Below, piece by piece: positions 1 to 64,000 of a stretch of 64,000 bases of DNA. Every line of letters begins with the position of its first letter. Within the stretch, counting starts at the first letter, position 1. The notes under the pieces were generated by a model. It saw only the letters and a program-made list of their open reading frames with translations, made no database searches and was not told the origin of the DNA. The position numbers were made by a program, and so were the translations under genes. Source of the DNA: Rhodothermales bacterium (GTDB taxonomy: Bacteria > Bacteroidota > Rhodothermia > Rhodothermales > Bin80). The stretch spans positions 445,246-509,245 of the forward strand of contig CATQHT010000003.1 in NCBI GenBank assembly GCA_958296045.1, written 5' to 3'.

Positions 1-1
1 C

Positions 2-199
2 GCGGCATCTTCGTCTGAGGTGGTGGGCGACACGTTTGTGGAGGTTTCTTCGCCTGTTCGGCATGACGGGGGAGCGTTGATGGAGTTGCAGTTTCCGGGC
101 GGCGCCTGTTTGCGTGTATTTTCGGCGGTGCCGTCGGGGGGGTTATCGGCGTGCATAGCATCTGCGCAGTTACGGAGCCGATGGTTCCGGTCAGGTTAA
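2..199 (+). pseudogene. IS66-family orfA (TnpA) C-terminal fragment
   Basis: An open frame enters from the left edge and stops at a TAA at 197-199. It contains a FPGGACLRVF segment, which matches the FPGGARLRVY segment of the IS66 orfA at 38.06-38.29 kb. That segment is typical of the C-terminal half of the small IS66 accessory protein. No orfB or transposase follows, so this is a remnant, or the end of an element lying outside the window. Its last ~60 bp and the following motif recur inverted at 48498-48579 with about four mismatches over 82 bp. Confidence 0.6.
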
Positions 200-200
200 G

Positions 201-222
201 TTAATATTTCGCCAGCCCTAAG
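201..222 (+). repeat. End motif copy 1 (TTAATATTTCGCCAGCCC core)
   Basis: This 22-bp motif directly follows the stop codon of the orfA fragment. Closely similar copies lie at 48498-48519 (opposite orientation) and 50075-50096 (same orientation), where they bound a TnpB element. It is probably a mobile-element terminus. Confidence 0.55.
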
Positions 223-721
223 CCCTGACGCCATCTTCCTCTGAATGAATCCCTGCGGGCGATGTCCGATCCCGCTGCATCGCGCATTCACCCGTTGGCC
301 GCCCATTGGGCGATCGCGCGAGAGTAGCCCCAGTGCTACCGAGCCCCGACACGACACAACGATTATCCAATGGTAGCACGGCACCTAGTGCAGATGCTCC
401 GCGCACGCAACGGCGGCCTGCCAGGTTGTTTGCCGCTGCTACTATCGAAAACGCGCTGGCATCGGCGCAGACGTTGGACTCACCGAAAAACACAACCTCC
501 TAACACCCAGAACGTGTTTGGCATAGTACTTGCGGCTCAAGATGACAAGAGGAAATACCTAGCTTTGCGTATTGGGTGTGCGACACAAAGCGATTCGGGA
601 GGCGGCAGTCGCTGCTGGACTCAGGCCCGCCCGCAACGCCAGACAGCCCCGATCGCACCTTCACAAGCAACGTAACCTGCGCAGCTTCGTATTCGAACGC
701 GTTCCACCAGACTACAAGAGA
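223..721. other. Intergenic, no gene recognised
   Basis: Only short overlapping open frames occur on both strands, with no recognisable protein family. A frame from 572 reads into the lipoprotein gene, but its first 50 residues lack any signal-peptide or domain character, so the gene start is placed at 722. Confidence 0.5.
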
Positions 722-1639
722 ATGAAGGCATCCGTTTTGGCTTCGCTCGCCACCGCCCTAATCATCGCTGCGGGTTGTGACAGCAATTCTGAGCCTACGG
801 CGACTGGGGCCAGGAAGGCCGCTGTCACTCTAAACGGTTTTCCATCGCTTCCTGAAGCATTTCACTATCAAACGTGGATCAACATCAATGGCGAAGATCA
901 GTCGCTAGGTGCATTCAGCGTGGATAACCAGGGAAGGCCTGCCACCCTGGACGGCACACATATTCCCGGGGGACTATTTGAGACTGGTTTCGACCTGGAT
1001 TCGTCCCTATATGCTTTTGTCACCATCGAGCAGGCAGGCAACACCTCCCAAGGGCCGTCTAAGTCGCGCCTGATGGGCGGGCTGTTCAGCGGCATGGAAG
1101 CTGAGCTCTCGGTAATCAAGTTCGAGGGCCTGGAGGACAACCTCGTCCTTGCCACAGGCAGGTACATCCTGGCTACGCCCACCAACGGCCCTGGTACAGA
1201 CGAGAAGTCCGGTATATGGTTCGTCGACCTGTCATCCGACGGCCGCGGACGCGGCCTTCAGATTCCCATCCCGCTGGAAGGATGGCGCTACGAAGGCTGG
1301 GTCATCACGGAAGGACATCGGTTCTCTACTGGAGCTATCACACACCACAGCCGTGACGACCTGGCAGCACCCTACAGCGGATCCAGCCCCACGTTTGGGT
1401 ATCCAGGCGAGGACTTTCTATACAACGCTCCTCCTGGAGTGACCTTTCCGCTGGACCTGAGCAACGCGCAGATACTCGTCACCATAGAGCCCTACCCGGA
1501 TCCCGACCCCGATAACCCATGGGTGCTGGAACTGTTTAGTGGCAGAGTGCCAGGGGAGCCAATTCCAGACTCGACCTACTATTTGCGGCAAACACTGGAA
1601 ACGTTCCCAACAGCAACGATCCAAATACTGGATTCGTAG
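722..1639 (+). CDS. Secreted lipoprotein, anti-sigma-K (RskA C-terminal)-like
   Basis: The predicted protein has 305 residues. The ATG at 722 gives a lysine, a hydrophobic stretch and a lipobox-like IIAAGC, so it is probably exported and lipid-anchored; the frame stays open upstream to 572, but without such features. The mature part seems to contain two related beta-rich modules, each with a phrase about wording such as YEGWVI and a later VTIEPYPDP-like strand. That pattern resembles the extracytoplasmic domain of RskA-type anti-sigma factors (inference from memory). There is no transmembrane helix and no sigma gene next to it, so a regulatory role is not supported. It sits alone between an IS remnant and an oppositely oriented HPF-like gene. 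Confidence 0.6.
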   Translation: MKASVLASLATALIIAAGCDSNSEPTATGARKAAVTLNGFPSLPEAFHYQTWININGEDQSLGAFSVDNQGRPATLDGTHIPGGLFETGFDLDSSLYAFVTIEQAGNTSQGPSKSRLMGGLFSGMEAELSVIKFEGLEDNLVLATGRYILATPTNGPGTDEKSGIWFVDLSSDGRGRGLQIPIPLEGWRYEGWVITEGHRFSTGAITHHSRDDLAAPYSGSSPTFGYPGEDFLYNAPPGVTFPLDLSNAQILVTIEPYPDPDPDNPWVLELFSGRVPGEPIPDSTYYLRQTLETFPTATIQILDS

Positions 1640-1724
1640 CATCCAGCAAACGTCCGCCCCGCGGCGGCGCTGGCAAAAGATACCTTCGTTAAAGCGGACA
1701 GCTTAACGGGTCCCTTCGGTCGAT

Positions 1725-2090
1725 TCAGACGCGGCCGCGCTTGACACGCTTTGCGCGGGTCCGCTCCCACATGCGCTCGCGCTGCTGCCGCACCTGGCGC
1801 TCTATAGCATCCAGCGCCTCCAGGAGCGCAGCCTTCTCCGTGGCAGCCTTGTGGACCGCAACAATGTTCGCAGGCTTGAAATATAATACCAGACGACAAC
1901 GGTACTCCGCATTGCGCTTGGTACCCCTCATATTTTCAAGCGCTACTGCCGCCCCTAGGATGTCCCGGTGGCCACCGGCCAACCGCTGAATGCGGTCGGT
2001 CACTTTTGCCCGCATGCCGCGCGTTAACGTCGCATCATCGAGCGCGTACTCAATGGCGACATCTGTGCTCGGAGCTGCCTTCTTGGCCAT
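1725..2090 (-). CDS. HPF/RaiA-family ribosome-associated protein (short form)
   Basis: This 121-residue protein has the layout of ribosome hibernation factors (HPF/YfiA, sigma-54 modulation family). An N-terminal alpha-beta core contains a predicted helix with VTDRIQRLAG and a central strand with YRCRLVLYFKPANIVAVHKAA. A basic arginine/lysine-rich tail follows (about residues 98-121). Proteins of this family bind the 30S decoding region and silence ribosomes in starvation. It lacks the C-terminal dimerisation domain of long HPF. A purine-rich RBS (GGGGAGGG) lies seven bases before the ATG. It is encoded just downstream of the M32 carboxypeptidase with a 24-bp gap, so co-transcription is likely. 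Confidence 0.65.
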   Translation of the reverse strand: MAKKAAPSTDVAIEYALDDATLTRGMRAKVTDRIQRLAGGHRDILGAAVALENMRGTKRNAEYRCRLVLYFKPANIVAVHKAATEKAALLEALDAIERQVRQQRERMWERTRAKRVKRGRV

Positions 2091-2114
2091 GGTACCCTCC
2101 CCTGCTGGTGAACG

Positions 2115-3608
2115 CTATAACTGAATACCGTAAAGACTCCCGTACTTCTCCCTCATCAGCGCCAGCCAAGGCTCAGCCGCAAGCGCTCCGCCATCCAAGC
2201 CAGCCAGTATAGCGGCAGCAGATCGCCGGCGACCATGACGGTGGATGTGAAGCCGGAGCCATGTCCGCAAATCTGCAAAATCGCCGTCTGCCATGCAACG
2301 ATCGAGCTGCGGCAGATCACGCCTCGCGCATGCATACACCTGCGCCGACATCAGGTTGCCCAACGCATATGTAGGAAAATAACCGATAGCGCCCAGCGCC
2401 CAGTGGATATCCTGCAAGATACCCTGGGCCGCAGTAGGTGGGCAAACGCCAAGATACTCTTCCATTCGGGCATCCCACAATGCAGGCAGGTCTCCTACAC
2501 TCGCCTTCCTTTCTACCATCAACTGCTCGAGCTCAAAGCGCAGCATGATGTGGAGATTGTAGGTTAGCTCATCCGCCTCCACGCGTATAAATGAGGGGGC
2601 CACCCTATTGATGGCACGATGAAACGTGTCCAGATCAATCGCTCCCAGCTGCGAAGGAAAGTGCTCCTGGAGGATCGGGTAAAAGTGTACCCAGAACGGT
2701 CGGCTGCGGCCCACCTGATTTTCCCAGAGGCGAGACTGCGACTCGTGCATCCCGAGCGAGGTGCCTTCGGCCAGAGGCGTGTTCTCCAGATCCAGATCCA
2801 TGCCCTGCTCATAGAGCGCATGGCCCGCTTCATGCAGCGTGCTGAACAGCGCAGAGGCCACGTTATGCTCGCTCAAGCGCGTAGTGATGCGCACGTCGCT
2901 AATAGAAAACGTCGTGCTGAATGGGTGTGCGCTTTCGTCCTGCCGGCCCCGCATAAAATCGTATCCGACAGCCCGCAGTACATGCATCCCGAATTCCCAC
3001 TGTCCAGCGCGCTCGTATTGCTCGTGTAAGAACGCATAGGGCGGAGATTCACAAGCCGTGATGGCCCTCACCATTGGAACAAGCTCCACCTTTAGCGCTG
3101 CGAACAGGCGCGCCACTTCCGCCGTGCGCATGCCAGGCTCGAATTCATCGAGTAGTGCATCATAGCAGCATACGTCATAGCCTAGAGCCTCCGCCTTTTC
3201 GATGTTAAGGTCGACGATGCGCTCCAGGTGCGGCGCAAACAGATTGAAATCGTTGGTCTGCCGAGCACGTTGCCAGGTGTCCTTCGCCCGGGAGGCCGCA
3301 GCAGCAAGCTCCTGCACCAGACGAGAGGGAATCCTGCACGCACGCGCATAGTCACGTGACGCCACCCGGACGAGGTCGGAGGCCAACGGGTTCAGCTCTT
3401 CGCCTCGTAGCACCTCGAGGAAGCGCCCGACCCGCTCGCTCGTGAAGTGGTCATGAGCCAGCCCCCTGAGCGTCGCCACCTGGCGGGCACGGGCCCGGGT
3501 GGCACCGCCTGGCATGTACGTCTCCTGGTCCCATTCTAGCAGGTCCGCAGCGCGCCGTAGGTCATCTGCCTGACCCAAGAGGTCACACAATTCGCGGAAT
3601 GCTTCCAC
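2115..3608 (-). CDS. Carboxypeptidase, M32 (Taq) family
   Basis: The product has 497 residues, the normal length for thermostable carboxypeptidase Taq, a zinc metallopeptidase that removes C-terminal residues from peptides in the cytoplasm. The zinc motif HEAGH is at residues 259-263, and a downstream HES block (after GTSLGM) supplies the third ligand expected for the family. The N-terminal helical region with LLEWDQETYMPGG is also diagnostic. The start is a GTG at 3608, 12 bp after the ABC permease stop codon, which suggests an operon with the two transporter genes. No frameshift or missing catalytic residue is seen. Confidence 0.93.
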   Translation of the reverse strand: MEAFRELCDLLGQADDLRRAADLLEWDQETYMPGGATRARARQVATLRGLAHDHFTSERVGRFLEVLRGEELNPLASDLVRVASRDYARACRIPSRLVQELAAAASRAKDTWQRARQTNDFNLFAPHLERIVDLNIEKAEALGYDVCCYDALLDEFEPGMRTAEVARLFAALKVELVPMVRAITACESPPYAFLHEQYERAGQWEFGMHVLRAVGYDFMRGRQDESAHPFSTTFSISDVRITTRLSEHNVASALFSTLHEAGHALYEQGMDLDLENTPLAEGTSLGMHESQSRLWENQVGRSRPFWVHFYPILQEHFPSQLGAIDLDTFHRAINRVAPSFIRVEADELTYNLHIMLRFELEQLMVERKASVGDLPALWDARMEEYLGVCPPTAAQGILQDIHWALGAIGYFPTYALGNLMSAQVYACARRDLPQLDRCMADGDFADLRTWLRLHIHRHGRRRSAAAILAGLDGGALAAEPWLALMREKYGSLYGIQL

Positions 3609-3619
3609 AGCAGATCCCG

Positions 3620-5122
3620 TTACGTTCTCCCCTTCGCTGGAATGATCAGGCGCTCGGCCAGCCCGAACGCGCCCTGAGCGATGAGCGCCAAAAGCGCTGC
3701 TGGCACGGCTCCCTGAAGGATTAGGCCGGTATCAGCGACCCGGATACCGTTCAATATCGGCTGCCCGTATCCTCCCGCGCCTATCAGTGCACCCAGCGTA
3801 GCTGTACCGATGTTGATGACAGCAGAGGTCTGCACACCAGCCATTATCGACTGAGCCGCTAAGGGAAGCTCAATCTTGATCAGCCGGGCCATCGCCGGGA
3901 GCCCGATCGCTTCGGCCGACTCGGAAAGTGGGCGGGGGATACTGATCAGGCCCGCATGCGTGTTGCGTACAATAGGTAAGAGGCTGTACAGAAACAGAGC
4001 CACCACAGCAGGAGGACCACCAATACCCATCAAAGGGATCATAAAGACCAGAAGCGCCAGCGACGGAATCGTATAAATGACGCCGACCGTCCCCAAGATG
4101 ACGGTGCCCGCCCGGGGAGCCTTCGCAGCAAGGATCCCAAGGGGGATCGACAATAGGATGGCCGCCACCAGGGAGATCATCACCAGAACCACGTGCTCCT
4201 TGGTGTGTTGCCATACCCGCGATCCGATCGTCACGCGCTGCACGACGATCGGAGATTCGAGCAAGAACCTGTCAAGAAGAAAGTCGGCAGCGACCTGCGA
4301 CTCCGATACCCGGTCCGCCACCACGCGCGTGTTGAGCGTACGCATTACCTCCTCGGTCAGGGAACCGCCCAGGCTATCCAGAAGCTGCGGAACCGCCGGC
4401 GCGCGCGTACGAAGGTCAATGCGGTACAGATACATGGCCTGGTATTCCGGGAAATACTGCAGATCATCTGTCAGCGCACGCATATTGTAGATATTGATCT
4501 CCGCATCCAGCGAATAGAGATCCATCACATCTATGGTGCCAGCCTCAATGCCCACATAAGAGAGGTCGTGATCCATCCCCCGCACAAAGGTCTGTGGCAA
4601 CGCATATCGGACCCTGAGCATCGGCCAGCCGTCATCGCGCTCCATAAACTCGTTGGAAAACCCAAACCGCAGGTCCGAACGCTGCCTGAGATCCGAAATA
4701 GTGCGGATGCCCAGCTCCTCGGCGCGCTCCTCCTTCATGCCAAGGATGTACGTGTCGTTGATACCCAGCGGCCGGCTCATTGCTACGCCGTATGTAGCCA
4801 GTACAGAATCAAGGTCAGCTACCTCCAACGCTTCCTGCGCCAGCGTCTCCTCAATGAGCGTCCCTGTATAGTCGGGATACACATCGATGTCACCGCGCAG
4901 AAGTGCCTGCCACAGGTATCGCGTGCTGCCAACTTCCGCCTGATGAACCGTGGCGATGCCGCCATGCTCCAACCAGTGTTTGGCGATGTCACCCAACACC
5001 ACGTTGGAGGTGAATTTCTTGCTGGCGACGCGAATCTCCTGCGCACCGCAGATGCAGGCCAGACCCGCAAACAATCCGCAGAAAAGCATCCTTTCCACCA
5101 GGGCCCAGTAGCGCTTGGTCAT
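3620..5122 (-). CDS. Glycine betaine/osmoprotectant-type ABC importer: fused substrate-binding protein and permease
   Basis: From the ATG at 5122 the protein has 500 residues; an upstream in-frame start would overlap the ATPase gene. A signal-peptide-like stretch (about 10-30) is followed by a periplasmic binding domain of the OpuAC type (about 30-285, with IDVYPDYTGTLIEE). A permease domain with about five membrane spans follows (about 305-495, with the EAA-like loop SESAEAIGLP). Known family members import glycine betaine, choline or other quaternary amines. In the familiar OpuA-type fusion the permease comes first; here the binding domain is N-terminal. The ATPase gene lies 10 bp upstream. 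The substrate cannot be told from sequence alone. Confidence 0.85.
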   Translation of the reverse strand: MTKRYWALVERMLFCGLFAGLACICGAQEIRVASKKFTSNVVLGDIAKHWLEHGGIATVHQAEVGSTRYLWQALLRGDIDVYPDYTGTLIEETLAQEALEVADLDSVLATYGVAMSRPLGINDTYILGMKEERAEELGIRTISDLRQRSDLRFGFSNEFMERDDGWPMLRVRYALPQTFVRGMDHDLSYVGIEAGTIDVMDLYSLDAEINIYNMRALTDDLQYFPEYQAMYLYRIDLRTRAPAVPQLLDSLGGSLTEEVMRTLNTRVVADRVSESQVAADFLLDRFLLESPIVVQRVTIGSRVWQHTKEHVVLVMISLVAAILLSIPLGILAAKAPRAGTVILGTVGVIYTIPSLALLVFMIPLMGIGGPPAVVALFLYSLLPIVRNTHAGLISIPRPLSESAEAIGLPAMARLIKIELPLAAQSIMAGVQTSAVINIGTATLGALIGAGGYGQPILNGIRVADTGLILQGAVPAALLALIAQGAFGLAERLIIPAKGRT

Positions 5123-5132
5123 GCCCACAACA

Positions 5133-5870
5133 TCATTTCCATTGGCGCAGACCCCGCTGGGCCCGCATAAAGGACTGCACAAAGTCGTTGGCGGGGCGCT
5201 GCATTAGATCTTCAATCGTGCCCTGCTGGACTATGCGTCCTGCCCGAATCAGCACGATTGTGTCCCCAAAGAAGGCAGCCTCAGCCATGTCGTGCGTCAC
5301 CAGTAAGACGGTCTTTTCCAAAGCGCGGCATATGGATCGCAGCTCTTCCTGCAGCCCGAAGCGGATCATCGGGTCGAGGGCTCCAAGCGGCTCGTCCATC
5401 AGAAGCACATCAGGATCCAAAAACAGCGCCCGCATGATGGATACCCGCTGGCATTCACCGCCAGAAAGGCGAATAGGGTATCGGCGTAAACAAGCGTGCG
5501 GCAGATGTACCAGGTCGGCCAGCTCTGTCAGGCGCTCCCCAATACGCGTCGCATCCCACCTCAGATGGCGAGCCATAAGCGTGACGTTGGCCTCTGCCGT
5601 CATATGGGGAAAAAGCCCGCCCTTCTGAATCACATAACCGGTGCGCAACCGTACAGACCGCATGTTAGCAGCAGTCAGCTGGTGACCATCAAAAAACACC
5701 TGACCCGTCGTCGGTGCGACCAAGCCTACCACGATGCGCAGCAGTGTGGATTTGCCGCACCCGCTGGGACCTATAAGGACCGTCGTTGCACCCCGCGCCA
5801 AAGCAAGGTCCGACCGATGCAACGCGAGCGCCTGCCCATAGGCCTTCGATACCCCCTTCAGCTTAATCAT
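5133..5870 (-). CDS. ABC transporter ATPase, osmoprotectant (OpuA/ProV-like) type
   Basis: This 245-residue ATPase has Walker A GPSGCGKST (about 34-42), a Q-loop in VIQKGGLFPHMT, the signature LSGGECQRVS, Walker B VLLMDEPLGALD and the switch histidine in LLVTHDMAEA. The P-LGALDP and FPHMT wording is typical of quaternary amine uptake ATPases. It lacks the C-terminal CBS domains of ProV/OpuAA, so osmotic gating, if present, resides elsewhere. It is the first gene of a probable three-gene minus-strand unit with the fused binding protein/permease and the M32 peptidase. Confidence 0.88.
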   Translation of the reverse strand: MIKLKGVSKAYGQALALHRSDLALARGATTVLIGPSGCGKSTLLRIVVGLVAPTTGQVFFDGHQLTAANMRSVRLRTGYVIQKGGLFPHMTAEANVTLMARHLRWDATRIGERLTELADLVHLPHACLRRYPIRLSGGECQRVSIMRALFLDPDVLLMDEPLGALDPMIRFGLQEELRSICRALEKTVLLVTHDMAEAAFFGDTIVLIRAGRIVQQGTIEDLMQRPANDFVQSFMRAQRGLRQWK

Positions 5871-5927
5871 CCGTGTGATTCTCTGGCCGGATCAAGTATG
5901 CCTGCTAAGCGTCAAACGACGGCCCCA

Positions 5928-6000
5928 GCCAACGTAGCTCAGCAGGCAGAGCAGCTCACTCGTAATGAGCAGGTCGCCGGTTCGAGTCCGGCCGTTGGCT
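5928..6000 (+). tRNA. tRNA-Thr (anticodon CGT)
   Basis: A full cloverleaf can be drawn. The acceptor GCCAACG pairs with CGTTGGC, the D arm is GCTCAGCAGGCAGAGC, and the anticodon stem GCTCA/TGAGC encloses loop CTCGTAA with anticodon CGT. The T arm is GCCGG-TTCGAGT-CCGGC and the discriminator base is T. No CCA is encoded. It is read opposite to the flanking genes. Confidence 0.97.
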
Positions 6001-6085
6001 CCGCAGAGCCACCTCTTCGAACGCCACCACTCTTCGCCTGCACCTTTCCCCAAGTCAGCAGTCGCGCACTCCTATTGAATGGGCC

Positions 6086-6514
6086 TCAGCGCGGTGAGGG
6101 TGGTGGCCGATGCTGCCTTCTCGCTTCGCGCCTTGCTCCCCGCTGCACGCGAATCCTGGCATTCCAGCCAGAGATACGCCGGGTCACCTCTTCCATCTGC
6201 TCTTCCGTAAGCACGGATTCCAAAGCCTGCATCGTGGAATCCAGCAGCGCGAACGACCTTTCCCGGTTCTGACGCATCTGCGCGGCCATGCGGCGGGCTG
6301 AACCCGCTAGCACCTCGGCCACCGCCTGGCGCTGCGCTTCGTCGGTTGGCTCAATGACGCGCTCAAGCGCCCGAGTCAAACCCCGCTCCGACCGGAACAG
6401 CGCCAGACGCTCCAATCGCTGCTCCGCCAAGCGCGCCTGCACCAGTGCCCCCAACACCGCACCGAGGCCCAGCGACAGAAGGAGCAGAAGAACCGACTTC
6501 GTACGTGCACTCAT
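6086..6514 (-). CDS. CpxP/Spy-like membrane-anchored periplasmic protein
   Basis: The protein has 142 residues: one N-terminal hydrophobic anchor or signal (about 8-26), then an entirely helical, charged domain rich in Arg, Glu and Gln. It includes a segment LLDSTMQALESVLTEEQMEEVTRR that has the LTxEQ character of the CpxP/Spy family of envelope-stress chaperones and sensors. It is the last gene of the sigma/anti-sigma unit, 12 bp after the anti-sigma gene, so it may buffer or report envelope stress for that sigma factor. The family call is moderate because these helical proteins diverge strongly. Confidence 0.6.
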   Translation of the reverse strand: MSARTKSVLLLLLSLGLGAVLGALVQARLAEQRLERLALFRSERGLTRALERVIEPTDEAQRQAVAEVLAGSARRMAAQMRQNRERSFALLDSTMQALESVLTEEQMEEVTRRISGWNARIRVQRGARREARRQHRPPPSPR

Positions 6515-6526
6515 AAATGACCCGAC

Positions 6527-6871
6527 CTACAGGGCACCGTAAGACAATGCATCCGAAACCGTTGCCGAAGGTAAACCGAACAGCGTGTCAATAAAGCTGG
6601 TGGCCACCTCCAAGTCCTGAAACGCCAGCACATTGATCAGGCACAATATGATGGCAGCCGCAAGTCCGAAAGCGCTGGTGCGCACGAAAATCCAGCGCAG
6701 CGAATCATAAAGCGCGTCTGCGCCACTCACCTCAGGCACCCTGGAGAGACGCCGCATCACACGATCGGCAAAATACGGGCCAAACGATTCTGTGCGACTG
6801 CTGCGCAAGAGTGCGCTAAGGCTTCCGCCCAGGACCGCTTCGGGCGGCAACCTCTTCGGTTCGCTATTCAT
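6527..6871 (-). CDS. Small membrane protein, probable anti-sigma factor
   Basis: This 114-residue protein has a hydrophilic N-terminal half with a conserved-looking FGPYFADRVMRRL segment and one clear transmembrane helix (about residues 70-90, AFGLAAAIILCLINVLAF). Its start overlaps the end of the ECF sigma gene by 8 bp, which indicates translational coupling. Position, size and single-span topology fit a membrane anti-sigma factor that would hold the sigma factor at the inner membrane. It lacks an obvious zinc-binding HxxxCxxC motif, so it is not a classical ZAS-type protein. Confidence 0.6.
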   Translation of the reverse strand: MNSEPKRLPPEAVLGGSLSALLRSSRTESFGPYFADRVMRRLSRVPEVSGADALYDSLRWIFVRTSAFGLAAAIILCLINVLAFQDLEVATSFIDTLFGLPSATVSDALSYGAL

Positions 6872-7433
6872 CGTCTAACCATGGTCTAATAATGGACCGG
6901 AGTGCCTTCATGGCACGCGAGAGTCTAGACATCACCGTGCCTTGTGCGACACCCAGTAGCTGAGCGGTTTCGCGAGTACTGTAGCCTTCTATCATGCGCA
7001 GCACGACCACAGCCCGATGCGCGGCGCTGAGGCGATCGAGCGCGCGGTGAACCAGCTGCACGCGCTCGCGACGGTCGGCTATGGCTTCCCCATTGATCGT
7101 CGGCTCGTGTAGCGGCGAGGTGTCGCTCCTTAGCTGAAAGTGCTGCCTCCATGTCTTGCGCTTCTTGAGCACCTTAAGAGACTGATTGATGGCAATACGT
7201 GTTAGGTATGTCCTGAGCGACGAATCCCCCCTGAAGGCATCCATGGCCCGATAAAATCGAACAAAGGTCTCCTGCCCGACATCTTCAGCTTCGGGGCCAG
7301 GGCCCAGCATCCCGACCACGGTGGAAGCAACCGCTCCCTCGTAGCGCTCGACAAGGGTACGGAATGCACGCGTTCCCCCCTGACGTGCCTCGTGGAGCAA
7401 CTCTTCATCGGTGCTTCGTGCGCTGGATTTCAT
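6864..7433 (-). CDS. ECF-type RNA polymerase sigma factor
   Basis: Sigma-70 region 2 is visible as FRTLVERYEGAV through AEDVGQETFVRFYRAMDAFRGDSS, and region 4 as RLSAAHRAVVVLRMIEGYSTRETAQLLGVAQGTVMSRL, the helix-turn-helix that reads the -35 element. The ATG at 7433 gives 189 residues. A TTG at 7454 with an AGAGAGG-like RBS is an alternative start that adds seven residues. The gene heads a tightly packed unit with the probable anti-sigma factor and the CpxP-like protein, so it probably controls envelope functions and its own operon. The TonB receptor gene 7649-10483 lies upstream on the same strand, 0.2 kb away. Confidence 0.9.
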   Translation of the reverse strand: MKSSARSTDEELLHEARQGGTRAFRTLVERYEGAVASTVVGMLGPGPEAEDVGQETFVRFYRAMDAFRGDSSLRTYLTRIAINQSLKVLKKRKTWRQHFQLRSDTSPLHEPTINGEAIADRRERVQLVHRALDRLSAAHRAVVVLRMIEGYSTRETAQLLGVAQGTVMSRLSRAMKALRSIIRPWLDDE

Positions 7434-7648
7434 GGAAGCAGGAAGCGGCAACACCTCTCTGGCATATGCCTGCCTAACACTTCTTTGATCCGCGCCGCAC
7501 CCGTTTTATTCCAACAAACTGCCGATGTGCGCCGCATTATCATCACCTGCCCGAAACCCATTGGGCAAACCTGCCCGCGCGGGACATGGCCATGTGCCAC
7601 AGATAGCCGGCTGACAATCGCTGACCAGCATTCTGCCACGTATCATGG

Positions 7649-10483
7649 CTACAGGTTTACGTTGAGGCGCAGGTACAAGGCTGCTCCATTGTAGTCCCAA
7701 GGGGTGCTGGGAGGATGCAAGTTACCCTGCCCACCCGTCTCTATCGGGTCCGCGTCGGGCGCGCTGGCCAACACATTGTTGACCCCGAACGTGGCCTGGA
7801 AATTGTTCAAGAAACGGTATCCCGCCTCCAGGTCAATGATCCACTGGCCAGAATAACTCCTGAGCCCATCCTCGCCGCCCACCGTGCACGAGAAGCTGAA
7901 ATACAGGCACGCTTCCCAGCCGCTGTAATAATGTAGACGCAACAGCCCGTGAAGCGGATCCATAATCTGGCGCCCGGTCAAGACCGCCCGGTGAGCCGGA
8001 TTGGCGGTCTCAAGCTCAATCTTGCGGCGCGGTGAAAGGACACTGACGGTCGCAGGAGTGCGCAGCACCTCGTCTAAGAACGTGGTGATCCTGCGCGGCG
8101 CGGAGAATTGAACCAGCCTGGTCCGCGTCCAGTTGTAGGCCGCCGTGACGATGGTTGCACGCCCCTCTCTCCATTCGCGGTCCCAAGAAAAGACCATGTC
8201 GATGCCGCGGGTGTTGGTACCAAAGTCGTTGGAAAAGAACTTGATTTCACGAAGCGTCTCGAAACCTGACAGCAGTCCCTTGCTGTTGAGGATATCTGCC
8301 ATCTGGTCCGAGAGCGGGATGCTTCCGGTCAGCGCAATGCGATCACGCAGCGAGACACTGAAGTAGTCGACGCTGAGTACTGCATCCTCGGACACCTCAG
8401 CGACGAATCCAGCTGCAAAGTTGCGTGCGGTTTCCTCTTTCAGCTCCCTGCCTCCTAGGGCCCGCGCCACAGGATGCGTGGATGGGAGCTGCCCGGCGTC
8501 GATCAAACCGCCGTCACCGGAGAAGTTTGTCTGCACGTTCTGCAGGTTGGCCTGCCCGGGCGTGGGCGCACGAAAGCCCGTGCTTACCGAGGCCCGGAAC
8601 CGGAGCCCTGGCGCGGCGCGCACCATGCCAGCCACCTTGCCCGTGAGCGTAGTGCCGAAGCTCTCATAGTAGTCTTCCATGCGCGCCGCCACATTCAGTA
8701 GCACTTTTGGCGTCACATCGGCCTCAAGGTCCAGGTATACGGCATAGTTCGGACGGGACCATGTGCCCGTGAACTCCGGTGGAATGCCCTGATCCCCGTT
8801 TGATCCCACACTGAATCCCTGTTCCGCATAAGGACCCTTGTTATAGGAATAGATGTCGCCAGGGCGCGTCGTAAAGATCTCGGTGCGCCAATTCAAACCC
8901 CACGCTGCGTTGAGCGGCGACTGAAGGAACCCAAGGTCCCATGGATAAGACATCTCGACATTGAAACTGTACTCCTCTTGCAGGAAGTCGCGCTGCCTGA
9001 ATGAGGTGGGCGTGTCGGGACCATAAGAAGCGTTGACCGTGTTGTTGATGAAATAGTCCATAAGGCTGCGCCCCATGCTGCCACTCACGTCCCACCTAAG
9101 GCCACTCTGCATCATACTGCGTACTCCAGCCGTCGCACTCGCGTCCGACATGTCGATGCCGAAGCGAGGCGTAAAGCCCCCTGGAAAGCGTTCATTAAAC
9201 AGGAAACAGGAACCCTTGTACCTGCTGATGAAGTCTTCGACGGCTTGAAACTCTGAGTCCAGCGACGGCAAATCTGCCAGGTTGCGGCAATCAATGTCGT
9301 CCTCCAGATCCAAGTCGATCACTGCGCGCGTGGCGTCTTCTCCCGCGCCAAATCGAAATACGTTCAGACGTGCGCCGCCGGTCCCGGGAGCACGAAAGTA
9401 GTAACCCCCGTTGCCTGTGCGCTGTCCGTAGCCCCCGAACAGGTAAGCGGAGGTATTTTCTGCCAGATCCACCCCGGCATTCACAAACCCCACTACGGAG
9501 TGCTCAAGGTCTGGACTGCCCCAGATCTGCGCCGGCTCGGCCACAGGGTATCCGCGGCTGGCCAGAAGCTTCGCGTCATCGCGCTGCTCGGACCGGATGG
9601 TAGGATCAGCGTTGCGGTACTCAAGGCTGAGGTTGACGAATCCTCGATCCGTCAGCGGCAGCCCCAAGTTTGCGGCGGTACCAACGTAACGTCCGTCGCC
9701 CTGGTGGTACTGGCCGACCTGGGAGCGCACAGTGAATCCGTATGGAGCATCTTTCAGCTGCATGTTGAACACGCCTGCGACGGCATCTGCGCCGTACTGC
9801 GCCGATGCGCCATCCCGCAGCACTTCAAACTGCTTGATGGCGATGGAGGGGATCATGTTGATGTCTGCACCTTGCGCCCCTAGAATTAGCGCGCTCCCGA
9901 ACAGTGCGATGGACGCCGTGCGGTGCCGCCGCTTGCCGTTGACCAACAGGATGGTGTTGTCGGGCGAGAGACCCCGCAGGGTCGGCGGACGCACAAAGGT
10001 CGTGGACCCGTCTATCTCGTGCCGCTGAACGTTATAGGATGGAATCTGGGTGCGGATGACGTCGTCAAGGTCTAGGCTGGAAGACGTTTCCAGATCCTGG
10101 GGCGAAAGCACATCAATGGGCACCGTCACCTCGGTGATCAAGCGCGGCGTGCGCCTGGTTCCGACGACGACGAGGTCCCCAAGTCCGACGAGGGTTGCTT
10201 GCATCTGGACATCGAGAGTGCTTTGCCCCGGCTCCACCTGGATAGACTGCATCCTGTACCCGACAAACGAAAACGACAGCACCCCGCCTCCTGCCGGCAT
10301 GCGTATCACGTACGTTCCATCTCTTGCGGTCGTTGTTCCCACAAATGTTCCTGCCACCGCCACAGACACATACGGCATCGGCTCCCCCGTGGCAAGATCG
10401 GTTACCGTGCCGCTTACAACGAACTGGGCACTCGCGGTCACAGGCAGCGAGAGCAACAGGAGCATTCCGAGAAATTGTTTCAT
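7649..10483 (-). CDS. TonB-dependent receptor with carboxypeptidase-regulatory-like domain
   Basis: The protein has 944 residues: a signal peptide (about 1-19), a CarboxypepD_reg-like beta-sandwich (about 22-105, VSGTVTDLATGEPMPYVSVAV), a plug domain (about 115-235, with RDGASAQYGADAVAGVFNMQL) and a long outer-membrane barrel ending in LYLRLNVNL with an aromatic-poor C-terminus. The receptor imports a ligand through the outer membrane using TonB energy. The barrel and plug composition resembles receptors annotated as heme/iron or carbohydrate type, but the ligand cannot be deduced. No SusD-like partner is present. A DUF4198-type gene lies upstream on the same strand, which hints at metal uptake (inference). 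Confidence 0.9.
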   Translation of the reverse strand: MKQFLGMLLLLSLPVTASAQFVVSGTVTDLATGEPMPYVSVAVAGTFVGTTTARDGTYVIRMPAGGGVLSFSFVGYRMQSIQVEPGQSTLDVQMQATLVGLGDLVVVGTRRTPRLITEVTVPIDVLSPQDLETSSSLDLDDVIRTQIPSYNVQRHEIDGSTTFVRPPTLRGLSPDNTILLVNGKRRHRTASIALFGSALILGAQGADINMIPSIAIKQFEVLRDGASAQYGADAVAGVFNMQLKDAPYGFTVRSQVGQYHQGDGRYVGTAANLGLPLTDRGFVNLSLEYRNADPTIRSEQRDDAKLLASRGYPVAEPAQIWGSPDLEHSVVGFVNAGVDLAENTSAYLFGGYGQRTGNGGYYFRAPGTGGARLNVFRFGAGEDATRAVIDLDLEDDIDCRNLADLPSLDSEFQAVEDFISRYKGSCFLFNERFPGGFTPRFGIDMSDASATAGVRSMMQSGLRWDVSGSMGRSLMDYFINNTVNASYGPDTPTSFRQRDFLQEEYSFNVEMSYPWDLGFLQSPLNAAWGLNWRTEIFTTRPGDIYSYNKGPYAEQGFSVGSNGDQGIPPEFTGTWSRPNYAVYLDLEADVTPKVLLNVAARMEDYYESFGTTLTGKVAGMVRAAPGLRFRASVSTGFRAPTPGQANLQNVQTNFSGDGGLIDAGQLPSTHPVARALGGRELKEETARNFAAGFVAEVSEDAVLSVDYFSVSLRDRIALTGSIPLSDQMADILNSKGLLSGFETLREIKFFSNDFGTNTRGIDMVFSWDREWREGRATIVTAAYNWTRTRLVQFSAPRRITTFLDEVLRTPATVSVLSPRRKIELETANPAHRAVLTGRQIMDPLHGLLRLHYYSGWEACLYFSFSCTVGGEDGLRSYSGQWIIDLEAGYRFLNNFQATFGVNNVLASAPDADPIETGGQGNLHPPSTPWDYNGAALYLRLNVNL

Positions 10484-11033
10484 AGCAAATTTATCTGGTT
10501 AAGGGAGGGACACTTTTCCTCGCGAAGGTCCGTCGGAAAGGAGGTACGCTCTGGCTTCGTGGCCTGTACGGGCCTCCTGATTCCAGCGGGCATGTCAGCG
10601 AGGAGGCACTCAAACTGTCGCTGACCATTTCCACGCCCCCTGGCAAGTGGCCAAGCCCACCGCGGCAGCCTACACCAACAATGTCAGTCAACGCAACAGT
10701 CATCCGCTACATAATACATACTGAAACTCTAAGTTACAAATTCACATTCGTCCCGAATTCCGCAATGAGGCACGTACCGTCGCCAGGTAGCCCGAGCTGC
10801 CTGTGGTCTGGAGACTCGGGAACGTGCTGCCTCCTACCGTTTAGTGCATTCGTCTGCCACGCTGAGGGAACAGGAGGGTCTTTCGGCGGGACGACCGGCG
10901 ACGACCTTGGCCAAGACCGTGTCCTTGGCGGATATTGCTCCCGCGATCACGTGGGCGACCAAAGTCGAATGCACGCCGTGTTGGATCCAGGTCATCCTTT
11001 CCAACACCTGGGCGCTACACTCGCGGTACCCTG
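10484..11033. other. Intergenic, 550 bp, no convincing gene
   Basis: The region holds the leader of the TonB receptor and the tail of the DUF4198-type gene. Overlapping short ORFs on both strands lack family features. No cobalamin or other riboswitch core was recognised upstream of the receptor. Confidence 0.45.
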
Positions 11034-11855
11034 TCAGCGAATCTCGAAGGTCAACGTAGCCCAGTTGGACTCATAATCTATACCATCCTCTTCGCTCTCC
11101 TCCATATGAATGAGACGTACATACCACGCGCCTGTGGCCGTCAATGCTATTGAAGCCATACCCAACGCATTCGTTCGTGTCGAGAATGCCTCAGCATGGT
11201 CACCCTCCGTATCATGGACATGGTGCCCATCGTAGCTGGCATAGACAAGCTGAGACGCCAGCGGAGCTCCCCGCAGCAACACGCGCACGGTGAGTGCATC
11301 ACCCACCGAAAGGTCATACGGATTCTCCACTGGAACGATTTCAATCGGGTAGTTCAGTACGTGGGCAAACGTAGGGCTACGTGCTTCACCCACCTGGAAC
11401 ACAGCCTTCACATGTTTGGAATACCGTTCTCTAGCTGCCTGATCCGCGCTTCCGCTTCGTTGCCTGTCTTCTAGGACATCAAGGACCCCGTCGTGCGCCA
11501 GGTAGTCATTGAATTCTTCTGCACTCAGCTCCATGACTCGTGAGGATGTGGACACGCCAGCCAGGTAGGTCCCAGCTCCACCGGTCTCAAAATGCAGCCA
11601 CGCGGTATTTTCAACATCTTCCCACGCCGAGGTGTCTGGGTGCACGATCGTGTCACTTGGCCCCACGATGCTCACATCCAGCATGCGGTCACGCGTGATG
11701 ACGTTTTCGCTGGCTGCGAAGGTACCATTGAGCAGCGCCACAGACGCAGGGCTGTATTCTTGGAGGAAGAACGAAGGCAGCCTCAGGAACATGTCGTGCC
11801 CAGTCAGCACCGCAAGAGAGATCAGCAGTGCGGCGCAAGTCAGCAGTCGTTTCAT
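11034..11855 (-). CDS. DUF4198-type exported protein (metal-uptake associated family)
   Basis: The protein has 273 residues with an N-terminal signal peptide (about 1-19). The mature N-terminus GHDMFLRLPSFFL echoes the HDFWL start of DUF4198 proteins. A second module (about 175-270) contains GDALTVRVLLRGAPLASQLVYA and a late histidine-rich turn DGHHVHDTEGDHAE, followed by GAWYVRLIHME, the order seen in DUF4198/CbiK-like families, which often sit beside TonB receptors or nickel/cobalt uptake genes. The histidine cluster could bind metal (inference). It is transcribed towards the TonB receptor, but 550 bp apart, so a shared transcript is uncertain. Confidence 0.7.
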   Translation of the reverse strand: MKRLLTCAALLISLAVLTGHDMFLRLPSFFLQEYSPASVALLNGTFAASENVITRDRMLDVSIVGPSDTIVHPDTSAWEDVENTAWLHFETGGAGTYLAGVSTSSRVMELSAEEFNDYLAHDGVLDVLEDRQRSGSADQAARERYSKHVKAVFQVGEARSPTFAHVLNYPIEIVPVENPYDLSVGDALTVRVLLRGAPLASQLVYASYDGHHVHDTEGDHAEAFSTRTNALGMASIALTATGAWYVRLIHMEESEEDGIDYESNWATLTFEIR

Positions 11856-12057
11856 GGCACTCGGCGGGTTTGGCGAAACGTTTCGTACGCAGAGCTATAG
11901 GCACGGGTTTGTAGGCGCCCATTCCAGTGATATGCGCCACCAGTTCCGGCTTCAAGCGCGCCACGCCGAGCCTTGCGTCAGGGGCGCAGGGTCGGCCTCG
12001 GGACACAGGTGTAGGTGTCATGCTTGATCGTAAGCGTTGATGGTCCCTCAGAGCAAG
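11856..12057. other. Intergenic, no gene recognised
   Basis: This is the downstream debris of an IS21-like fragment; open frames here continue the istB scrap out of homology. Confidence 0.35.
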
Positions 12058-12246
12058 TGTTTTGCGCAAGGGTTCCCCCCGCGGAGAGATGTGGTGCGCA
12101 TTGTGAACCAAGCGGTTAAGGATGGCATCTGCCAAGGTCGGATCTTCCATCGATGCGTGCCACCGTTCCACGGGAACTTCGCTGGTCGCAATGGTGAACC
12201 GACCCTGGTATCGAGCACCGAACAACTCCAAAAGGTAGCTCAGTTG
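12058..12246 (-). pseudogene. IS21-family istB (helper ATPase) C-terminal fragment
   Basis: A minus-strand stretch translates to LSYLLELFGARYQGR, TIATSEVPVERWH, DPTLADAILNRLVHNAHHI and GEPLRK. These are the consecutive C-terminal signatures of IstB, the ATPase helper of IS21 transposases. The ATP-binding N-terminal half and any istA are absent, and sequence on either side loses similarity, so this is a fragment of a lost IS. Confidence 0.75.
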
Positions 12247-12707
12247 CGTGACATTCACTCGCTGGTGCCCCAATCGTAAGTGATCGGGACGCAGACGGGC
12301 ATGACTATCTAGTCAACCCTCGGCCAAGAGAAATGGAAATGCGACTATAGCCGCAGGACCTACGATTTGCGAACACCTCGCGTGGACGAATGAAATAAAT
12401 TGAACCATAGCCGGAGAATACGCTAATGGCTGGCTCGCAAATAGGCTGGCACTTCTGATCCTAACAACCGCCGACAGTAATAATAAGGCACTGGCTCCAC
12501 CGCCGTTAGCACAAAAGCACCCAGGCAAGGCCGCGCTCGTGCGGCAACATGGCACCTACCCAATTCGGCTGCAAATCCTACACCAGCGCCAATTGAGCGG
12601 ATGCGCAGCGCCCCACGCTCACGATGGCGCACTGAGAAACATAACGCGGTACAGCCGGCCCCGAAGCTGACAGGCGCGCGGCATTCCCTAGATTGAATCT
12701 AATATGG
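12247..12707. other. Intergenic, about 460 bp, nothing recognised
   Basis: Only short frames with no family resemblance occur here. It separates the IS21 scrap from sbcB. Confidence 0.4.
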
Positions 12708-14156
12708 CTACGCGCTCAACGTGTCCTTTAGCAACTTGCCGTAAGCGTCCAGCTCCTGGAGCAACGCAAGCTTTTCCTCGTCACCCGCATGCTTCTCGCG
12801 CTGCACGGCCACATCCCGCGTATATCGGTCATAGCGCGTAAGGCCATCCTTGTCCACCGAGCTGAATATCCGGCGCCGACAATGATCGCGCCACTTCACC
12901 TCTTCTACCGCCGAAAGCGTCTCAGGGAAATTCCGCGCGCGAAAGCGGAACACAAGCTCCGACAGGCGATCGTCCCCGAAGCGCAATCCCTTCCACCAAT
13001 ACTGCTTCGTTAAGGATGCCCGCAACGTATCGAGCGTTTGACGGTCCTTGCGCCCTATGAAGCTCCCGGAATACAAGGCTTCATCAACGTCTAGGGCCTC
13101 CTTCGATTTCCACTTGTCCGTAAATGCAGCCATGACCCTACCTGCAAACGCCCTGTGGCCCTGGACCATCCGGCAACGCCTTTGTATCGTTTCAAGGTCC
13201 AGCCCTGTGCGCTGAAGGATATTCTGACGCTCGGGACTCAATGCCCCGAAAATGTCAAACTTCATCACGAAGGGCGAAGCCGTTACATTGAAATGGTGCA
13301 GCGCTTCGTCCCCAATGCCCCTCCCTTCGTCATTCTTCAGGAGCTCCGATTTGCTAGCCCTAAGGCAGGGTACGGGGTCGTAAGCCAGGTCGAACGCGTA
13401 TTGGTAGTTGCCGTTAGCCCGCAAGGGCGCGGCAATCGTAGCACGGTGTCGTGTCTTAAGCCCGCGCCCCGACACATAAACGAATGTGCTATGCAGGTGC
13501 GATCTGACAAATTGCCGGTCGCGCAAGCGAAGACAAAAGTCCCACAGCCTTGGCTTCGCTTCTTTCACCAGTCGCGCTAGGGCGAGCATGGTCTCCACAT
13601 CGGACGCCGCATCATGACCCCGTCCCGGACTAATGCCGTTCGCCGCGGCAAGGTCAGCCTGCCTGAAGGACGGCGCGCCGTCCTCGTCATCTGGCCACTT
13701 GATTCCGTCTGGTCGAAGCGCACGTGCCGCCCGAAAGAGGTCAATTGAGTCCCACCGCGATCGGTCATCGTACGAGTGCCAAGCATAGGGGTCCAACAGG
13801 TTGCGGTAAAACAGAAAGCGGGTGAAATGGTGATCAAAGTTCATGGCGTTGAACCCCACCGTGCACGTATCCGACTTTGTTACCAGCGTATGGATCCTAG
13901 TGGCGAATTCGTGTTCTGTCAGCCCTTTTGCTTCCGCCTCTCGCGGAGAGATGCCATGTACAAGGCTCGCCTCAATCACTGGGAGGCAATCCGGCGCAGG
14001 CTTGCAGTACAAGGTCTCCATCTGTCCCACAGGGTTTAAACCGGCATCCGTTCGCACCCCCGCAAACTGTACGATGCGATCGGACAAGTACCTTCTGCCC
14101 GTGGTCTCATAATCCATCCAATAAAATTCCATATGGTCTTGCTTAGTCTGATTCAT
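12708..14156 (-). CDS. sbcB: Exodeoxyribonuclease I
   Basis: The product has 482 residues, close to E. coli ExoI. It is a DEDDh 3'-5' single-strand DNA exonuclease used in recombination and mismatch repair. Visible motifs are YWMDYETTG near the N-terminus (Exo I acidic pair), VGFNAMNFDHHF (Exo II) and ISPGRGHDAASDVE (Exo III histidine and aspartate), followed by the SH3-like and helical C-terminal parts. The frame opens at an ATG at 14156, overlapping the upstream aminotransferase gene by 14 bp; an internal ATG at 14132, closer to the first motif, is an equally good start. The overlap suggests translational coupling. Confidence 0.92.
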   Translation of the reverse strand: MNQTKQDHMEFYWMDYETTGRRYLSDRIVQFAGVRTDAGLNPVGQMETLYCKPAPDCLPVIEASLVHGISPREAEAKGLTEHEFATRIHTLVTKSDTCTVGFNAMNFDHHFTRFLFYRNLLDPYAWHSYDDRSRWDSIDLFRAARALRPDGIKWPDDEDGAPSFRQADLAAANGISPGRGHDAASDVETMLALARLVKEAKPRLWDFCLRLRDRQFVRSHLHSTFVYVSGRGLKTRHRATIAAPLRANGNYQYAFDLAYDPVPCLRASKSELLKNDEGRGIGDEALHHFNVTASPFVMKFDIFGALSPERQNILQRTGLDLETIQRRCRMVQGHRAFAGRVMAAFTDKWKSKEALDVDEALYSGSFIGRKDRQTLDTLRASLTKQYWWKGLRFGDDRLSELVFRFRARNFPETLSAVEEVKWRDHCRRRIFSSVDKDGLTRYDRYTRDVAVQREKHAGDEEKLALLQELDAYGKLLKDTLSA

Positions 14157-15333
14157 ACGTGTCTAACACGTGTTCGGCTTCCTTAGTTGCCTCAGCGACT
14201 GAATTCGCCAATCCTTCGTCGGCCAGAATACGGCTGAGCGCAGACAGACACGCCATAACGTTATCAGGCCTGCTGCTGTAGCCCATCAGACCGATACGCC
14301 ATACCTTGCCAGCTAAGACGCCGAGCCCGGCTCCGATCTCCAGGTTGTATTCCTTGAGCAGGCGGGCACGCACACATGCTTCATTGACGCCTTCAGGAAC
14401 CGCAACGGCATTGAGCTGAACAAGGCGCTCCGAGGCGGGCACAATAAACTCTAGTCCCAGCGCCTCAAGGCCGGCTCGGAGCGCCAAATGATTGCGCTTA
14501 TGCCGCGCCCAGGCGGCCTGGAGCCCTTCTTCGTGCAGCATGAGCAACGCCTCATGCAAGCCGTACAGCGCATTGATGGGCGCTGTATGATGATAACTGC
14601 GAGTGGAGCCGCTCCCCCAGTACTCGGTAACGAGGCTCACATCCATAAACCAGCTCTGGACTGGCGCGCGCCGGCGCTCCACAACCTGGCGGGCCCTGGG
14701 GCTCATCGTCAATGGCGAAAGGCCCGGAGTGCACGAGAGACACTTCTGCGTACCTGAATACACCGCATCCAGCCCCCACGACTCGACATGCAGCGGCGAG
14801 CCTCCAAGCGAAGTGACCGCATCTACGATGGTAAGACAGTCATACTCTTTGGCGACACCAGCGAGCGTTTGCGCATCAGAAAGCGCCCCTGTGGACGTCT
14901 CCGCATGCACAAATGCCACCGCGGCAGCCATGGGGTTGGCCGACAGCGCGCTGGCCAACCTCTTTGGACTTACCGCACGCCCCCACTCATCCTGGATATG
15001 CACCACGCGCGCGCCACAACGCTCCGCCATCGCCTTTAGGCGCCCGCCAAAAACCCCGTTCTGGCATACTACCACCACGTCGTCTGGCTCAAGAAGGTTC
15101 ACCAGACACGACTCCATCCCCACTGTACCTGGCCCCGAAACAGGCATCGTCAGCGGATACGTCGTATCAAATGCGCGCTGCAGATGGAGCTTGATGCTAT
15201 CCATCAAGCCCACAAACTGTGGATCCAGGTGGCCAATGGTCGGACGAGCCATGGCCTCCAGCACGCGCGGAGCTACATCACTCGGACCCGGACCCATAAG
15301 AATGCGGCGAGGCGGAACAAAAGAGGTATTCAT
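14143..15333 (-). CDS. Class V aminotransferase, alanine-glyoxylate / serine-pyruvate type
   Basis: The 396-residue PLP enzyme begins with the hallmark RRILMGPGPSDVAPRVLEAM and GHLDPQF. The PLP-binding lysine lies in YSGTQKCLSC (about residue 197), preceded by the aspartate in TIVDAVTSLGG. This family transfers the amino group of serine or alanine to glyoxylate or pyruvate, giving glycine. The overlap with sbcB by 14 bp places both in one transcript, though a functional link is not obvious. Substrate preference cannot be settled by sequence reading. Confidence 0.9.
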   Translation of the reverse strand: MNTSFVPPRRILMGPGPSDVAPRVLEAMARPTIGHLDPQFVGLMDSIKLHLQRAFDTTYPLTMPVSGPGTVGMESCLVNLLEPDDVVVVCQNGVFGGRLKAMAERCGARVVHIQDEWGRAVSPKRLASALSANPMAAAVAFVHAETSTGALSDAQTLAGVAKEYDCLTIVDAVTSLGGSPLHVESWGLDAVYSGTQKCLSCTPGLSPLTMSPRARQVVERRRAPVQSWFMDVSLVTEYWGSGSTRSYHHTAPINALYGLHEALLMLHEEGLQAAWARHKRNHLALRAGLEALGLEFIVPASERLVQLNAVAVPEGVNEACVRARLLKEYNLEIGAGLGVLAGKVWRIGLMGYSSRPDNVMACLSALSRILADEGLANSVAEATKEAEHVLDTYESD

Positions 15334-15602
15334 TGTAAAACACCAGTTTCGTGAGCGCCCTCATCAGGTACGCCGCCGATGTGCGTGCCAAAGTCCTGCG
15401 CAAAGCGCGTGCTAACATCTTCAGCCAACATCCTGCCCTTTAGTCAGTCAAGTAGCGGACGACCAGCGCAACGCCTGCGGCTCCCGAAATCCGTTTAACA
15501 CTATCCTGCATAGCAGAAGCCACGATACCATTCATTGCCGTCAGCTACGTATCGAACGCTGTGCTTTCTGTCGCAGCTGAGGAGGTCACAAGAGCTCAGA
15601 GC

Positions 15603-16202
15603 TTAGTCTGGAAATGATCCAGAACCTATCTGCAGACCCTTAAACAAGGCGACCCGGTACTTGGGCAGCGCCTTGGGGGGAGCTGCGCGCCCGCTCTTGC
15701 GCACCACCACTGTTACCGCAAATGTGCGCCGAGCAGGCGGCAAACAGATATGGTCGTTGCAGACCATGAATGCGATCGTTCCTCCTACCTGACGATCGGC
15801 CCTCCCCTCGTCGGCCGCCACCGCAAACTCCTGCCACAACAGCGCCTCCTTTTCAAAATACACCACCGTGGTGTCAAACCACGGATCGTAACCGCTACGC
15901 GCATCCCGCTGCTGAAGCGATGCGAGCGGCAACAACCCCTGCAGCGGCTCGTCGAGCTCAACCTGCACACCACGTGTTGGTAAGGGCGATCCAGCAGCAT
16001 ACATTTTCCACGGCCCAGCATCGGATTCACCCAGCCTAGCCTGAAACACCATGCGAACCTCGCCTCCCGGTCGTACAGTGTCAGGCTCTACACGCACATG
16101 CCATGGAATCAGATCCAACGCCCGACTCCTAGGCTGCGCACCGACGACCGACGACCCGCACGCTAGCAGCACGAAAACAATGAAAAGCCTTCCACAATCC
16201 AT
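15603..16202 (-). CDS. Exported DsbD N-terminal-domain-like protein
   Basis: The protein has 199 residues with a signal peptide (about 1-22, ending VVGAQ). The remainder resembles the periplasmic N-terminal domain of the thiol:disulfide transporter DsbD: an immunoglobulin-like fold ending with FMVCNDHICLPPARRTF, in which the two cysteines (about residues 149 and 154) match the CxxxxCLPP pair. There is no transmembrane DsbD core or thioredoxin-like C-domain, so it is a stand-alone version. It is 29 bp downstream of rplI. It probably acts in periplasmic thiol chemistry (inference). Confidence 0.75.
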   Translation of the reverse strand: MDCGRLFIVFVLLACGSSVVGAQPRSRALDLIPWHVRVEPDTVRPGGEVRMVFQARLGESDAGPWKMYAAGSPLPTRGVQVELDEPLQGLLPLASLQQRDARSGYDPWFDTTVVYFEKEALLWQEFAVAADEGRADRQVGGTIAFMVCNDHICLPPARRTFAVTVVVRKSGRAAPPKALPKYRVALFKGLQIGSGSFPD

Positions 16203-16231
16203 GGGCTGACGCCTCTGCCGCGGCTAAGCCG

Positions 16232-16690
16232 CTAAAAGCCCATGCTTCCCTCGGGCATCACCTGCACCTTGACCCTAGCCACGATGCCCGCATCAAGCTT
16301 GACCGAGGCCGTATACACGCCAAGCGAACGTATGTCTTCCGCAAAGGTGATCGTGCGTCGGCTGATCTGGAACCCCTGTACCGCTAGGCCAAGCGCCACC
16401 TGCTGAGCCGTCACCGTGCCAAAGATGCGATCATCCTCGCCCACCTTGGCCTCCACCTTGACTACAACCTTCTCAAGCTCACGCCTGAGTAGCTCCGCAT
16501 TTTTGCGCTCCTGGGCACGCTTGCGAATCTGCTGCTGAAGCTGATCCTGGCGTGCACGTACCGCACCGGGCGTCGCTAAACAAGCGATCCCCTGGGGTAT
16601 GAGCCAGTTGCGCGCATAACCTGACTTGACCGTTATCACGTCACCCTCAGAGCCAAGGTTCTTTAGATCGCTAAGGAGTATGACTTTCAT
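16232..16690 (-). CDS. rplI: 50S ribosomal protein L9
   Basis: The 152-residue protein matches L9: N-terminal MKVILLSDLKNLGSEGDVITVKSGYARNWLIPQGIA, a long connecting helix rich in Lys/Arg/Glu (about 45-75) and a C-terminal rRNA-binding domain (IFGTVTAQQVA). L9 binds 23S rRNA at the base of the L1 stalk. It follows the fused S6-S18 gene by 26 bp, preserving the usual rpsF-rpsR-rplI order. Confidence 0.97.
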   Translation of the reverse strand: MKVILLSDLKNLGSEGDVITVKSGYARNWLIPQGIACLATPGAVRARQDQLQQQIRKRAQERKNAELLRRELEKVVVKVEAKVGEDDRIFGTVTAQQVALGLAVQGFQISRRTITFAEDIRSLGVYTASVKLDAGIVARVKVQVMPEGSMGF

Positions 16691-16716
16691 CTTGTCGTAA
16701 AGTCAGAATCTGTACG

Positions 16717-17316
16717 CTACCGTACGAAATCCGCCACAAATGGCATCAGAGCCAAGTGGCGCGCCCGCTTGATGGCACGCGTGATAGCCCGCTGCCGCCT
16801 GGCAGAGACCATAGTGAATCGCCGTGGCAAAATCTTGCCCTGTTCGTTGGTGTAGCGCTTCAGGAACTCCGTGTCCTTGAAATCTATGTAGCGCGGGCGA
16901 TGAGGAATCACTACCGGAGGCTGGGCAGCCTGCTCCTGCTCCTCTTCCCCCTCGGCAGCCTTAGCCGCAGCAGCGGCATCAGCCCGCACGAGCCGGTTCT
17001 CCAAAGACAACAACATCTCCGTGTCCAAAGCCAACGTCAAATACCGCAGCACATGATCATCAATGGTCAGCAAACGCTCGATGCGGGGCACCATAGTGCC
17101 CGGACCCTCAAAAACCATGTTTACGTAATACCCATTGCGCTTCTTAGCTACCGGATACGCAAGGCGCCGCATGCCCCACTGGTCAACCTGTTTGACATCG
17201 CCACCAGCGCTCTGGACAGCAGCCGTAATCTTCGAGACCACTACAGAAGTCTGATCCGAAGACAGTACCGAGGTGAGGATGTACGTGAGCTCGTACGTCC
17301 GTCGCTGAACTCTCAT
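16717..17316 (-). CDS. rpsF-rpsR: Fused 30S ribosomal proteins S6 and S18
   Basis: One uninterrupted 199-codon frame carries two ribosomal proteins. Residues 1-102 are S6, with [32 protein letters not shown] and [13 protein letters not shown]. Residues about 103-133 form an alanine/glutamate-rich low-complexity linker ([19 protein letters not shown]). Residues 134-199 are S18, with [40 protein letters not shown] and [12 protein letters not shown]. In known ribosomes S6 and S18 are separate chains that form a heterodimer on the 30S platform, so a covalent link is structurally plausible. It is not a chance read-through: no stop codon or second RBS/start is needed, and rplI follows in the normal order. 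The N-terminal MRVQRR start is the first ATG. Confidence 0.93.
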
Positions 17317-17435
17317 GATGATCCCTTTGGAATGACTGAATGGGTCATGCCCCCAAACAGGAGCAGGGTAGCAAGCTTATACCCCCTGACATCGAATCAG
17401 GGTCCACGACGTATCGTGAATTCCACTTGAAGAAC

Positions 17436-18512
17436 CTATAGGGCCGCCAAGCGTTCCGCGTAATCCACCGTCCGCAACGCATCGAGCAGCGGAGCCAGAT
17501 GTCCATCGATCACCTTGTGGAGCGGGAAATTCTTGAACTGAGCACCCAGGCGGTGATCCGTCACCCGGTCCTGGGGAAAGTTGTACGTGCGAATCTTGGC
17601 TGACCGGTCACCGCTGCTTACGGCCGACCGCCGAACAGCGTCGCGCTCCTCGTTGGCCTCGCGCAGCTTGTGCTCATACAGCCGAGAACGAAGCACACGT
17701 AAAGCCTTTGCCTTGTTCTTGTGCTGGCTCTTTTCGTCCTGACAGGTCACCACCAGACCAGAAGGCAGATGCGTGATGCGCACCGCGGAATCCGTCGTGT
17801 TGACGCTTTGGCCACCCGGGCCGCTGGAACGGTACACATCCACCTTGATTTCGTGCGCCTCAATCTGCACCTCCACCTCGTCCACCTCGGGAAGGACCGC
17901 CACTGAGGCCGCAGACGTGTGCAGGCGACCGCTGGATTCCGTCTCTGGCACCCTCTGGACCCGGTGAACCCCATTCTCATACTTGAGGCTGCCGAAAACG
18001 CTCTCTCCTCGGATCCCGAATGCGATCTCCTTGTAGCCGCCAATGCCGCTGTGCGAGGTGTTTAGGATGCTGAGCTTCCAGCCCTGGCTTTCCGAATACC
18101 GGCTGTAAAGCCGAAACAGGTCGCGCGCAAACAACGCCGCCTCCTGCCCTCCCGTACCTGCGCGTATTTCCACAATGACATCCTTGCGGTCTTCTGGACT
18201 CTTGGGAATGAGCCGCAGACGCAGCGCCTGCTCACGCTCAGGCAGCGCTGCAGACAGCGCGTCAAGCTCTTCTCTTACGAATCGGACAAACTCTTCGTCC
18301 GTCTCCGTTCGCATCATTTCACGCAAACTTGCGTGCTCTTCGAGCATGGCCTCGTACGCTTCAATGTGCCCGACAAGCTCACTCAGCTCCCGGTACTGGG
18401 GACCTAAGACCGCCATTTGGCGCGGGTCGGAAGCAATTTCCGGCCTGGCAATCTGACCAGTGACCTCGTGCAGCCGTTCCTTGACCTCCTGCAGCTTGGA
18501 AAGATCTATCAT
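17436..18512 (-). CDS. prfA: Peptide chain release factor 1
   Basis: The product has 358 residues. The GGQ tripeptide that triggers peptidyl-tRNA hydrolysis is in RSSGPGGQSVNTTDSAVRI (about residue 233). The preceding GRLHTSAASVAVLPE block and the IRAGTGGQEAALFARDLFRLY segment are RF1-type, and the C-terminal TYNFPQDRVTDHRLG is conserved. RF1 reads UAA and UAG. The S6-S18 gene begins 119 bp downstream of its stop, so it may have its own leader. Confidence 0.95.
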   Translation of the reverse strand: MIDLSKLQEVKERLHEVTGQIARPEIASDPRQMAVLGPQYRELSELVGHIEAYEAMLEEHASLREMMRTETDEEFVRFVREELDALSAALPEREQALRLRLIPKSPEDRKDVIVEIRAGTGGQEAALFARDLFRLYSRYSESQGWKLSILNTSHSGIGGYKEIAFGIRGESVFGSLKYENGVHRVQRVPETESSGRLHTSAASVAVLPEVDEVEVQIEAHEIKVDVYRSSGPGGQSVNTTDSAVRITHLPSGLVVTCQDEKSQHKNKAKALRVLRSRLYEHKLREANEERDAVRRSAVSSGDRSAKIRTYNFPQDRVTDHRLGAQFKNFPLHKVIDGHLAPLLDALRTVDYAERLAAL

Positions 18513-18532
18513 CCTGCGGATCGGGGCTACGA

Positions 18533-18946
18533 CTATCTGGATCGGGTTCTCAGCTGAATCGCTCCGTGGATGTGGCTGCGCGATCCCAGGCTTTGGGCTC
18601 GCGCCGTGTCCAGAAACTGGATGTCCCGTATCAGCAACGGTGACACGTTCTGGAGCGCCTCTGGGCCTCCCATGAGCTGGCGATCCACATACACCGCTAC
18701 GAAGTCTAGGAGTGTGTCCGAGTTGCCCGTGGCCACAAAAGTGGATATCCCACGCTTTATCAGCCAGCGGGGCCGGAGCTGACGCACGACGTCGTGCGCA
18801 TTGGTAAAGGTGAGCCCTGATTCGGCTATCTCGGTCTGGGTGATTCTCCCGGACTTGTTAGGGGACTGGCTGCCGCTCGACGAAGCGCAACCGCCTAAGA
18901 AGAGAACGGGGGCGAGTAGCAGCGACAAGAGGCGGTACATACGCAT
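18533..18946 (-). CDS. Small lipoprotein with TonB-plug-like domain
   Basis: The protein has about 137 residues. A lipobox LFLGGCASS follows a hydrophobic signal, so it should be a periplasmic lipoprotein. The mature part (about 65-137) reads like a truncated TonB-receptor plug: VAVYVDRQLMGGPEALQNVSP, then IRDIQFLDTARAQSLGSR and a final GAIQLRTR. Such plug-only lipoproteins occur in Gemmatimonadota and relatives (from memory); their function is unknown. ATGs at 18958, 18946 and 18940 are all possible; 18946 is chosen to put the charged residues next to the signal. It lies between prfA (20 bp) and the DAHP synthase gene (20 bp), so it is probably co-transcribed. Confidence 0.6.
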   Translation of the reverse strand: MRMYRLLSLLLAPVLFLGGCASSSGSQSPNKSGRITQTEIAESGLTFTNAHDVVRQLRPRWLIKRGISTFVATGNSDTLLDFVAVYVDRQLMGGPEALQNVSPLLIRDIQFLDTARAQSLGSRSHIHGAIQLRTRSR

Positions 18947-18966
18947 GGGACCAAGCAAAGCAGAGG

Positions 18967-19998
18967 TCAGGAATGTGCCACGGTAGCTATCGAGCGCCCG
19001 ATAGCTCGCGCGATGTCACGGATCTGCGCCACCAGTGACACATACTGGTCAAAATACAGAGACTGCGGTCCATCACTAAGCGCTTTTGCGGGCTCTGGGT
19101 GAACCTCCACGATGATGCCGTCCGCCCCAGCCGCCACCGCAGCCCGAGCCATCGGAATCACCCTGTCGCGAATCCCTGTCGCATGACTCGGATCTGCGAA
19201 GATCGGCAGGTGACTCTTGTTCTTGACCACTGGCACCGCGGAAAGATCAAACGTGTTGCGCGTGGCCGTCTCAAAGGTACGTATGCCACGCTCACACAAT
19301 ATCACTTGCTGATTCCCCTCACTCATGACATACTCCGCGGCCATAAGCCACTCCTCTATACTAGCCGCCAGCCCTCGCTTCAGAAATACCGGCTTGTCCG
19401 TACGCCCTAGCTCCCTTAGCAGATCAAAGCTCTGCATGTTGCGCGCCCCCACCTGAAAGACATCCGCGAAACGATATACCAGCTCCACTTTGCTCACATC
19501 GGTCACTTCTGTGATGACGTTTAGCCCGTAACGATCACCAGCCGCGCGCATCAATGCCAACCCCTCCACGCCCAATCCCTGAAACGAATAGGGCGACGTG
19601 CGGGGCTTGAAAGCCCCGCCGCGCAGAAAAGTAGCACCATGCGCGGCCACATGGGCCGCCGTGGCATTGATCTGATCTTCGGATTCCACTGAGCACGGTC
19701 CTGCTACCAAAATCACTTCCTTACCGCCTACGGTCACACCGTTGATGTCAAAGATGCTGGGCTCACCCTTCCATGAGCGGCTCGCAAACTTGTATGGCTC
19801 GGTCACCCGTTGTACGTCCGACACGCCATCAAGGACGCGGATGATGCGCTCATCAAACCCGGGCTGGACTCCGATAGCCCCCAGAACGGTCTGTTGCACG
19901 CCGCTGGAGCGATGCACATCGAACCCGCGCTGATTCAGGTTCTCAATGACCTGCTCTATCTGAGACTCGTCAGCCCCGGGCTCCATAATGACAACCAT
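18967..19998 (-). CDS. aroF: 3-deoxy-7-phosphoheptulonate (DAHP) synthase, type I-beta
   Basis: The 343-residue enzyme condenses phosphoenolpyruvate and erythrose-4-phosphate, the first step of aromatic amino acid synthesis. An N-terminal ferredoxin-like regulatory domain (about 1-75) precedes the barrel. Conserved blocks are [63 protein letters not shown] and [11 protein letters not shown]. The ferredoxin-like extension is typical of the Thermotoga-type enzyme, in which it mediates inhibition by Tyr or Phe. The gene is 51 bp after lptB. Confidence 0.95.
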
Positions 19999-20049
19999 CT
20001 CCGCAGTAGCAGTATGTGCTGCGCACCTTCCGCGCCGGGTGTCAAACGC

Positions 20050-20805
20050 TTAAGTGTCCCTTTTGTCGTAACGCTCTAACGTGAACTTTTCCCCGAGGTA
20101 ACGGGCACGCACCTCTGGGTCTTCGGACAACGCCTGCGCGGAACCCTGCCGATGGATGGAACCGTCAAACAAGAGATACGCCCGATCGGTGATCGCCAGT
20201 GTCTCGTGGACGTTGTGATCGGTGATCAACACACCAATGTCACGCCGACGCAGGTCCGACACAATCTCCTGAATGTACTCCACCGTAATCGGATCCACAC
20301 CGGCAAACGGCTCGTCAAGCAGAAAAAAGCGCGGCCTCAGGGCCAGCGCACGAGCGATTTCTGTGCGGCGCCGTTCGCCGCCCGACAGCATGTAGCCTTT
20401 GGAATGTCGGACCGCTCCTAGGCCAAACTGCTCAATTAGGTCATGCACTCGCGCCTGGCGATCGGCAGGACTGACCTTCTGGAATTCCAATACGGCATGC
20501 AGATTCTGGGCCACCGTCAGATGACGAAACACCGACGCTTCCTGCGGCAAGTAGCCGATGCCTCGCCGCGCCCGCTGGTACATGGGTAGCACCGTCACAT
20601 CCTCATCACCCAGATAGATGCGCCCCTTTTCAGGGCGCACCAGCCCTACGATCATGTGAAATGAGGTGGACTTCCCAGCCCCGTTGGGACCCAGCAGTCC
20701 AACAATTTCGCCGCGCTGGACGCTGATGGTCACATCATTGACCACCACACGACGCTTGTACCGCTTGGTTAACCCTTCAGCCCGCAGCGTGCGTGTCTGT
20801 GTCAC
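20050..20805 (-). CDS. lptB: Lipopolysaccharide export ATPase LptB
   Basis: The ATPase has Walker [12 protein letters not shown], signature [17 protein letters not shown], Walker [21 protein letters not shown] and switch His in [21 protein letters not shown]. The FAGVDP and NVHETL wording is diagnostic for LptB, which powers LPS extraction from the inner membrane with LptFG and LptC. A GTG at 20805 overlaps the ostA stop codon as GTGA and has an AGAGAGGTGG RBS, so it is chosen over the frame's upstream ATG at 20829. It gives 251 residues. lptF and lptG are not in the window. Confidence 0.95.
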
Positions 20806-22289
20806 AGCCCACCTCTCTGACGCATCCACGCCTCCACGCGCGGGTCACCAAGCAACATCCCCATGGCAGGTCGCCTCTCGGGCATCCACTGAAAACCCTG
20901 CAGCTGCAGCGGCATCTCAAGCACATCCTCTGGAAAATAAGTGCCCTGGTGTTCCCCGAAGCTGAACTCTTGCGGCTCGTCACCTACCAGCACAAGGATC
21001 GCTTCGTCGCCAGAAATCTGCAATGCACCGTCGGGTCCGTCCTCCTCCGACCGCCGAAAGACGATCACCTCCGCATTGGGTCTGAGCACAAAGGTGCGCT
21101 CTTCGGACTCCCCAAACCACGCGACAAGCATTCGCCCCTTCGCTTGGTTGATTCTGTGCAGTACCGTGTCCTCCCGTGCCACGAACGCTTCTCCAGTAAC
21201 GAACATGGAATCTACCTCCTGACTTTTAAGCACTATGCGCATAGAATCCCCAGTGATCTGCGCACCTTCAGTCCAAACCACGGGGCCCCCATGGAGCACT
21301 ACCTCGCTCACGTCGCTACTCGCCGAATCTGCCGCAGCGCCGTCAGACGCGCTGGATTCGTATTCAGTCCAGCGCACCGAGTCCGCCACCGCGGCCAGCT
21401 CACGCGCCCGGTAACGCACATCACCGTTAGCCGTCAGCCACTGGAGTGTGTCCGCTTCTTGGGTTTCGACCTGGTCTGCCTCAACCACCAGCGTATCGAT
21501 GCCTGTAGAATCCTGCCGTAGCCGGATCATGAGCGGCCGCCCGCGCGCCTTGATACCTCCAGACTCCTCGTCCATCCGTACCCAGTGGCAGAACAGCAAC
21601 GACCGCTCCGTCGCATCCTCATCACCGCCGATACGCTCCAGTACCACGCTGCCCGTAGCTGTAGCTACGCGTATGGCGCGCAGGTAGGTCAATGAGTCGG
21701 ATTCCAATTGGGTGTTCTTAGCTTCATAGGTCACATCACCGGCGACCTCGGCGCGGTCTTCATTGGTCCAAAAGGTCCCCACAGCTCCAGTCACGGTAGC
21801 CACACTGTCTGCAAGCGTCAATCCGTGGTGAAACTCGGCACGCTTGGCGTCGACAAAGTACTTGCCTTGCGGCGCATGAATCGTTACTTCGCCATCAGTG
21901 AACCACACGTTGCCTGCAGCGCGGCCATGCTTTTTTGAGCCGTCGTAGTAGGTGCTGTCGGCCTTAAGGGTGTCTTGCCCGTCGATCACCACGACATCGT
22001 GGACAAACAATAACTGATCGGTATCGACATAGCGTCTTGCCCAGCCAGCAAAAAGCTGCGTGCTGTCGTGAAGGCCCCTGACGTTGCCAACGATCACCTG
22101 CACGGACCGGGAGCCTTCGAGGAATCCGTACGAGGAATCCCCGCTGACCACCACGGTGCTCACTTGCACCGTATCAGTGTCTGCGCGTGCCCAGGATGAG
22201 CGAGCTCTGGGCCTTTCTTGCGGCGCGAAGCCTTGGTCAATCAGCAGCGCAGCGGCCAAAAGCCCCAATGACAACGGCAGCCCTTTCAC
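20802..22289 (-). CDS. OstA/LptA-like periplasmic LPS transport protein
   Basis: The 495-residue exported protein (signal about 1-22) consists of repeated short beta-strands with the pattern [60 protein letters not shown] and similar. This is the OstA/LptA jellyroll repeat that carries LPS across the periplasm. It is much longer than E. coli LptA, which is usual for Bacteroidota and relatives. Its ATG overlaps lptC by 4 bp and its stop overlaps the lptB start, so all three are translationally coupled. Confidence 0.88.
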
Positions 22290-22864
22290 TCCTCGATGAC
22301 CACGCGCGCGGTGAATCGGCCAAGCTGATAAGTTTCCAGGCGCTCGTCGGCTACTAGCCCGTAGCCTTCTACGTCTTCTGTAGGCGACGTGATATGTACA
22401 TGCAGGTCCGTACGAATGGTCCGATCGGATTCGCGCCAGATCAGTGCTTGGGTAACAATCTGCCGGCCATCCGCAGACTTTACGACGACGTCGCCATACG
22501 CTTCGAGGCGGTTTTCTGCGTCATAGTAACGAACCTCGCGCGCAGCTAGTGTAGCGGAAGTGTCTCCTATAGCGTCGTACAAGAAGACCATCACAGGGCG
22601 GTCGATGCTCTGAAGCCGCTGGTATTCCTTGCCCTCAGACTCGAGTGTAGCCGCATAGTCCGCTTCAAACGCCATACGAAGTCGGCTGTCCATCCTGCCT
22701 GCCTGCGTCTGCGTCACGCGCGTACGCACGTCCCATCCTTCGCGGGTAGGAACATCCTCCGCCACATGCTGCACGTCTGCGGGCGTCATTGGCACATCAG
22801 CGCAGGCGGTCAGAAGCACAAATAGCGCCAACAGGCACCAGACTTGCGCACCAACAGCCAGCAC
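22286..22864 (-). CDS. lptC: LptC-like LPS export lipoprotein
   Basis: The GTG at 22864 follows a strong AAGGAGGA RBS and starts a signal with lipobox VLLTACADV. The frame is open further upstream, but without a signal or RBS. The mature part has the LptC pattern: a stretch with RLRMAFEADYAATLES, then LAAREVRYYDAENRLEAYGDVVVKSADGRQIVTQALIWRESDR cut across two strands, and a final VEGYGLVADERL. LptC passes LPS from LptBFG to LptA. It overlaps ostA by 4 bp. E. coli LptC is a single-span protein; the lipoprotein form is common in Bacteroidota. Confidence 0.85.
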   Translation of the reverse strand: MLAVGAQVWCLLALFVLLTACADVPMTPADVQHVAEDVPTREGWDVRTRVTQTQAGRMDSRLRMAFEADYAATLESEGKEYQRLQSIDRPVMVFLYDAIGDTSATLAAREVRYYDAENRLEAYGDVVVKSADGRQIVTQALIWRESDRTIRTDLHVHITSPTEDVEGYGLVADERLETYQLGRFTARVVIEE

Positions 22865-23059
22865 CCTTGGTCCTCCTTCGGCAACCTGTGCAGCACTACA
22901 TTGGCCAAATTCGCCATGGCTGGGCCTGTTACGATACAGGGCCGGTATTCGTGCAGCATGGGCACTCATACCCAGGAACCATAATGCCAGCGCATTGTGT
23001 AGCGGCATGCGTGCCACGCTGTCTTCAGACCTTGCCTTGAGCGAACCAAAAAGGCGCAT

Positions 23060-23376
23060 TAAGACATCATACCTCTTTCCCCGAGGTCTCCCGGCTTCTT
23101 GAATGTGCTGTTGCAGCCACGGATCCTGCGATAGCCGACATCAGGCTACTGCTGAGCTTGATGCCAGAATGAACCTTGAGTTCTCTCATGCAGCATCGCG
23201 AAAGGTAACCGTCCCTTAGACTGCATTTAATGCGGACGATGTGCATGGCCTACGTTTAGCGCACTCTACGGGACGGTTACCCTTCAAGAAGCCAACTACT
23301 ATGAAGTTCAGATAGATGTCCGCCTTGGTGACACGATCACGCTATTCACACAGATCGAGCAAAAGTCGCGTGAAAA
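23060..23376. other. Intergenic between lptC and the accessory island
   Basis: No gene is seen. It contains the miniature IS66-ended element described separately at 23205-23280, and marks the junction of the housekeeping block with the accessory island. Confidence 0.5.
23205..23280. repeat. Miniature element with IS66-type terminal inverted repeats
   Basis: The 76-bp segment begins GTAACCGTCCCTTAGACTGC and ends CTACGGGACGGTTAC, the same termini as the IS66 element at 37690-43163 (ends GTAAGCGTCCCGTAGACAGC and its inverse). The flanking 8 bp do not match (CGCGAAAG left, CCTTCAAG right), so no target duplication remains. It is a MITE-like or deletion derivative. Confidence 0.75.
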
Positions 23377-26300
23377 TCAGGATTCCGTGGCCAGGATGCC
23401 CATCCAGACGACGAGATTCACTTCGTCCTCCTCGATGGGATCGAGCGGCTCGGGCGCCTGCCAAGGTTGTAGTCCGAGTTCATTCACGACGTCGGCGACT
23501 ATGCGTGTCTGTTCTCCAGGGGCGATGCGGTCGGGAGTGAACACCTCTCTGAGCCGCCGCTCTTGCCGGATGCCCCACGGTGCTTCGAGAGCGTCTGCCA
23601 CCCGATCCCTTTCTTCGATCGACAGCCCGTCTGCGGGGTGCATGCGGACATGGTCAGCGGCGGCCCGAAAGAGCGGACGGACACTGGGCTGGACTGTGGC
23701 CGGATCCGTAGCGCGCATCCATTCCTCGTAGATGTCGCGGCGGGCGCGCTCCCAGGCCCCGAAGGCTCTATCCACATACACCTCTGGCAAGGCACGCTCG
23801 GTGTGCTCGGTGCATGACAGGATCCCGAGGCATGTAAGGCTATCGCGCACAATCTCCGCGCCACGATCTAATGGCACAAACCGCATGAATACACGGTCGA
23901 ATACGCGGGCACAGAAGACATGACCGGTTCGGGTTGCTCCGACGAACCCAGATCCGACACCCCACGCGAGGGTTTGGATCCGGTCTCCCCAGCGTTCGAT
24001 CCCCTTCCGTAGCTCTTGCCGGTACTCCTCGCCGCTGTGCGCGTGCACACCTTCGCCTCCCCGCTCGAAAAGGGATGGATCACCCTTTCGGAGCGCCTCG
24101 ATTTGCTTCCGGTCGTCCGCGAATACGTGTTCCGTCTGGGCCGTGCCCGGAATGACGGTCTGATCGAGCCCAATGGAAGCCGCCGCTTGGGCCAGCTTCC
24201 GGCGGATCCGCTCTTCGAGGGCGAGAAGGGCCTCGAGTTGGCGATCGGGAAACACGCACACGAGAAACACTTTCTCGTGGGGACTCCCGATGCGGTCGAT
24301 GCGCCCATGGCGCTGCACGAGCCGCATCGGGTTCCAGGGCAGATCGTAGTTGATGATCCGTCCGCACTGTTGAAGGTTCATACCCTCGGCCAGAACATCG
24401 GTTGTTACTAGGATGTCAAATTTATCATCGCTAAGTGCTGGCGGGGCCTCCGTAGATTTGGGCGCGAAGCCGAATACAGCGTTCCTTCGGGTGATTCCCT
24501 CGAACGATTCGGTCCCCTTTACGACGGCGATGCGGTCCCGGTAGCAGGCGAGCCGCCGATCCACATTCACTACATTCAGCAATCTCTCGGCGATCCACTT
24601 AACAGTATCGCCGAAGTAGGAGAACACAAGCACTTTGCGCCGATTGCGGATGTCGCGATCCGAGATGCCCTCCCGCTCGGCTTCTGCCGCGATGCGGGCG
24701 AGTTCCTCGACGAGAAGCTTGAGCTTGGGGTCGTTCTCCGCCCTTATCTCGGACGCGCGGACATGGAGCCGTTCAAGGAGCACCCTGTCCGAATTCACGT
24801 CCTCAATGAGCTTACCGGTGTCAAGGTCGTCCATTACCGGCTCGCCTTCGCGGAGAAGCTCCTTCCACGCCTCATCGGAATCGGTGTCGCGGAGCGCGGA
24901 CAGCGAATCGGAGGACTGAATCTTACCCTCAGCGACTGCGCCTACGAATTGGTCGTGGGCGGTGATCATTCTGCGCACGGTCTGCGCGAACGCATGTGCC
25001 GACGACTCGAAGCGCTTAAGCAACCCCGAGCGAATGAGACCTACCAGCGCGGATTCGCGAGCGTCAGGGGTGCCCCCTAGGCGATACCGGGTCGGCCAAT
25101 ACCGGGCCATCGTGAGTCTGGATGTGCCTTTCCCGGAGGTCAAGACCTTCGCGAACTCGTCAAAGAACCCGGGAAGCACTTCGTCCATATCATAGCTTAT
25201 GGAGCGGACCACCGGGTCTGGAAACCGGATCAACACTTCGGTTCCGTCCTTGAGGTGGAAGTTGTCGTTCGGGTAGAAGCGCTGAACGAAGTGCCGCGTC
25301 CTTCGCACCGTAGTCGCGTCGAGAATATCGAACAGCGCATCTGGGCTCAGCGAGAAGGGATCTTCCTTGTCGGTCTGCCGGAACCGTTCCCTGAGCGAGG
25401 GGATGCCGCGATCCGCGAATACCGCGTCGTGCCCGACGAAATAGGTGAGGAGGTCGTACAGGTCCCACAGCGAGTTGTTAACCGGTGTCGCGGTGAGAAA
25501 GACGACCTTCCGGGGCGGGTCGCCGCGCAGTAGTTGTCGGAGTGCGCGCGCTCGTTTCGTGTTCGCGTTGCGAAAGGCGTGTGCCTCGTCGACCACCACA
25601 AGCGAGTAGGCGTCAATACAGGAGCCTAGGGCGCTCCCGTCACCTTGACCCAGCTGCCGGTCGCCCGCCAGCTGCTCAAACGATAACACCTCGATGCCGA
25701 CCTGGTAGCGCTTTCTGAATTGCTCCCACATGCCGTCCCTAAGTTGGGCGGGGGCAATGAGGAGCGCCCGCTGGCGGTTTCGCTCGATGACCTCTGTAAA
25801 GATCTCGGCCGCGATGAAGCTCTTACCGAGACCCACGCTGTCGGCAACCAAAACGCCGTTGTACTGGTCGAGGATACGTTTCGCCCGGAACACGCCGTCG
25901 GTCTGAAACCGCGTGAGCCCGATTCTGTCCGATTCCCCAGCCTCCTCCTCAAGTTCGTCGCCGTATCGCTCCCACAGGGCGCGCAGGTAGACCAGGTAGG
26001 GAGGGTGCTCGGCGAACTGTTCCCTATAGATCGTGGCGAGATCGTAGGGACGGGCGTTCGCCCAAAGCCGGTCGAACCACTCCTCAACCCGTTCGACGAC
26101 ACCAGGCTGGTACTGGCCGAGATTGAGTTCGAGGTTTGACGTCAGTCCAGCGAGTGTGAAGTTCGACGACCCGGCCAGAACCCCATGCTCGCGAGAGAAC
26201 AGGAAGGCTTTGCCGTGGAGGAAGCGGCGCTCGTAGCGGCGGACTTCGATCTTACCGGAGTCTAGAAAGTCCAAGAATTCGCGCACCGAGGTACGATTCT

Positions 26301-26685
26301 GCTCGGAGAACGGGAGGCGGTTGCGGTCCCGGCTGAGCTTGTGCTCCGCGCGGTCGAGTTCCTCCTTCGCGAGGCTCTTCTCGTAGCGCTCGCCGCGGGG
26401 TTCACCGAGGCGGCGTTCCGGCAGCCGGGCGGCGGGAAGCGGCTCGGCACCCAGCAGGAGGCGGACGCCCGAGGTGCGGCGCAGCACATCAGCCAGCCGA
26501 CCGAAACCCCCAAGGTTGAAGTAGCCCGTGGCGATGGACACCGAGGGCGGTTCGATGAGCGTCTTGAGCAGGTATTCGAGGCGTGCCCGCAGCGCCCGAT
26601 CCAGCGTATTGCCGTCGAAATTGTCTACGAACTCCGGGGCACGATACGATCCGCTCTCTAGTTTACTCACAGCGAACCCTGCCAA
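23377..26685 (-). CDS. PLD-domain SNF2-type helicase, putative defence/restriction translocase
   Basis: The 1102-residue protein has an N-terminal phospholipase-D-like domain (about 20-215) with HGKAFLF at 157-163 and AGSSNFT at 171-177, the two halves of an HKD-like site lacking the aspartate. The helicase core follows: ADSVGLGKSF (Walker A, about 281-290), VVVDEAHAF (366-369 DEAH), FLTATPVNN (motif III), and in the second lobe KVLVFSYFGDTV, LVTTDVLAEGMNLQ and QRHGRIDRIGSP (motif VI). Such proteins translocate on DNA. It overlaps the methylase gene by 19 bp, so the two form one functional unit. It resembles DrmD-like helicases of DISARM and stand-alone PLD helicases of restriction systems (family knowledge); exact assignment is open. 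Confidence 0.85.
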   Translation of the reverse strand: MAGFAVSKLESGSYRAPEFVDNFDGNTLDRALRARLEYLLKTLIEPPSVSIATGYFNLGGFGRLADVLRRTSGVRLLLGAEPLPAARLPERRLGEPRGERYEKSLAKEELDRAEHKLSRDRNRLPFSEQNRTSVREFLDFLDSGKIEVRRYERRFLHGKAFLFSREHGVLAGSSNFTLAGLTSNLELNLGQYQPGVVERVEEWFDRLWANARPYDLATIYREQFAEHPPYLVYLRALWERYGDELEEEAGESDRIGLTRFQTDGVFRAKRILDQYNGVLVADSVGLGKSFIAAEIFTEVIERNRQRALLIAPAQLRDGMWEQFRKRYQVGIEVLSFEQLAGDRQLGQGDGSALGSCIDAYSLVVVDEAHAFRNANTKRARALRQLLRGDPPRKVVFLTATPVNNSLWDLYDLLTYFVGHDAVFADRGIPSLRERFRQTDKEDPFSLSPDALFDILDATTVRRTRHFVQRFYPNDNFHLKDGTEVLIRFPDPVVRSISYDMDEVLPGFFDEFAKVLTSGKGTSRLTMARYWPTRYRLGGTPDARESALVGLIRSGLLKRFESSAHAFAQTVRRMITAHDQFVGAVAEGKIQSSDSLSALRDTDSDEAWKELLREGEPVMDDLDTGKLIEDVNSDRVLLERLHVRASEIRAENDPKLKLLVEELARIAAEAEREGISDRDIRNRRKVLVFSYFGDTVKWIAERLLNVVNVDRRLACYRDRIAVVKGTESFEGITRRNAVFGFAPKSTEAPPALSDDKFDILVTTDVLAEGMNLQQCGRIINYDLPWNPMRLVQRHGRIDRIGSPHEKVFLVCVFPDRQLEALLALEERIRRKLAQAAASIGLDQTVIPGTAQTEHVFADDRKQIEALRKGDPSLFERGGEGVHAHSGEEYRQELRKGIERWGDRIQTLAWGVGSGFVGATRTGHVFCARVFDRVFMRFVPLDRGAEIVRDSLTCLGILSCTEHTERALPEVYVDRAFGAWERARRDIYEEWMRATDPATVQPSVRPLFRAAADHVRMHPADGLSIEERDRVADALEAPWGIRQERRLREVFTPDRIAPGEQTRIVADVVNELGLQPWQAPEPLDPIEEDEVNLVVWMGILATES

Positions 26686-29600
26686 GCCCGAAAGTGCTTC
26701 AGCGTAGCGCGAAGCAACTCCTCGTGGTCCCAGGCTTCGTGAAATGTCTCAAAGATGTGGGCGAGTTGCATCTCCGAGAGACCATAGAGATGAGCCACCA
26801 CAGCGTCGAGTTCCTGGATGTGATCGTGCTTTTCATCTGTGTCCATTGGCCCACACGCGACACCAACTCTTCCAGCCCAATCAGCGAAACGGTCGTCTGG
26901 GGATGCAAGCCGCCCCGCTAATGCGATGACACGTCGTCGTAGTTGGCTTTCTTTGGGGGGCCGTGGAACCGGAAAAGGATTTACGATGAAGAAGCTGACA
27001 TGCAGCACAACAAACAGACGTGCGTACCAATCCAGAGGGAGGGAACTCATCACTCCGATAAGGAACGCTTCATCCTCTTCGTCACAGCACGGCCATAGAA
27101 TGTAGGGAGCTGTGTTGGTCAGGAATACCCGTGGTGGCACGAGAGCGGCGATGATCGTGCGGCGGGCCGTTCGGCTTGTGACGTCCCGGAATGCAATTCG
27201 CGGGCGCAGACACGGGAGAGTTTCCGGGTCCTCACGCCAGCCCTTCTCGAACTCCGCGAATGCTGAGCGCCTGTTCGCTCGCATCCGCTTGCCCTGAAGA
27301 TGGCGGAGCATCAGTACGGGGTTCGCCCACGCGTAGTAGGTCCCCCTATCCGGCGTCCACAGGTCGAATGACGCTCCCTTATAGACTGGCCAGAAGCCGT
27401 CAGGACACGCCTGCGACTCGACATCCATCACATGCTTTTCGTTCGTAGCATCCAGCTCCCGCTGCGGCCGCGCCCGCCAACTCACTCCGTCGTTGAAATC
27501 CAGTCGAGGGCTTCTGCGCAGCTGCGCGAACACCTCCACCGACTCGTCGGATGGCAGGAGTGGTAGCGAGGCCGTGTGGTTCCACGCCTCGACCTCGCGG
27601 GCGCGGAATGTCACTGGGGAGCGCCGAACACCGGTGCGAAACCGCTGAAGGTTGGCGTACGGCCCGCTCAACCGTATCTCGGACTCGCAGTTACCCGTCC
27701 CGCGGGTGATAGCGGTCAGACCTATGGTGTACTCTGGATGGACATTCGGAAATACCCACTTTCGGTTGTTTACCAGCATCGTTACGTCCAGCACTTCGGC
27801 GCTCGCCAGCAACTCCTTGCGGAATGCGGTGGATCCCTTGGCTGCCAGCGCCGAGCGGGGCAACACGACGCCGATCCGCCCACCTTCCAGTGACACAAGG
27901 TTCCAGAACCGCCAGACGAACGCCTTATAGAGGTCGGGGTCGCCGGTGCCCATGCCGGGGAACGCGCCCGCAGTCAGGAGGCGGCGAAGCGAGGTCTTAG
28001 ATGCTGTTTCTGCTTTGTGGCGGGCCACGAGGTCCGGCCGCTCCTTTCTATACCGGGCCTTGAGCGCCTCCTGCTCTCGCTGCGGGCGCGACTGCAGCCC
28101 CGGGAAATGCCGCGCCCAGAAGGCATCTTCCTCGACTGTGGCCTCCTCCCAGGGTGGATTGCCGAGGATCACGTCGAACCCGCTGCGTATACTAAGGAAA
28201 ACGTGGGGGAAAGCGAGCGGGAAGTGTAAGATGTCCAGTCCCTTGAATTCCTCGCGCGCCTTGGCAAACAGCTGTGATAGGTAGATGTCGCCCGGATCGT
28301 CCACAGGCGGTGCCACCTGTCCGCCAGTGATTGCTTCGCGGATGCCGCTGTTTGTGCGCGAGGCCGCCAGTAACGTGAAGAGGTCCTGTTCCGAACGAAT
28401 GGCCTGCCGCATCTGGGCGTAGAGTTCCCGTGCCTCTCGGATCTCCGCGTCGTTCGCGTCCGTTAGTTTGCCAAGTTTCTCAACAGGCTCACGGACGGCT
28501 TCTAGACGCTCCCTCGCAATTAGTGAGAAAAGGTTGCCCTCGGCTTGAAACAGTTCGGACGCCTCCTCGAACGATGCGATTCCGACTAGCGAGTTGCCTT
28601 GGATCAGGTTGTGGTCGAGGAGCGAGAGCGGTAGCCCCGGCACGAAGGTATGGATCCACAGTGACAGTCGCGCCAGTTCGACGGCCATCGGATTCACGTC
28701 CACGCCGAAGATGCACCGCCGGGCCACCTGCCTGCGCAGTAGCTGAATGTCCTCGATCAGGTCACCGGACCAGTCCTCCCCAAGCTGCTCCCTAGCAGTT
28801 TGGCGAAGCCGTACGAACTCCTCTCGCACGTCAGGCAGAGGCCGGTCAGCTAGGTAGTTGGTAAGACGACGTTCGATCCGGTCCACCGCTCCGACCAGGA
28901 AATGGCCGGAACCCATCGCGATGTCGGCGACCCGGAATTTGAAGAACCGCCTTCCTGCTTCCCGGTCCGACATTTCGTCGAGTCGCTTCAAGTGCGCGTC
29001 GAGCGCCGGCTCGAGTGCCCGGTCAAGGAGATGTTCGACGGCAAAAGGCGGAGTGTAGTAGGATCCACTGGACTTTCGCGCTCCAGAGCGGTTGTGGAGA
29101 TAAACCTTACCCGCGCGCACCTCAGCCGTGTCGCCGGGTTGGGCCGGGAGGTAGGCCTTAGTCTTGGCGTCCACAGCTAAGTCCGTCTCTGCCAGCGAGA
29201 GCTCGCTCTCTAGCAGACCCTCGTAGATCGTCCCGAATTCCCGGATACCGAGGGACCGGAAGTCGACGGGGCCCTCGTTCTCCTCCGCCGTCCGGTCGAG
29301 GAGTAGTGCGGCCAGCGCCTGCGCGAATTCGCGGTCTGGGAGAGAGAAGGCCGCGATTCGAGCCCCGAGCTCCGAGAGCGAAGCTTCGGAGGCAAATAGC
29401 GTACCATTGTACGCTGGCACGCCCCATTCCGGGTTTCCGAGGCTCACCGCCGTCCAGATCTGCGTGACCTCGGACCAGAAGGAGGGCTGTTCTCCGAACT
29501 CGATGCCTTTGCGTCGGGCTTTGGCGAGACGCTGGGCGATCCGCTTGAGCGAGTGGTCCCGGTAGCTTTGCGAGGCGTTCAAGGGAAGCAGGTCACGATC

Positions 29601-30689
29601 CTCGGCGTATGCCACAAATAGCAGCCGATAGAGAATCCGAAGCGTCACTTGGTAGGTCTGTAGGAGATCGTCCGCAGTCGGATTCTGCGAATTCATCGCT
29701 GCCACGACTGCGCGGGCGAGCCACGGCATAACTTCGCGATAGACCCGCTCCCGCAAACGACCGCCGAGATCCGCAGCGTAGTCCTCGCTCGCTCGGAGGA
29801 TGTCCTCGACGCTCCCGCTCTCCGAAAGCGCTGGTGCGGACAGTAGGAGCCAGAGATATCCCGCGTTATCCCCGGAAAGGAGGTCGAGGTTGATCTCGAC
29901 GTATGTCTCTGACCGTCCTCGGCGACCCGTGCCGACGCCCAGCTTGGCAGGGTAAAGACGGAGGGTGGCGTCCGCAACTGCGACCACCCAGTTCAAGTTC
30001 TCCCGGTCGGCTCGGGCCAATGCATAGGACACTGGAGACACGTTGTCGAATCGCGGGCTGGCGGAGTCGATCTCATCGGGCCAGTCCAATAGGACAGCAA
30101 CCGCCGTCTTGCGGTCTCTAGCAAGGAGCAATATCGCCGGTCCAGGTAGTTCCTCTGTCGCAAATCCGAGCCCCCGGATCAGCGCACGTTCCCGAAGTGT
30201 CCGCACCCTGCGCGCCTTCTGGACCGCGAGCCCCCAGTCTTCCCGCGCTGGGACTCCGCGCTCAAGCTCTTGCATTGCGAAGAGACCACCGTTGCGGAGG
30301 CCGGGGACCGGTGCGCCCAGTTGCGGCAGAAGCCGACGAAGAAGCCGGATTGCCGTGTGTCTTCCATCCGCCCCTAGCGCCTTGCCGCACACAGCCTTGA
30401 CTTGCTCCAAGGGAAGATTCTCTTGCTGGATACGGGGGGTACGGGTGATACGGGTGTGATCCGTGAGGCCGCACACCGCCGCTCGCCGCCCGCCCCAGGG
30501 CGCCACGATCAGGACGGGAGCGGCGCGGCCCCCAGCCCGAGTCTGGAACAGCGCCTTGAGGCCCGCTATCCGGGGTGGCTCATCCATCGCAACCACGATG
30601 ATTTCGAGGGCAAGTGAGCCATTCCCGAGATAAAGCTTAGCGCGGCGCTCTCCGATGGAGATGTCCCGGGGTTCAAGGTGGTCGAACAT
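26667..30689 (-). CDS. Eco57I/type IIG-like N6-adenine DNA methyltransferase, large
   Basis: The protein has 1340 residues from the ATG at 30689; the frame extends to an ATG at 30761. A helical N-terminal region (about 1-510) of unknown role precedes SGSYYTPPFAVEHLLDRAL. AdoMet motif I is VADIAMGSGHFLVGA (about 589), and the catalytic motif IV is VILGNPPWEEAT (about 843). A C-terminal target-recognition-like region (about 1080-1330) contains FWPVYKGASFDLWTP and PRIAFRDVTSRTA, typical of Eco57I-type enzymes. No PD-(D/E)XK nuclease motif is obvious, so cleavage may depend on the adjacent PLD-helicase. It probably modifies host DNA for self-recognition. Confidence 0.87.
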   Translation of the reverse strand: MFDHLEPRDISIGERRAKLYLGNGSLALEIIVVAMDEPPRIAGLKALFQTRAGGRAAPVLIVAPWGGRRAAVCGLTDHTRITRTPRIQQENLPLEQVKAVCGKALGADGRHTAIRLLRRLLPQLGAPVPGLRNGGLFAMQELERGVPAREDWGLAVQKARRVRTLRERALIRGLGFATEELPGPAILLLARDRKTAVAVLLDWPDEIDSASPRFDNVSPVSYALARADRENLNWVVAVADATLRLYPAKLGVGTGRRGRSETYVEINLDLLSGDNAGYLWLLLSAPALSESGSVEDILRASEDYAADLGGRLRERVYREVMPWLARAVVAAMNSQNPTADDLLQTYQVTLRILYRLLFVAYAEDRDLLPLNASQSYRDHSLKRIAQRLAKARRKGIEFGEQPSFWSEVTQIWTAVSLGNPEWGVPAYNGTLFASEASLSELGARIAAFSLPDREFAQALAALLLDRTAEENEGPVDFRSLGIREFGTIYEGLLESELSLAETDLAVDAKTKAYLPAQPGDTAEVRAGKVYLHNRSGARKSSGSYYTPPFAVEHLLDRALEPALDAHLKRLDEMSDREAGRRFFKFRVADIAMGSGHFLVGAVDRIERRLTNYLADRPLPDVREEFVRLRQTAREQLGEDWSGDLIEDIQLLRRQVARRCIFGVDVNPMAVELARLSLWIHTFVPGLPLSLLDHNLIQGNSLVGIASFEEASELFQAEGNLFSLIARERLEAVREPVEKLGKLTDANDAEIREARELYAQMRQAIRSEQDLFTLLAASRTNSGIREAITGGQVAPPVDDPGDIYLSQLFAKAREEFKGLDILHFPLAFPHVFLSIRSGFDVILGNPPWEEATVEEDAFWARHFPGLQSRPQREQEALKARYRKERPDLVARHKAETASKTSLRRLLTAGAFPGMGTGDPDLYKAFVWRFWNLVSLEGGRIGVVLPRSALAAKGSTAFRKELLASAEVLDVTMLVNNRKWVFPNVHPEYTIGLTAITRGTGNCESEIRLSGPYANLQRFRTGVRRSPVTFRAREVEAWNHTASLPLLPSDESVEVFAQLRRSPRLDFNDGVSWRARPQRELDATNEKHVMDVESQACPDGFWPVYKGASFDLWTPDRGTYYAWANPVLMLRHLQGKRMRANRRSAFAEFEKGWREDPETLPCLRPRIAFRDVTSRTARRTIIAALVPPRVFLTNTAPYILWPCCDEEDEAFLIGVMSSLPLDWYARLFVVLHVSFFIVNPFPVPRPPKESQLRRRVIALAGRLASPDDRFADWAGRVGVACGPMDTDEKHDHIQELDAVVAHLYGLSEMQLAHIFETFHEAWDHEELLRATLKHFRAWQGSL

Positions 30690-30941
30690 CAGAGAATTGC
30701 GGTTTCGTCTATGGTTGACGGATGCGTATACGTCACCTACTTGTTCGAGATGGTCGAGCATGAGAGAGTTGCAGCTCTAGGAGTCTGCACCGCAGAAAAA
30801 CTACAGTTCGAGCATTTCCGTTGCTGACCAGCATGGCACGGAAATGGTACCGGAATGGTACGGGTATAGCAACGAACGGGTCTATTTTCGTCAAACCTTC
30901 TGTTGTTTGTAGTAGAATATAGCTACCATATCCTATATTAA
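30690..30941. other. Leader of the methylase gene, duplicated start region
   Basis: Two related segments about 72 bp apart carry ATG-CTCGACCATCTCGAA and ATG-TTCGACCACCTTGAA on the minus strand. The upstream copy at about 30761 thus mimics the start at 30689. No other gene is seen before the IS1182-type transposase. Confidence 0.5.
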
Positions 30942-32609
30942 TCATGTAAGTAATAGATTCATCGAATCTAAACGCTTCAGATCGAGGCAAAAGCAGACCA
31001 AGTTCCATTCGCCGCTGACCTTCGTCTGGCCACGGACACTGAATCGGCGAAAGCCGAGAACGTCCTTGATCCACCCGTTGGCGGCCTCCGAGAGCCACTT
31101 GCGCTGCGCGTAAATCGCCCGCCGTTAGGGGTGGCCAGCTTCGCCTGCATCTGGGCCGTCAGCGGACGAGTCTCTGGGTTAAAGGACATGGCTTTGCGTC
31201 CCTCACGCCCCAATGATTCGTATCCGTCCACACCGCGCGACGCTAAACCAGCAAGATTGGCCTCGCTGCAATAGCCCGCGTCTACCAACACCTTATCGGG
31301 CTGCTGACCATAGGTCTCCTTTACCGCTGGCACCATCGGCAACAATTTGTTCTGATCCGCGGCTTGGTTTGTCACGCATGTCTCCACGTTTTGCTGATGC
31401 TCAGACTCCACACCCGTCTGTGCGTTGTACGCTTGTTGGAAGCCATGTTGGCTCGTCTTCATGATGCGGCTCTCGGGGTCGGTGAAGTTGCATTGTGCCT
31501 TGTCTTTCGGCACCCCGAAGGGACGCTTATAAGCCAGGCCACCCCGTGGATTGCGCTTCTGGCCGGGCTTGCGCCCAGTCGCCGCGTCCGCTGCACGCTG
31601 CCTAGCTTCCAACGCCGCCTTTCCCTCCCCCAATGATCTTGAGCTTTTTCTGGCGCCGGGCTATCTCCGCGTCTATGCTGCTGCCTTCTGGAACATCCAC
31701 CGCCGATGGCAGAGCAGACTTCGGATCCTTCGGACGGTCCTCATCCCCAGCGGCAGCCAAACCATCACCGCGGACACCCGCTGCCTCCAGGGCCGGATCT
31801 GATGTGTGATCGGCAACATTTGGGAGTTCTTTGCCCGAGAGGGTCCCCGACGTGTTAGCTGTGGCCGCGTCAGCTTCAGTTGTAGCGGCAGAACGGCCCA
31901 CCGGACGCTCGGCTGGTGCACTGGATCGCAAATCCGACGGACTAGACGCATCCGCAGAATGACTGCCCGACTGCTTCTGGGCAGACTCCATCGCCTTGGC
32001 CTTAGCAGACTTGTGCTCGCGCTGGAGCGCCTCAAGCTGCTGTTCCGCTTCATCCCAAGCCTTCTGTCGACCGCTTTGAGTAGCCACGGCCAGCGGCAAT
32101 GCAACGTCGCTACCCTCCTTCCCGAAGCGCGCATCCTCCTCTGCATCGGTACGCTTCGAATGCGCCAGTAATTCATCTATCTCCCCCTGAAGGCGCGCCG
32201 ACTCCTTAACCATGCGATCGTAACTCATCGCCCTGCGCTTACTCGCATTCGCTTCCACCTTCGTGCCATCTATCGACACCTTGCCCAGCTTTGTCAACCC
32301 CGCCGCACGACCCACCATCACAAGCTCAACGAACAACTTCCGACAATCCTGCAGGTGGTGCTGACGAAACGCACAGATCGTCTGGTGATTCGGACGATAG
32401 CCCGCTGCCAATACCCGAAACGCTACATCGGTCTCCAGACGGGCAGCAATCTTGCGGGACGAAAATACCCCGACCATATAAGCATAAATCAGCACCTTCA
32501 ACATCATCGCCGGATGGCACGGCCGATTACGGCGACCATCACCGTCGTGGGGAGTGTAAAACGTACTCAAGTCCAGCCGATCCACGAAATCCGATACATA
32601 GTATACCAA
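30942..32609 (-). pseudogene. IS1182-type DDE transposase, frameshifted
   Basis: The N-terminal two-thirds lie in 31602-32609 (MVYYVSDFVDRLDLSTFY, CHPAMMLKVLIYAYMVG, GKVSIDGTKVEANASKRR with the first DDE aspartate). The frame breaks at a run of five G on the coding strand (about 31625), continuing one frame over as EGKAALEARQRAADAATGRK through KVLVDAGYCSEANL. A second break near 31128 shifts it to IYAQRKWLSEAANGWIKDVL and GFRRFSVRGQTKVSGEWNLV, ending at 30942. The order and motifs are those of IS1182-family transposases. A low-complexity Ser/Asp/Ala insert sits at about residues 215-300. Two frameshifts make activity unlikely, although the first could be a programmed slip. Terminal repeats were not found. 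Confidence 0.8.
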
Positions 32610-33059
32610 GTGATCCTCCAGAAGCTACTCCCGGATCGATCCAGGAACCATGCGCGGAACATTCGGCAGGTAATCGCGAAACGTCGTTCCAATCGGTAAT
32701 GCAGCGATAGCGAGCAGTAGCGTACATCTCCAAAATACGAAATTAATGGAACAAACGGACATCACAGCGCTAAGGTCGCCGATATAGGCGCAAGCCGCCT
32801 ACCGTCACCCCTGAGCGTTTCTGCGGCGATGACTCCTAGGGTACCCTTGAGTTAATGAAGGAGTCTAAGCATGCGCACACCCACGGTGACGACCTTAAGC
32901 GCACGACTTGGTACGGAAACGTAGAATGAGCGCACGCGCTCACCGGAAGAACAACCAATACCCTCAACAGGGCGAATCGGCGATACTTTTACTCCCGTAC
33001 AGCCAGCAGATACCAGCGGCCATACCCTCAAAATACGCGACGCCGCTAGCGGATTGATG
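32610..33059. other. Intergenic, 450 bp, no gene recognised
   Basis: A tiny frame at about 32871 (ATG after TGAAGGAGTC) encodes 17 residues with a good RBS but no known family. Nothing else can be supported. Confidence 0.35.
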
Positions 33060-33132
33060 AGCGGGAAACGAGACTCGAACTCGCGGCCTTCTGCATGGCA
33101 AGCAGATGCTCTACCAACTGAGCTATTCCCGC
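33060..33132 (-). tRNA. tRNA-Gly (anticodon GCC)
   Basis: The cloverleaf is complete: acceptor GCGGGAA/TTCCCGC, D arm GCTCAGTTGGTAGAGC, anticodon stem TCTGC/GCAGA with loop TTGCCAT (anticodon GCC), T arm GCGAG-TTCGAGT-CTCGT, discriminator T. It lies 53 bp downstream of asd on the same strand. Confidence 0.97.
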
Positions 33133-33185
33133 AGTGTCCTATTCAACTGCGCCACCTGGAAAAAGATCTCCCCAACGCCGCGATC

Positions 33186-34292
33186 CTACCCCACACTGAA
33201 CATCTCTTTTATCGTCTTGCACAGGTATCCCTGACGTACCAGTAGCTCCGCATTTAGCACCGCACCGCCCGCCGCACCGCGCACCGTGTTGTGGACCAGC
33301 ACAACAAACTTGACGTCGAGAACCTCGCACGGTCGGATGCGGCCCACCCCTACGCTCATACCACCATCCATAGTGACATGACGCCTGGGTTGCGGAAACC
33401 GTTCGTCGTCAAATACGCGCAGCAGCTTCAACGGCTCACTCGGCAACGCGTACGTAGCAATGGGGCTGCTGAACTCCTCGAGCGCCAAGCGCACCTCGCC
33501 CGCACTCGCCTCGCGCTGCAACTTCACCGACACGCACGCAAGGTGTCCCTCCAGCACGGGCACACGAGTGCACTGCGCACTGATCTTCACCGAAGCATGC
33601 TCTATCCGATGCCCTACCACCTGCCCCAGAATCTTCAATGGCTCTGAACTCACCTTCTCCTCTTCGCCACTAATAAACGGCACCACGTTGGCCAAGGCAT
33701 CCAGAGACGACACACCAGGATACCCAGCGCCCGTCAATGCCTGCATCGTGGTCACATACAATGCCTCGATCCCGAAAGCATCATGCAGCGGCCGCAAGGC
33801 ACAGGTCAAACCCACCGTGGAACAGTTAGGGTTGGTCACAATAAAGCCGCCGTTGCTCCACATCTGATTCTCTATAAGCACCGTGTGATCTGGATTGATC
33901 TCCGGGATCAGAAGCGGCACATCCGCATGCATCCGGTAGTTGTGGGCATTAGAAATTACCGGATACCCAGCCTCAGCAAAGGCACGCTCCGCAGGCCCCG
34001 CTGCTTGGGCAGACAAACCCGAGAACACAAAGTCGCAGTCGAGGTTCGGCTCCAGCGGCGATACTGCCATCTGCGCCACCGCTGGCGGTATGCATGTGCT
34101 CCCGATCCAACGGGCCGCCTGACTATACGGACGACCAGCCGACCGAGCGCTCGCCGCCAACGCGGTGATTTCGAACCACGGATGCTGTGCAAGGATCTCC
34201 ACAAACTTCTGGCCTACCGCACCCGTCGCCCCCAGAATGCCTACTCTGAACTGCGGCTCGCGAGACTGCCGTACGCATGGACTGTTTCTCAT
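33186..34292 (-). CDS. asd: Aspartate-semialdehyde dehydrogenase
   Basis: The 368-residue enzyme reduces aspartyl phosphate to aspartate semialdehyde, the branch point for lysine, threonine and methionine. NADPH-binding GILGATGAVGQKFVEIL is at the N-terminus; the catalytic cysteine is in IVTNPNCSTVGL (about residue 157), and the substrate-binding HASVKISAQCTRVPVLEGH lies in the second half. The length and NCST context fit the archaeal/fungal-type subfamily rather than the E. coli type. Its ATG overlaps the metX stop by one base, so it is translationally coupled and presumably under the SAM riboswitch upstream of metY. Confidence 0.94.
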   Translation of the reverse strand: MRNSPCVRQSREPQFRVGILGATGAVGQKFVEILAQHPWFEITALAASARSAGRPYSQAARWIGSTCIPPAVAQMAVSPLEPNLDCDFVFSGLSAQAAGPAERAFAEAGYPVISNAHNYRMHADVPLLIPEINPDHTVLIENQMWSNGGFIVTNPNCSTVGLTCALRPLHDAFGIEALYVTTMQALTGAGYPGVSSLDALANVVPFISGEEEKVSSEPLKILGQVVGHRIEHASVKISAQCTRVPVLEGHLACVSVKLQREASAGEVRLALEEFSSPIATYALPSEPLKLLRVFDDERFPQPRRHVTMDGGMSVGVGRIRPCEVLDVKFVVLVHNTVRGAAGGAVLNAELLVRQGYLCKTIKEMFSVG

Positions 34293-35359
34293 CAGACTAA
34301 TATTGCTTTACCTGCTGCAAATACCTGCGGATCAATGACTTCCTCTCGCCATGCACGTACGAGAAGACCCAGCGCCTCCTGCTCAATAAGAAAGGTGTCG
34401 TGCCCGTGATCGTGCTCCATCACAGCTAGGCGGGCACGCGGCATAAGGCGAGCCAACTCCTGCTGCTCCTGAAGCGGATACAAGGCATCGGAACGAATCC
34501 CAACCACCAGCGCCGGCTGCGTAATCGTCCGCAATACCTCCTCATAGGCGCCGCGGCCACGAGACACATCATGCGTGTCCATCAGCCGCGTCAGATACAC
34601 ATAGCAGTTGGCATCAAAACGGTCTACGAGCTTCGTGCCATGGTGATGCAGATAGCTCTGCGCCGCAAACGGCACCGCGGGCCCCACAGGACTTGCTGAG
34701 CGACCAAATCGTTCAACAAACGAGGTAAAAGACCGATACGAGATCATTGCGATCATGCGCGCCACCGCCAAGCCCTCCGACGGCGGACAATCAGCCTTGT
34801 ACCTCCCCTCGTTCCAGCGGGCATCCGCGAAGATGGCCTGGCGCTGTGCCTCGCTAAATGCGATGCACCAAGCGGAATGGCGCCCACCTACGCCTATAGG
34901 CACCAAGCCACGCACATAATCGCCGTAAAACGCCCATTCCAACGCCTGCATGCCCCCCATCGAGCCGCCGATCGTAAAGGCTATACGGCGGACACCCAGC
35001 CGATCCAGAAGCCACCGCTGCATCCGCACCGTGTCGCGCACCGAAGCCTGCGGAAGCGATGGTCCGTACGGGTCACCCGTTGCTGGATCTTCCAAAAGAG
35101 GCGACGATGACCCGTAGGGCGACCCCACCACATTGGCGCAGACGACGAAATACCTGTCGGTGTCGAGCGCCTTGCCAGACCCCACGATGCCCGCCCACCA
35201 GTCTGCCGCGTCCGGCGTGCTGGTCAGCGAATGCCCAACCACGATCACATTGTCAGCCGCTACGTTCAGCGCACCCCAGGTCCGGTACGCCACCCGTACA
35301 CTCCGCAGCACCTGGCCGCTCTCCAGCGTGAAGGAACCAATGGTTGCTGTGCTTGCCAT
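34292..35359 (-). CDS. metX: Homoserine O-acetyltransferase
   Basis: The 355-residue alpha/beta-hydrolase-fold enzyme activates homoserine by acylation. VIVVGHSLTSTPDAADWW and the nucleophile elbow FTIGGSMGGMQALEW (Ser near residue 134) are MetX hallmarks, with the late DHGHDTFLIEQ supplying the catalytic histidine and VGIRSDALYPLQEQ the aspartate. Acetyl- versus succinyl-donor use cannot be assigned here. It lies 14 bp after metY and overlaps asd. Confidence 0.95.
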   Translation of the reverse strand: MASTATIGSFTLESGQVLRSVRVAYRTWGALNVAADNVIVVGHSLTSTPDAADWWAGIVGSGKALDTDRYFVVCANVVGSPYGSSSPLLEDPATGDPYGPSLPQASVRDTVRMQRWLLDRLGVRRIAFTIGGSMGGMQALEWAFYGDYVRGLVPIGVGGRHSAWCIAFSEAQRQAIFADARWNEGRYKADCPPSEGLAVARMIAMISYRSFTSFVERFGRSASPVGPAVPFAAQSYLHHHGTKLVDRFDANCYVYLTRLMDTHDVSRGRGAYEEVLRTITQPALVVGIRSDALYPLQEQQELARLMPRARLAVMEHDHGHDTFLIEQEALGLLVRAWREEVIDPQVFAAGKAILV

Positions 35360-35373
35360 GGCCGCTGCGCATC

Positions 35374-37015
<1,642 letters not shown>

Positions 37016-37980
37016 AAACACGTTACGTTGTCAACTGCACTTTATACATGAGACAAGACCGAAGGATGCAGTGCTCACGGCACTTATTGCAACGTTCACA
37101 TTGCGGCAGGCAAGTCTCCGAGACCCCTCGTGGGCAGCGCTATGAATCCGCTGAGGCTGGCGTCCACGTCGCGCGCCGCCTCTCGGCCCTCGGCGATGGC
37201 CCACACCACCAAAGACTGTCCGCGCCGCGCGTCGCCCGCTGCAAGGACGCCCGGCACTCTGGTCCCGTATTGCTCTGTGGTAGCTCTGGTGCCGCGCGCA
37301 TCCAGCCGCAGCGACATGTCAGTGGCGAAACTATCCGCTTAGGGCCCAATGTATCCGATCGCCAAGAGCACCAAGGTGGCAGGCCACCTCTTTTCTGTTC
37401 CTCGCTCCGGGCTGAACCGCCCTCCTGCGCGGCGCACCCACACCGTACGCAATGCCATCACACGCCCCGCATGCCCCTCAAAAGCAGTGGTTATGATGCT
37501 CCAACGGCGTGCAGCATCTTCCTCATACGAAGTGCTGGTGCAAAAGACCATGGGATAGACCGGCCATGGCTGATGCGGGGGCGGCTTGGCCGAGGGCACC
37601 GGCAACAACTCAAACTGCGTCACCGACCGCGCCCCCTGCCTATTTGCCGTCCCCACGCAGTCGCTACCGGTGTCTCCACCACCGATAACGTAAGCGTCCC
37701 GTAGACAGCATCAAATGCAGGCCATATGGCATTCTTATGTTTTGATGGGGTTCTACGTGGTTATGCCGTAGCGTCTGCTCCAGGCAGGTTGGGAGCATCC
37801 TCAGTCGTGACCTGACGGCTTGGATTTGCGATACCGAGCAGGTCTCTATACGATTGCTCGAGGCATGTAGTGGTCGTCACCGGCCAGGAATAAGTGTCTC
37901 GTAGTGTACATATTACGTTGAGGGGCTTGAGCTGCCGATATTGTTACATCGGTCAGTGAGCAGCTTAACTGGGGGATGCA

Positions 37981-38294
37981 ATGGCATCGTTACGTCGTAG
38001 TTCGGAGGACATGTTTCCACTGGTGGCGCGTTTTTTGGTGGTGCGCAGAGTCTGAAGGCGTTGTGCCTTGGGCACGGCTTGTCGGAGCGTGGTTTTTACT
38101 ACTGGCGCAAGAAGTACGCGGCATCTGTGTCTCGGGCTTCGGGCGCCTTGGTGGAGGTATCGTCACTGGAGGTACATGAGCCGGCGTTGATAAAGGTCGA
38201 GTTTCCAGGCGGCGCGCGTCTGCGCGTGTACACGCCGGTATCGGCGGACTTTCTCGGATCTGCGTTACAGCGTGAGCGGAGCCAGTCATGTTAG
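37981..38294 (+). pseudogene. IS66 orfA (TnpA), frameshifted
   Basis: An N-terminal piece from ATG 37981 reads SLRRSSEDMFPLVARFL and then stops. One frame over, from about 38040, the sequence continues as CLGHGLSERGFYYWRKKYAA and FPGGARLRVY, ending at 38294. The helix-turn-helix-like GLSERGFYYWRKKY is the family hallmark. A single-base shift near 38035 (TTTTTTGG run) breaks the frame. Whether it is decay or programmed frameshifting cannot be told. Confidence 0.7.
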
Positions 38295-38486
38295 CATTGG
38301 GGCCGTCGCACGTGTTTCATTTTTACCGGGAGCCTACGGACATGCGCAAGGGCTTTGACGGGTTGTGCGGTCTGGTGCGATCGGGCATGAAGCGTGCTCC
38401 TTTCTCGAGCGAAGTGTTCGTTTTCATCAACCGCCGTCGGACATATATCACATTTCTGGTTTGGGACCGCAGCGGCTGGGTTTTGT

Positions 38487-40200
38487 CAGCGATTCTAAAT
38501 TTGGGGCGCTCGGTGGGGGAACGGATCTTGTTTTGCGGTAGGCTACGCGCATGCGGGCTGTGAGTTAGGCGGTTGGTGGACGGAAGCAGGCAATAAGAAG
38601 CTACATTTGAGGCGCCACCAATCCGCCAGAGGCATACGACGGCCTTCCAGGTCTCTGGAATTCCCGCTTATCCTATTTGTGACATACAATCTTTCAGGCC
38701 CTCGCGGCGGAAGGCGCCAGCGGAGGCGAACGACGGTACAACATGCTTTCCCAGAGACTTCGCCAGTCGGGAAAGCAATATCTCGTCGTAAGCACGCGCA
38801 CTTCCTGAAAGAAAGCGCGCCGCACCTGGTAGGATGCTCGGCATTGCCTCCACAACCCTTTTACTTGGTCGAGCATCGTATGCAGGGCAAATGCCAACAG
38901 GTTGAGGGTGGCTAACAGGTTTGCCAGCCCATTTTTGCCATGCCCGAAGTTGTGTTTGAAGTTCTGTCCGTGTCGTGCGAGGAGGTTGAAGCACTCGTTC
39001 TCGATTTTCCAGCGCGCCCGCCCACAAAGAGCAACCTCCTGTACATTGTGCTTCGTTACCGTCAGGCTGGTGAAAAGCGTCGTGTAGAAGGTCTGCTTGT
39101 AGGTGCCCTGCTTTTGGCGTACCCGCACGGTCTTTTCCACCCATGTGCCGTGTACGGCATCGTCCGTGTTCCGAATCGGCAGATCGGTCATCCAGCGATA
39201 GCAGTGCTCTTCGTAGCGACGTGTCTTCTTGTTCTGCACCCGAATCCAACCGGTGCTCTGGATATAGCGCTCGTGTAAAAACTTGAATAGCGTTTGATGC
39301 GACTTGGGTTTGACCACAAACAGGAAATCGGCGCCCGCATGGAGCACCTGTTGGCAAAAGGGGTGTGTAGCATATAGGGCATCTCCCAGATATACCGGAC
39401 GATAGCGAGCCATGCGAGCTCCCCACTTCGTTAACCACCGCTTAGCGGCATTGATCTCGCAATCCTGCTTGCGACGCCGCACCGAGTGCTGGTCGCCAGG
39501 ATCATCCTGTGTGCGGACAAACTCTGGCATCAACGGTACCACCCGGCTGTGCCCTGGAGCCACCACAACCGCCGCCACCATGGTATGGAAGAACGAAGGA
39601 CGCTTGTCTTTCCCCGTGCGACGAGAGGAGCATTGCTTACAATGGATCGTCCGAGAGGAATGAAACTCGATGCCATCAAGCGCCACAAGGATGCGATCCC
39701 TCAGACGTACAAACGGCGAAAAGTCTCCATTGGAACGAAGCGTATCCAGCAGGTGCAGAAACAGGCGCTGAAATGAATCTGGCACCAGGCGGTCCAGCAG
39801 GTTGCGGATCTGCCCGTCAGAGGGAATGCCTTGCATACCAAACAGCGTCTGGCAGGTGGAACGGCCCACGTCGTCCTCCATCCTCCGCTGAAAAGCAAGA
39901 AAGGAGGGCGATTGCAGAAAGAAGCAGGCAAATGCGCTCAACACGGCATCGGCCAGCGTGTAGCGCAGATTGGGCCCCCGACGGTTATCTTCAAATGTAC
40001 CGGCGGCCGATCGGATGCGTTTCAGCGCATCGCGCAGCAGCTTGCTTGGTTTCATGGGTATACCTCAGTGAAAGACAAAAGAACGCTATAGCAGGGCATC
40101 GCAGGACCGGTATTGCCAGTCCATACACCCATCATACACATAACGTCTGCTGAACAGGCATTCCCGTAAACCCCTCATGCACCCAAATTTAGAATCGCTG
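38487..40200 (-). mobile_element. IS4-like insertion sequence in IS66 orfB
   Basis: The terminal inverted repeats are CAGCGATTCTAAATTTGGGG and CAGCGATTCTAAATTTGGGT (right end read inward). The 9-bp target duplication GGGTTTTGT flanks it at 38478-38486 and 40201-40209. The single gene is the transposase at 38694-40055. Intact repeats and duplication point to a recent insertion. Confidence 0.93.
38694..40055 (-). CDS. DDE transposase, IS4-like group
   Basis: The 453-residue protein has an N-terminal DNA-binding part (about 1-110, with LADAVLSAFACFFLQSPSFL and GRSTCQTLFGMQGIPSDGQI). The catalytic core contains LVALDGIEFHSS (first Asp), VYLGDALYATHPF (second Asp) and a C-terminal WKIENECFNLLARHGQNF block with the Glu of the Y-(2)R-(3)E-(6)K type of motif. 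The 9-bp target duplication agrees with the IS4 superfamily. No frameshift is visible, so it may be active. The precise subgroup is not assigned. Confidence 0.82.
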   Translation of the reverse strand: MKPSKLLRDALKRIRSAAGTFEDNRRGPNLRYTLADAVLSAFACFFLQSPSFLAFQRRMEDDVGRSTCQTLFGMQGIPSDGQIRNLLDRLVPDSFQRLFLHLLDTLRSNGDFSPFVRLRDRILVALDGIEFHSSRTIHCKQCSSRRTGKDKRPSFFHTMVAAVVVAPGHSRVVPLMPEFVRTQDDPGDQHSVRRRKQDCEINAAKRWLTKWGARMARYRPVYLGDALYATHPFCQQVLHAGADFLFVVKPKSHQTLFKFLHERYIQSTGWIRVQNKKTRRYEEHCYRWMTDLPIRNTDDAVHGTWVEKTVRVRQKQGTYKQTFYTTLFTSLTVTKHNVQEVALCGRARWKIENECFNLLARHGQNFKHNFGHGKNGLANLLATLNLLAFALHTMLDQVKGLWRQCRASYQVRRAFFQEVRVLTTRYCFPDWRSLWESMLYRRSPPLAPSAARA

Positions 40201-40404
40201 GGGTTTTGTACTACAAGCGCCTCGAGTCGCGGACGTTTGAGCTTCTAGAGACCGTGACGCCTTTATGGACGGAGCTCATGATGCCCTTGGACGGGGTACG
40301 GCTTGCGACGGTACGCTATCGACGCCGGTTTCGGGGTTCCGATTCATAAGTATCTTCACATAAAATTGACGAAACGACTTGCAAATGCCGTGAGTTAATA
40401 TGAC

Positions 40405-42057
40405 ATGCCAAGTATCCCTGCCCAGGAGCACCCCTGTCCGCGTTGCGCGAGGCTCGAGCCGGACTATCGTGCGGTGGTCGAGCGGCTTCGTTCGGAGCGT
40501 GACCATTGGCGGCGCCTGCATAGCAAGGAGCGTACGCAACGGCGGCGGTTGGAGGCAACGCGCGCAGGTCTGGCCGAGGATATGGCCAAGCTCAACGACC
40601 AGCTCAGTGAGCTCTCCCAAAAGCTCTTCGGTAGCACAAGCGAGCGCTTAAAGGCGCCTGTGAAGCCAAAGGCGCCTGTGAGCGACGACATCCGCGCGAC
40701 AGCGGATCAGAAGCCGCCACCGTCAGCGACCGCAGATACGTCGGCCTCGCGCCCGGGTGTACAGGGCACACCGACTAAGGACCATCGCGCGAACGCCAAA
40801 CCCAAGACGCGGCGCCAAGGGCAGCGTAGCAAACTGCCAGACGACCTGCCAAGTGAAGAGATCTTTCTTAACCCCGAAGGAGACCTGGAAGGCTGGAAAC
40901 CGATTCGAATTGAGAGTACCAAGGTGGTAGCGTGGGAGCCAGGGTACCTGAAGGAGATCCACTATAGGCGCCGCGTATTTGCGCATAGCACCGATCCTTC
41001 GAAGGGGCTGCGTATCGCTCCACTCCCTGCGCGCACTATTCCCAGCGGGCGAGTACATGAATCGTTGCTGGCGCACCTTGTTACGTCCAAAGTCGAGGAT
41101 GGTCTACCGCTTCACCGCCTAGCCAAGATAATAGAGCGCGGCTCGGGCTATAAGATCCCATCGTCCACCATGGGAAACTGGATGGACAAGGTAGGCTTTG
41201 ACCTGGAACAGCTCGCGCTTGCCGTGGCCGATCAGGTACGCAAGAGCGGATACCTGCAGGTGGACGAGACCACGATCCGCGTGCAGGATCGCAAGAAGAA
41301 AGGGTCCACTCATCGCGGATACTTCTGGGTCTACCATTGCCCTAAACAGAAGCTGCTGGTCTACCAATACGCACCCGGACGCGGAAGCAAGGTGCCACGA
41401 GGATTCCTGCATGGGTTCCAGGGCGTGCTGCATACCGACGGATATGTCGCCTACGAGACCTTCATTCGGGATGTCGGCATCATACTGGCCAACTGCTGGG
41501 CCTATACGCGACGCAAATTTTACCAAGCCCTCCGTACCGATCCCGACAGAGCCGCCTTCGTGCTGAAGCAAATAGGAAAGCTCTACCGGATAGAAGCGCA
41601 GCTGCGCAAGAACCATGCCTCTGCAGAACAACGACGCATCGCGCGGCAGCAAAAGGCCAAACCCGTATTGCGCCACCTTAAAACGTGGCTCCAGCAGCAG
41701 AATACGCTCCCAAAGGGATTACTGGGCAAGGCCAAGCACTACACGCTGGCGCGGTGGGACCGGCTGTGCCGATACATCGACGACGGACGCCTAGAAATTG
41801 ATACCAACGCCGTCGAAAGAGCCATGCGCACGGTTGCGATCGGCCGCAAAAACTACCTCTTCTGCGGATCCCACCACGCAGCCAAGCAGATGGCCACCTT
41901 CTACACGCTCCTGGCAACGTGCCGGTTGCACGGCGTTAATCCCGTAAAATGGCTCGAAGATGTGCTGCCACGCATTGCTGCGGGACATCCAGCCAAAAAG
42001 ATCCACCTGCTACTACCTCACCAGTGGCAACCACTCCATTCCCCGGCACCTCCATAG
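40405..42057 (+). CDS. IS66-family transposase (TnpC)
   Basis: The 550-residue protein shows the IS66 transposase architecture: a leucine-rich N-terminal coil (about 30-75, LNDQLSELSQKLFGSTSER), a proline/lysine-rich spacer, the zinc-finger-like binding region, then the catalytic core with LQVDETTIRVQDRKKKGSTH (first Asp), GFQGVLHTDGYVAYETF (second Asp) and LEIDTNAVERAMRTVAIGRKN with the catalytic Glu, followed by FCGSHHAAKQMATFYTLLAT. The gene is intact. It could in principle mobilise related ends in the genome, including the miniature element at 23205. Confidence 0.92.
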   Translation: MPSIPAQEHPCPRCARLEPDYRAVVERLRSERDHWRRLHSKERTQRRRLEATRAGLAEDMAKLNDQLSELSQKLFGSTSERLKAPVKPKAPVSDDIRATADQKPPPSATADTSASRPGVQGTPTKDHRANAKPKTRRQGQRSKLPDDLPSEEIFLNPEGDLEGWKPIRIESTKVVAWEPGYLKEIHYRRRVFAHSTDPSKGLRIAPLPARTIPSGRVHESLLAHLVTSKVEDGLPLHRLAKIIERGSGYKIPSSTMGNWMDKVGFDLEQLALAVADQVRKSGYLQVDETTIRVQDRKKKGSTHRGYFWVYHCPKQKLLVYQYAPGRGSKVPRGFLHGFQGVLHTDGYVAYETFIRDVGIILANCWAYTRRKFYQALRTDPDRAAFVLKQIGKLYRIEAQLRKNHASAEQRRIARQQKAKPVLRHLKTWLQQQNTLPKGLLGKAKHYTLARWDRLCRYIDDGRLEIDTNAVERAMRTVAIGRKNYLFCGSHHAAKQMATFYTLLATCRLHGVNPVKWLEDVLPRIAAGHPAKKIHLLLPHQWQPLHSPAPP

Positions 42058-42249
42058 AAGGATGTGCGGAACAAGACCATGAACCATGCTCTGCTGCCTC
42101 CATCCGTACGTAATACTGCACCTACGATCCGCCCTTCTATACGCGGCCACACCTGCGTGACTATGCCGCCTACATGCCACAAAAGCACTTCAATCCCAGT
42201 CCGCACTGCAGCCACATAGCCGCTCGATCATTCACTCGGTGCGCCTTCA

Positions 42250-42973
42250 ATAGAAGATCATCCGTACATCGCGGCAACCCAAGGGTTTCCCCTGGGGCCC
42301 CGCACACATCCGTGCGTGCGCGTTAACGCACACGGCTCCTTCCGCAGGTCGCGCTGTCGCGCATGACGTTAAGAAGTGGGGATACCCACCTCCAGTCGTA
42401 AGCGGTACACCTGTACCCCGACTGTGGCTCTGAATCTACAGCCATTGGACAGATTCACGAAATCCGGCCCAGAGTCCGGCATGAATCCGACTTCCCGCTT
42501 TCCCCTTGGGTGCGACCCTTGGCTCCACCGGCTCCGCCCCGTGGGCATCCACGCGTTGTTCGCTGGCTTCGTAGCTACTATGGTCACATCTGACCTCTCT
42601 CCACCGTACATCCTCCGATCAGCATTTAGCCTACGCCTTGGCAACCCTCCCCGAAGGGATGGGTAATGGAGAGACTTCCCAGGTCCCGATGCAGTACGTA
42701 CGTGCGTGCCTGGGTTCTTGGACACCGCGGGACCCTCCTCCGCCTCACCATTAACGGCGAAGAAGGCGTTGCCTTCGACCAAGATCAAAGCCTCGGCATC
42801 CCGGACGATTGACATTTTCGGTGCTCATTAGCCCTGCCCACCCGCACCGCTACCGACGCTTCGCCTGCACCCTCGCGGGTGCCAACGCATGGCTCGAGGA
42901 GATGCGTGGATGGTTAGTCCTTCACATCGGGAGACTGTTACTCCCTGTACTGGCACCAGTTAGCTTGGCACAC
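42250..42973 (-). ncRNA. Group II intron remnant, ORF-less
   Basis: On the minus strand the 5' end reads GTGTGCCAAGCTAACTGG (42973). Domain V is at 42338-42305, a 34-nt hairpin GAGCCGTGTGCGTTAACGCG plus CACGCACGGATG with the AGC triad and two-base bulge. A DVI-like GC-rich hairpin follows. A short frame in domain IV (about 42369-42600) carries MYGGERSDVTIVATKPANN, like the region just before a maturase, but no reverse transcriptase follows, so splicing in cis would need a helper. The exact 3' end is approximate. Confidence 0.68.
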
Positions 42974-44006
42974 CCGCAACCAGACTCCCAAAGAACATAG
43001 GCGAATAGCGATACCTGTCAGAGCTACCAGTCATGGCTGCTCTGCCGAGTTGAGGATACCTCAACCTGCCCGATGCCGAGGCTACCGCATAGCCATAGAA
43101 GACCGCACCCAAATATAAGCAGGGCAAACCTCCCGGCTTAAATGCTGTCTACGGGACGGTTACCCGATAACAATGACGTCTTTGCCCCAGGCGGTGACAG
43201 GCACAAGTCCCTCACGCTCCAGGTTGTCTCCAATAACACGCTTATTCTGCTGCCTCAGAAAGTCAAACGCGAAGTGGATCCCCCGCAAGTCACGCCCAGC
43301 AATATTCAGGTCCCCCGGCGCCGTCGCGCCCACACAAAGAATCATCGCATCGTACTGGCGCAGCCGCTCCACTGGGTAGTTGACACCCAAATGGGCTCCA
43401 GTAACAAATCGGACACCTTCCTGGCGCAAGAGGTCCAATCGGCGGTTCAGCACCCACTTTTCCAGCTTAAAATCAGGAATGCCATACCTCAGCAGCCCAC
43501 CTATCCGGTCATCCCGCTCTAAGACCGTCACCATATGGCCAGCGCGATTGAGCTGGTCGGCGCACGCGAGCCCCGCCGGACCAGATCCCACCACCACCGC
43601 GCGCTTGCCGCTGCGGCAAGGCGGCGCAGGGATTACCCACGCCTCCGAAAAGGCGCGCTCTGCAATCTCCTGCTCTATCCGCTCTATGCTGACCGGCTCA
43701 TCATTGATGCCCAAGACACACGCCGCCTCGCAGGGAGCAGGACAGATGCGCCCGGTAAATTCTGGAAAGTTGTTCGTAGCCTGGAGGCGCTCATAGGCTA
43801 CGCGCCACTGGCCACGGTACACCAGATCGTTCCAGTCTGGAATCACGTTGCCCAATGGGCAGCCGCTCTGGCAGAAAGGTATCCCGCAGTCCTTGCATCG
43901 CGCTGCCTGGTCCCGCACCACCCGCGCCGGGACCGAACGATACACCTCCTGGTAATCCCTGACACGTTCTGGCACCGGGCGCGTCGGAAATGCCGCCCGT
44001 CCGTAC

Positions 44007-47000
44007 TCAAGAAAGCCCGTCGGTTTTGCCATCGCCTCTAAACCGCTGCCAGTGCGGAATGAACTGTGCCACGACCTGATGCCGCACCAGGGCCTGTCGA
44101 TGCTCTTTGGGCAGCACCTGCACGAATTCGTCCAGCGCCTGGTCCAAATGTGCTGCGCGGTTGCCTGTATAGCGGTAATGGCGCCTGACCATGGAATACT
44201 GCTCGGCCTGATCTTCATGTCTGGTGACTCTGACCAACTCCACACGGTTCCGCATTGCAACGCCCCAAACGGAAGTCCAGCGTTCCGTCTAGGACCCAAG
44301 CGATACCTCCGCTCATGCCTGCGGCAAAGTTGCGCCCGGTGCGCCCCAGCACCACCACCCTGCCAGCCGTCATGTACTCGCAGCCATCGTCCCCGACGGC
44401 CTCCACCACGGCCCGAGCACCACTGTTGCGCACAGCAAATCGCTCTCCAGCCTTACCGCGGATATATTACGTCACCGCGCGTAGCCCCATAGAGCGCTAC
44501 ATTACCAACAATGATGTTCGAGTGCGGCTCATTCGTAGCCTCATCGGATGGGGCGATGATAAGTTTGGCGCCAGATAGCCCCTTACCGAAATAGTCATTG
44601 GCGTCCCCAGCCACCCAGCAGGTCAGGCCCGGCGCCCCGAGAGCGGCAAAGCTCCGCCCAGCCGTACCCGCGAAATCGAAGGTAATAGTGTCCTCCAGCA
44701 ATCCGTCGCTACCATGCCTTTCGTGATCTCGTGGTTGAGCATCGTGCACACCGCACGATCCGTGCTACGAAGTCTGACGGATGCCGCAACGCGCTTGCGG
44801 TGCCTAAACGCTGGAATGGTAAGGCGGATTAGCGAATGATCCAGCACGCCTTCCAGCCCATGGTTCTGCGCATCCGTGGCAAAAGCGCGCAGCGCTTCAA
44901 GCACCACCGGCCTGAATAGAAGCCGGCTCAAGTCCAGCGTTCGCGCCTTCCAGTGCGTAATGCCACCGCGCGCCTTTAGCAGGTCGGCGCGCCCACGCAT
45001 CTCTTCCAGCGTGTTGCATCCAAGACAGGCCATGATCCGTCGCAAGTCTTCTGCCACCAGATGAAAACAGTTGATCACATGCTCCGGCTTACCATTGAAG
45101 TGCTTCCTGAGCGCACGATCCTGCGTGGCAATACCTACTGGGCAGTTACTTAGATGACACTTGCGCATTATGATGCATACCAGTGCCACCAACGGCGCGG
45201 TGGCAAACCCGAACTCGTCCGCGGAAAGCAATGCCGCCATAGCCACGTCGCACCCGGTCTTGAGCTGACCGTCACACTCAATGGCGATGCGGCTGCGCAA
45301 GCCGTGGTGCACCAACGTCTGATGCGTCTCTGAAAGACCCAGCTCCCAGGGCAATCCCGCATACATGATAGAGGTCTGCGCAGACTCCCCCGTGCCACCG
45401 TCCGTACCGCTGATTAGCACTACGTCAGCCTTGCCTTTGGCTACACCTGCGGCAATGGTGCCCACACCCACCTCGGACACAAGCTTCACGCTGATCCGCG
45501 CCCCAGGGTTGGCATTCTTGAAATCAAGAAATCAGCTGCGCCAGATCTCCAATAGAGTATATGTCGTGATGCGGCAGTGGCGAAATCAGCTCGACATGCG
45601 GCGTGCTGTGGCGCAACCAGCGATCCAAGGGTAAGCCTTTCGCCAGGAAGCTACCCTCCTTCACCCAGCTTGGCTCCCTGCGCGATCTTGATCTGGATTT
45701 TATCAGCGCTGGCCAGGTACGCAATCGTTACGCCAAACCGGCCAGAGGTAACCTGCCTTATCCGGCTTCTCTTAGCATTGCCTCGTCCATATCACGCAGG
45801 GCTTTCGCCCCCTTCGCTGGTGTTACTTTTGCCACCGATGGCATTCATCGCTACCGCCAGGGTCTCATGAACCTCCCGGCTGATCGACCCAACGGACATC
45901 GCACCCATCTTGCACCTCTTCACCAGCGGGATCCATGGCTCCACATCCTTTATTGGTATGGGCACGCACGCCGCTTCATTGAATTCAAGCAATCCGCGCA
46001 GTGTCGTTCCCGTGCCGTTATGCGCGTTGATGCCGTCCGCGTACTTCCGATATGCGGAGTCTTCTCTGGTCCGTATCGCGTGCTGCATGTACATTACGGC
46101 TGTGGGAGTAAGCTGGTGACGCTCGCCGCCGCGCCACTGATAAAGCCCTCCAGGGTCCGACAACGCAGGGCCAGCGGAAGTGCCTGAGCCAGGAGGATAG
46201 GCGCGCTGATGGCGCATCGCGACTTCACGTGCAATGATCGCCAGACCAATGCCGCCGATGCGCGCATGAGTGCCGTAGAAATACTCGTCCACCACATGCT
46301 GCGCGATACCGACAGCCTCGAAAATCTGCGCGCCCTGTTAGCTCTGCAGGGTCGAGTTACCCATTTTGGACATCACCTTGAGCAGCCCTTTACCCACGGG
46401 CCGCACGTAGTTGTGTACCGCATCCTGTCCTGCTGACGCATCAGATCCAAAGCCAGATTTGGGCAAACGGCCTCGGCGCGGTACCCGATAAGCAAGGCAC
46501 AATGGTGCATCTCACGAGGCTCTGCGCTGTCAGCAATCAGCCCGCAGCGCATACGAAGCCCCTAACGGATCAGGTGGTGAAGCACCGCGGCCACCACAAG
46601 AAGCGCCGGGGTCGGCATCCTGGCCCGTCTGGCCTTGCGGTCGCTAAGAATGATGAGCTGGGCACCCTGGCGCACCGCGTCAGCCGCTTCCTCGCGCACC
46701 CGCGCCAGAGCGTGCTCTAGACCATCCTCATCGATACAGGTAGACACGGTGGCCCAGGCCAACCCGCATTGGCGAAGATTGGTAAGAGCACATTCGATTA
46801 GCACCGGCTGATTGAGCCGCAGCTTACGGCAGTGTAGCGGAGATTCTGTGTACAGGTTGCGACTGGCTCCGAGGTCTAGGGCCAGCGAGGTTACCATCAT
46901 TTCTCGGATCGCATCAGGAGTCGGGTTGGTCACCTGTGCAAACAGCCGCTTGAAGTAGTCGTAAAGCAGGCGCAGCCGATCTGAAAGCACCGCTAATGCG

Positions 47001-48446
47001 GTGTCATTGCCCATAGATCCGATCGCCTCATTGCCGCGGCGGGCCATACGAACCATTAGGATGCGCAGGTCCTCCAAAGTATGGCCGTGTAGTGCCTTCA
47101 GTCTATCGAGCACCGGTTCGGTAAACAGGGGAGAGGACGTGGCACAAGCCGCGGGCAGCGTCACCACATTGGTCCGCAGCCATTTCCGATACAGCCTGCA
47201 CCCAGCGATCCGGTATTTGACCTCCTCGTCACTGATGACACGCCCCTCCGCCAGGTCGATCAGAAGCATGCGACCTGGCTGCAGTCGCTATTTGAGCACC
47301 ATGTCCTGTTCCGGGATACCCCCTCCGCTTCCGATGCCAGGAGGGCTATCCCACCCTTTGTCAGCGTGTATCGGCTCGGAAGCAAACCGTTACGGTCCAG
47401 CAGTGCCCCAACAAACCGGCCGTCCGTAAACGGAAGGGTCGCCGGACCATCCCACGGGTTGATCAGATTACTATGGTGCTCGTAGAATGCGCGCTTCTGG
47501 TCACTGAGCCGAGGATTCTGCTCCCAGGCTTCGGGCAGCAGCAGCATGCTATACGGAAGCGATCGCCCACTGTGGTACAGGAGCTCGAGCGCATTGTCCA
47601 GGACCATAGAATCACTGCCACCCACCTGGATGGTCGGCAACACATAGGCAAAGTCCGCGCCAAAGCGGTCACTCTTCATGGGCGCCTCGGAGGCACGCAT
47701 GTGCTTGATGTTGCCGCGAAGCCAGTTTATTTCGCCATTGTAACACAGCAACCGGAACGGCTGTGCCAGCGCCCACTCAGAAAACGTGTCGATGCTGAAC
47801 CGGGCATACACCAGCGCACGTGCGCTTTTCATCCTGGGATCGGCTAGGTCAGGGAATTACGGCTTCAACTGCCCAGGCGTCAGCATCCCTTCGTACACCA
47901 CCGTGCGGGAGCTGAGGCTCGCCACATAGCAACCAATAAGCCCGCGCGCGCCGACTTCACGCTCCAACACTTTGCGTATTACCATCTGCTTGCGCTCCAA
48001 TGCCGCGCTGCTGGTGCGTCACCTCGGCCAAAAGAAACACTGCCAGATTGCAGGCTCCGTCGCATGTGCTGAGGCTACTATTCCATCACTGCATGTCGGT
48101 ACACGGCGCCATGCCATCACCGGGTGCCCGTAGGTATCGGCGATATCTTCCAGCAGCTCTTGAGCAGGGTGCTCTTGCCCATTGGGCAGAAAGAACATCC
48201 CTACACCGTAGTCCCCGGGCTCTGGAATGTCGGGCACCTAAGAGGCAAAAATCTGTGCCGCACCTGCATCAGCATGCCTGCGGCATCGTCACAGCCACAC
48301 TCCCCCCTATAATCAAGCTCCAAGAGTATGCTCAGCCCCTTGCGCATGATGTAGTGCTGTGGTGTGCCGTCTATGCGGCAGAGCATTCCGATACCACAAG
48401 CGTCGCGCTCTGTCTGGCGCTCATATAGGGTTCTGACATCCTGCAT
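44007..48446 (-). pseudogene. gltB: Glutamate synthase large subunit gene, multiply frameshifted
   Basis: Nearly the full length of GltB (about 1470 codons) survives as at least eight pieces in different frames. The N-terminus ERDACGIGMLCRIDG has the amidotransferase Cys. Later blocks include DNALELLYHSGRSL with LLPEAWEQNP, VDEYFYGTHARIGGIGL, KCHLSNCPVGIATQD (Fe-S/FMN region), VSEVGVGTIAAGVAKGKADV and ISGTDGGTGESAQT. Frame breaks fall near 48.2, 47.9, 47.3, 46.5, 46.3, 45.5, 44.7, 44.4 and 44.2 kb. There is no single large deletion. The enzyme makes glutamate from glutamine and 2-oxoglutarate; this copy cannot. Confidence 0.92.
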
Positions 48447-48634
48447 GAGCCCCGCCTTGATGAATCCTACACGTAGGGCCTGTCCTATGGTTGCTCGCTA
48501 AGGGCTGGCGAAATATTAACTTAGCCTAACCGGAACCATCGGCTCCATAACTGCGCAGATGCTATGCACGCCGATAACCGCTCCCGCCTGAATGTCGGAA
48601 ATAGTCCTTATTTACGTTTCACGTAGCGCCCTTG

Positions 48635-48757
48635 ATGCTGCTTTCGTGTCTGGCCCTGCGCGAAGGGGCGCCGTACACGGACGTCTTGCGCCGAGCCGTT
48701 GTCGATGAGGCCCTTGCGTACTCGAAGCGGATACGGGCTGCCCAGACGCACGCCTGA
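48635..48757 (+). CDS. Possible 40-residue ORF preceding tnpB
   Basis: An ATG at 48635 opens a short frame with LREGAPYTDVLRRAVVDEAL, which has a helix-turn-helix/ribbon-like look but is too short to classify. No RBS is visible. It may be the tail of a lost gene. Its end overlaps the extended 5' part of the tnpB frame. Confidence 0.25.
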   Translation: MLLSCLALREGAPYTDVLRRAVVDEALAYSKRIRAAQTHA

Positions 48758-50078
48758 AAGCCAGCCCACGAGAGCGCTCGTAGCCTTGCTCCTGGGCCAG
48801 ACATACCGCTGCTATACAAAGAAGGCCGGCTATGCCCATCTGCGGCGGATGTTCGTAAACGGTAAGTGGGTCCGCAATTGGGAGGTCGAACAATGCCGCA
48901 ACGTACACAAGGTAACAGAGAAGCATCCGAGCTATTTCACGTTGACGAAGCTCTGGACGGCCCCCCGCAACGCCGATGAGCGCAATCTCGAGTTCGGCGT
49001 GGCTGAGCAGCGTTCTGTGATCAGGGGCGTGACGGAGGGTTACAAGCGCTTTTTCAATACGCACAATGCGCGCCCGCCGCGTTTCAGCGGCGACTTGGTG
49101 AAGAGCTTCAGGCTGCTACGAAAGCCCGAACGCGTCAGGCGCCAAGACTATCGCGTTCGCATCAAGGGCGTCGGGTACGTCCGTTTCACCGATCGGCGCG
49201 GGTTGATCAAGCGCTACGGCTGCAAGTTCGTGCGCATCGTGCGGTCGTCGCTGGGTACCGAATACACGATACAAGTCGTGTACGAGCGCCCCGAGGCGCC
49301 AGAGAACAGCTGCGCAGACACGCCGATGGCCGTGGACCTTGGCTGCAAGGCCATCGCGACGCTGGCAGATGGAACGAGCTACGCGCCCATTAAAAAGAGT
49401 GAGCCCCGCAGGGACGCGTTGCGGCGTCGGGCTGCTAAAACGAAGAAAGGCACGCGTCTGCGCCGAAAGCGGTTCGGTGCTTGGCGCAAGGAGGCCGAGC
49501 GAGTAGTAAGACGCAACCGCGGGTACCGCCACGAGGTGGCTGCCGACGTCGTTAAGCGATCCGCGAATCTGTTTCTGGAAGACCTGAAGGTAGAACGCAT
49601 AACACGCGCCGGTGGCAGCCGCAAGACGGGGCTGAACCGATCGATGCGCGCGCAAGGGCTGTACGAATTGGTGCAGCTGTTGAAGTACAAATCCACTTTG
49701 CTTGGCGGCAAGGTGGAGCTGGTTCCGCCGAACGATACAACGCAGAGATGCAGCGCTTGCCATCATAAGCCGGAGGAAAGGCTACGCCTGGCTGACAGGA
49801 AGCATCGTTGTGCCATGTGCGGAAACACCCAGTGCCGCGACGTTAACGCGGCGTTGAACGTGTTGTATCGGGGCCTTTGCCCTGATGGATGGGCGGCGAG
49901 CCTATCGTACACGCAACACGTGTCTGCTCACCTGGACGCTGAGCGGCATCCGCTGTTGGATGCTGTGGCGGGTCTGGGGAATGTACAGAATCGTGCTCGT
50001 GAGCTGCATCCGCAGGGGTGTTGCGCACCCACGAGTGCAGGCGAAATTGACCACCGACCAACCAGGCAGATAGGTTAA
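48699..50078 (+). CDS. tnpB: TnpB-family RNA-guided nuclease (IS200/IS605-like)
   Basis: The frame has 459 codons. RuvC motif I is MAVDLGCKAIA (Asp near 212), motif II LFLEDLKVERI (Glu near 294), a zinc ribbon CSACHHKP-…-HRCAMCG (about 350-372) and motif III CRDVNAALNV (Asp near 380). The N-terminal domain of the family appears from LLLGQTYRCYTKKAG (about 30), so the true start may be a GTG/TTG near 48780. Codons beyond motif III (about 75) extend to the right end motif, the region where omegaRNA is usually encoded. TnpB proteins cut DNA at sites defined by that RNA. All catalytic residues are present. Confidence 0.85.
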   Translation: MSMRPLRTRSGYGLPRRTPESQPTRALVALLLGQTYRCYTKKAGYAHLRRMFVNGKWVRNWEVEQCRNVHKVTEKHPSYFTLTKLWTAPRNADERNLEFGVAEQRSVIRGVTEGYKRFFNTHNARPPRFSGDLVKSFRLLRKPERVRRQDYRVRIKGVGYVRFTDRRGLIKRYGCKFVRIVRSSLGTEYTIQVVYERPEAPENSCADTPMAVDLGCKAIATLADGTSYAPIKKSEPRRDALRRRAAKTKKGTRLRRKRFGAWRKEAERVVRRNRGYRHEVAADVVKRSANLFLEDLKVERITRAGGSRKTGLNRSMRAQGLYELVQLLKYKSTLLGGKVELVPPNDTTQRCSACHHKPEERLRLADRKHRCAMCGNTQCRDVNAALNVLYRGLCPDGWAASLSYTQHVSAHLDAERHPLLDAVAGLGNVQNRARELHPQGCCAPTSAGEIDHRPTRQIG

Positions 50079-50096
50079 TTTTTCGCCAGCCCTAAG
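50075..50096 (+). repeat. End motif copy 3 (right end of TnpB element)
   Basis: TTAATTTTTCGCCAGCCC is the right-hand copy of the motif at 201-222. The tnpB stop codon TAA is its first bases, exactly as the orfA fragment stop abuts copy 1. Confidence 0.6.
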
Positions 50097-50455
50097 GAGT
50101 CACGTAGCCAACTACCCTGCAACCGGCGTCTGAAGACAACCCTGGTCCAGCTGCTGCCGCCGAGCAGCCAGACAACATTGATCCTGCTGATGAACAAGAG
50201 TCAAGATACACTACATAAAATGAGTGCTGTGTTCTTGGTGGCGCTTACGCAGTATTAACTTGTTCGTAATATTGAGTGATTGGCAGAACTATTGCTGCAG
50301 AAGGCCGTGAAAACCTAAATCGCAAAGCCAAAGGAAGTGCTTCACTTAAATCAACATGTTTTTTCATACCTTACTTGCTGGTGAGGAGCTGTTAGGGCGC
50401 TGCCTCGGCGTAGACATTTCACCGCTTACCCCCGTACACTAGACTCGCAGACTTG
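50097..50455. other. Intergenic, 360 bp, promoter region of the porin
   Basis: It is AT-richer than its surroundings, with no gene. It presumably holds the porin promoter, but no consensus can be assigned safely. Confidence 0.4.
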
Positions 50456-51163
50456 ATGAACACTCGCCTTTTCCAGATAATCGCCCTATTGGCACTGATT
50501 TCGCCACTGGCTGCGAACGCACAGTCCGTCAGCGTAGGCGCCGACTTTGTCAACCGCTACGTCTGGCGCGGATTTGACTTCGGAGAGTCCTTCAGCATTC
50601 AGCCGTCGCTCTCTATCGTATCAGGCGGGTTTGAGGTAGGATCCTGGGCCTCTTATTCCGTTTCGGCCGATGGCGCCGGTGCCAATGAGCACGACCTGTG
50701 GATAGCTTATACCGTCGAAACGGCCAGTGCCGGCACGTTCGGGTTTGGTCTGACGGACTACTACTTTCCGACTCCAGATGGCGAGAGCTTTTTCAATTAT
50801 GACGGCGATGGTGAGGGATCCCACATAATCGAACCTTTTGTCAGCTACGAGGCACCGGGCGGGTTCCCCATAAGCATCCTTGCAGCCATCATAGCGCACA
50901 ACGATCCTGACAATTCGCTCTATGTGGAGGCGGGGCTGCCTTTTGAGCTTGGTGGTACATCCATGGCGTTCACGTTCGGGGTGGCCGCTGGTGAGAGCGC
51001 ATTCTACGCTGTCGAGAGCGCCTCGGTAATCAACATGAGCCTAGCGGCGGCAAAGGAGCTCAAAATCACGGATTCCTTCAGCCTCCCGATTTCCGCGTCG
51101 TACATCCTGAATCCAACACACGAGCGCTCGTTTCTGGTTTTTGGGTGTAGCCTCAGCCTGTAG
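50456..51163 (+). CDS. TorF-family putative outer-membrane porin
   Basis: The protein has 235 residues from ATG 50456; the frame's first codon is a TTG one codon earlier. A signal peptide (about 1-22, ending ANAQS) precedes short amphipathic strands. The N-terminal VGADFVNRYVWRGFDFGESF and the overall size match the TorF/Gcw family of beta-barrel proteins. C-terminal SFLVFGCSLSL forms the last strand but ends in Leu, not Phe. The substrate is unknown. It stands alone, with a 366-bp gap to the next gene. Confidence 0.72.
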   Translation: MNTRLFQIIALLALISPLAANAQSVSVGADFVNRYVWRGFDFGESFSIQPSLSIVSGGFEVGSWASYSVSADGAGANEHDLWIAYTVETASAGTFGFGLTDYYFPTPDGESFFNYDGDGEGSHIIEPFVSYEAPGGFPISILAAIIAHNDPDNSLYVEAGLPFELGGTSMAFTFGVAAGESAFYAVESASVINMSLAAAKELKITDSFSLPISASYILNPTHERSFLVFGCSLSL

Positions 51164-51529
51164 TTAAGCACCGACGGCGGGCTTGCGCTCTGGTGGTGCC
51201 GCCACGGCGGGCGCACCCGTTCTGGCAGCTGCGCCATTAGTGTGGTGCAATCGGGCAGGCCTCGTATGGCCTGACTTGCCGCTACCTCTTTGCCATGCTG
51301 CGCTGGTAGCCCTGCACATTCCGCGGCATTACCGTGTATCTTGTGCGGCCTTCGCTACGTCGCTAAGACCCATTCGGCGGCCGTTGCAGGATTATGGCGT
51401 AACGGCACTGGGTACTCCACTGGGACGCGATGCGCTGCGGCGACATGCTGCAAAGGCGATAAGCCAAGTGGCCTTGCGCGGCAGCAAGCGACGAAGCGGT
51501 GACCTGCGGCGCACCCTTTACGCATCCCG
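51164..51529. other. Intergenic, 366 bp, no gene supported
   Basis: A 123-codon frame at 51183 overlaps the phosphatase start and has no family resemblance or RBS. It is treated as chance. Confidence 0.4.
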
Positions 51530-52540
51530 ATGGCTACAGCAAAGGACCAGATAATCCCGTTGGCGAGCCACCTCACGCAGGATGCGATCTTTGACCGGTA
51601 CCGGCAGAGCCTGGGCGCTGAGGAACGCACCTACTGGCAGATTATCTACCTTAAATCCCTGGGGAAGGTTGTTGCAGATATCGCGCAGATTACCGGTAAC
51701 AGGCAGGATTGGGTAAGGCGCCTAGTTACACGCTACAATGAGCTCGGGCCAGACAATTTTGTGACGGAGCTGCCACCCACGCTGGCTTCGCGCGAACAGC
51801 ATGCAGACTACGCACGCAAAACACGGGAGCTGGACACAGCAAGAGTGGCACAACAGTCGCTGCTGAGCGTCCCGGTTCCAACGCATAAAGACTTGGAGAT
51901 TGACGCGTTTATGCGTACGGCAACGGAGGTAGGAGGAGACTACTATGACTTCAACGTGGATCAGCGTGGCACCCTGACGCTCGCGATCGGGGATGCCACC
52001 GGGCACGGTGCTAAGGCGGGCATGATGGTGACCGCCACCAAAACGCTCTTCAACGCGCTGAGCGATGTACCGGACCTGCTCAGCCTAGTTCGCACCCTCA
52101 CACGCACGCTCAAAAGCCTGAACCTGCGCGGCACGTATATGCACCTGTCGCTCGGACGCTACCATCAAGGCATGCTCGACCTGGTGGTCGCAGGCATGCC
52201 GCCGGCACTACTGTACCGTAGCCGCTCCGACCAGGTATCAGCGGTCGTATTGAAAGGCATGCCTCTGGGAAGCTTCCCTAACTTCCCTTATGAACGCTGC
52301 ACACTGGAGATCCGACCTGGAGATGCAATACTGCTTGTCAGCGATGGCCTGACGGAGCTGGTCAACCCGGCTGGCGAAATGCTCACCCATGAACGAGTGA
52401 GAGACCTGTTTCACGAAAGCGCGCGCGGATCTGCGCACCACATCATTCATACCATCCAGCAAGCCGGACGCGCATGGAGAGCAGAGCAACCACTCCAGGA
52501 TGATGTGACCATGGTGGTGCTCAAACGTAAGACGCCCTAG
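51530..52540 (+). CDS. SpoIIE-type PP2C phosphatase with N-terminal HTH-like domain
   Basis: The protein has 336 residues. The C-terminal domain (about 125-334) is a SpoIIE/RsbU-type phosphatase: EVGGDYYDFNVDQRGTLTLA and IGDATGHGAKAGMMV carry metal-binding Asp/Gly residues, and ILLVSDGLTELVNPAGEML and LQDDVTMVVLKR supply the last aspartates. Such enzymes dephosphorylate anti-anti-sigma proteins in partner-switching. The N-terminal region (about 15-75, YWQIIYLKSLGKVVADIAQI, GNRQDWVRRLVTRYNELGPD) looks like the helix-turn-helix of IS630-type transposases, an unusual partner. Its stop overlaps the convergent DUF4249 gene by 4 bp. No STAS or HPK partner is in view. Confidence 0.8.
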   Translation: MATAKDQIIPLASHLTQDAIFDRYRQSLGAEERTYWQIIYLKSLGKVVADIAQITGNRQDWVRRLVTRYNELGPDNFVTELPPTLASREQHADYARKTRELDTARVAQQSLLSVPVPTHKDLEIDAFMRTATEVGGDYYDFNVDQRGTLTLAIGDATGHGAKAGMMVTATKTLFNALSDVPDLLSLVRTLTRTLKSLNLRGTYMHLSLGRYHQGMLDLVVAGMPPALLYRSRSDQVSAVVLKGMPLGSFPNFPYERCTLEIRPGDAILLVSDGLTELVNPAGEMLTHERVRDLFHESARGSAHHIIHTIQQAGRAWRAEQPLQDDVTMVVLKRKTP

Positions 52541-53397
52541 TTGTTGCCGGTCGGGATCCCCGCCGCCACCTTGATGCTGTCAGGAGGGTCAAATGCCAGC
52601 AGCGTGTCATAACCGGCGCCAACAAAGCCAAAGCCGTTCTCCACGTTGGAAAACACGCCGGGCTCTATAAGCACGTCGGGATCATACACGCCGCCGGGCG
52701 GCACCCATTCGCTGCTGGACACCAGTACCGTCAAGATGACCTCTCTTAGCCGCAGGTCACGTACCGGGATGCGGGCCCGGTTCAGGGCACGAAATATTTC
52801 ACGTGCATCTTTGCTGAGCTGAATATCGACCACCACGCCATCTGGCCGGGTCTCCTGATCGAGCGGATACTCATAGCGGTAGATCCCAAAATTCGTCCGA
52901 TATGCCACCCTGATGTCGTGCAGGCGAGGCGCATCGCGCCACAGCACGGGAAGGACCGCATAGCTCGTGCCCAATATCGGATTCAACCGTTCGGGTCCTG
53001 ATGCCGGTGGCATGGTCACCTGCACGGACGTCATAACATTGTCTGGACGCCGAAGCTCCAGGCGATGCGTTTTGTTGAAATCGACCCGCAGCGGCGCCCA
53101 GAAGACATGCCCATAGCGCCCGTTGGTAAACTGGACAATCTCTTCCTGCCAAGTTTGCACTGCGCTACGATTGACTTCTGTCGACGTCACGGTTGCATTA
53201 AGTGGCTCTGGACGGACGAGGTCCAGCACCTGTTCGATGGCGAAGACGCGCACAGCCTGTGTGTCAGCGCGCGCGTCCAAAAGCCCGTAAACGGTGAATG
53301 CGCGGCCTGTGTCAAGCACAGGATCCACCGTGTCAGAACACGCGGCCTGACCCAGACCCGCCAGACCCACCAACATTGTCAGGAGCCATCGTACCAT
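52537..53397 (-). CDS. DUF4249-type lipoprotein
   Basis: The protein has 286 residues with a signal and lipobox-like GLGQAACSD, so it is exported and lipid-anchored. The N-terminal beta-sandwich (about 30-130, FTVYGLLDARADTQAVRV and LELRRPDNVMTSVQVTMP) and the ending resemble DUF4249, whose members are encoded next to TonB receptors in Bacteroidota and Rhodothermota. Its start overlaps the receptor stop by one base, so they are co-translated. Function is unknown; a surface partner of the receptor is likely (inference). Confidence 0.72.
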   Translation of the reverse strand: MVRWLLTMLVGLAGLGQAACSDTVDPVLDTGRAFTVYGLLDARADTQAVRVFAIEQVLDLVRPEPLNATVTSTEVNRSAVQTWQEEIVQFTNGRYGHVFWAPLRVDFNKTHRLELRRPDNVMTSVQVTMPPASGPERLNPILGTSYAVLPVLWRDAPRLHDIRVAYRTNFGIYRYEYPLDQETRPDGVVVDIQLSKDAREIFRALNRARIPVRDLRLREVILTVLVSSSEWVPPGGVYDPDVLIEPGVFSNVENGFGFVGAGYDTLLAFDPPDSIKVAAGIPTGNN

Positions 53398-55649
53398 CAG
53401 ACCGATACCTTAAGGCCCAGAGACGGTATCAGCGGCAGCTGATCTGCGCGCTGCAACGTAAAGACGTCGAGATAGAAGATGTTCGCCCTGTCATATGCGT
53501 TGATTACGCTAAGCTGCGCTACCACCTCGGCGGCCCCCAACGTGAACACCCTTTCTAACGACACATCAAGCCGATGATAGGAGGGAAGCACGCCGTTGAA
53601 GGGGCGCTCATAGACTACGCGCCGCTCGCCGGGCTCCTCATATACGTCCACACGGCCGTCCATCAGCAGGAAGCCGTCAAAGCCCAATGCCCGGCTAAAC
53701 GGCCGCCCAGACCCGTATTGCCATAACATACTGGCCGTCATCCCAGCCACCTCCATCGTAAGCAGTGCGCTCACTTGGTGCCGCCGGTCATGCGCAGGCC
53801 TGAATGAGTAGGTCGGATTTCCAAACCACGTAGCGAGCTCCGGCTGAGTGGCCGTGTATCGCACGGACGAAAGACCAAAGTTGACGTATCCGTAGAAGCC
53901 GCGGCGCCGTAGCTCAATGCGCAGGTCCGCCCCGAACACACGGCCGCTACCCTGCTGCAAGGTCGTCGTCAGCTTCGGCAGCGGCGTCCACTCCGGCAGA
54001 TACAGGTTGCGGATCCGCTTATAGTAGCCTTCGGCTGCCAATTCCACTCCTGAAGGCAGGCTTCTCCGGTATCCGCCGATCACGTGCAAGGCCTGCGGAA
54101 CGCCCCGACCGGTTGGCGAAGCGCTCCAGGCGGTGAAAACGCTAGCCGCGTCGCGCCGGTCAGAGATCCCTACGATCTCCTGGTGGTACAGACCCACCGC
54201 ACTGGTGACGGTATGCGGCCCCTGGCTCCATTCAGCACGAACGCGAGGCTCAACATAAGCCGCTCCTTTGCTGGGAAAGTTGTGAATGCGAATGCCTGGA
54301 GTGACAGAAGTGCGCGGGCTGAACTGGAACTGCGGCGCCAGATACAGCCCTGCCTCTATGACGTACTCCTTAGTGGAAGAATGCTCCTGAAACAGTCCCC
54401 CCAGCTCACTGGCAAACGACATCGACCGGGCAAACAAGCCCCAGTGGATGTCCGTGAGCCCCGCGTAATGTATGATGTTAGCTTCGAGATTCAGTCTACT
54501 GGTGGTCGACGACCGCAGCTCCTCGCCTTCGTCACCCAGCGCGTTGGAGTGATGCGATACGGATACCAGAAACTCCGCCAGGATCGGGAGGTGTCCTGGC
54601 AGAAACAGGTAGCGCGCACCAAGCGCGCGGTTGCGCCAGCGCACCTCTTCCGGTTGCCCACGCCCTGTATCAGTGCCGATGCGGCCTCTATCCGTCGTAC
54701 TGATTCCCGAGATCGCCATGCGGCCATGGCGGTGCGTCTTTCCCTGCACCTTGCCGAATACGTCAGAGAAAGTCAGAGGGATATCACGCGCCACTAGGCT
54801 GGACGCGGCTTGCTCCAAGACTGCCTGGCGCACCGATGCCAGAAAGGTAAAGTCTCGGCGCCTCCCCAGGGGACCCTCCAGATGAGCGCCCACCATAAAT
54901 GGCGATGCCTGCGACGAAGCCGCATAGCGCCTGTTGCTCCCATTGCGGCTCCACACGTCAATCACCGATGAGATGCGACCGCCGAACCGAGCTTCAAAGC
55001 CGCCCGCATACAGGTCCACGCTCCGCAGCACTTCAGATGGAAAGGCGGAGTAGTAGCTCAGGATGTGAAACGGCTGGTAGATGACCATGCCATCGAGGAG
55101 GGCGAGGTTTTGCGTAGGCTCGCCGCCGCGCACATAAAACTGGCCGCCCTGGTCTCCAATCACAACGACACCGGGCATAGCGGTCAGATAGGCCGCCAAG
55201 TCACCGGACACGTCTGGGCTTGGAATGCGGTCTATGTCGGCAGGTTCGATACGATCCATGCCTGCCACGAGGTCTGTCAGGCTGCCACCTTCGTCACCTT
55301 CGACCAGGATGGCGTCTAGCTGCTGGCGCTCTGGTACCAACACTATGTCGAGGGTATACAATTCGCCTGGCGCTAGCTCCAACGTGTCGGTGTAGGTCGT
55401 ATAACCCAAGTGGGAGGCCTGGACCACGAACCGCCCGGGCACGAGGCTACTAACGACATAGAGTCCATCTCCGCTGGTGGCGCTTCCGAAAGTGCTGCCG
55501 TCCGCGTCGGTCAGTGTCACGTTCGCTTCTTGAACAACCTCGCCGGTGGTGGCATCCGTGACAAAGCCTCGTACCAGAGCGGATTGGGCAAACGCGGCGC
55601 CAGGGATTGCGCACAGGAGTAAGACAGCTAGGCTGGCAAGCGTCCGCAT
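53397..55649 (-). CDS. TonB-dependent receptor (DUF4249-partnered)
   Basis: The 750-residue protein has a signal peptide (about 1-21), a carboxypeptidase-regulatory-like domain (about 24-110, LVRGFVTDATTGEVVQEANV, LVPGRFVVQASHLGYTTYTD), a plug (about 115-235, with GDQGGQFYVRGGEPTQNLAL, and ARFGGRISSVIDV) and a barrel to the end. The RGGEPTQNLALLDGMVIY and SAFPSEVLRSVDLYAGGFEA blocks are typical of the FecA-like/BtuB-less subgroup paired with DUF4249. It is divergent from folD across 124 bp. The ligand is unknown. Confidence 0.88.
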   Translation of the reverse strand: MRTLASLAVLLLCAIPGAAFAQSALVRGFVTDATTGEVVQEANVTLTDADGSTFGSATSGDGLYVVSSLVPGRFVVQASHLGYTTYTDTLELAPGELYTLDIVLVPERQQLDAILVEGDEGGSLTDLVAGMDRIEPADIDRIPSPDVSGDLAAYLTAMPGVVVIGDQGGQFYVRGGEPTQNLALLDGMVIYQPFHILSYYSAFPSEVLRSVDLYAGGFEARFGGRISSVIDVWSRNGSNRRYAASSQASPFMVGAHLEGPLGRRRDFTFLASVRQAVLEQAASSLVARDIPLTFSDVFGKVQGKTHRHGRMAISGISTTDRGRIGTDTGRGQPEEVRWRNRALGARYLFLPGHLPILAEFLVSVSHHSNALGDEGEELRSSTTSRLNLEANIIHYAGLTDIHWGLFARSMSFASELGGLFQEHSSTKEYVIEAGLYLAPQFQFSPRTSVTPGIRIHNFPSKGAAYVEPRVRAEWSQGPHTVTSAVGLYHQEIVGISDRRDAASVFTAWSASPTGRGVPQALHVIGGYRRSLPSGVELAAEGYYKRIRNLYLPEWTPLPKLTTTLQQGSGRVFGADLRIELRRRGFYGYVNFGLSSVRYTATQPELATWFGNPTYSFRPAHDRRHQVSALLTMEVAGMTASMLWQYGSGRPFSRALGFDGFLLMDGRVDVYEEPGERRVVYERPFNGVLPSYHRLDVSLERVFTLGAAEVVAQLSVINAYDRANIFYLDVFTLQRADQLPLIPSLGLKVSV

Positions 55650-55773
55650 AGGTCATTTCAGCGGGCAGGTTCTAGGAATCCAACCCGTTCGCACCGTTTG
55701 TGTCCCCGCTGGCCGCTGAACGTAATCAAGTACAGGGGATGCGCGTTCAACGAGCCCACCGAAAATATCTCGG

Positions 55774-56676
55774 ATGCCTGAAGCCAACATTATCGATGGT
55801 CGCGCCGTAGCTCGTCAGGTCCGCGCCGAGGTGCGTGCAGCGGTGGATGCGCTGACAGCAAACGGACAGCGTCCTCCCAGCCTTGCCGTAGTGCTGGTGG
55901 GCGACAATCCGGCGTCGCTCTCCTATGTGCGCGGCAAGGTGCGCGCCAGCGAGGAAGCTGGTATCAAGGGCGCGACGTTACGCTTTGGTGCCGACATTGC
56001 GGAAGACGCGTTGCTGGCTGTCATTGACCGCCTTAATGCGGACCCTTCGGTCGACGGCATTCTTATTCAGCTTCCTTTGCCCGCCCACATCAATGCCGGG
56101 CGCATCCTGGCCAGACTGAGCCCTGACAAGGATGTCGACGGGCTTCATGTCACCAATGCCGGGAGGCTGGCAGCTGGGCAGGTAGGGTTTGTGCCCTGCA
56201 CGCCCGCAGGCATCGTTGAGCTGCTACGGCGAACGGGTATCCCAACAAGTGGTCGGCGCGCCGTCGTGGTGGGGCGGTCCAACCTAGTGGGTAAACCGCT
56301 TGCGCTTCTGCTTATGTCTAAGGGCACAGATGCGACGGTGACCATTTGCCACAGCCGCACCAGGGATCTGCCTTGCATCTCGCGCCGTGCGGACATCCTG
56401 GTGGCTGCGATCGGCCGACCCAACTTGGTGACAAGCGACATGATTCGCCCAGGCGCAGCGGTGATTGATGTAGGCATCAATCGCGTTGCAGACCCTTCGC
56501 GCAAGCGCGGTTACCGCTTAACGGGAGACGTGGACTTTGGCGCTGCAAGACAGGTCGCCGGGTGGGTCACGCCCGTCCCGGGAGGCGTCGGTCCCATGAC
56601 TATTGCCATGCTTCTGAAGAATACGCTACGCGCCGCGCGAATGCGTGCCGAACTCGGTGCGAGGTCTGGAAGATGA
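55774..56676 (+). CDS. folD: Bifunctional methylenetetrahydrofolate dehydrogenase/cyclohydrolase
   Basis: The 300-residue protein interconverts 5,10-methylene-, methenyl- and 10-formyl-tetrahydrofolate using NADP. VLVGDNPASLSYVRGKVRAS has the catalytic Tyr and Lys, DGILIQLPLPAHI is the hallmark, and VVVGRSNLVGKPLALLLM is the nucleotide site. PVPGGVGPMTIAMLLKNT closes the fold. The ATG follows AAATATCTCGG with no clear Shine-Dalgarno. The gene overlaps mscS as ATGA. Confidence 0.95.
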   Translation: MPEANIIDGRAVARQVRAEVRAAVDALTANGQRPPSLAVVLVGDNPASLSYVRGKVRASEEAGIKGATLRFGADIAEDALLAVIDRLNADPSVDGILIQLPLPAHINAGRILARLSPDKDVDGLHVTNAGRLAAGQVGFVPCTPAGIVELLRRTGIPTSGRRAVVVGRSNLVGKPLALLLMSKGTDATVTICHSRTRDLPCISRRADILVAAIGRPNLVTSDMIRPGAAVIDVGINRVADPSRKRGYRLTGDVDFGAARQVAGWVTPVPGGVGPMTIAMLLKNTLRAARMRAELGARSGR

Positions 56677-57650
56677 CCGGGGTGCTCCAGGAAGCTTCAG
56701 ATCAGGTCCGGCCGGAAACCACGGAATCAGCTGCGCAGGTTGCGTCTGGGGACAGCCTTTCTCCGTTTCAACAACAGATCTACGAGACCAGCGAGCTTGC
56801 TGCCGAAGGACATGTGGTCGAAGGAATCAGCTCTTTGGGTGAGTTCCTAGCGGATATGGCCATCCAGCGGATTCCCGACGTCATCGCTGCGTTGCTGGCC
56901 TTCCTAGTCGCATATGCCACCTACCGTCTGATTCGCACCATCCTGCGGCGAGTGCTGCGTCGTGCCAAATACGTTCGGGCCGGGGTGGAAACAATCGTCA
57001 TGCAAGCCTACAAACTGTTGGGGATGGTCATCATCAGCATCACCGTGCTCGGGCAGTTGGGCTTTAACATAGCAACCATCATTGCCGGTGTGGGTATTGC
57101 CGGTCTTGCGATGAGCCTTGCTGCTCGTGACACACTTGAGAATGTCATGGCAGGTGTCAGCATCCTGGCAGACGCGTCATTCGCTGTTGGGGACTTTGTC
57201 ACTTTGGGGCAAACCTTTGGTATGGTAGAGGAGGTGACGTTACGCTCCACCAGGCTGCTCACGCCAAAGAACGAGATGCTGATTGTACCCAACAGGCTTA
57301 TGGCCAATGAGGCCGTGCTCAGCCATTCCGCAGCGCAAATGGTACGCGTGGAGATCCCATTTTCCATCGGATACCCGGAGCTCCCCGATGAAGCTCGTGA
57401 GGTGGTGCTGACGCTGACCGAAGGCGATAACCGACTTCGCGATGATGTACCATCACGCGTGGTGGTCACCAGCCTAGGCGATTCTGGTGTTAATATGGCC
57501 CTATGGCTCTATCCGAGGCATGTGCGTGACGCGCGGGAGCTACGTTGGGATTACAGCGAACAGATATTAGGCGCGTTGCGCGCTGCAGAGATAGAGATTC
57601 CATTCCCGCATATTCAGCTCAAGACTGATCCGCCAGAACATCAGGCTTGA
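56673..57650 (+). CDS. MscS-family mechanosensitive channel
   Basis: From the ATG at 56673 (overlapping the folD stop as ATGA) the protein has 325 residues; the frame opens upstream at 56562 but inside folD. An acidic N-terminal region (about 1-55) precedes membrane helices at about 60-85, 105-125 and the pore helix IATIIAGVGIAGLAMSLAAR with DTLENVMAGV. The beta domain VGDFVTLGQTFGMVEEVTLR and STRLLTPKNEMLIVPNRLM is canonical MscS. It relieves turgor on hypo-osmotic shock. Confidence 0.92.
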   Translation: MTGVLQEASDQVRPETTESAAQVASGDSLSPFQQQIYETSELAAEGHVVEGISSLGEFLADMAIQRIPDVIAALLAFLVAYATYRLIRTILRRVLRRAKYVRAGVETIVMQAYKLLGMVIISITVLGQLGFNIATIIAGVGIAGLAMSLAARDTLENVMAGVSILADASFAVGDFVTLGQTFGMVEEVTLRSTRLLTPKNEMLIVPNRLMANEAVLSHSAAQMVRVEIPFSIGYPELPDEAREVVLTLTEGDNRLRDDVPSRVVVTSLGDSGVNMALWLYPRHVRDARELRWDYSEQILGALRAAEIEIPFPHIQLKTDPPEHQA

Positions 57651-58375
57651 ACCCTGCCGGTTGCGGCGAACCATAAGCAGGTTACTCTCTGGTCACACAC
57701 CTTGGCGAATCCCACGCCTGACCCAGATTCGCCGCGCCAATTGCATTACTCTGCTTGCTATGCAGCAACGTTGTTCCACGCTTATTCATCGGCGGGAGGT
57801 CGTGAGCGGGCGTTCCGGTTTGCGTGTTAGCAATGGACGACATCCTCTACGATCTTGCGCAGTCTGTCCATGTAAAGCAGGGCGGAACGACGTTTGCCCC
57901 GGGTGATGTTCCGAGTGGCATCACCACATCTCTGGCGTCTGCGGCCGGTTCGGCAGTGCCTCGCGGGGCTGTATCGAGCTGGACCCATCAAGGCCATAGG
58001 ATGGCGCCTTCGTACAGCTCGGCATCACGCACTGGCGCGCACCGTTTAGGGCGCGTGGAGACAGAAGTCAGCGAGATACCCGTGCTGCTTAGCTTTGTCA
58101 CCTCACGCTCATTGTAGCCGGCGGCGAGTCCGCTATTTCAACTGAGCATTCACGTACCTGGGCCCACGTAGGTCGGCGATCTACGCTACCGGGTGGTATG
58201 CCGGATAAGTGGGATCACTGCGGACGCGTCTGGCAGCGCCTGCGCAATCCAGTCGCCGCAGCGGACATTGCAGGTGACCGCTTGTGGTGAACACGCATTG
58301 TAGGGCTATTCGGACTTCGCGCTCTTGGAGCCTACCGGTCGACCACTCGCGTTGACCCGCGTTACTGCCCAGCCG
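57651..58375. other. Intergenic, 725 bp, probable decayed sequence
   Basis: Only short overlapping frames are seen. The largest (57824-58117, plus) has no recognisable family, and its complement is no better. It is probably degenerate coding sequence, but no parent gene can be named. Confidence 0.4.
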
Positions 58376-59731
58376 TTAAGCAAACGCCTGGTAACCACCG
58401 TACACGGCCACCAGGATTATCGCGAAGATGCTAAGCCAAAGGACCGCATCATATTGGCGCGAGGGCTGAAGACGTGCCGGGAGTTGCCGATAGCGAAAAT
58501 GCACCGTGGCAAACACGACAATCAGCAAAATGCCGGTGCCAGCCATACCCCCGATTAATACCATCAATGTCGGTAACCGCACCAACAGAAACACCACAGT
58601 CCAAAGCAGCGGGATGATCCATGCTAAGAGTGCGATCGCCCGGTGCCGCTGGCCGATGTCCCGAAAGTCGAGCCAGCCGATCTGACCGAAAGCATCCGTA
58701 AAGAGCCTCGTCCAAAGCGCCAGTGCACCGAATAGCGTGGAAAACAAAACCACAAAGGCACCTGCCAAGAACAGCGCCCCAGCCCATGGCCCCAAGCTCT
58801 GAGTATAGAGCTGAGAGAGTATCTCGATGAGCGCCATACCCTCGGGCAATAGAGCCTGTGCGTGCAAAATCGCCGCCCCGAGCATATAGAATGCCACGGT
58901 CATAAGCGTGTACAGCACCATGGACAGTATCGCGTCCAGCGTCATTACGCGTATCCATCCGCGCGCGCGCTTTGCCCACACGTCCGAATCTTGGCGCGGA
59001 CCACAGTAACGGCCATAGCCCTTCTCAAGAATCCAATAGTTGTACGCCATAATCTCATCGCCACCTACGCCGGTAATCCCAAAAGCACCGATAGCCACCA
59101 GTACGGCCTCTGGCGGCAGCTGCAGCGCAAGCCCACTCAACAGATCTGCGCCACTGAATCGAAACGGCGTGAACTGCACCGCGACTACCGACGCCAGCGT
59201 CAGCATGGTAAACAGCGCGATCATCACCAACGATAATCGCTCAATAGGTGCGTACGCTCCCCGGAAAATTATCAGCGACACGGCAATAGCCACCACAAAA
59301 CACGTCAGTTCCAGCGGCACTTGCGGCAATACGATGTGCACCACCAGCGCCGTTCCGCCAACGATTCCTCCCACCTGCAAGAGCTTGATGCTCATCAGCA
59401 CCAGCCACGTCCAAATAGACCAGTTTACCGTGCCTAGGCGGGGCCCCGGCAGCCCATTGAGTGCCTGCATCGTGGTCTGCCCCGAGCAGATGGCCTGTTT
59501 CCCAAACTCGAGCTGAACGGCCACCTTCACTAGGCAGCTGACAAGGATGACCCAGAGCGTGACCCAACCGGCTTCTGCACCGAGCCGCGTGGTGGCAATA
59601 AGCTCACCCGATCCCACAATGGATGCCGACAGGATGAATCCCGGCCCCAGGAATCGGAGCCGCCGCCGAAAAGTGAGCGGCGGTGCCAGAATGGTGTCTT
59701 CACGAACTTCGTACGGGTCGCGCATAGGCAA
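58376..59731 (-). CDS. Nramp-like transporter lacking canonical metal-site motifs
   Basis: The 451-residue protein has about eleven membrane segments and the LeuT-like Nramp order. The first-helix region reads FLGPGFILSASIVGSGELIA, where Nramp has DPGN; the sixth-helix region reads GAFGITGVGGDEIMAYNYW, where Nramp has MPH. Both canonical metal ligands are thus replaced. Related sequences are annotated as Nramp-family divalent transporters in Planctomycetota and relatives (from memory). It may carry Mg or another substrate; no claim is made. No Mn-type leader (yybP-ykoY) was seen upstream. Confidence 0.78.
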   Translation of the reverse strand: MPMRDPYEVREDTILAPPLTFRRRLRFLGPGFILSASIVGSGELIATTRLGAEAGWVTLWVILVSCLVKVAVQLEFGKQAICSGQTTMQALNGLPGPRLGTVNWSIWTWLVLMSIKLLQVGGIVGGTALVVHIVLPQVPLELTCFVVAIAVSLIIFRGAYAPIERLSLVMIALFTMLTLASVVAVQFTPFRFSGADLLSGLALQLPPEAVLVAIGAFGITGVGGDEIMAYNYWILEKGYGRYCGPRQDSDVWAKRARGWIRVMTLDAILSMVLYTLMTVAFYMLGAAILHAQALLPEGMALIEILSQLYTQSLGPWAGALFLAGAFVVLFSTLFGALALWTRLFTDAFGQIGWLDFRDIGQRHRAIALLAWIIPLLWTVVFLLVRLPTLMVLIGGMAGTGILLIVVFATVHFRYRQLPARLQPSRQYDAVLWLSIFAIILVAVYGGYQAFA

Positions 59732-61045
59732 TAATGCTACGGTATCTACAGCTGCCGGGCCTCAAGAGTGGCATTGTAAACAGACTGCTGCCGCACCTTC
59801 CTTGTCCCCAAGGTGACCGGCTCCTCGTTCTGGCACGATCCACCCATGTTCCGGTCTGCAGGTAAACCCACATCCAGCCTGATCCGCGCACGGCGTCACT
59901 CCCATTTGTCCAAACCCATAGCCAAATGAAACAGTCTAACCGCACATTCACCTGGCAGTTGGCAGGGCAATAGTGAAGATACGCGGCACTTTCGGGAGCT
60001 TGCGCGTATCGATGCAGGCGCTGCGACACGTGTAACAGAGAAACAGCAGTAGACTGCAGTGCAGCACACCTGAGCACGCCATCGGGCCCTGCCCACCTCC
60101 AACGTGTGTACCTGACCGGACTCTTGCGCATTGGCGCACCCAATTCATTGAACCTGCAGCCGATAGTACGGCCAAAGGACCCTGAAGGGCGCTGAGCTGC
60201 AAATAATTTTCGATTAATCGCGAAGTGTGACAAGGGGGTGTCAGGTATACCCTGTAGTATTAGTGAACCCAATGTCGCAGTCCCACCTCCAAGCTTGCCA
60301 TGCCACTAATGTACACTGACGTTGTTCGCTACCCCACCAGTCACAACCACATCACGTTCGCCAGAACGACAGTACCTCAAGCGTCGATCTGTCTCAGAAC
60401 ACATGCCGAGGATCTGATAGGCAGCGTCCTGCGCAATGGACGCGCTTTTGCCCCGAGCCACGCCCCATTTGGACCTCCTCCTCATCCGTCTGGCAACGAT
60501 CCACACTCCCCTGTCCTCGTGCACACCCCGAGCTGCCGTAAGCCTACCATCGGGTTCATGACAGAAGGCAATGGACGCCATATTCCCAGCATGCTCGATG
60601 CAGACATTTTCAGTGACACCATCGTACAGCTCAACAGTGCCGTCCTTCCATGGACCAGCGTCGCCGTCGGCTGCCCGCTATTTGACGGTGGATCCGAAAT
60701 CTGGATGGCTGCCGGGGAAACAGACCGGCTCGCGTCCCTGCTGCGGTATCACAATGATCCGTCGGATCCGAACGAGTATCGCAATCGTGTCACCGCCTTC
60801 AAATATAGCGGCCGCGTAGACGAGCTAGTGCTTGTCAGAAAATAGGGCATTTTGGGCGTCTGCCTGGCTGGAGCAAGGTCGGGGGCACGCTGGGGGCCCG
60901 ATAGGGACGCTGGTCTGAGCGATGGGAAGGGTAACAGAAGCGCTGCACGGCCATTTCTGACCCTCAACCGGGCTTCGTTAGCTCCTGGCGGCGCAGAGTG
61001 GATACAGCTTACCCGTCGCGGGCTTGTCGGAGACAGAAAAAGAAG
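59732..61045. other. Long intergenic region, 1.3 kb, with one doubtful ORF
   Basis: Apart from a doubtful plus-strand frame at 60300-60845, nothing is recognised. The minus-strand frame 59700-60272 overlaps the transporter start and lacks protein-like features. Confidence 0.4.
60300..60845 (+). CDS. Hypothetical protein, doubtful
   Basis: The frame has 181 codons; a start at the internal ATG of MTEGNGRHIPSML (about 60558) gives 95 residues. The C-terminal part (GGSEIWMAAGETDRLASLLR, then VDELVLVRK) looks more protein-like than the proline-rich first half. No RBS, signal or domain is evident. It could be a fragment of a larger lost gene. Confidence 0.3.
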   Translation: MPLMYTDVVRYPTSHNHITFARTTVPQASICLRTHAEDLIGSVLRNGRAFAPSHAPFGPPPHPSGNDPHSPVLVHTPSCRKPTIGFMTEGNGRHIPSMLDADIFSDTIVQLNSAVLPWTSVAVGCPLFDGGSEIWMAAGETDRLASLLRYHNDPSDPNEYRNRVTAFKYSGRVDELVLVRK

Positions 61046-62564
61046 GGCTCAGTCGAAGCTGGAGCGGGCGAGCCTTAAGTGGCCTTCGCGCGAGCGGCAT
61101 GCCAGGCTCGTCGTTTCGCTTCTTTTTTCCTGACCACTTTGCCTAGTCGGTGAATGTTTGCCGACAGCACCGCCAGCCCTACCGACCGATCGAAGCCCTC
61201 CTTTCCGTGGGTACGTATGAGCCCCATCCCCCGCTGTTGCAGGTTGTTGATGGCGGACTCGATCGCAGGATGCTGTTGACGCGCCTTGACAAAATCGGGA
61301 TGAGACTCCCGCTCGCGTTGTTTCGCATTGCGGTAACCAGGCTTGGGCATGACGTTCAAGTCCAGCAGCTCATCCAAGGCGTCGCGATTCTTCGCAGAGT
61401 AGAAGCCCTTATCCATGCTGCAGGACGTAAGCGACGGATAGCGCTTCTTTGCTTCGTCTATGAAACCCATGATCATGGCCTTATCGCCCCCGTCGTGCTG
61501 CACGTGGTGCATCAAGATGAATTGATGCTGATCCTCCAGCACGCAGACCGGAATGCCGAGCTCAGCTAACACACCGGCCTTTCCTTTCCTGACCCACTGC
61601 GTATGCGGCTCGAAAACAGAAAATATCTTCTCTTTGTGGTCAATCTCTTCCTTTTTCAGCAAGCGACGGTCCACTTGGTCTACCAGTTTTTCGCTGGCTT
61701 CCAGGTACCACGCCATCTTGTCGGTCACTTCCTTCAGCGTCTTCACCGTCCCTAACGCCTTTGTGATGATCTGGCGCGCAACCGCAAGGAACTGACGTAC
61801 GCGGTCGAGGAAGCCATTCTTACGGGCCTTACGGCAACGGCGATACGCTTTCGTTAATCTCTTCACCCACCAGCGGGCCTTGCGCCAGCCCTTCATTTCT
61901 AGCGACTTGCAGTGTCCGTACAACCCGTTAACCAGACTGCGCAATGCATCACAGAGAAGTCGTACGTCCGTGGGCCACTCCACGTTGGTACGCGCCACAG
62001 CCGAATCCGCGCGGCAGCGCAAGGCATCGTTGGCGCCATGCTTACGCTCCTTATGACCCTTTGCTACCACCACTTGGTTGATCTCGTCGAGCGCCTCCTT
62101 CGTCAGCAGGGACACATTGTCGACCAGTGTTTGCACAGAAAACCGCTTCTTACTGACGTCGCTAATCATGAGCATCTGACGCAGCGCCCTATGGTGGTTG
62201 GCCAGATCCTCCAGACGATCATAGTCACAGTTGAGTGCGTACTTCACTACACCTAACACAAAGATCTGCCAGAAATCCATGCCAGGGCGACCCTTCGTCC
62301 GATCTACGTCGGGAAGAATCCTGCGCGAAAGGACCTCCAGCACCTGTTCGCGCACATCCTTATCCATATACAGGGACTGCAGGCCGCGCAACACCGCGGG
62401 GGTATCGTCCCTTGACTTGGGGTTCAGCTCAATCTGCTCAATCGGCGTGACCCCCAGATCCGACTGGGACTTAATGACCGCTCTCATGTGTATGACTCGG
62501 GCGAATGTAGGCGGGTTCAGAGCTCAATATCGTGCTTTACGCTGAGAAAAGCTAAATCTGAGCC
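61046..62564 (-). mobile_element. Insertion sequence with IS5/ISNCY-like transposase
   Basis: Candidate weak terminal repeats are GGCTCAGTCGAAGCT (61046) and GGCTCAGATTTAGCT (read inward from 62564), giving a 1.5-kb element. No clear target duplication was found, so the limits are provisional. Confidence 0.55.
61075..62487 (-). CDS. DDE transposase, ISNCY/IS5-like
   Basis: The 470-residue protein begins with a helical domain (LSRRILPDVDRTKGRPGMDF, WQIFVLGVVKYALNCDYDRL) of the IS5/IS1182-like type. Core features are ALRCRADSAVARTNVEWPTD (first Asp), a long coiled insertion rich in Arg/Lys (about 180-270), SLTSCSMDKGFYSAKNRDAL (second Asp) and HPAIESAINNLQQRGMGLIR (Glu). This arrangement with a long helical insert is typical of the ISNCY (ISDol1-type) group. 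The frame is intact. Confidence 0.8.
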   Translation of the reverse strand: MRAVIKSQSDLGVTPIEQIELNPKSRDDTPAVLRGLQSLYMDKDVREQVLEVLSRRILPDVDRTKGRPGMDFWQIFVLGVVKYALNCDYDRLEDLANHHRALRQMLMISDVSKKRFSVQTLVDNVSLLTKEALDEINQVVVAKGHKERKHGANDALRCRADSAVARTNVEWPTDVRLLCDALRSLVNGLYGHCKSLEMKGWRKARWWVKRLTKAYRRCRKARKNGFLDRVRQFLAVARQIITKALGTVKTLKEVTDKMAWYLEASEKLVDQVDRRLLKKEEIDHKEKIFSVFEPHTQWVRKGKAGVLAELGIPVCVLEDQHQFILMHHVQHDGGDKAMIMGFIDEAKKRYPSLTSCSMDKGFYSAKNRDALDELLDLNVMPKPGYRNAKQRERESHPDFVKARQQHPAIESAINNLQQRGMGLIRTHGKEGFDRSVGLAVLSANIHRLGKVVRKKEAKRRAWHAARAKAT

Positions 62565-62736
62565 AACATTCGCGGATTCAAGCTCTTGGCAGGAATGGGT
62601 CCACAATGGGTCCAGAGTGAGTTAGACCGACCATTAGCCCGCAAAAACGCCTATTTCTGGCGTACCTCTCCCCCTGCTGACCCCCATGTAGCCATCTACG
62701 CAAGGCAGGCCCTGTTTTTCGGACAAGCACGAGCTA
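62565..62736. other. Short intergenic region
   Basis: No feature is recognised downstream of the IS end. Confidence 0.35.
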
Positions 62737-63489
62737 GTGCCACGGGCCCGGTACAGCTTGTTCGGACATCCAGTGCTCCAGGCGCGAGTCTGGCGTCAGG
62801 TATATGCGAACGATATATATGCCATCTTCGTCCGGGGCGATAAAAGACGCGTAGCAGGGGTTACACAAGCGCTGGCCCTTTGCGGACTTGATAGAATACC
62901 GGTTCACCAAGTAGTGCCGCGTAACATGGCTGACTGGATCCGCTTCGCCGATCAAACTACCCAGGTGCAGCGTACAGCGAATCCCCCGACAAAGTCTGAC
63001 CTGTCCTGGTCTAACACGCTCGAATGCCTTCCCGTAACTTGGCGGGGACGACGCTGCCTCGCGATTCGTGGATCCGACATTCCAGGCGAGAATCCCGAAT
63101 TGTATCGCAGGCTGTTTTTGCCGCAAATTGACAGATACTATTCCTTCCTGGAAGCCACCGACATCCTCTATCTGCAGGCTGCATCCTGGACACCGATGGC
63201 CATCAAGCCGCGCGGAGTCGCAAGGGCCATCACGCTGCAGTCTCTTGTGGGCATGCATGGTCTGATTCGACACTCCCGAAATCCAAAACTGCGGACCTGC
63301 TGCGCCTACACGTGGCAGCAGTCACTGGGCCTCACTGACGGGGAAGCGTACACCGTAGCGGAATCTTCCGCGGATGTTGAGTTAAGGGATCTTAAGGCGA
63401 CGCGTAGGCAGGCGCAGCATGCGAGTGAGGAACGCGCGCGCACTGCGGTGGCGCACTACTATCTGGCGCGAGTCTTCCTGACCGTGTAG
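62737..63489 (+). CDS. Hypothetical protein, unrecognised
   Basis: The frame has 250 codons and ends 90 bp before the sulfatase gene. No signal peptide, membrane segment or known motif is seen. The central stretch PGENPELYRRLFLPQIDRYY and DILYLQAASWTPMAIKPRG looks folded, and the end (about 205-245) is a charged helix. A 179-codon frame opposite to it is equally open, so strand choice is uncertain. The ATG lacks a clear RBS. If real, it may be a 5'-truncated gene cut by the neighbouring IS. Confidence 0.35.
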   Translation: MPRARYSLFGHPVLQARVWRQVYANDIYAIFVRGDKRRVAGVTQALALCGLDRIPVHQVVPRNMADWIRFADQTTQVQRTANPPTKSDLSWSNTLECLPVTWRGRRCLAIRGSDIPGENPELYRRLFLPQIDRYYSFLEATDILYLQAASWTPMAIKPRGVARAITLQSLVGMHGLIRHSRNPKLRTCCAYTWQQSLGLTDGEAYTVAESSADVELRDLKATRRQAQHASEERARTAVAHYYLARVFLTV

Positions 63490-63579
63490 ACGATACCACG
63501 GCAGGTGACGCTGTCTGCGCTTATATTCGCAGAATGGACCTTTGTAGATTTTCACAACTGAAACCTATCGATACGCATC

Positions 63580-64000
63580 ATGACCATCAAGCTATGGCCC
63601 GCAGGTATCGTCGTTCTTCTGGCCGCCTTTGGGTGCCGCCCCACCGATGTCCCAGACCTTGAAACTGATGCTGATCGGCCCAACGTGCTGCTGATTATGG
63701 CCGATGACCTGGGCTACGGGGACATCGGCGCCTTCAACCCAGATTCCAAGATCCCGACGCCGTATATGGATCGCCTCGCCGCCGAAGGCATGCGATTCAC
63801 CGACGCGCATTCCGCGTCAGCGGTCTGTACGCCATCGCGCTATGCCCTCCTTACCGGACGCTACGCGTGGAGACATCCTGACCTAACGCGAGGCGTCACC
63901 AACGGCTACAGCCCACTCGTCGCGGATACCACGCGGGTCACGATTGCCTCGGCCCTTTCGGAGCTGGGGTACACCACGGCCGTCATCGGCAAATGGCATC
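63580..64000 (+). CDS. Sulfatase (arylsulfatase A type), 5' part, runs off window
   Basis: The first 140 codons are in the window. A lipoprotein-like signal (LLAAFGCRP) is followed by RPNVLLIMADDLGYGDIGAF, which carries the calcium-binding Asp pair. The sulfatase signature AVCTPSRYALLTGRY has Cys83, the residue converted to formylglycine. VIGKWH at the edge is the next conserved block. The enzyme should hydrolyse sulfate esters in the periplasm, and an anaerobic or FGE-type maturase is required elsewhere. Substrate cannot be assigned from this part. Confidence 0.93.
   Translation, partial: MTIKLWPAGIVVLLAAFGCRPTDVPDLETDADRPNVLLIMADDLGYGDIGAFNPDSKIPTPYMDRLAAEGMRFTDAHSASAVCTPSRYALLTGRYAWRHPDLTRGVTNGYSPLVADTTRVTIASALSELGYTTAVIGKWH

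Follow-up and report, generated by a model that had tools for sequence, protein, structure and literature searches.

A PLD-Snf2 helicase and an Eco57I-type methylase as a probable two-gene ATP-dependent restriction-modification system in a Rhodothermales bacterium

Results and discussion

Overview of the system

The window analyzed here, a stretch of 64,000 nucleotides from a Rhodothermales bacterium, harbors two adjacent genes that probably encode a two-gene ATP-dependent restriction-modification system (we put the probability at roughly 0.7), in which the methylase would provide specificity and the PLD-helicase cleavage. Such a system would most likely cut foreign DNA without the methyl mark of the host. 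Two features expected in general of ATP-dependent restriction-modification were found: the methylase has intact SAM-binding and catalytic motifs and a recognition region, and the motor is joined to a complete nuclease site. In the proposed mechanism, the methylase would mark host DNA wherever its target occurs. Where a target lacks methylation, the PLD-helicase would be loaded by the methylase or by a complex of methylase and helicase and would translocate on DNA with ATP, and cleavage would be carried out by a PLD site formed from two subunits. As in type I/III/ISP enzymes, the methylase would be the subunit that confers specificity; the helicase would be the restriction subunit.

The preliminary description had proposed a minimal modification-guided defense with cleavage by the PLD domain. 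That it is a modification-guided defense is very likely, because the pairing is strict, the loci of relatives are rich in defense genes, the recognition block is replaced between relatives and the operon moves horizontally. For the pair, a variant of ATP-dependent restriction-modification is a better description than a new principle.

Gene organization and the insert

Both reading frames were found where the preliminary description had placed them, and the two-gene unit is compact. The 19 bp overlap that it claimed was not retained, as it needs an upstream TTG start. Alignment with relatives sets the helicase start at GTG 26670 and the methylase start at ATG 30689, so that the helicase start and the methylase stop overlap by 4 bp at GTGA on the minus strand. 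In this numbering, the residues formerly called H157 and K159 are H152 and K154. A scan for sigma-70 promoters returned zero sites and was uninformative. The features of the locus are as follows.

23377..26685, minus strand: helicase, reading frame as described earlier
26667..30761, minus strand: methylase, reading frame as described earlier
23377..26670, minus strand: PLD-Snf2 helicase, 1097 aa, GTG start, proposed motor and nuclease (Pfam, alignment with relatives, fold)
26667..30689, minus strand: Eco57I-type N6-adenine DNA methyltransferase, 1340 aa, subunit for modification and, as proposed, for specificity (Pfam, PADLOC, alignment)
23060..33058, no strand: 10.0-kb insert between tRNA-Gly and lptC, missing at the same site in relatives (comparison with relatives)
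33059..33132, minus strand: tRNA-Gly(GCC), with the insert beginning on its 3' side
23193..23292, no strand: IS66-ended miniature element, a short inverted-repeat element downstream of the helicase
30777..32839, minus strand: insertion sequence with a frameshifted DUF772 transposase and 22-nt inverted repeats

In relatives, tRNA-Gly and lptC adjoin; here the operon occupies the insert between them. The bounding elements reported earlier are real, and besides the pair the insert contains nothing but mobile DNA. The ends of the miniature element are found again at more than 20 genomic sites, including one next to an IS66 C-terminal element, and the DUF772 insertion sequence lies upstream of the methylase, 87 bp from its start. 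The tRNA-Gly that abuts the insert had not been mentioned before. A search at the other end of the insert for an att-type direct repeat of the tRNA 3' end gave none with a length of at least 10 bp. The operon shares 81-86% identity with copies from Gemmatimonadota but only 42-50% with those of its own family, which indicates that it was acquired horizontally.

Pairing of the two genes and distribution

Judged by its distribution, the helicase-methylase pair is a real unit. Among the 21 Gemmatimonadota genomes with either gene, 19 carry the two together (Fisher p 3e-26), almost always side by side and on the same strand. In the sample from the window's own phylum, the four genomes with helicase orthologs are the same four that have methylase orthologs, and full-length relatives on plasmids came from an identical set of six records whether the helicase or the methylase was the query. 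The two proteins also co-diverge (Mantel r=0.83, 0/5000 permutations). The unit is not confined to the window's locus. The pair is more than a chance arrangement because it is found again in dozens of genomes from different phyla, comprising many bacteria and some archaea. Phage records yielded distant partial helicases only. Among the observations that stand against the restriction-modification reading are these two: a methylase ortholog can lack a nearby helicase, as does a second copy in one genome (G271), which adjoins GmrSD, and the best PADLOC match of the methylase, a type IIG model, would imply a nuclease of its own.

Clustering of neighbors gave no third core gene, each family being present in at most 3 of 28 loci, plasmids included. 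Planctomycetes and the window's own family have genes between the methylase and the helicase, and these differ in kind (Schlafen-AlbA, HerA, ImmA/IrrE and NACHT). Defense families near relatives of the pair include GmrSD, SIR2, NACHT, Schlafen, HerA, PD-Lambda-5, DarT and Fic. This company argues against a chiefly selfish or regulatory epigenetic module, acting through post-segregational restriction addiction or m6A gene regulation, for which phage defense would be incidental. Patchy distribution, horizontal transfer, carriage on plasmids and decayed copies (L004 and L037) are in keeping with such a module, which we consider very unlikely; its molecular mechanism would be the same, and the difference is one of selection.

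The PLD-Snf2 helicase

PLDc_2, SNF2-rel_dom and Helicase_C all score above their Pfam cut-offs in the helicase. The closest fold of its predicted structure, a model of moderate confidence (pLDDT 73.8), is RapA/Snf2. Two regions were delimited.

26062..26490, minus strand: PLD-like nuclease domain, residues ~61-203, with H152, K154, N170 and E181 (Pfam, alignment)
24252..25920, minus strand: Snf2/SF2 motor core, residues ~251-807, with Walker A K283, DEAH D361/E362 and motif VI R787 (Pfam, alignment)

The HxK and SSN motifs are present in the PLD domain and the Asp of HKD is lacking, as first described; beyond them there is an invariant Glu181. In the alignment, H152, K154, N170 and E181 are invariant in 32/32 family helicases, which likewise keep Walker A, DEAH and motif VI. 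The missing Asp does not point to an inactive or unusual nuclease, and that reading was rejected: the four residues are invariant, and active PLD restriction nucleases lack the Asp as well, SauUSI, CglI and NgoAVII being described by HxK-type motifs (PMC7913695, PMC4267653). The PLD nuclease of SauUSI has an HxKx4E motif (PMC7913695), and mutation of the His of HxK abolishes cleavage by CglI and NgoAVII (PMC4267653). Apart from the PLD domain, nothing in the pair qualifies as a credible nuclease. A domain for interaction between helicase and methylase was not identified.

SauUSI, like the helicase of the pair, is a single chain with an N-terminal PLD domain fused to an SF2 helicase-like ATPase and an HxK motif, and its translocation is driven by ATP (PMC7913695). 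This shared fusion raises the alternative that the PLD-helicase belongs, like SauUSI, to the modification-dependent type IV nucleases and attacks foreign modified DNA, with the methylase a separate or orphan gene placed next to it by chance. SauUSI, however, has its own C-terminal reader domain for modified bases, cuts 5mC DNA without a partner and has no cognate methylase, whereas the motor of the pair is RapA/Snf2-like and an m6A-type methylase is its almost constant neighbor. Pfam detected neither an SRA-like nor any other reader domain in the helicase, and in the compared pairs of loci it has no hypervariable recognition block. With the near-absolute co-occurrence and co-divergence of the two genes, these differences led us to reject membership of the SauUSI type IV class and make the alternative unlikely.

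The methylase and its recognition block

The methylase matches Pfam Eco57I with 55 bits, above the cut-off; a search for solved structures matching its sequence found none. Four regions were recognized.

28899..28925, minus strand: SAM-binding motif DIAMGSGHF, residues 589-597 (alignment)
28149..28160, minus strand: catalytic motif NPPW, residues 844-847 (alignment)
26940..28112, minus strand: C-terminal target-recognition block, residues ~860-1250, exchanged between close relatives at other loci
29940..30689, minus strand: N-terminal alpha/beta region, residues 1-250, weakly PD-(D/E)xK-like (alignment, fold search)

D589 and NPPW844-847 are invariant in 29/29 methylases, and the single motif deviation among them is G595A in L020, the catalytic residues being otherwise conserved. 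The C-terminal block is swapped in two pairs of related loci. In L028 (Crenalkalicoccus roseus) and L034 (Pseudoroseomonas cervicalis) the helicases are 81% identical throughout, and the methylases are 81% identical in residues 1-700, 36% in 860-1250 and 86% in 1260-1315. In L014 and L038 the helicases are 72% identical, and the methylases 74% in residues 1-700 and 24% in 860-1250.

The best PADLOC match of the methylase, over its full length, is PDLC03620 REase_MTase_IIG (967 bits). The methylase might then be a bifunctional type IIG enzyme, with cutting as well as methylating activity, and the PLD-helicase would serve as its accessory motor or as a clearance factor. In the N-terminal model, a stretch of the order alpha-beta-beta-beta-alpha-beta-beta resembles PD-(D/E)xK, and weak Foldseek matches of this model include Hjc and HsdR. 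None of these matches reached E <= 0.001, and across 18 sequences with identities down to 39% this region has no invariant D..ExK, against a PLD site that is invariant throughout the helicases. The methylase has no conserved nuclease motif, in agreement with the preliminary description. The type IIG class was rejected on these grounds, and a cutting methylase is quite improbable.

Comparison with known systems

CglI and NgoAVII also combine a PLD nuclease, an SF2 ATPase and a methylase, and their cleavage is ATP-dependent with an essential HxK (PMC4267653). They differ in having three genes, with a PLD-B3 R-protein and a separate DEAD/Z1 ATPase N-protein, while in the pair the PLD domain lies on the motor itself, Pfam finds no B3 or Z1 domain with it, and the methylase is a large protein of the Eco57I type. 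Type ISP enzymes (LlaGI, LlaBIII) likewise bring an SF2 motor, an adenine methylase and target recognition into one restriction-modification function, in a single polypeptide with its own nuclease. The distinction drawn earlier from type ISP stands, as every complete locus has two separate genes, and the PLD nuclease is part of the motor protein.

DISARM class 1 contains distant homologs of both proteins, the helicase scoring 168.5 bits against DrmD, far from the curated cut-off of 610 bits, and the methylase 226 bits against DrmMI. The insert has no drmA, drmB or drmC, which upholds the earlier separation from this class. Type-2 BREX-related systems of the DUF499/Hma type have an N-terminal HKD nuclease fused to a Swi2/Snf2 helicase, and an N6-methylase (PMC12839542); they differ in their DUF499 ATPase, DUF3780 and a methylase with DUF1156. 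DUF499 is missing from 14/20 carrier genomes and in the others is never near the pair, the Pfam scan found no DUF1156 in the methylase, and DUF3780 was not among the 25 families listed of the 47 in the neighbor scan. Membership of the DUF499/Hma group was rejected on the first two of these findings. For ARMADA, no YprA-family helicase gene is present in the insert, and no third gene recurs in relatives.

The distant kinship with DrmD and DrmMI could also mean that the pair is a reduced or incomplete DISARM-, BREX- or ARMADA-like system with partners elsewhere, possibly blocking phages without cleavage, as BREX-type restriction can do. We regard this as improbable, given the lack of a conserved third gene, the distribution of DUF499 and the PLD site that is intact in all family members.

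The best PADLOC match of the helicase is C3a139 (HKD+Snf2), partial and with 195 bits. Like REase_MTase_IIG, this is a single-protein model, and the library search named no system for the pair. Against NCBIfam phospholipD_antiphage (NF042964) the helicase scores 144 bits, the cut-off being 1100. Public databases give both parts generic labels only; in RefSeq, copies on plasmids of culturable archaea and actinobacteria are called 'hypothetical protein' and 'helicase-related protein'. Culturable carriers include Halorubrum lacusprofundi ATCC 49239 (pHLAC01) and Rhodococcus erythropolis R138. The open-access literature, to which our search was limited, yielded no named two-gene PLD-Snf2/Eco57I system.

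Conclusions

A wider reading, which we consider about as likely as not, is that the pair represents a subtype of ATP-dependent restriction-modification that has no name yet and is phylogenetically broad, made of a stand-alone Eco57I-type methylase as specificity subunit and a separate PLD-Snf2 restriction motor, with no third subunit and with specificity changed through replacement of the methylase C-terminal block alone. If this is true, a whole restriction-modification subtype is hidden by current annotation. A metal-independent PLD nuclease would be paired with a Snf2/RapA-type motor, the methylase alone would set specificity, and type I/III-like coupling would become testable with two proteins. 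The natural replacements of the recognition block would offer a ready set of members for methylome mapping.

Genomic context and gene organization

The operon on the minus strand of the window encodes an Eco57I-type methylase (1340 aa, Eco57I domain) and a PLD-Snf2 helicase (1097 aa, PLDc_2, SNF2 and Helicase_C domains). The window ORFs place both genes where the preliminary description had them, but the 19-bp overlap proposed there is corrected: alignment with relatives starts the methylase at an ATG and the helicase at the GTG within a GTGA, so the overlap is 4 bp. The same short overlap occurs in several Gemmatimonadota and plasmid copies.

Features of the window:
30689, minus strand: ATG start of the methylase
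26670-26667, minus strand: GTGA junction with the helicase start
23060-33058: 10.0-kb insert parting tRNA-Gly from lptC
30777-32839: frameshifted DUF772 insertion sequence
23193-23292: short IS66-ended inverted-repeat element

The order asd, tRNA-Gly(GCC), lptC, ostA, lptB is uninterrupted in all five relatives read in detail, and in other genomes of the family asd and lptB are separated by 2-3 kb. The insert contains only the pair and the two mobile elements, the transposase and IS66-ended element already reported as its flanks. The ~40-bp ends of the short element match more than 20 other sites in the genome, one of which adjoins an IS66 C-terminal element. Misbinning is unlikely, because the contig measures 2.88 Mb and carries genes of the family to either side.

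A conserved two-gene unit

The two genes form a genuine unit that is well delimited and widespread. Among 249 Gemmatimonadota genomes, the helicase was found in 20, the methylase in 20 and both in 19 (Fisher p 3e-26), nearly always adjacent on one strand. Both orthologs are confined to the same 4 of 297 genomes sampled from the window's phylum, and a single set of six plasmid records, including two from archaea, supplies the full-length relatives of both (helicase identity 37-49%). The pairwise distances among helicases are correlated with those among methylases (Mantel r 0.83, 0/5000 permutations). The compact unit described earlier is also borne out by gene content: of 28 loci, all have the helicase and 27 the methylase, and no other gene family occurs in more than 3.

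Complete pairs are also present on three contigs classed as viral (L074, L075, L076). The label of L076 is doubtful, since a zero-length branch joins it to the chromosomal copy of Crenalkalicoccus roseus. In G271, contig 120 has a second full-length methylase (L066:6723-13562); no helicase lies close to it, and immediately after it comes a gene for a GmrSD type IV restriction enzyme.

Nuclease, specificity and proposed mechanism

All 32 family helicases retain H152, K154, N170 and E181 (counted from the GTG), together with Walker A, DEAH and motif VI. As first noticed, there is no HKD Asp. This is no evidence of inactivity, because the SauUSI motif is HxKx4E (PMC7913695) and CglI/NgoAVII have an HxK motif whose His mutation abolishes cleavage (PMC4267653). 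In contrast, an outgroup relative, the PLD-Snf2 helicase whose gene precedes a type III Mod/Res locus (L158:3074-13439), has lost H, K and N, apparently a natural dead PLD with another nuclease present.

The methylase matches the PADLOC name 'REase_MTase_IIG', and the AlphaFold model of its N-terminal part (pLDDT 82.8) contains a run of alpha-beta-beta-beta-alpha-beta-beta elements that recalls PD-(D/E)xK. However, no conserved D..ExK was found in the N-terminal 560 residues, in line with the earlier reading, and the best Foldseek match of the model had an E of 0.019; a methylase nuclease is therefore unsupported.

Between C. roseus (L028) and Pseudoroseomonas cervicalis (L034), helicase identity is 81% throughout (no 50-column bin below 63%), and methylase identity is 81% (residues 1-700), 36% (860-1250) and 86% (1260-1315). 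Between L014 and L038 the values are 72% for the helicase, and 74% (1-700) and 24% (860-1250) for the methylase. A recognition block has been replaced in the methylase, with no matching block in the helicase. This suggests that target recognition belongs to the methylase, which would guide the helicase.

This co-inherited operon, made up of an m6A-type methylase whose recognition block is replaceable and a PLD-Snf2 motor that retains every catalytic residue, is very probably an ATP-dependent restriction-modification variant. The methylase would put a self mark on host DNA and load the motor at unmarked targets; the motor would translocate with ATP and cut through a PLD site to which two subunits contribute, like that of BfiI and SauUSI.

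Comparison with known systems

The open literature searched contained no description of the pair as a system. DrmD and DrmMI of DISARM are distant relatives: HMM comparison gave 168 bits for the helicase against DrmD (cut-off 610) and 226 bits for the methylase against DrmMI, over the methylase core, and the proposed distinction from DISARM class 1 stands. The helicase fold is closest to RapA; ARMADA requires a YprA helicase (PMC12458937). DUF499, from the DUF499/Hma-type definition (PMC12839542), is absent from 14/20 carrier genomes and, in the six that have it, always lies away from the pair; the pair is therefore not such a system. Elsewhere the window's genome has three DUF499 ATPase genes (G000:C1:972530, G000:C1:502273, G000:C3:1436200), suggesting separate DUF499/Hma-type systems.

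The defence context in relatives has no constant member. Close to the pair or between its two genes lie, among others, GmrSD, Schlafen-AlbA/RecG-C, NACHT, SIR2_2, HerA, DarT, Fic, ImmA/IrrE with DUF4411 and a PD-Lambda-5_A homologue. In three relatives from Gemmatimonadota (L003:13317-14759, L004:13320-14753, L008:13286-14716; 609-624 bits for the two scored) the PD-Lambda-5_A homologue immediately follows the helicase; it is absent from the window. In Euzebya pacifica, the plasmid-borne pair is followed by a gene (L071:12378-13226) with the annotation phosphorothioated-DNA-binding restriction endonuclease; a 4-bp overlap with the helicase stop would fit co-transcription of this gene and the pair.

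Origin and wider group

Gemmatimonadota copies share 81-86% identity with the window helicase and enclose it in the tree (support 100/100). Copies from the window's own family (G215, G259, G271) are 42-50% identical and group elsewhere, in a clade that includes Roseomonas-type sequences, so the operon was acquired more than once. At another chromosomal site, L037 (OX638318.1, same family) has a broken helicase remnant of the operon lineage, 72-90% identical, a sign of gain and loss of the operon.

In three loci of the window's phylum (L154, L155, L157) a PLD-Snf2 helicase gene precedes an adjoining methylase gene of another Eco57I-type family (PDLC03596-like in L154 and L155); L156 has the same pairing with a YhcG-type PDDEXK gene in between. 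These four loci show the same idea in a second arrangement, with the gene order reversed. By this looser kinship the window's operon is one lineage within a wider, largely unnamed group.
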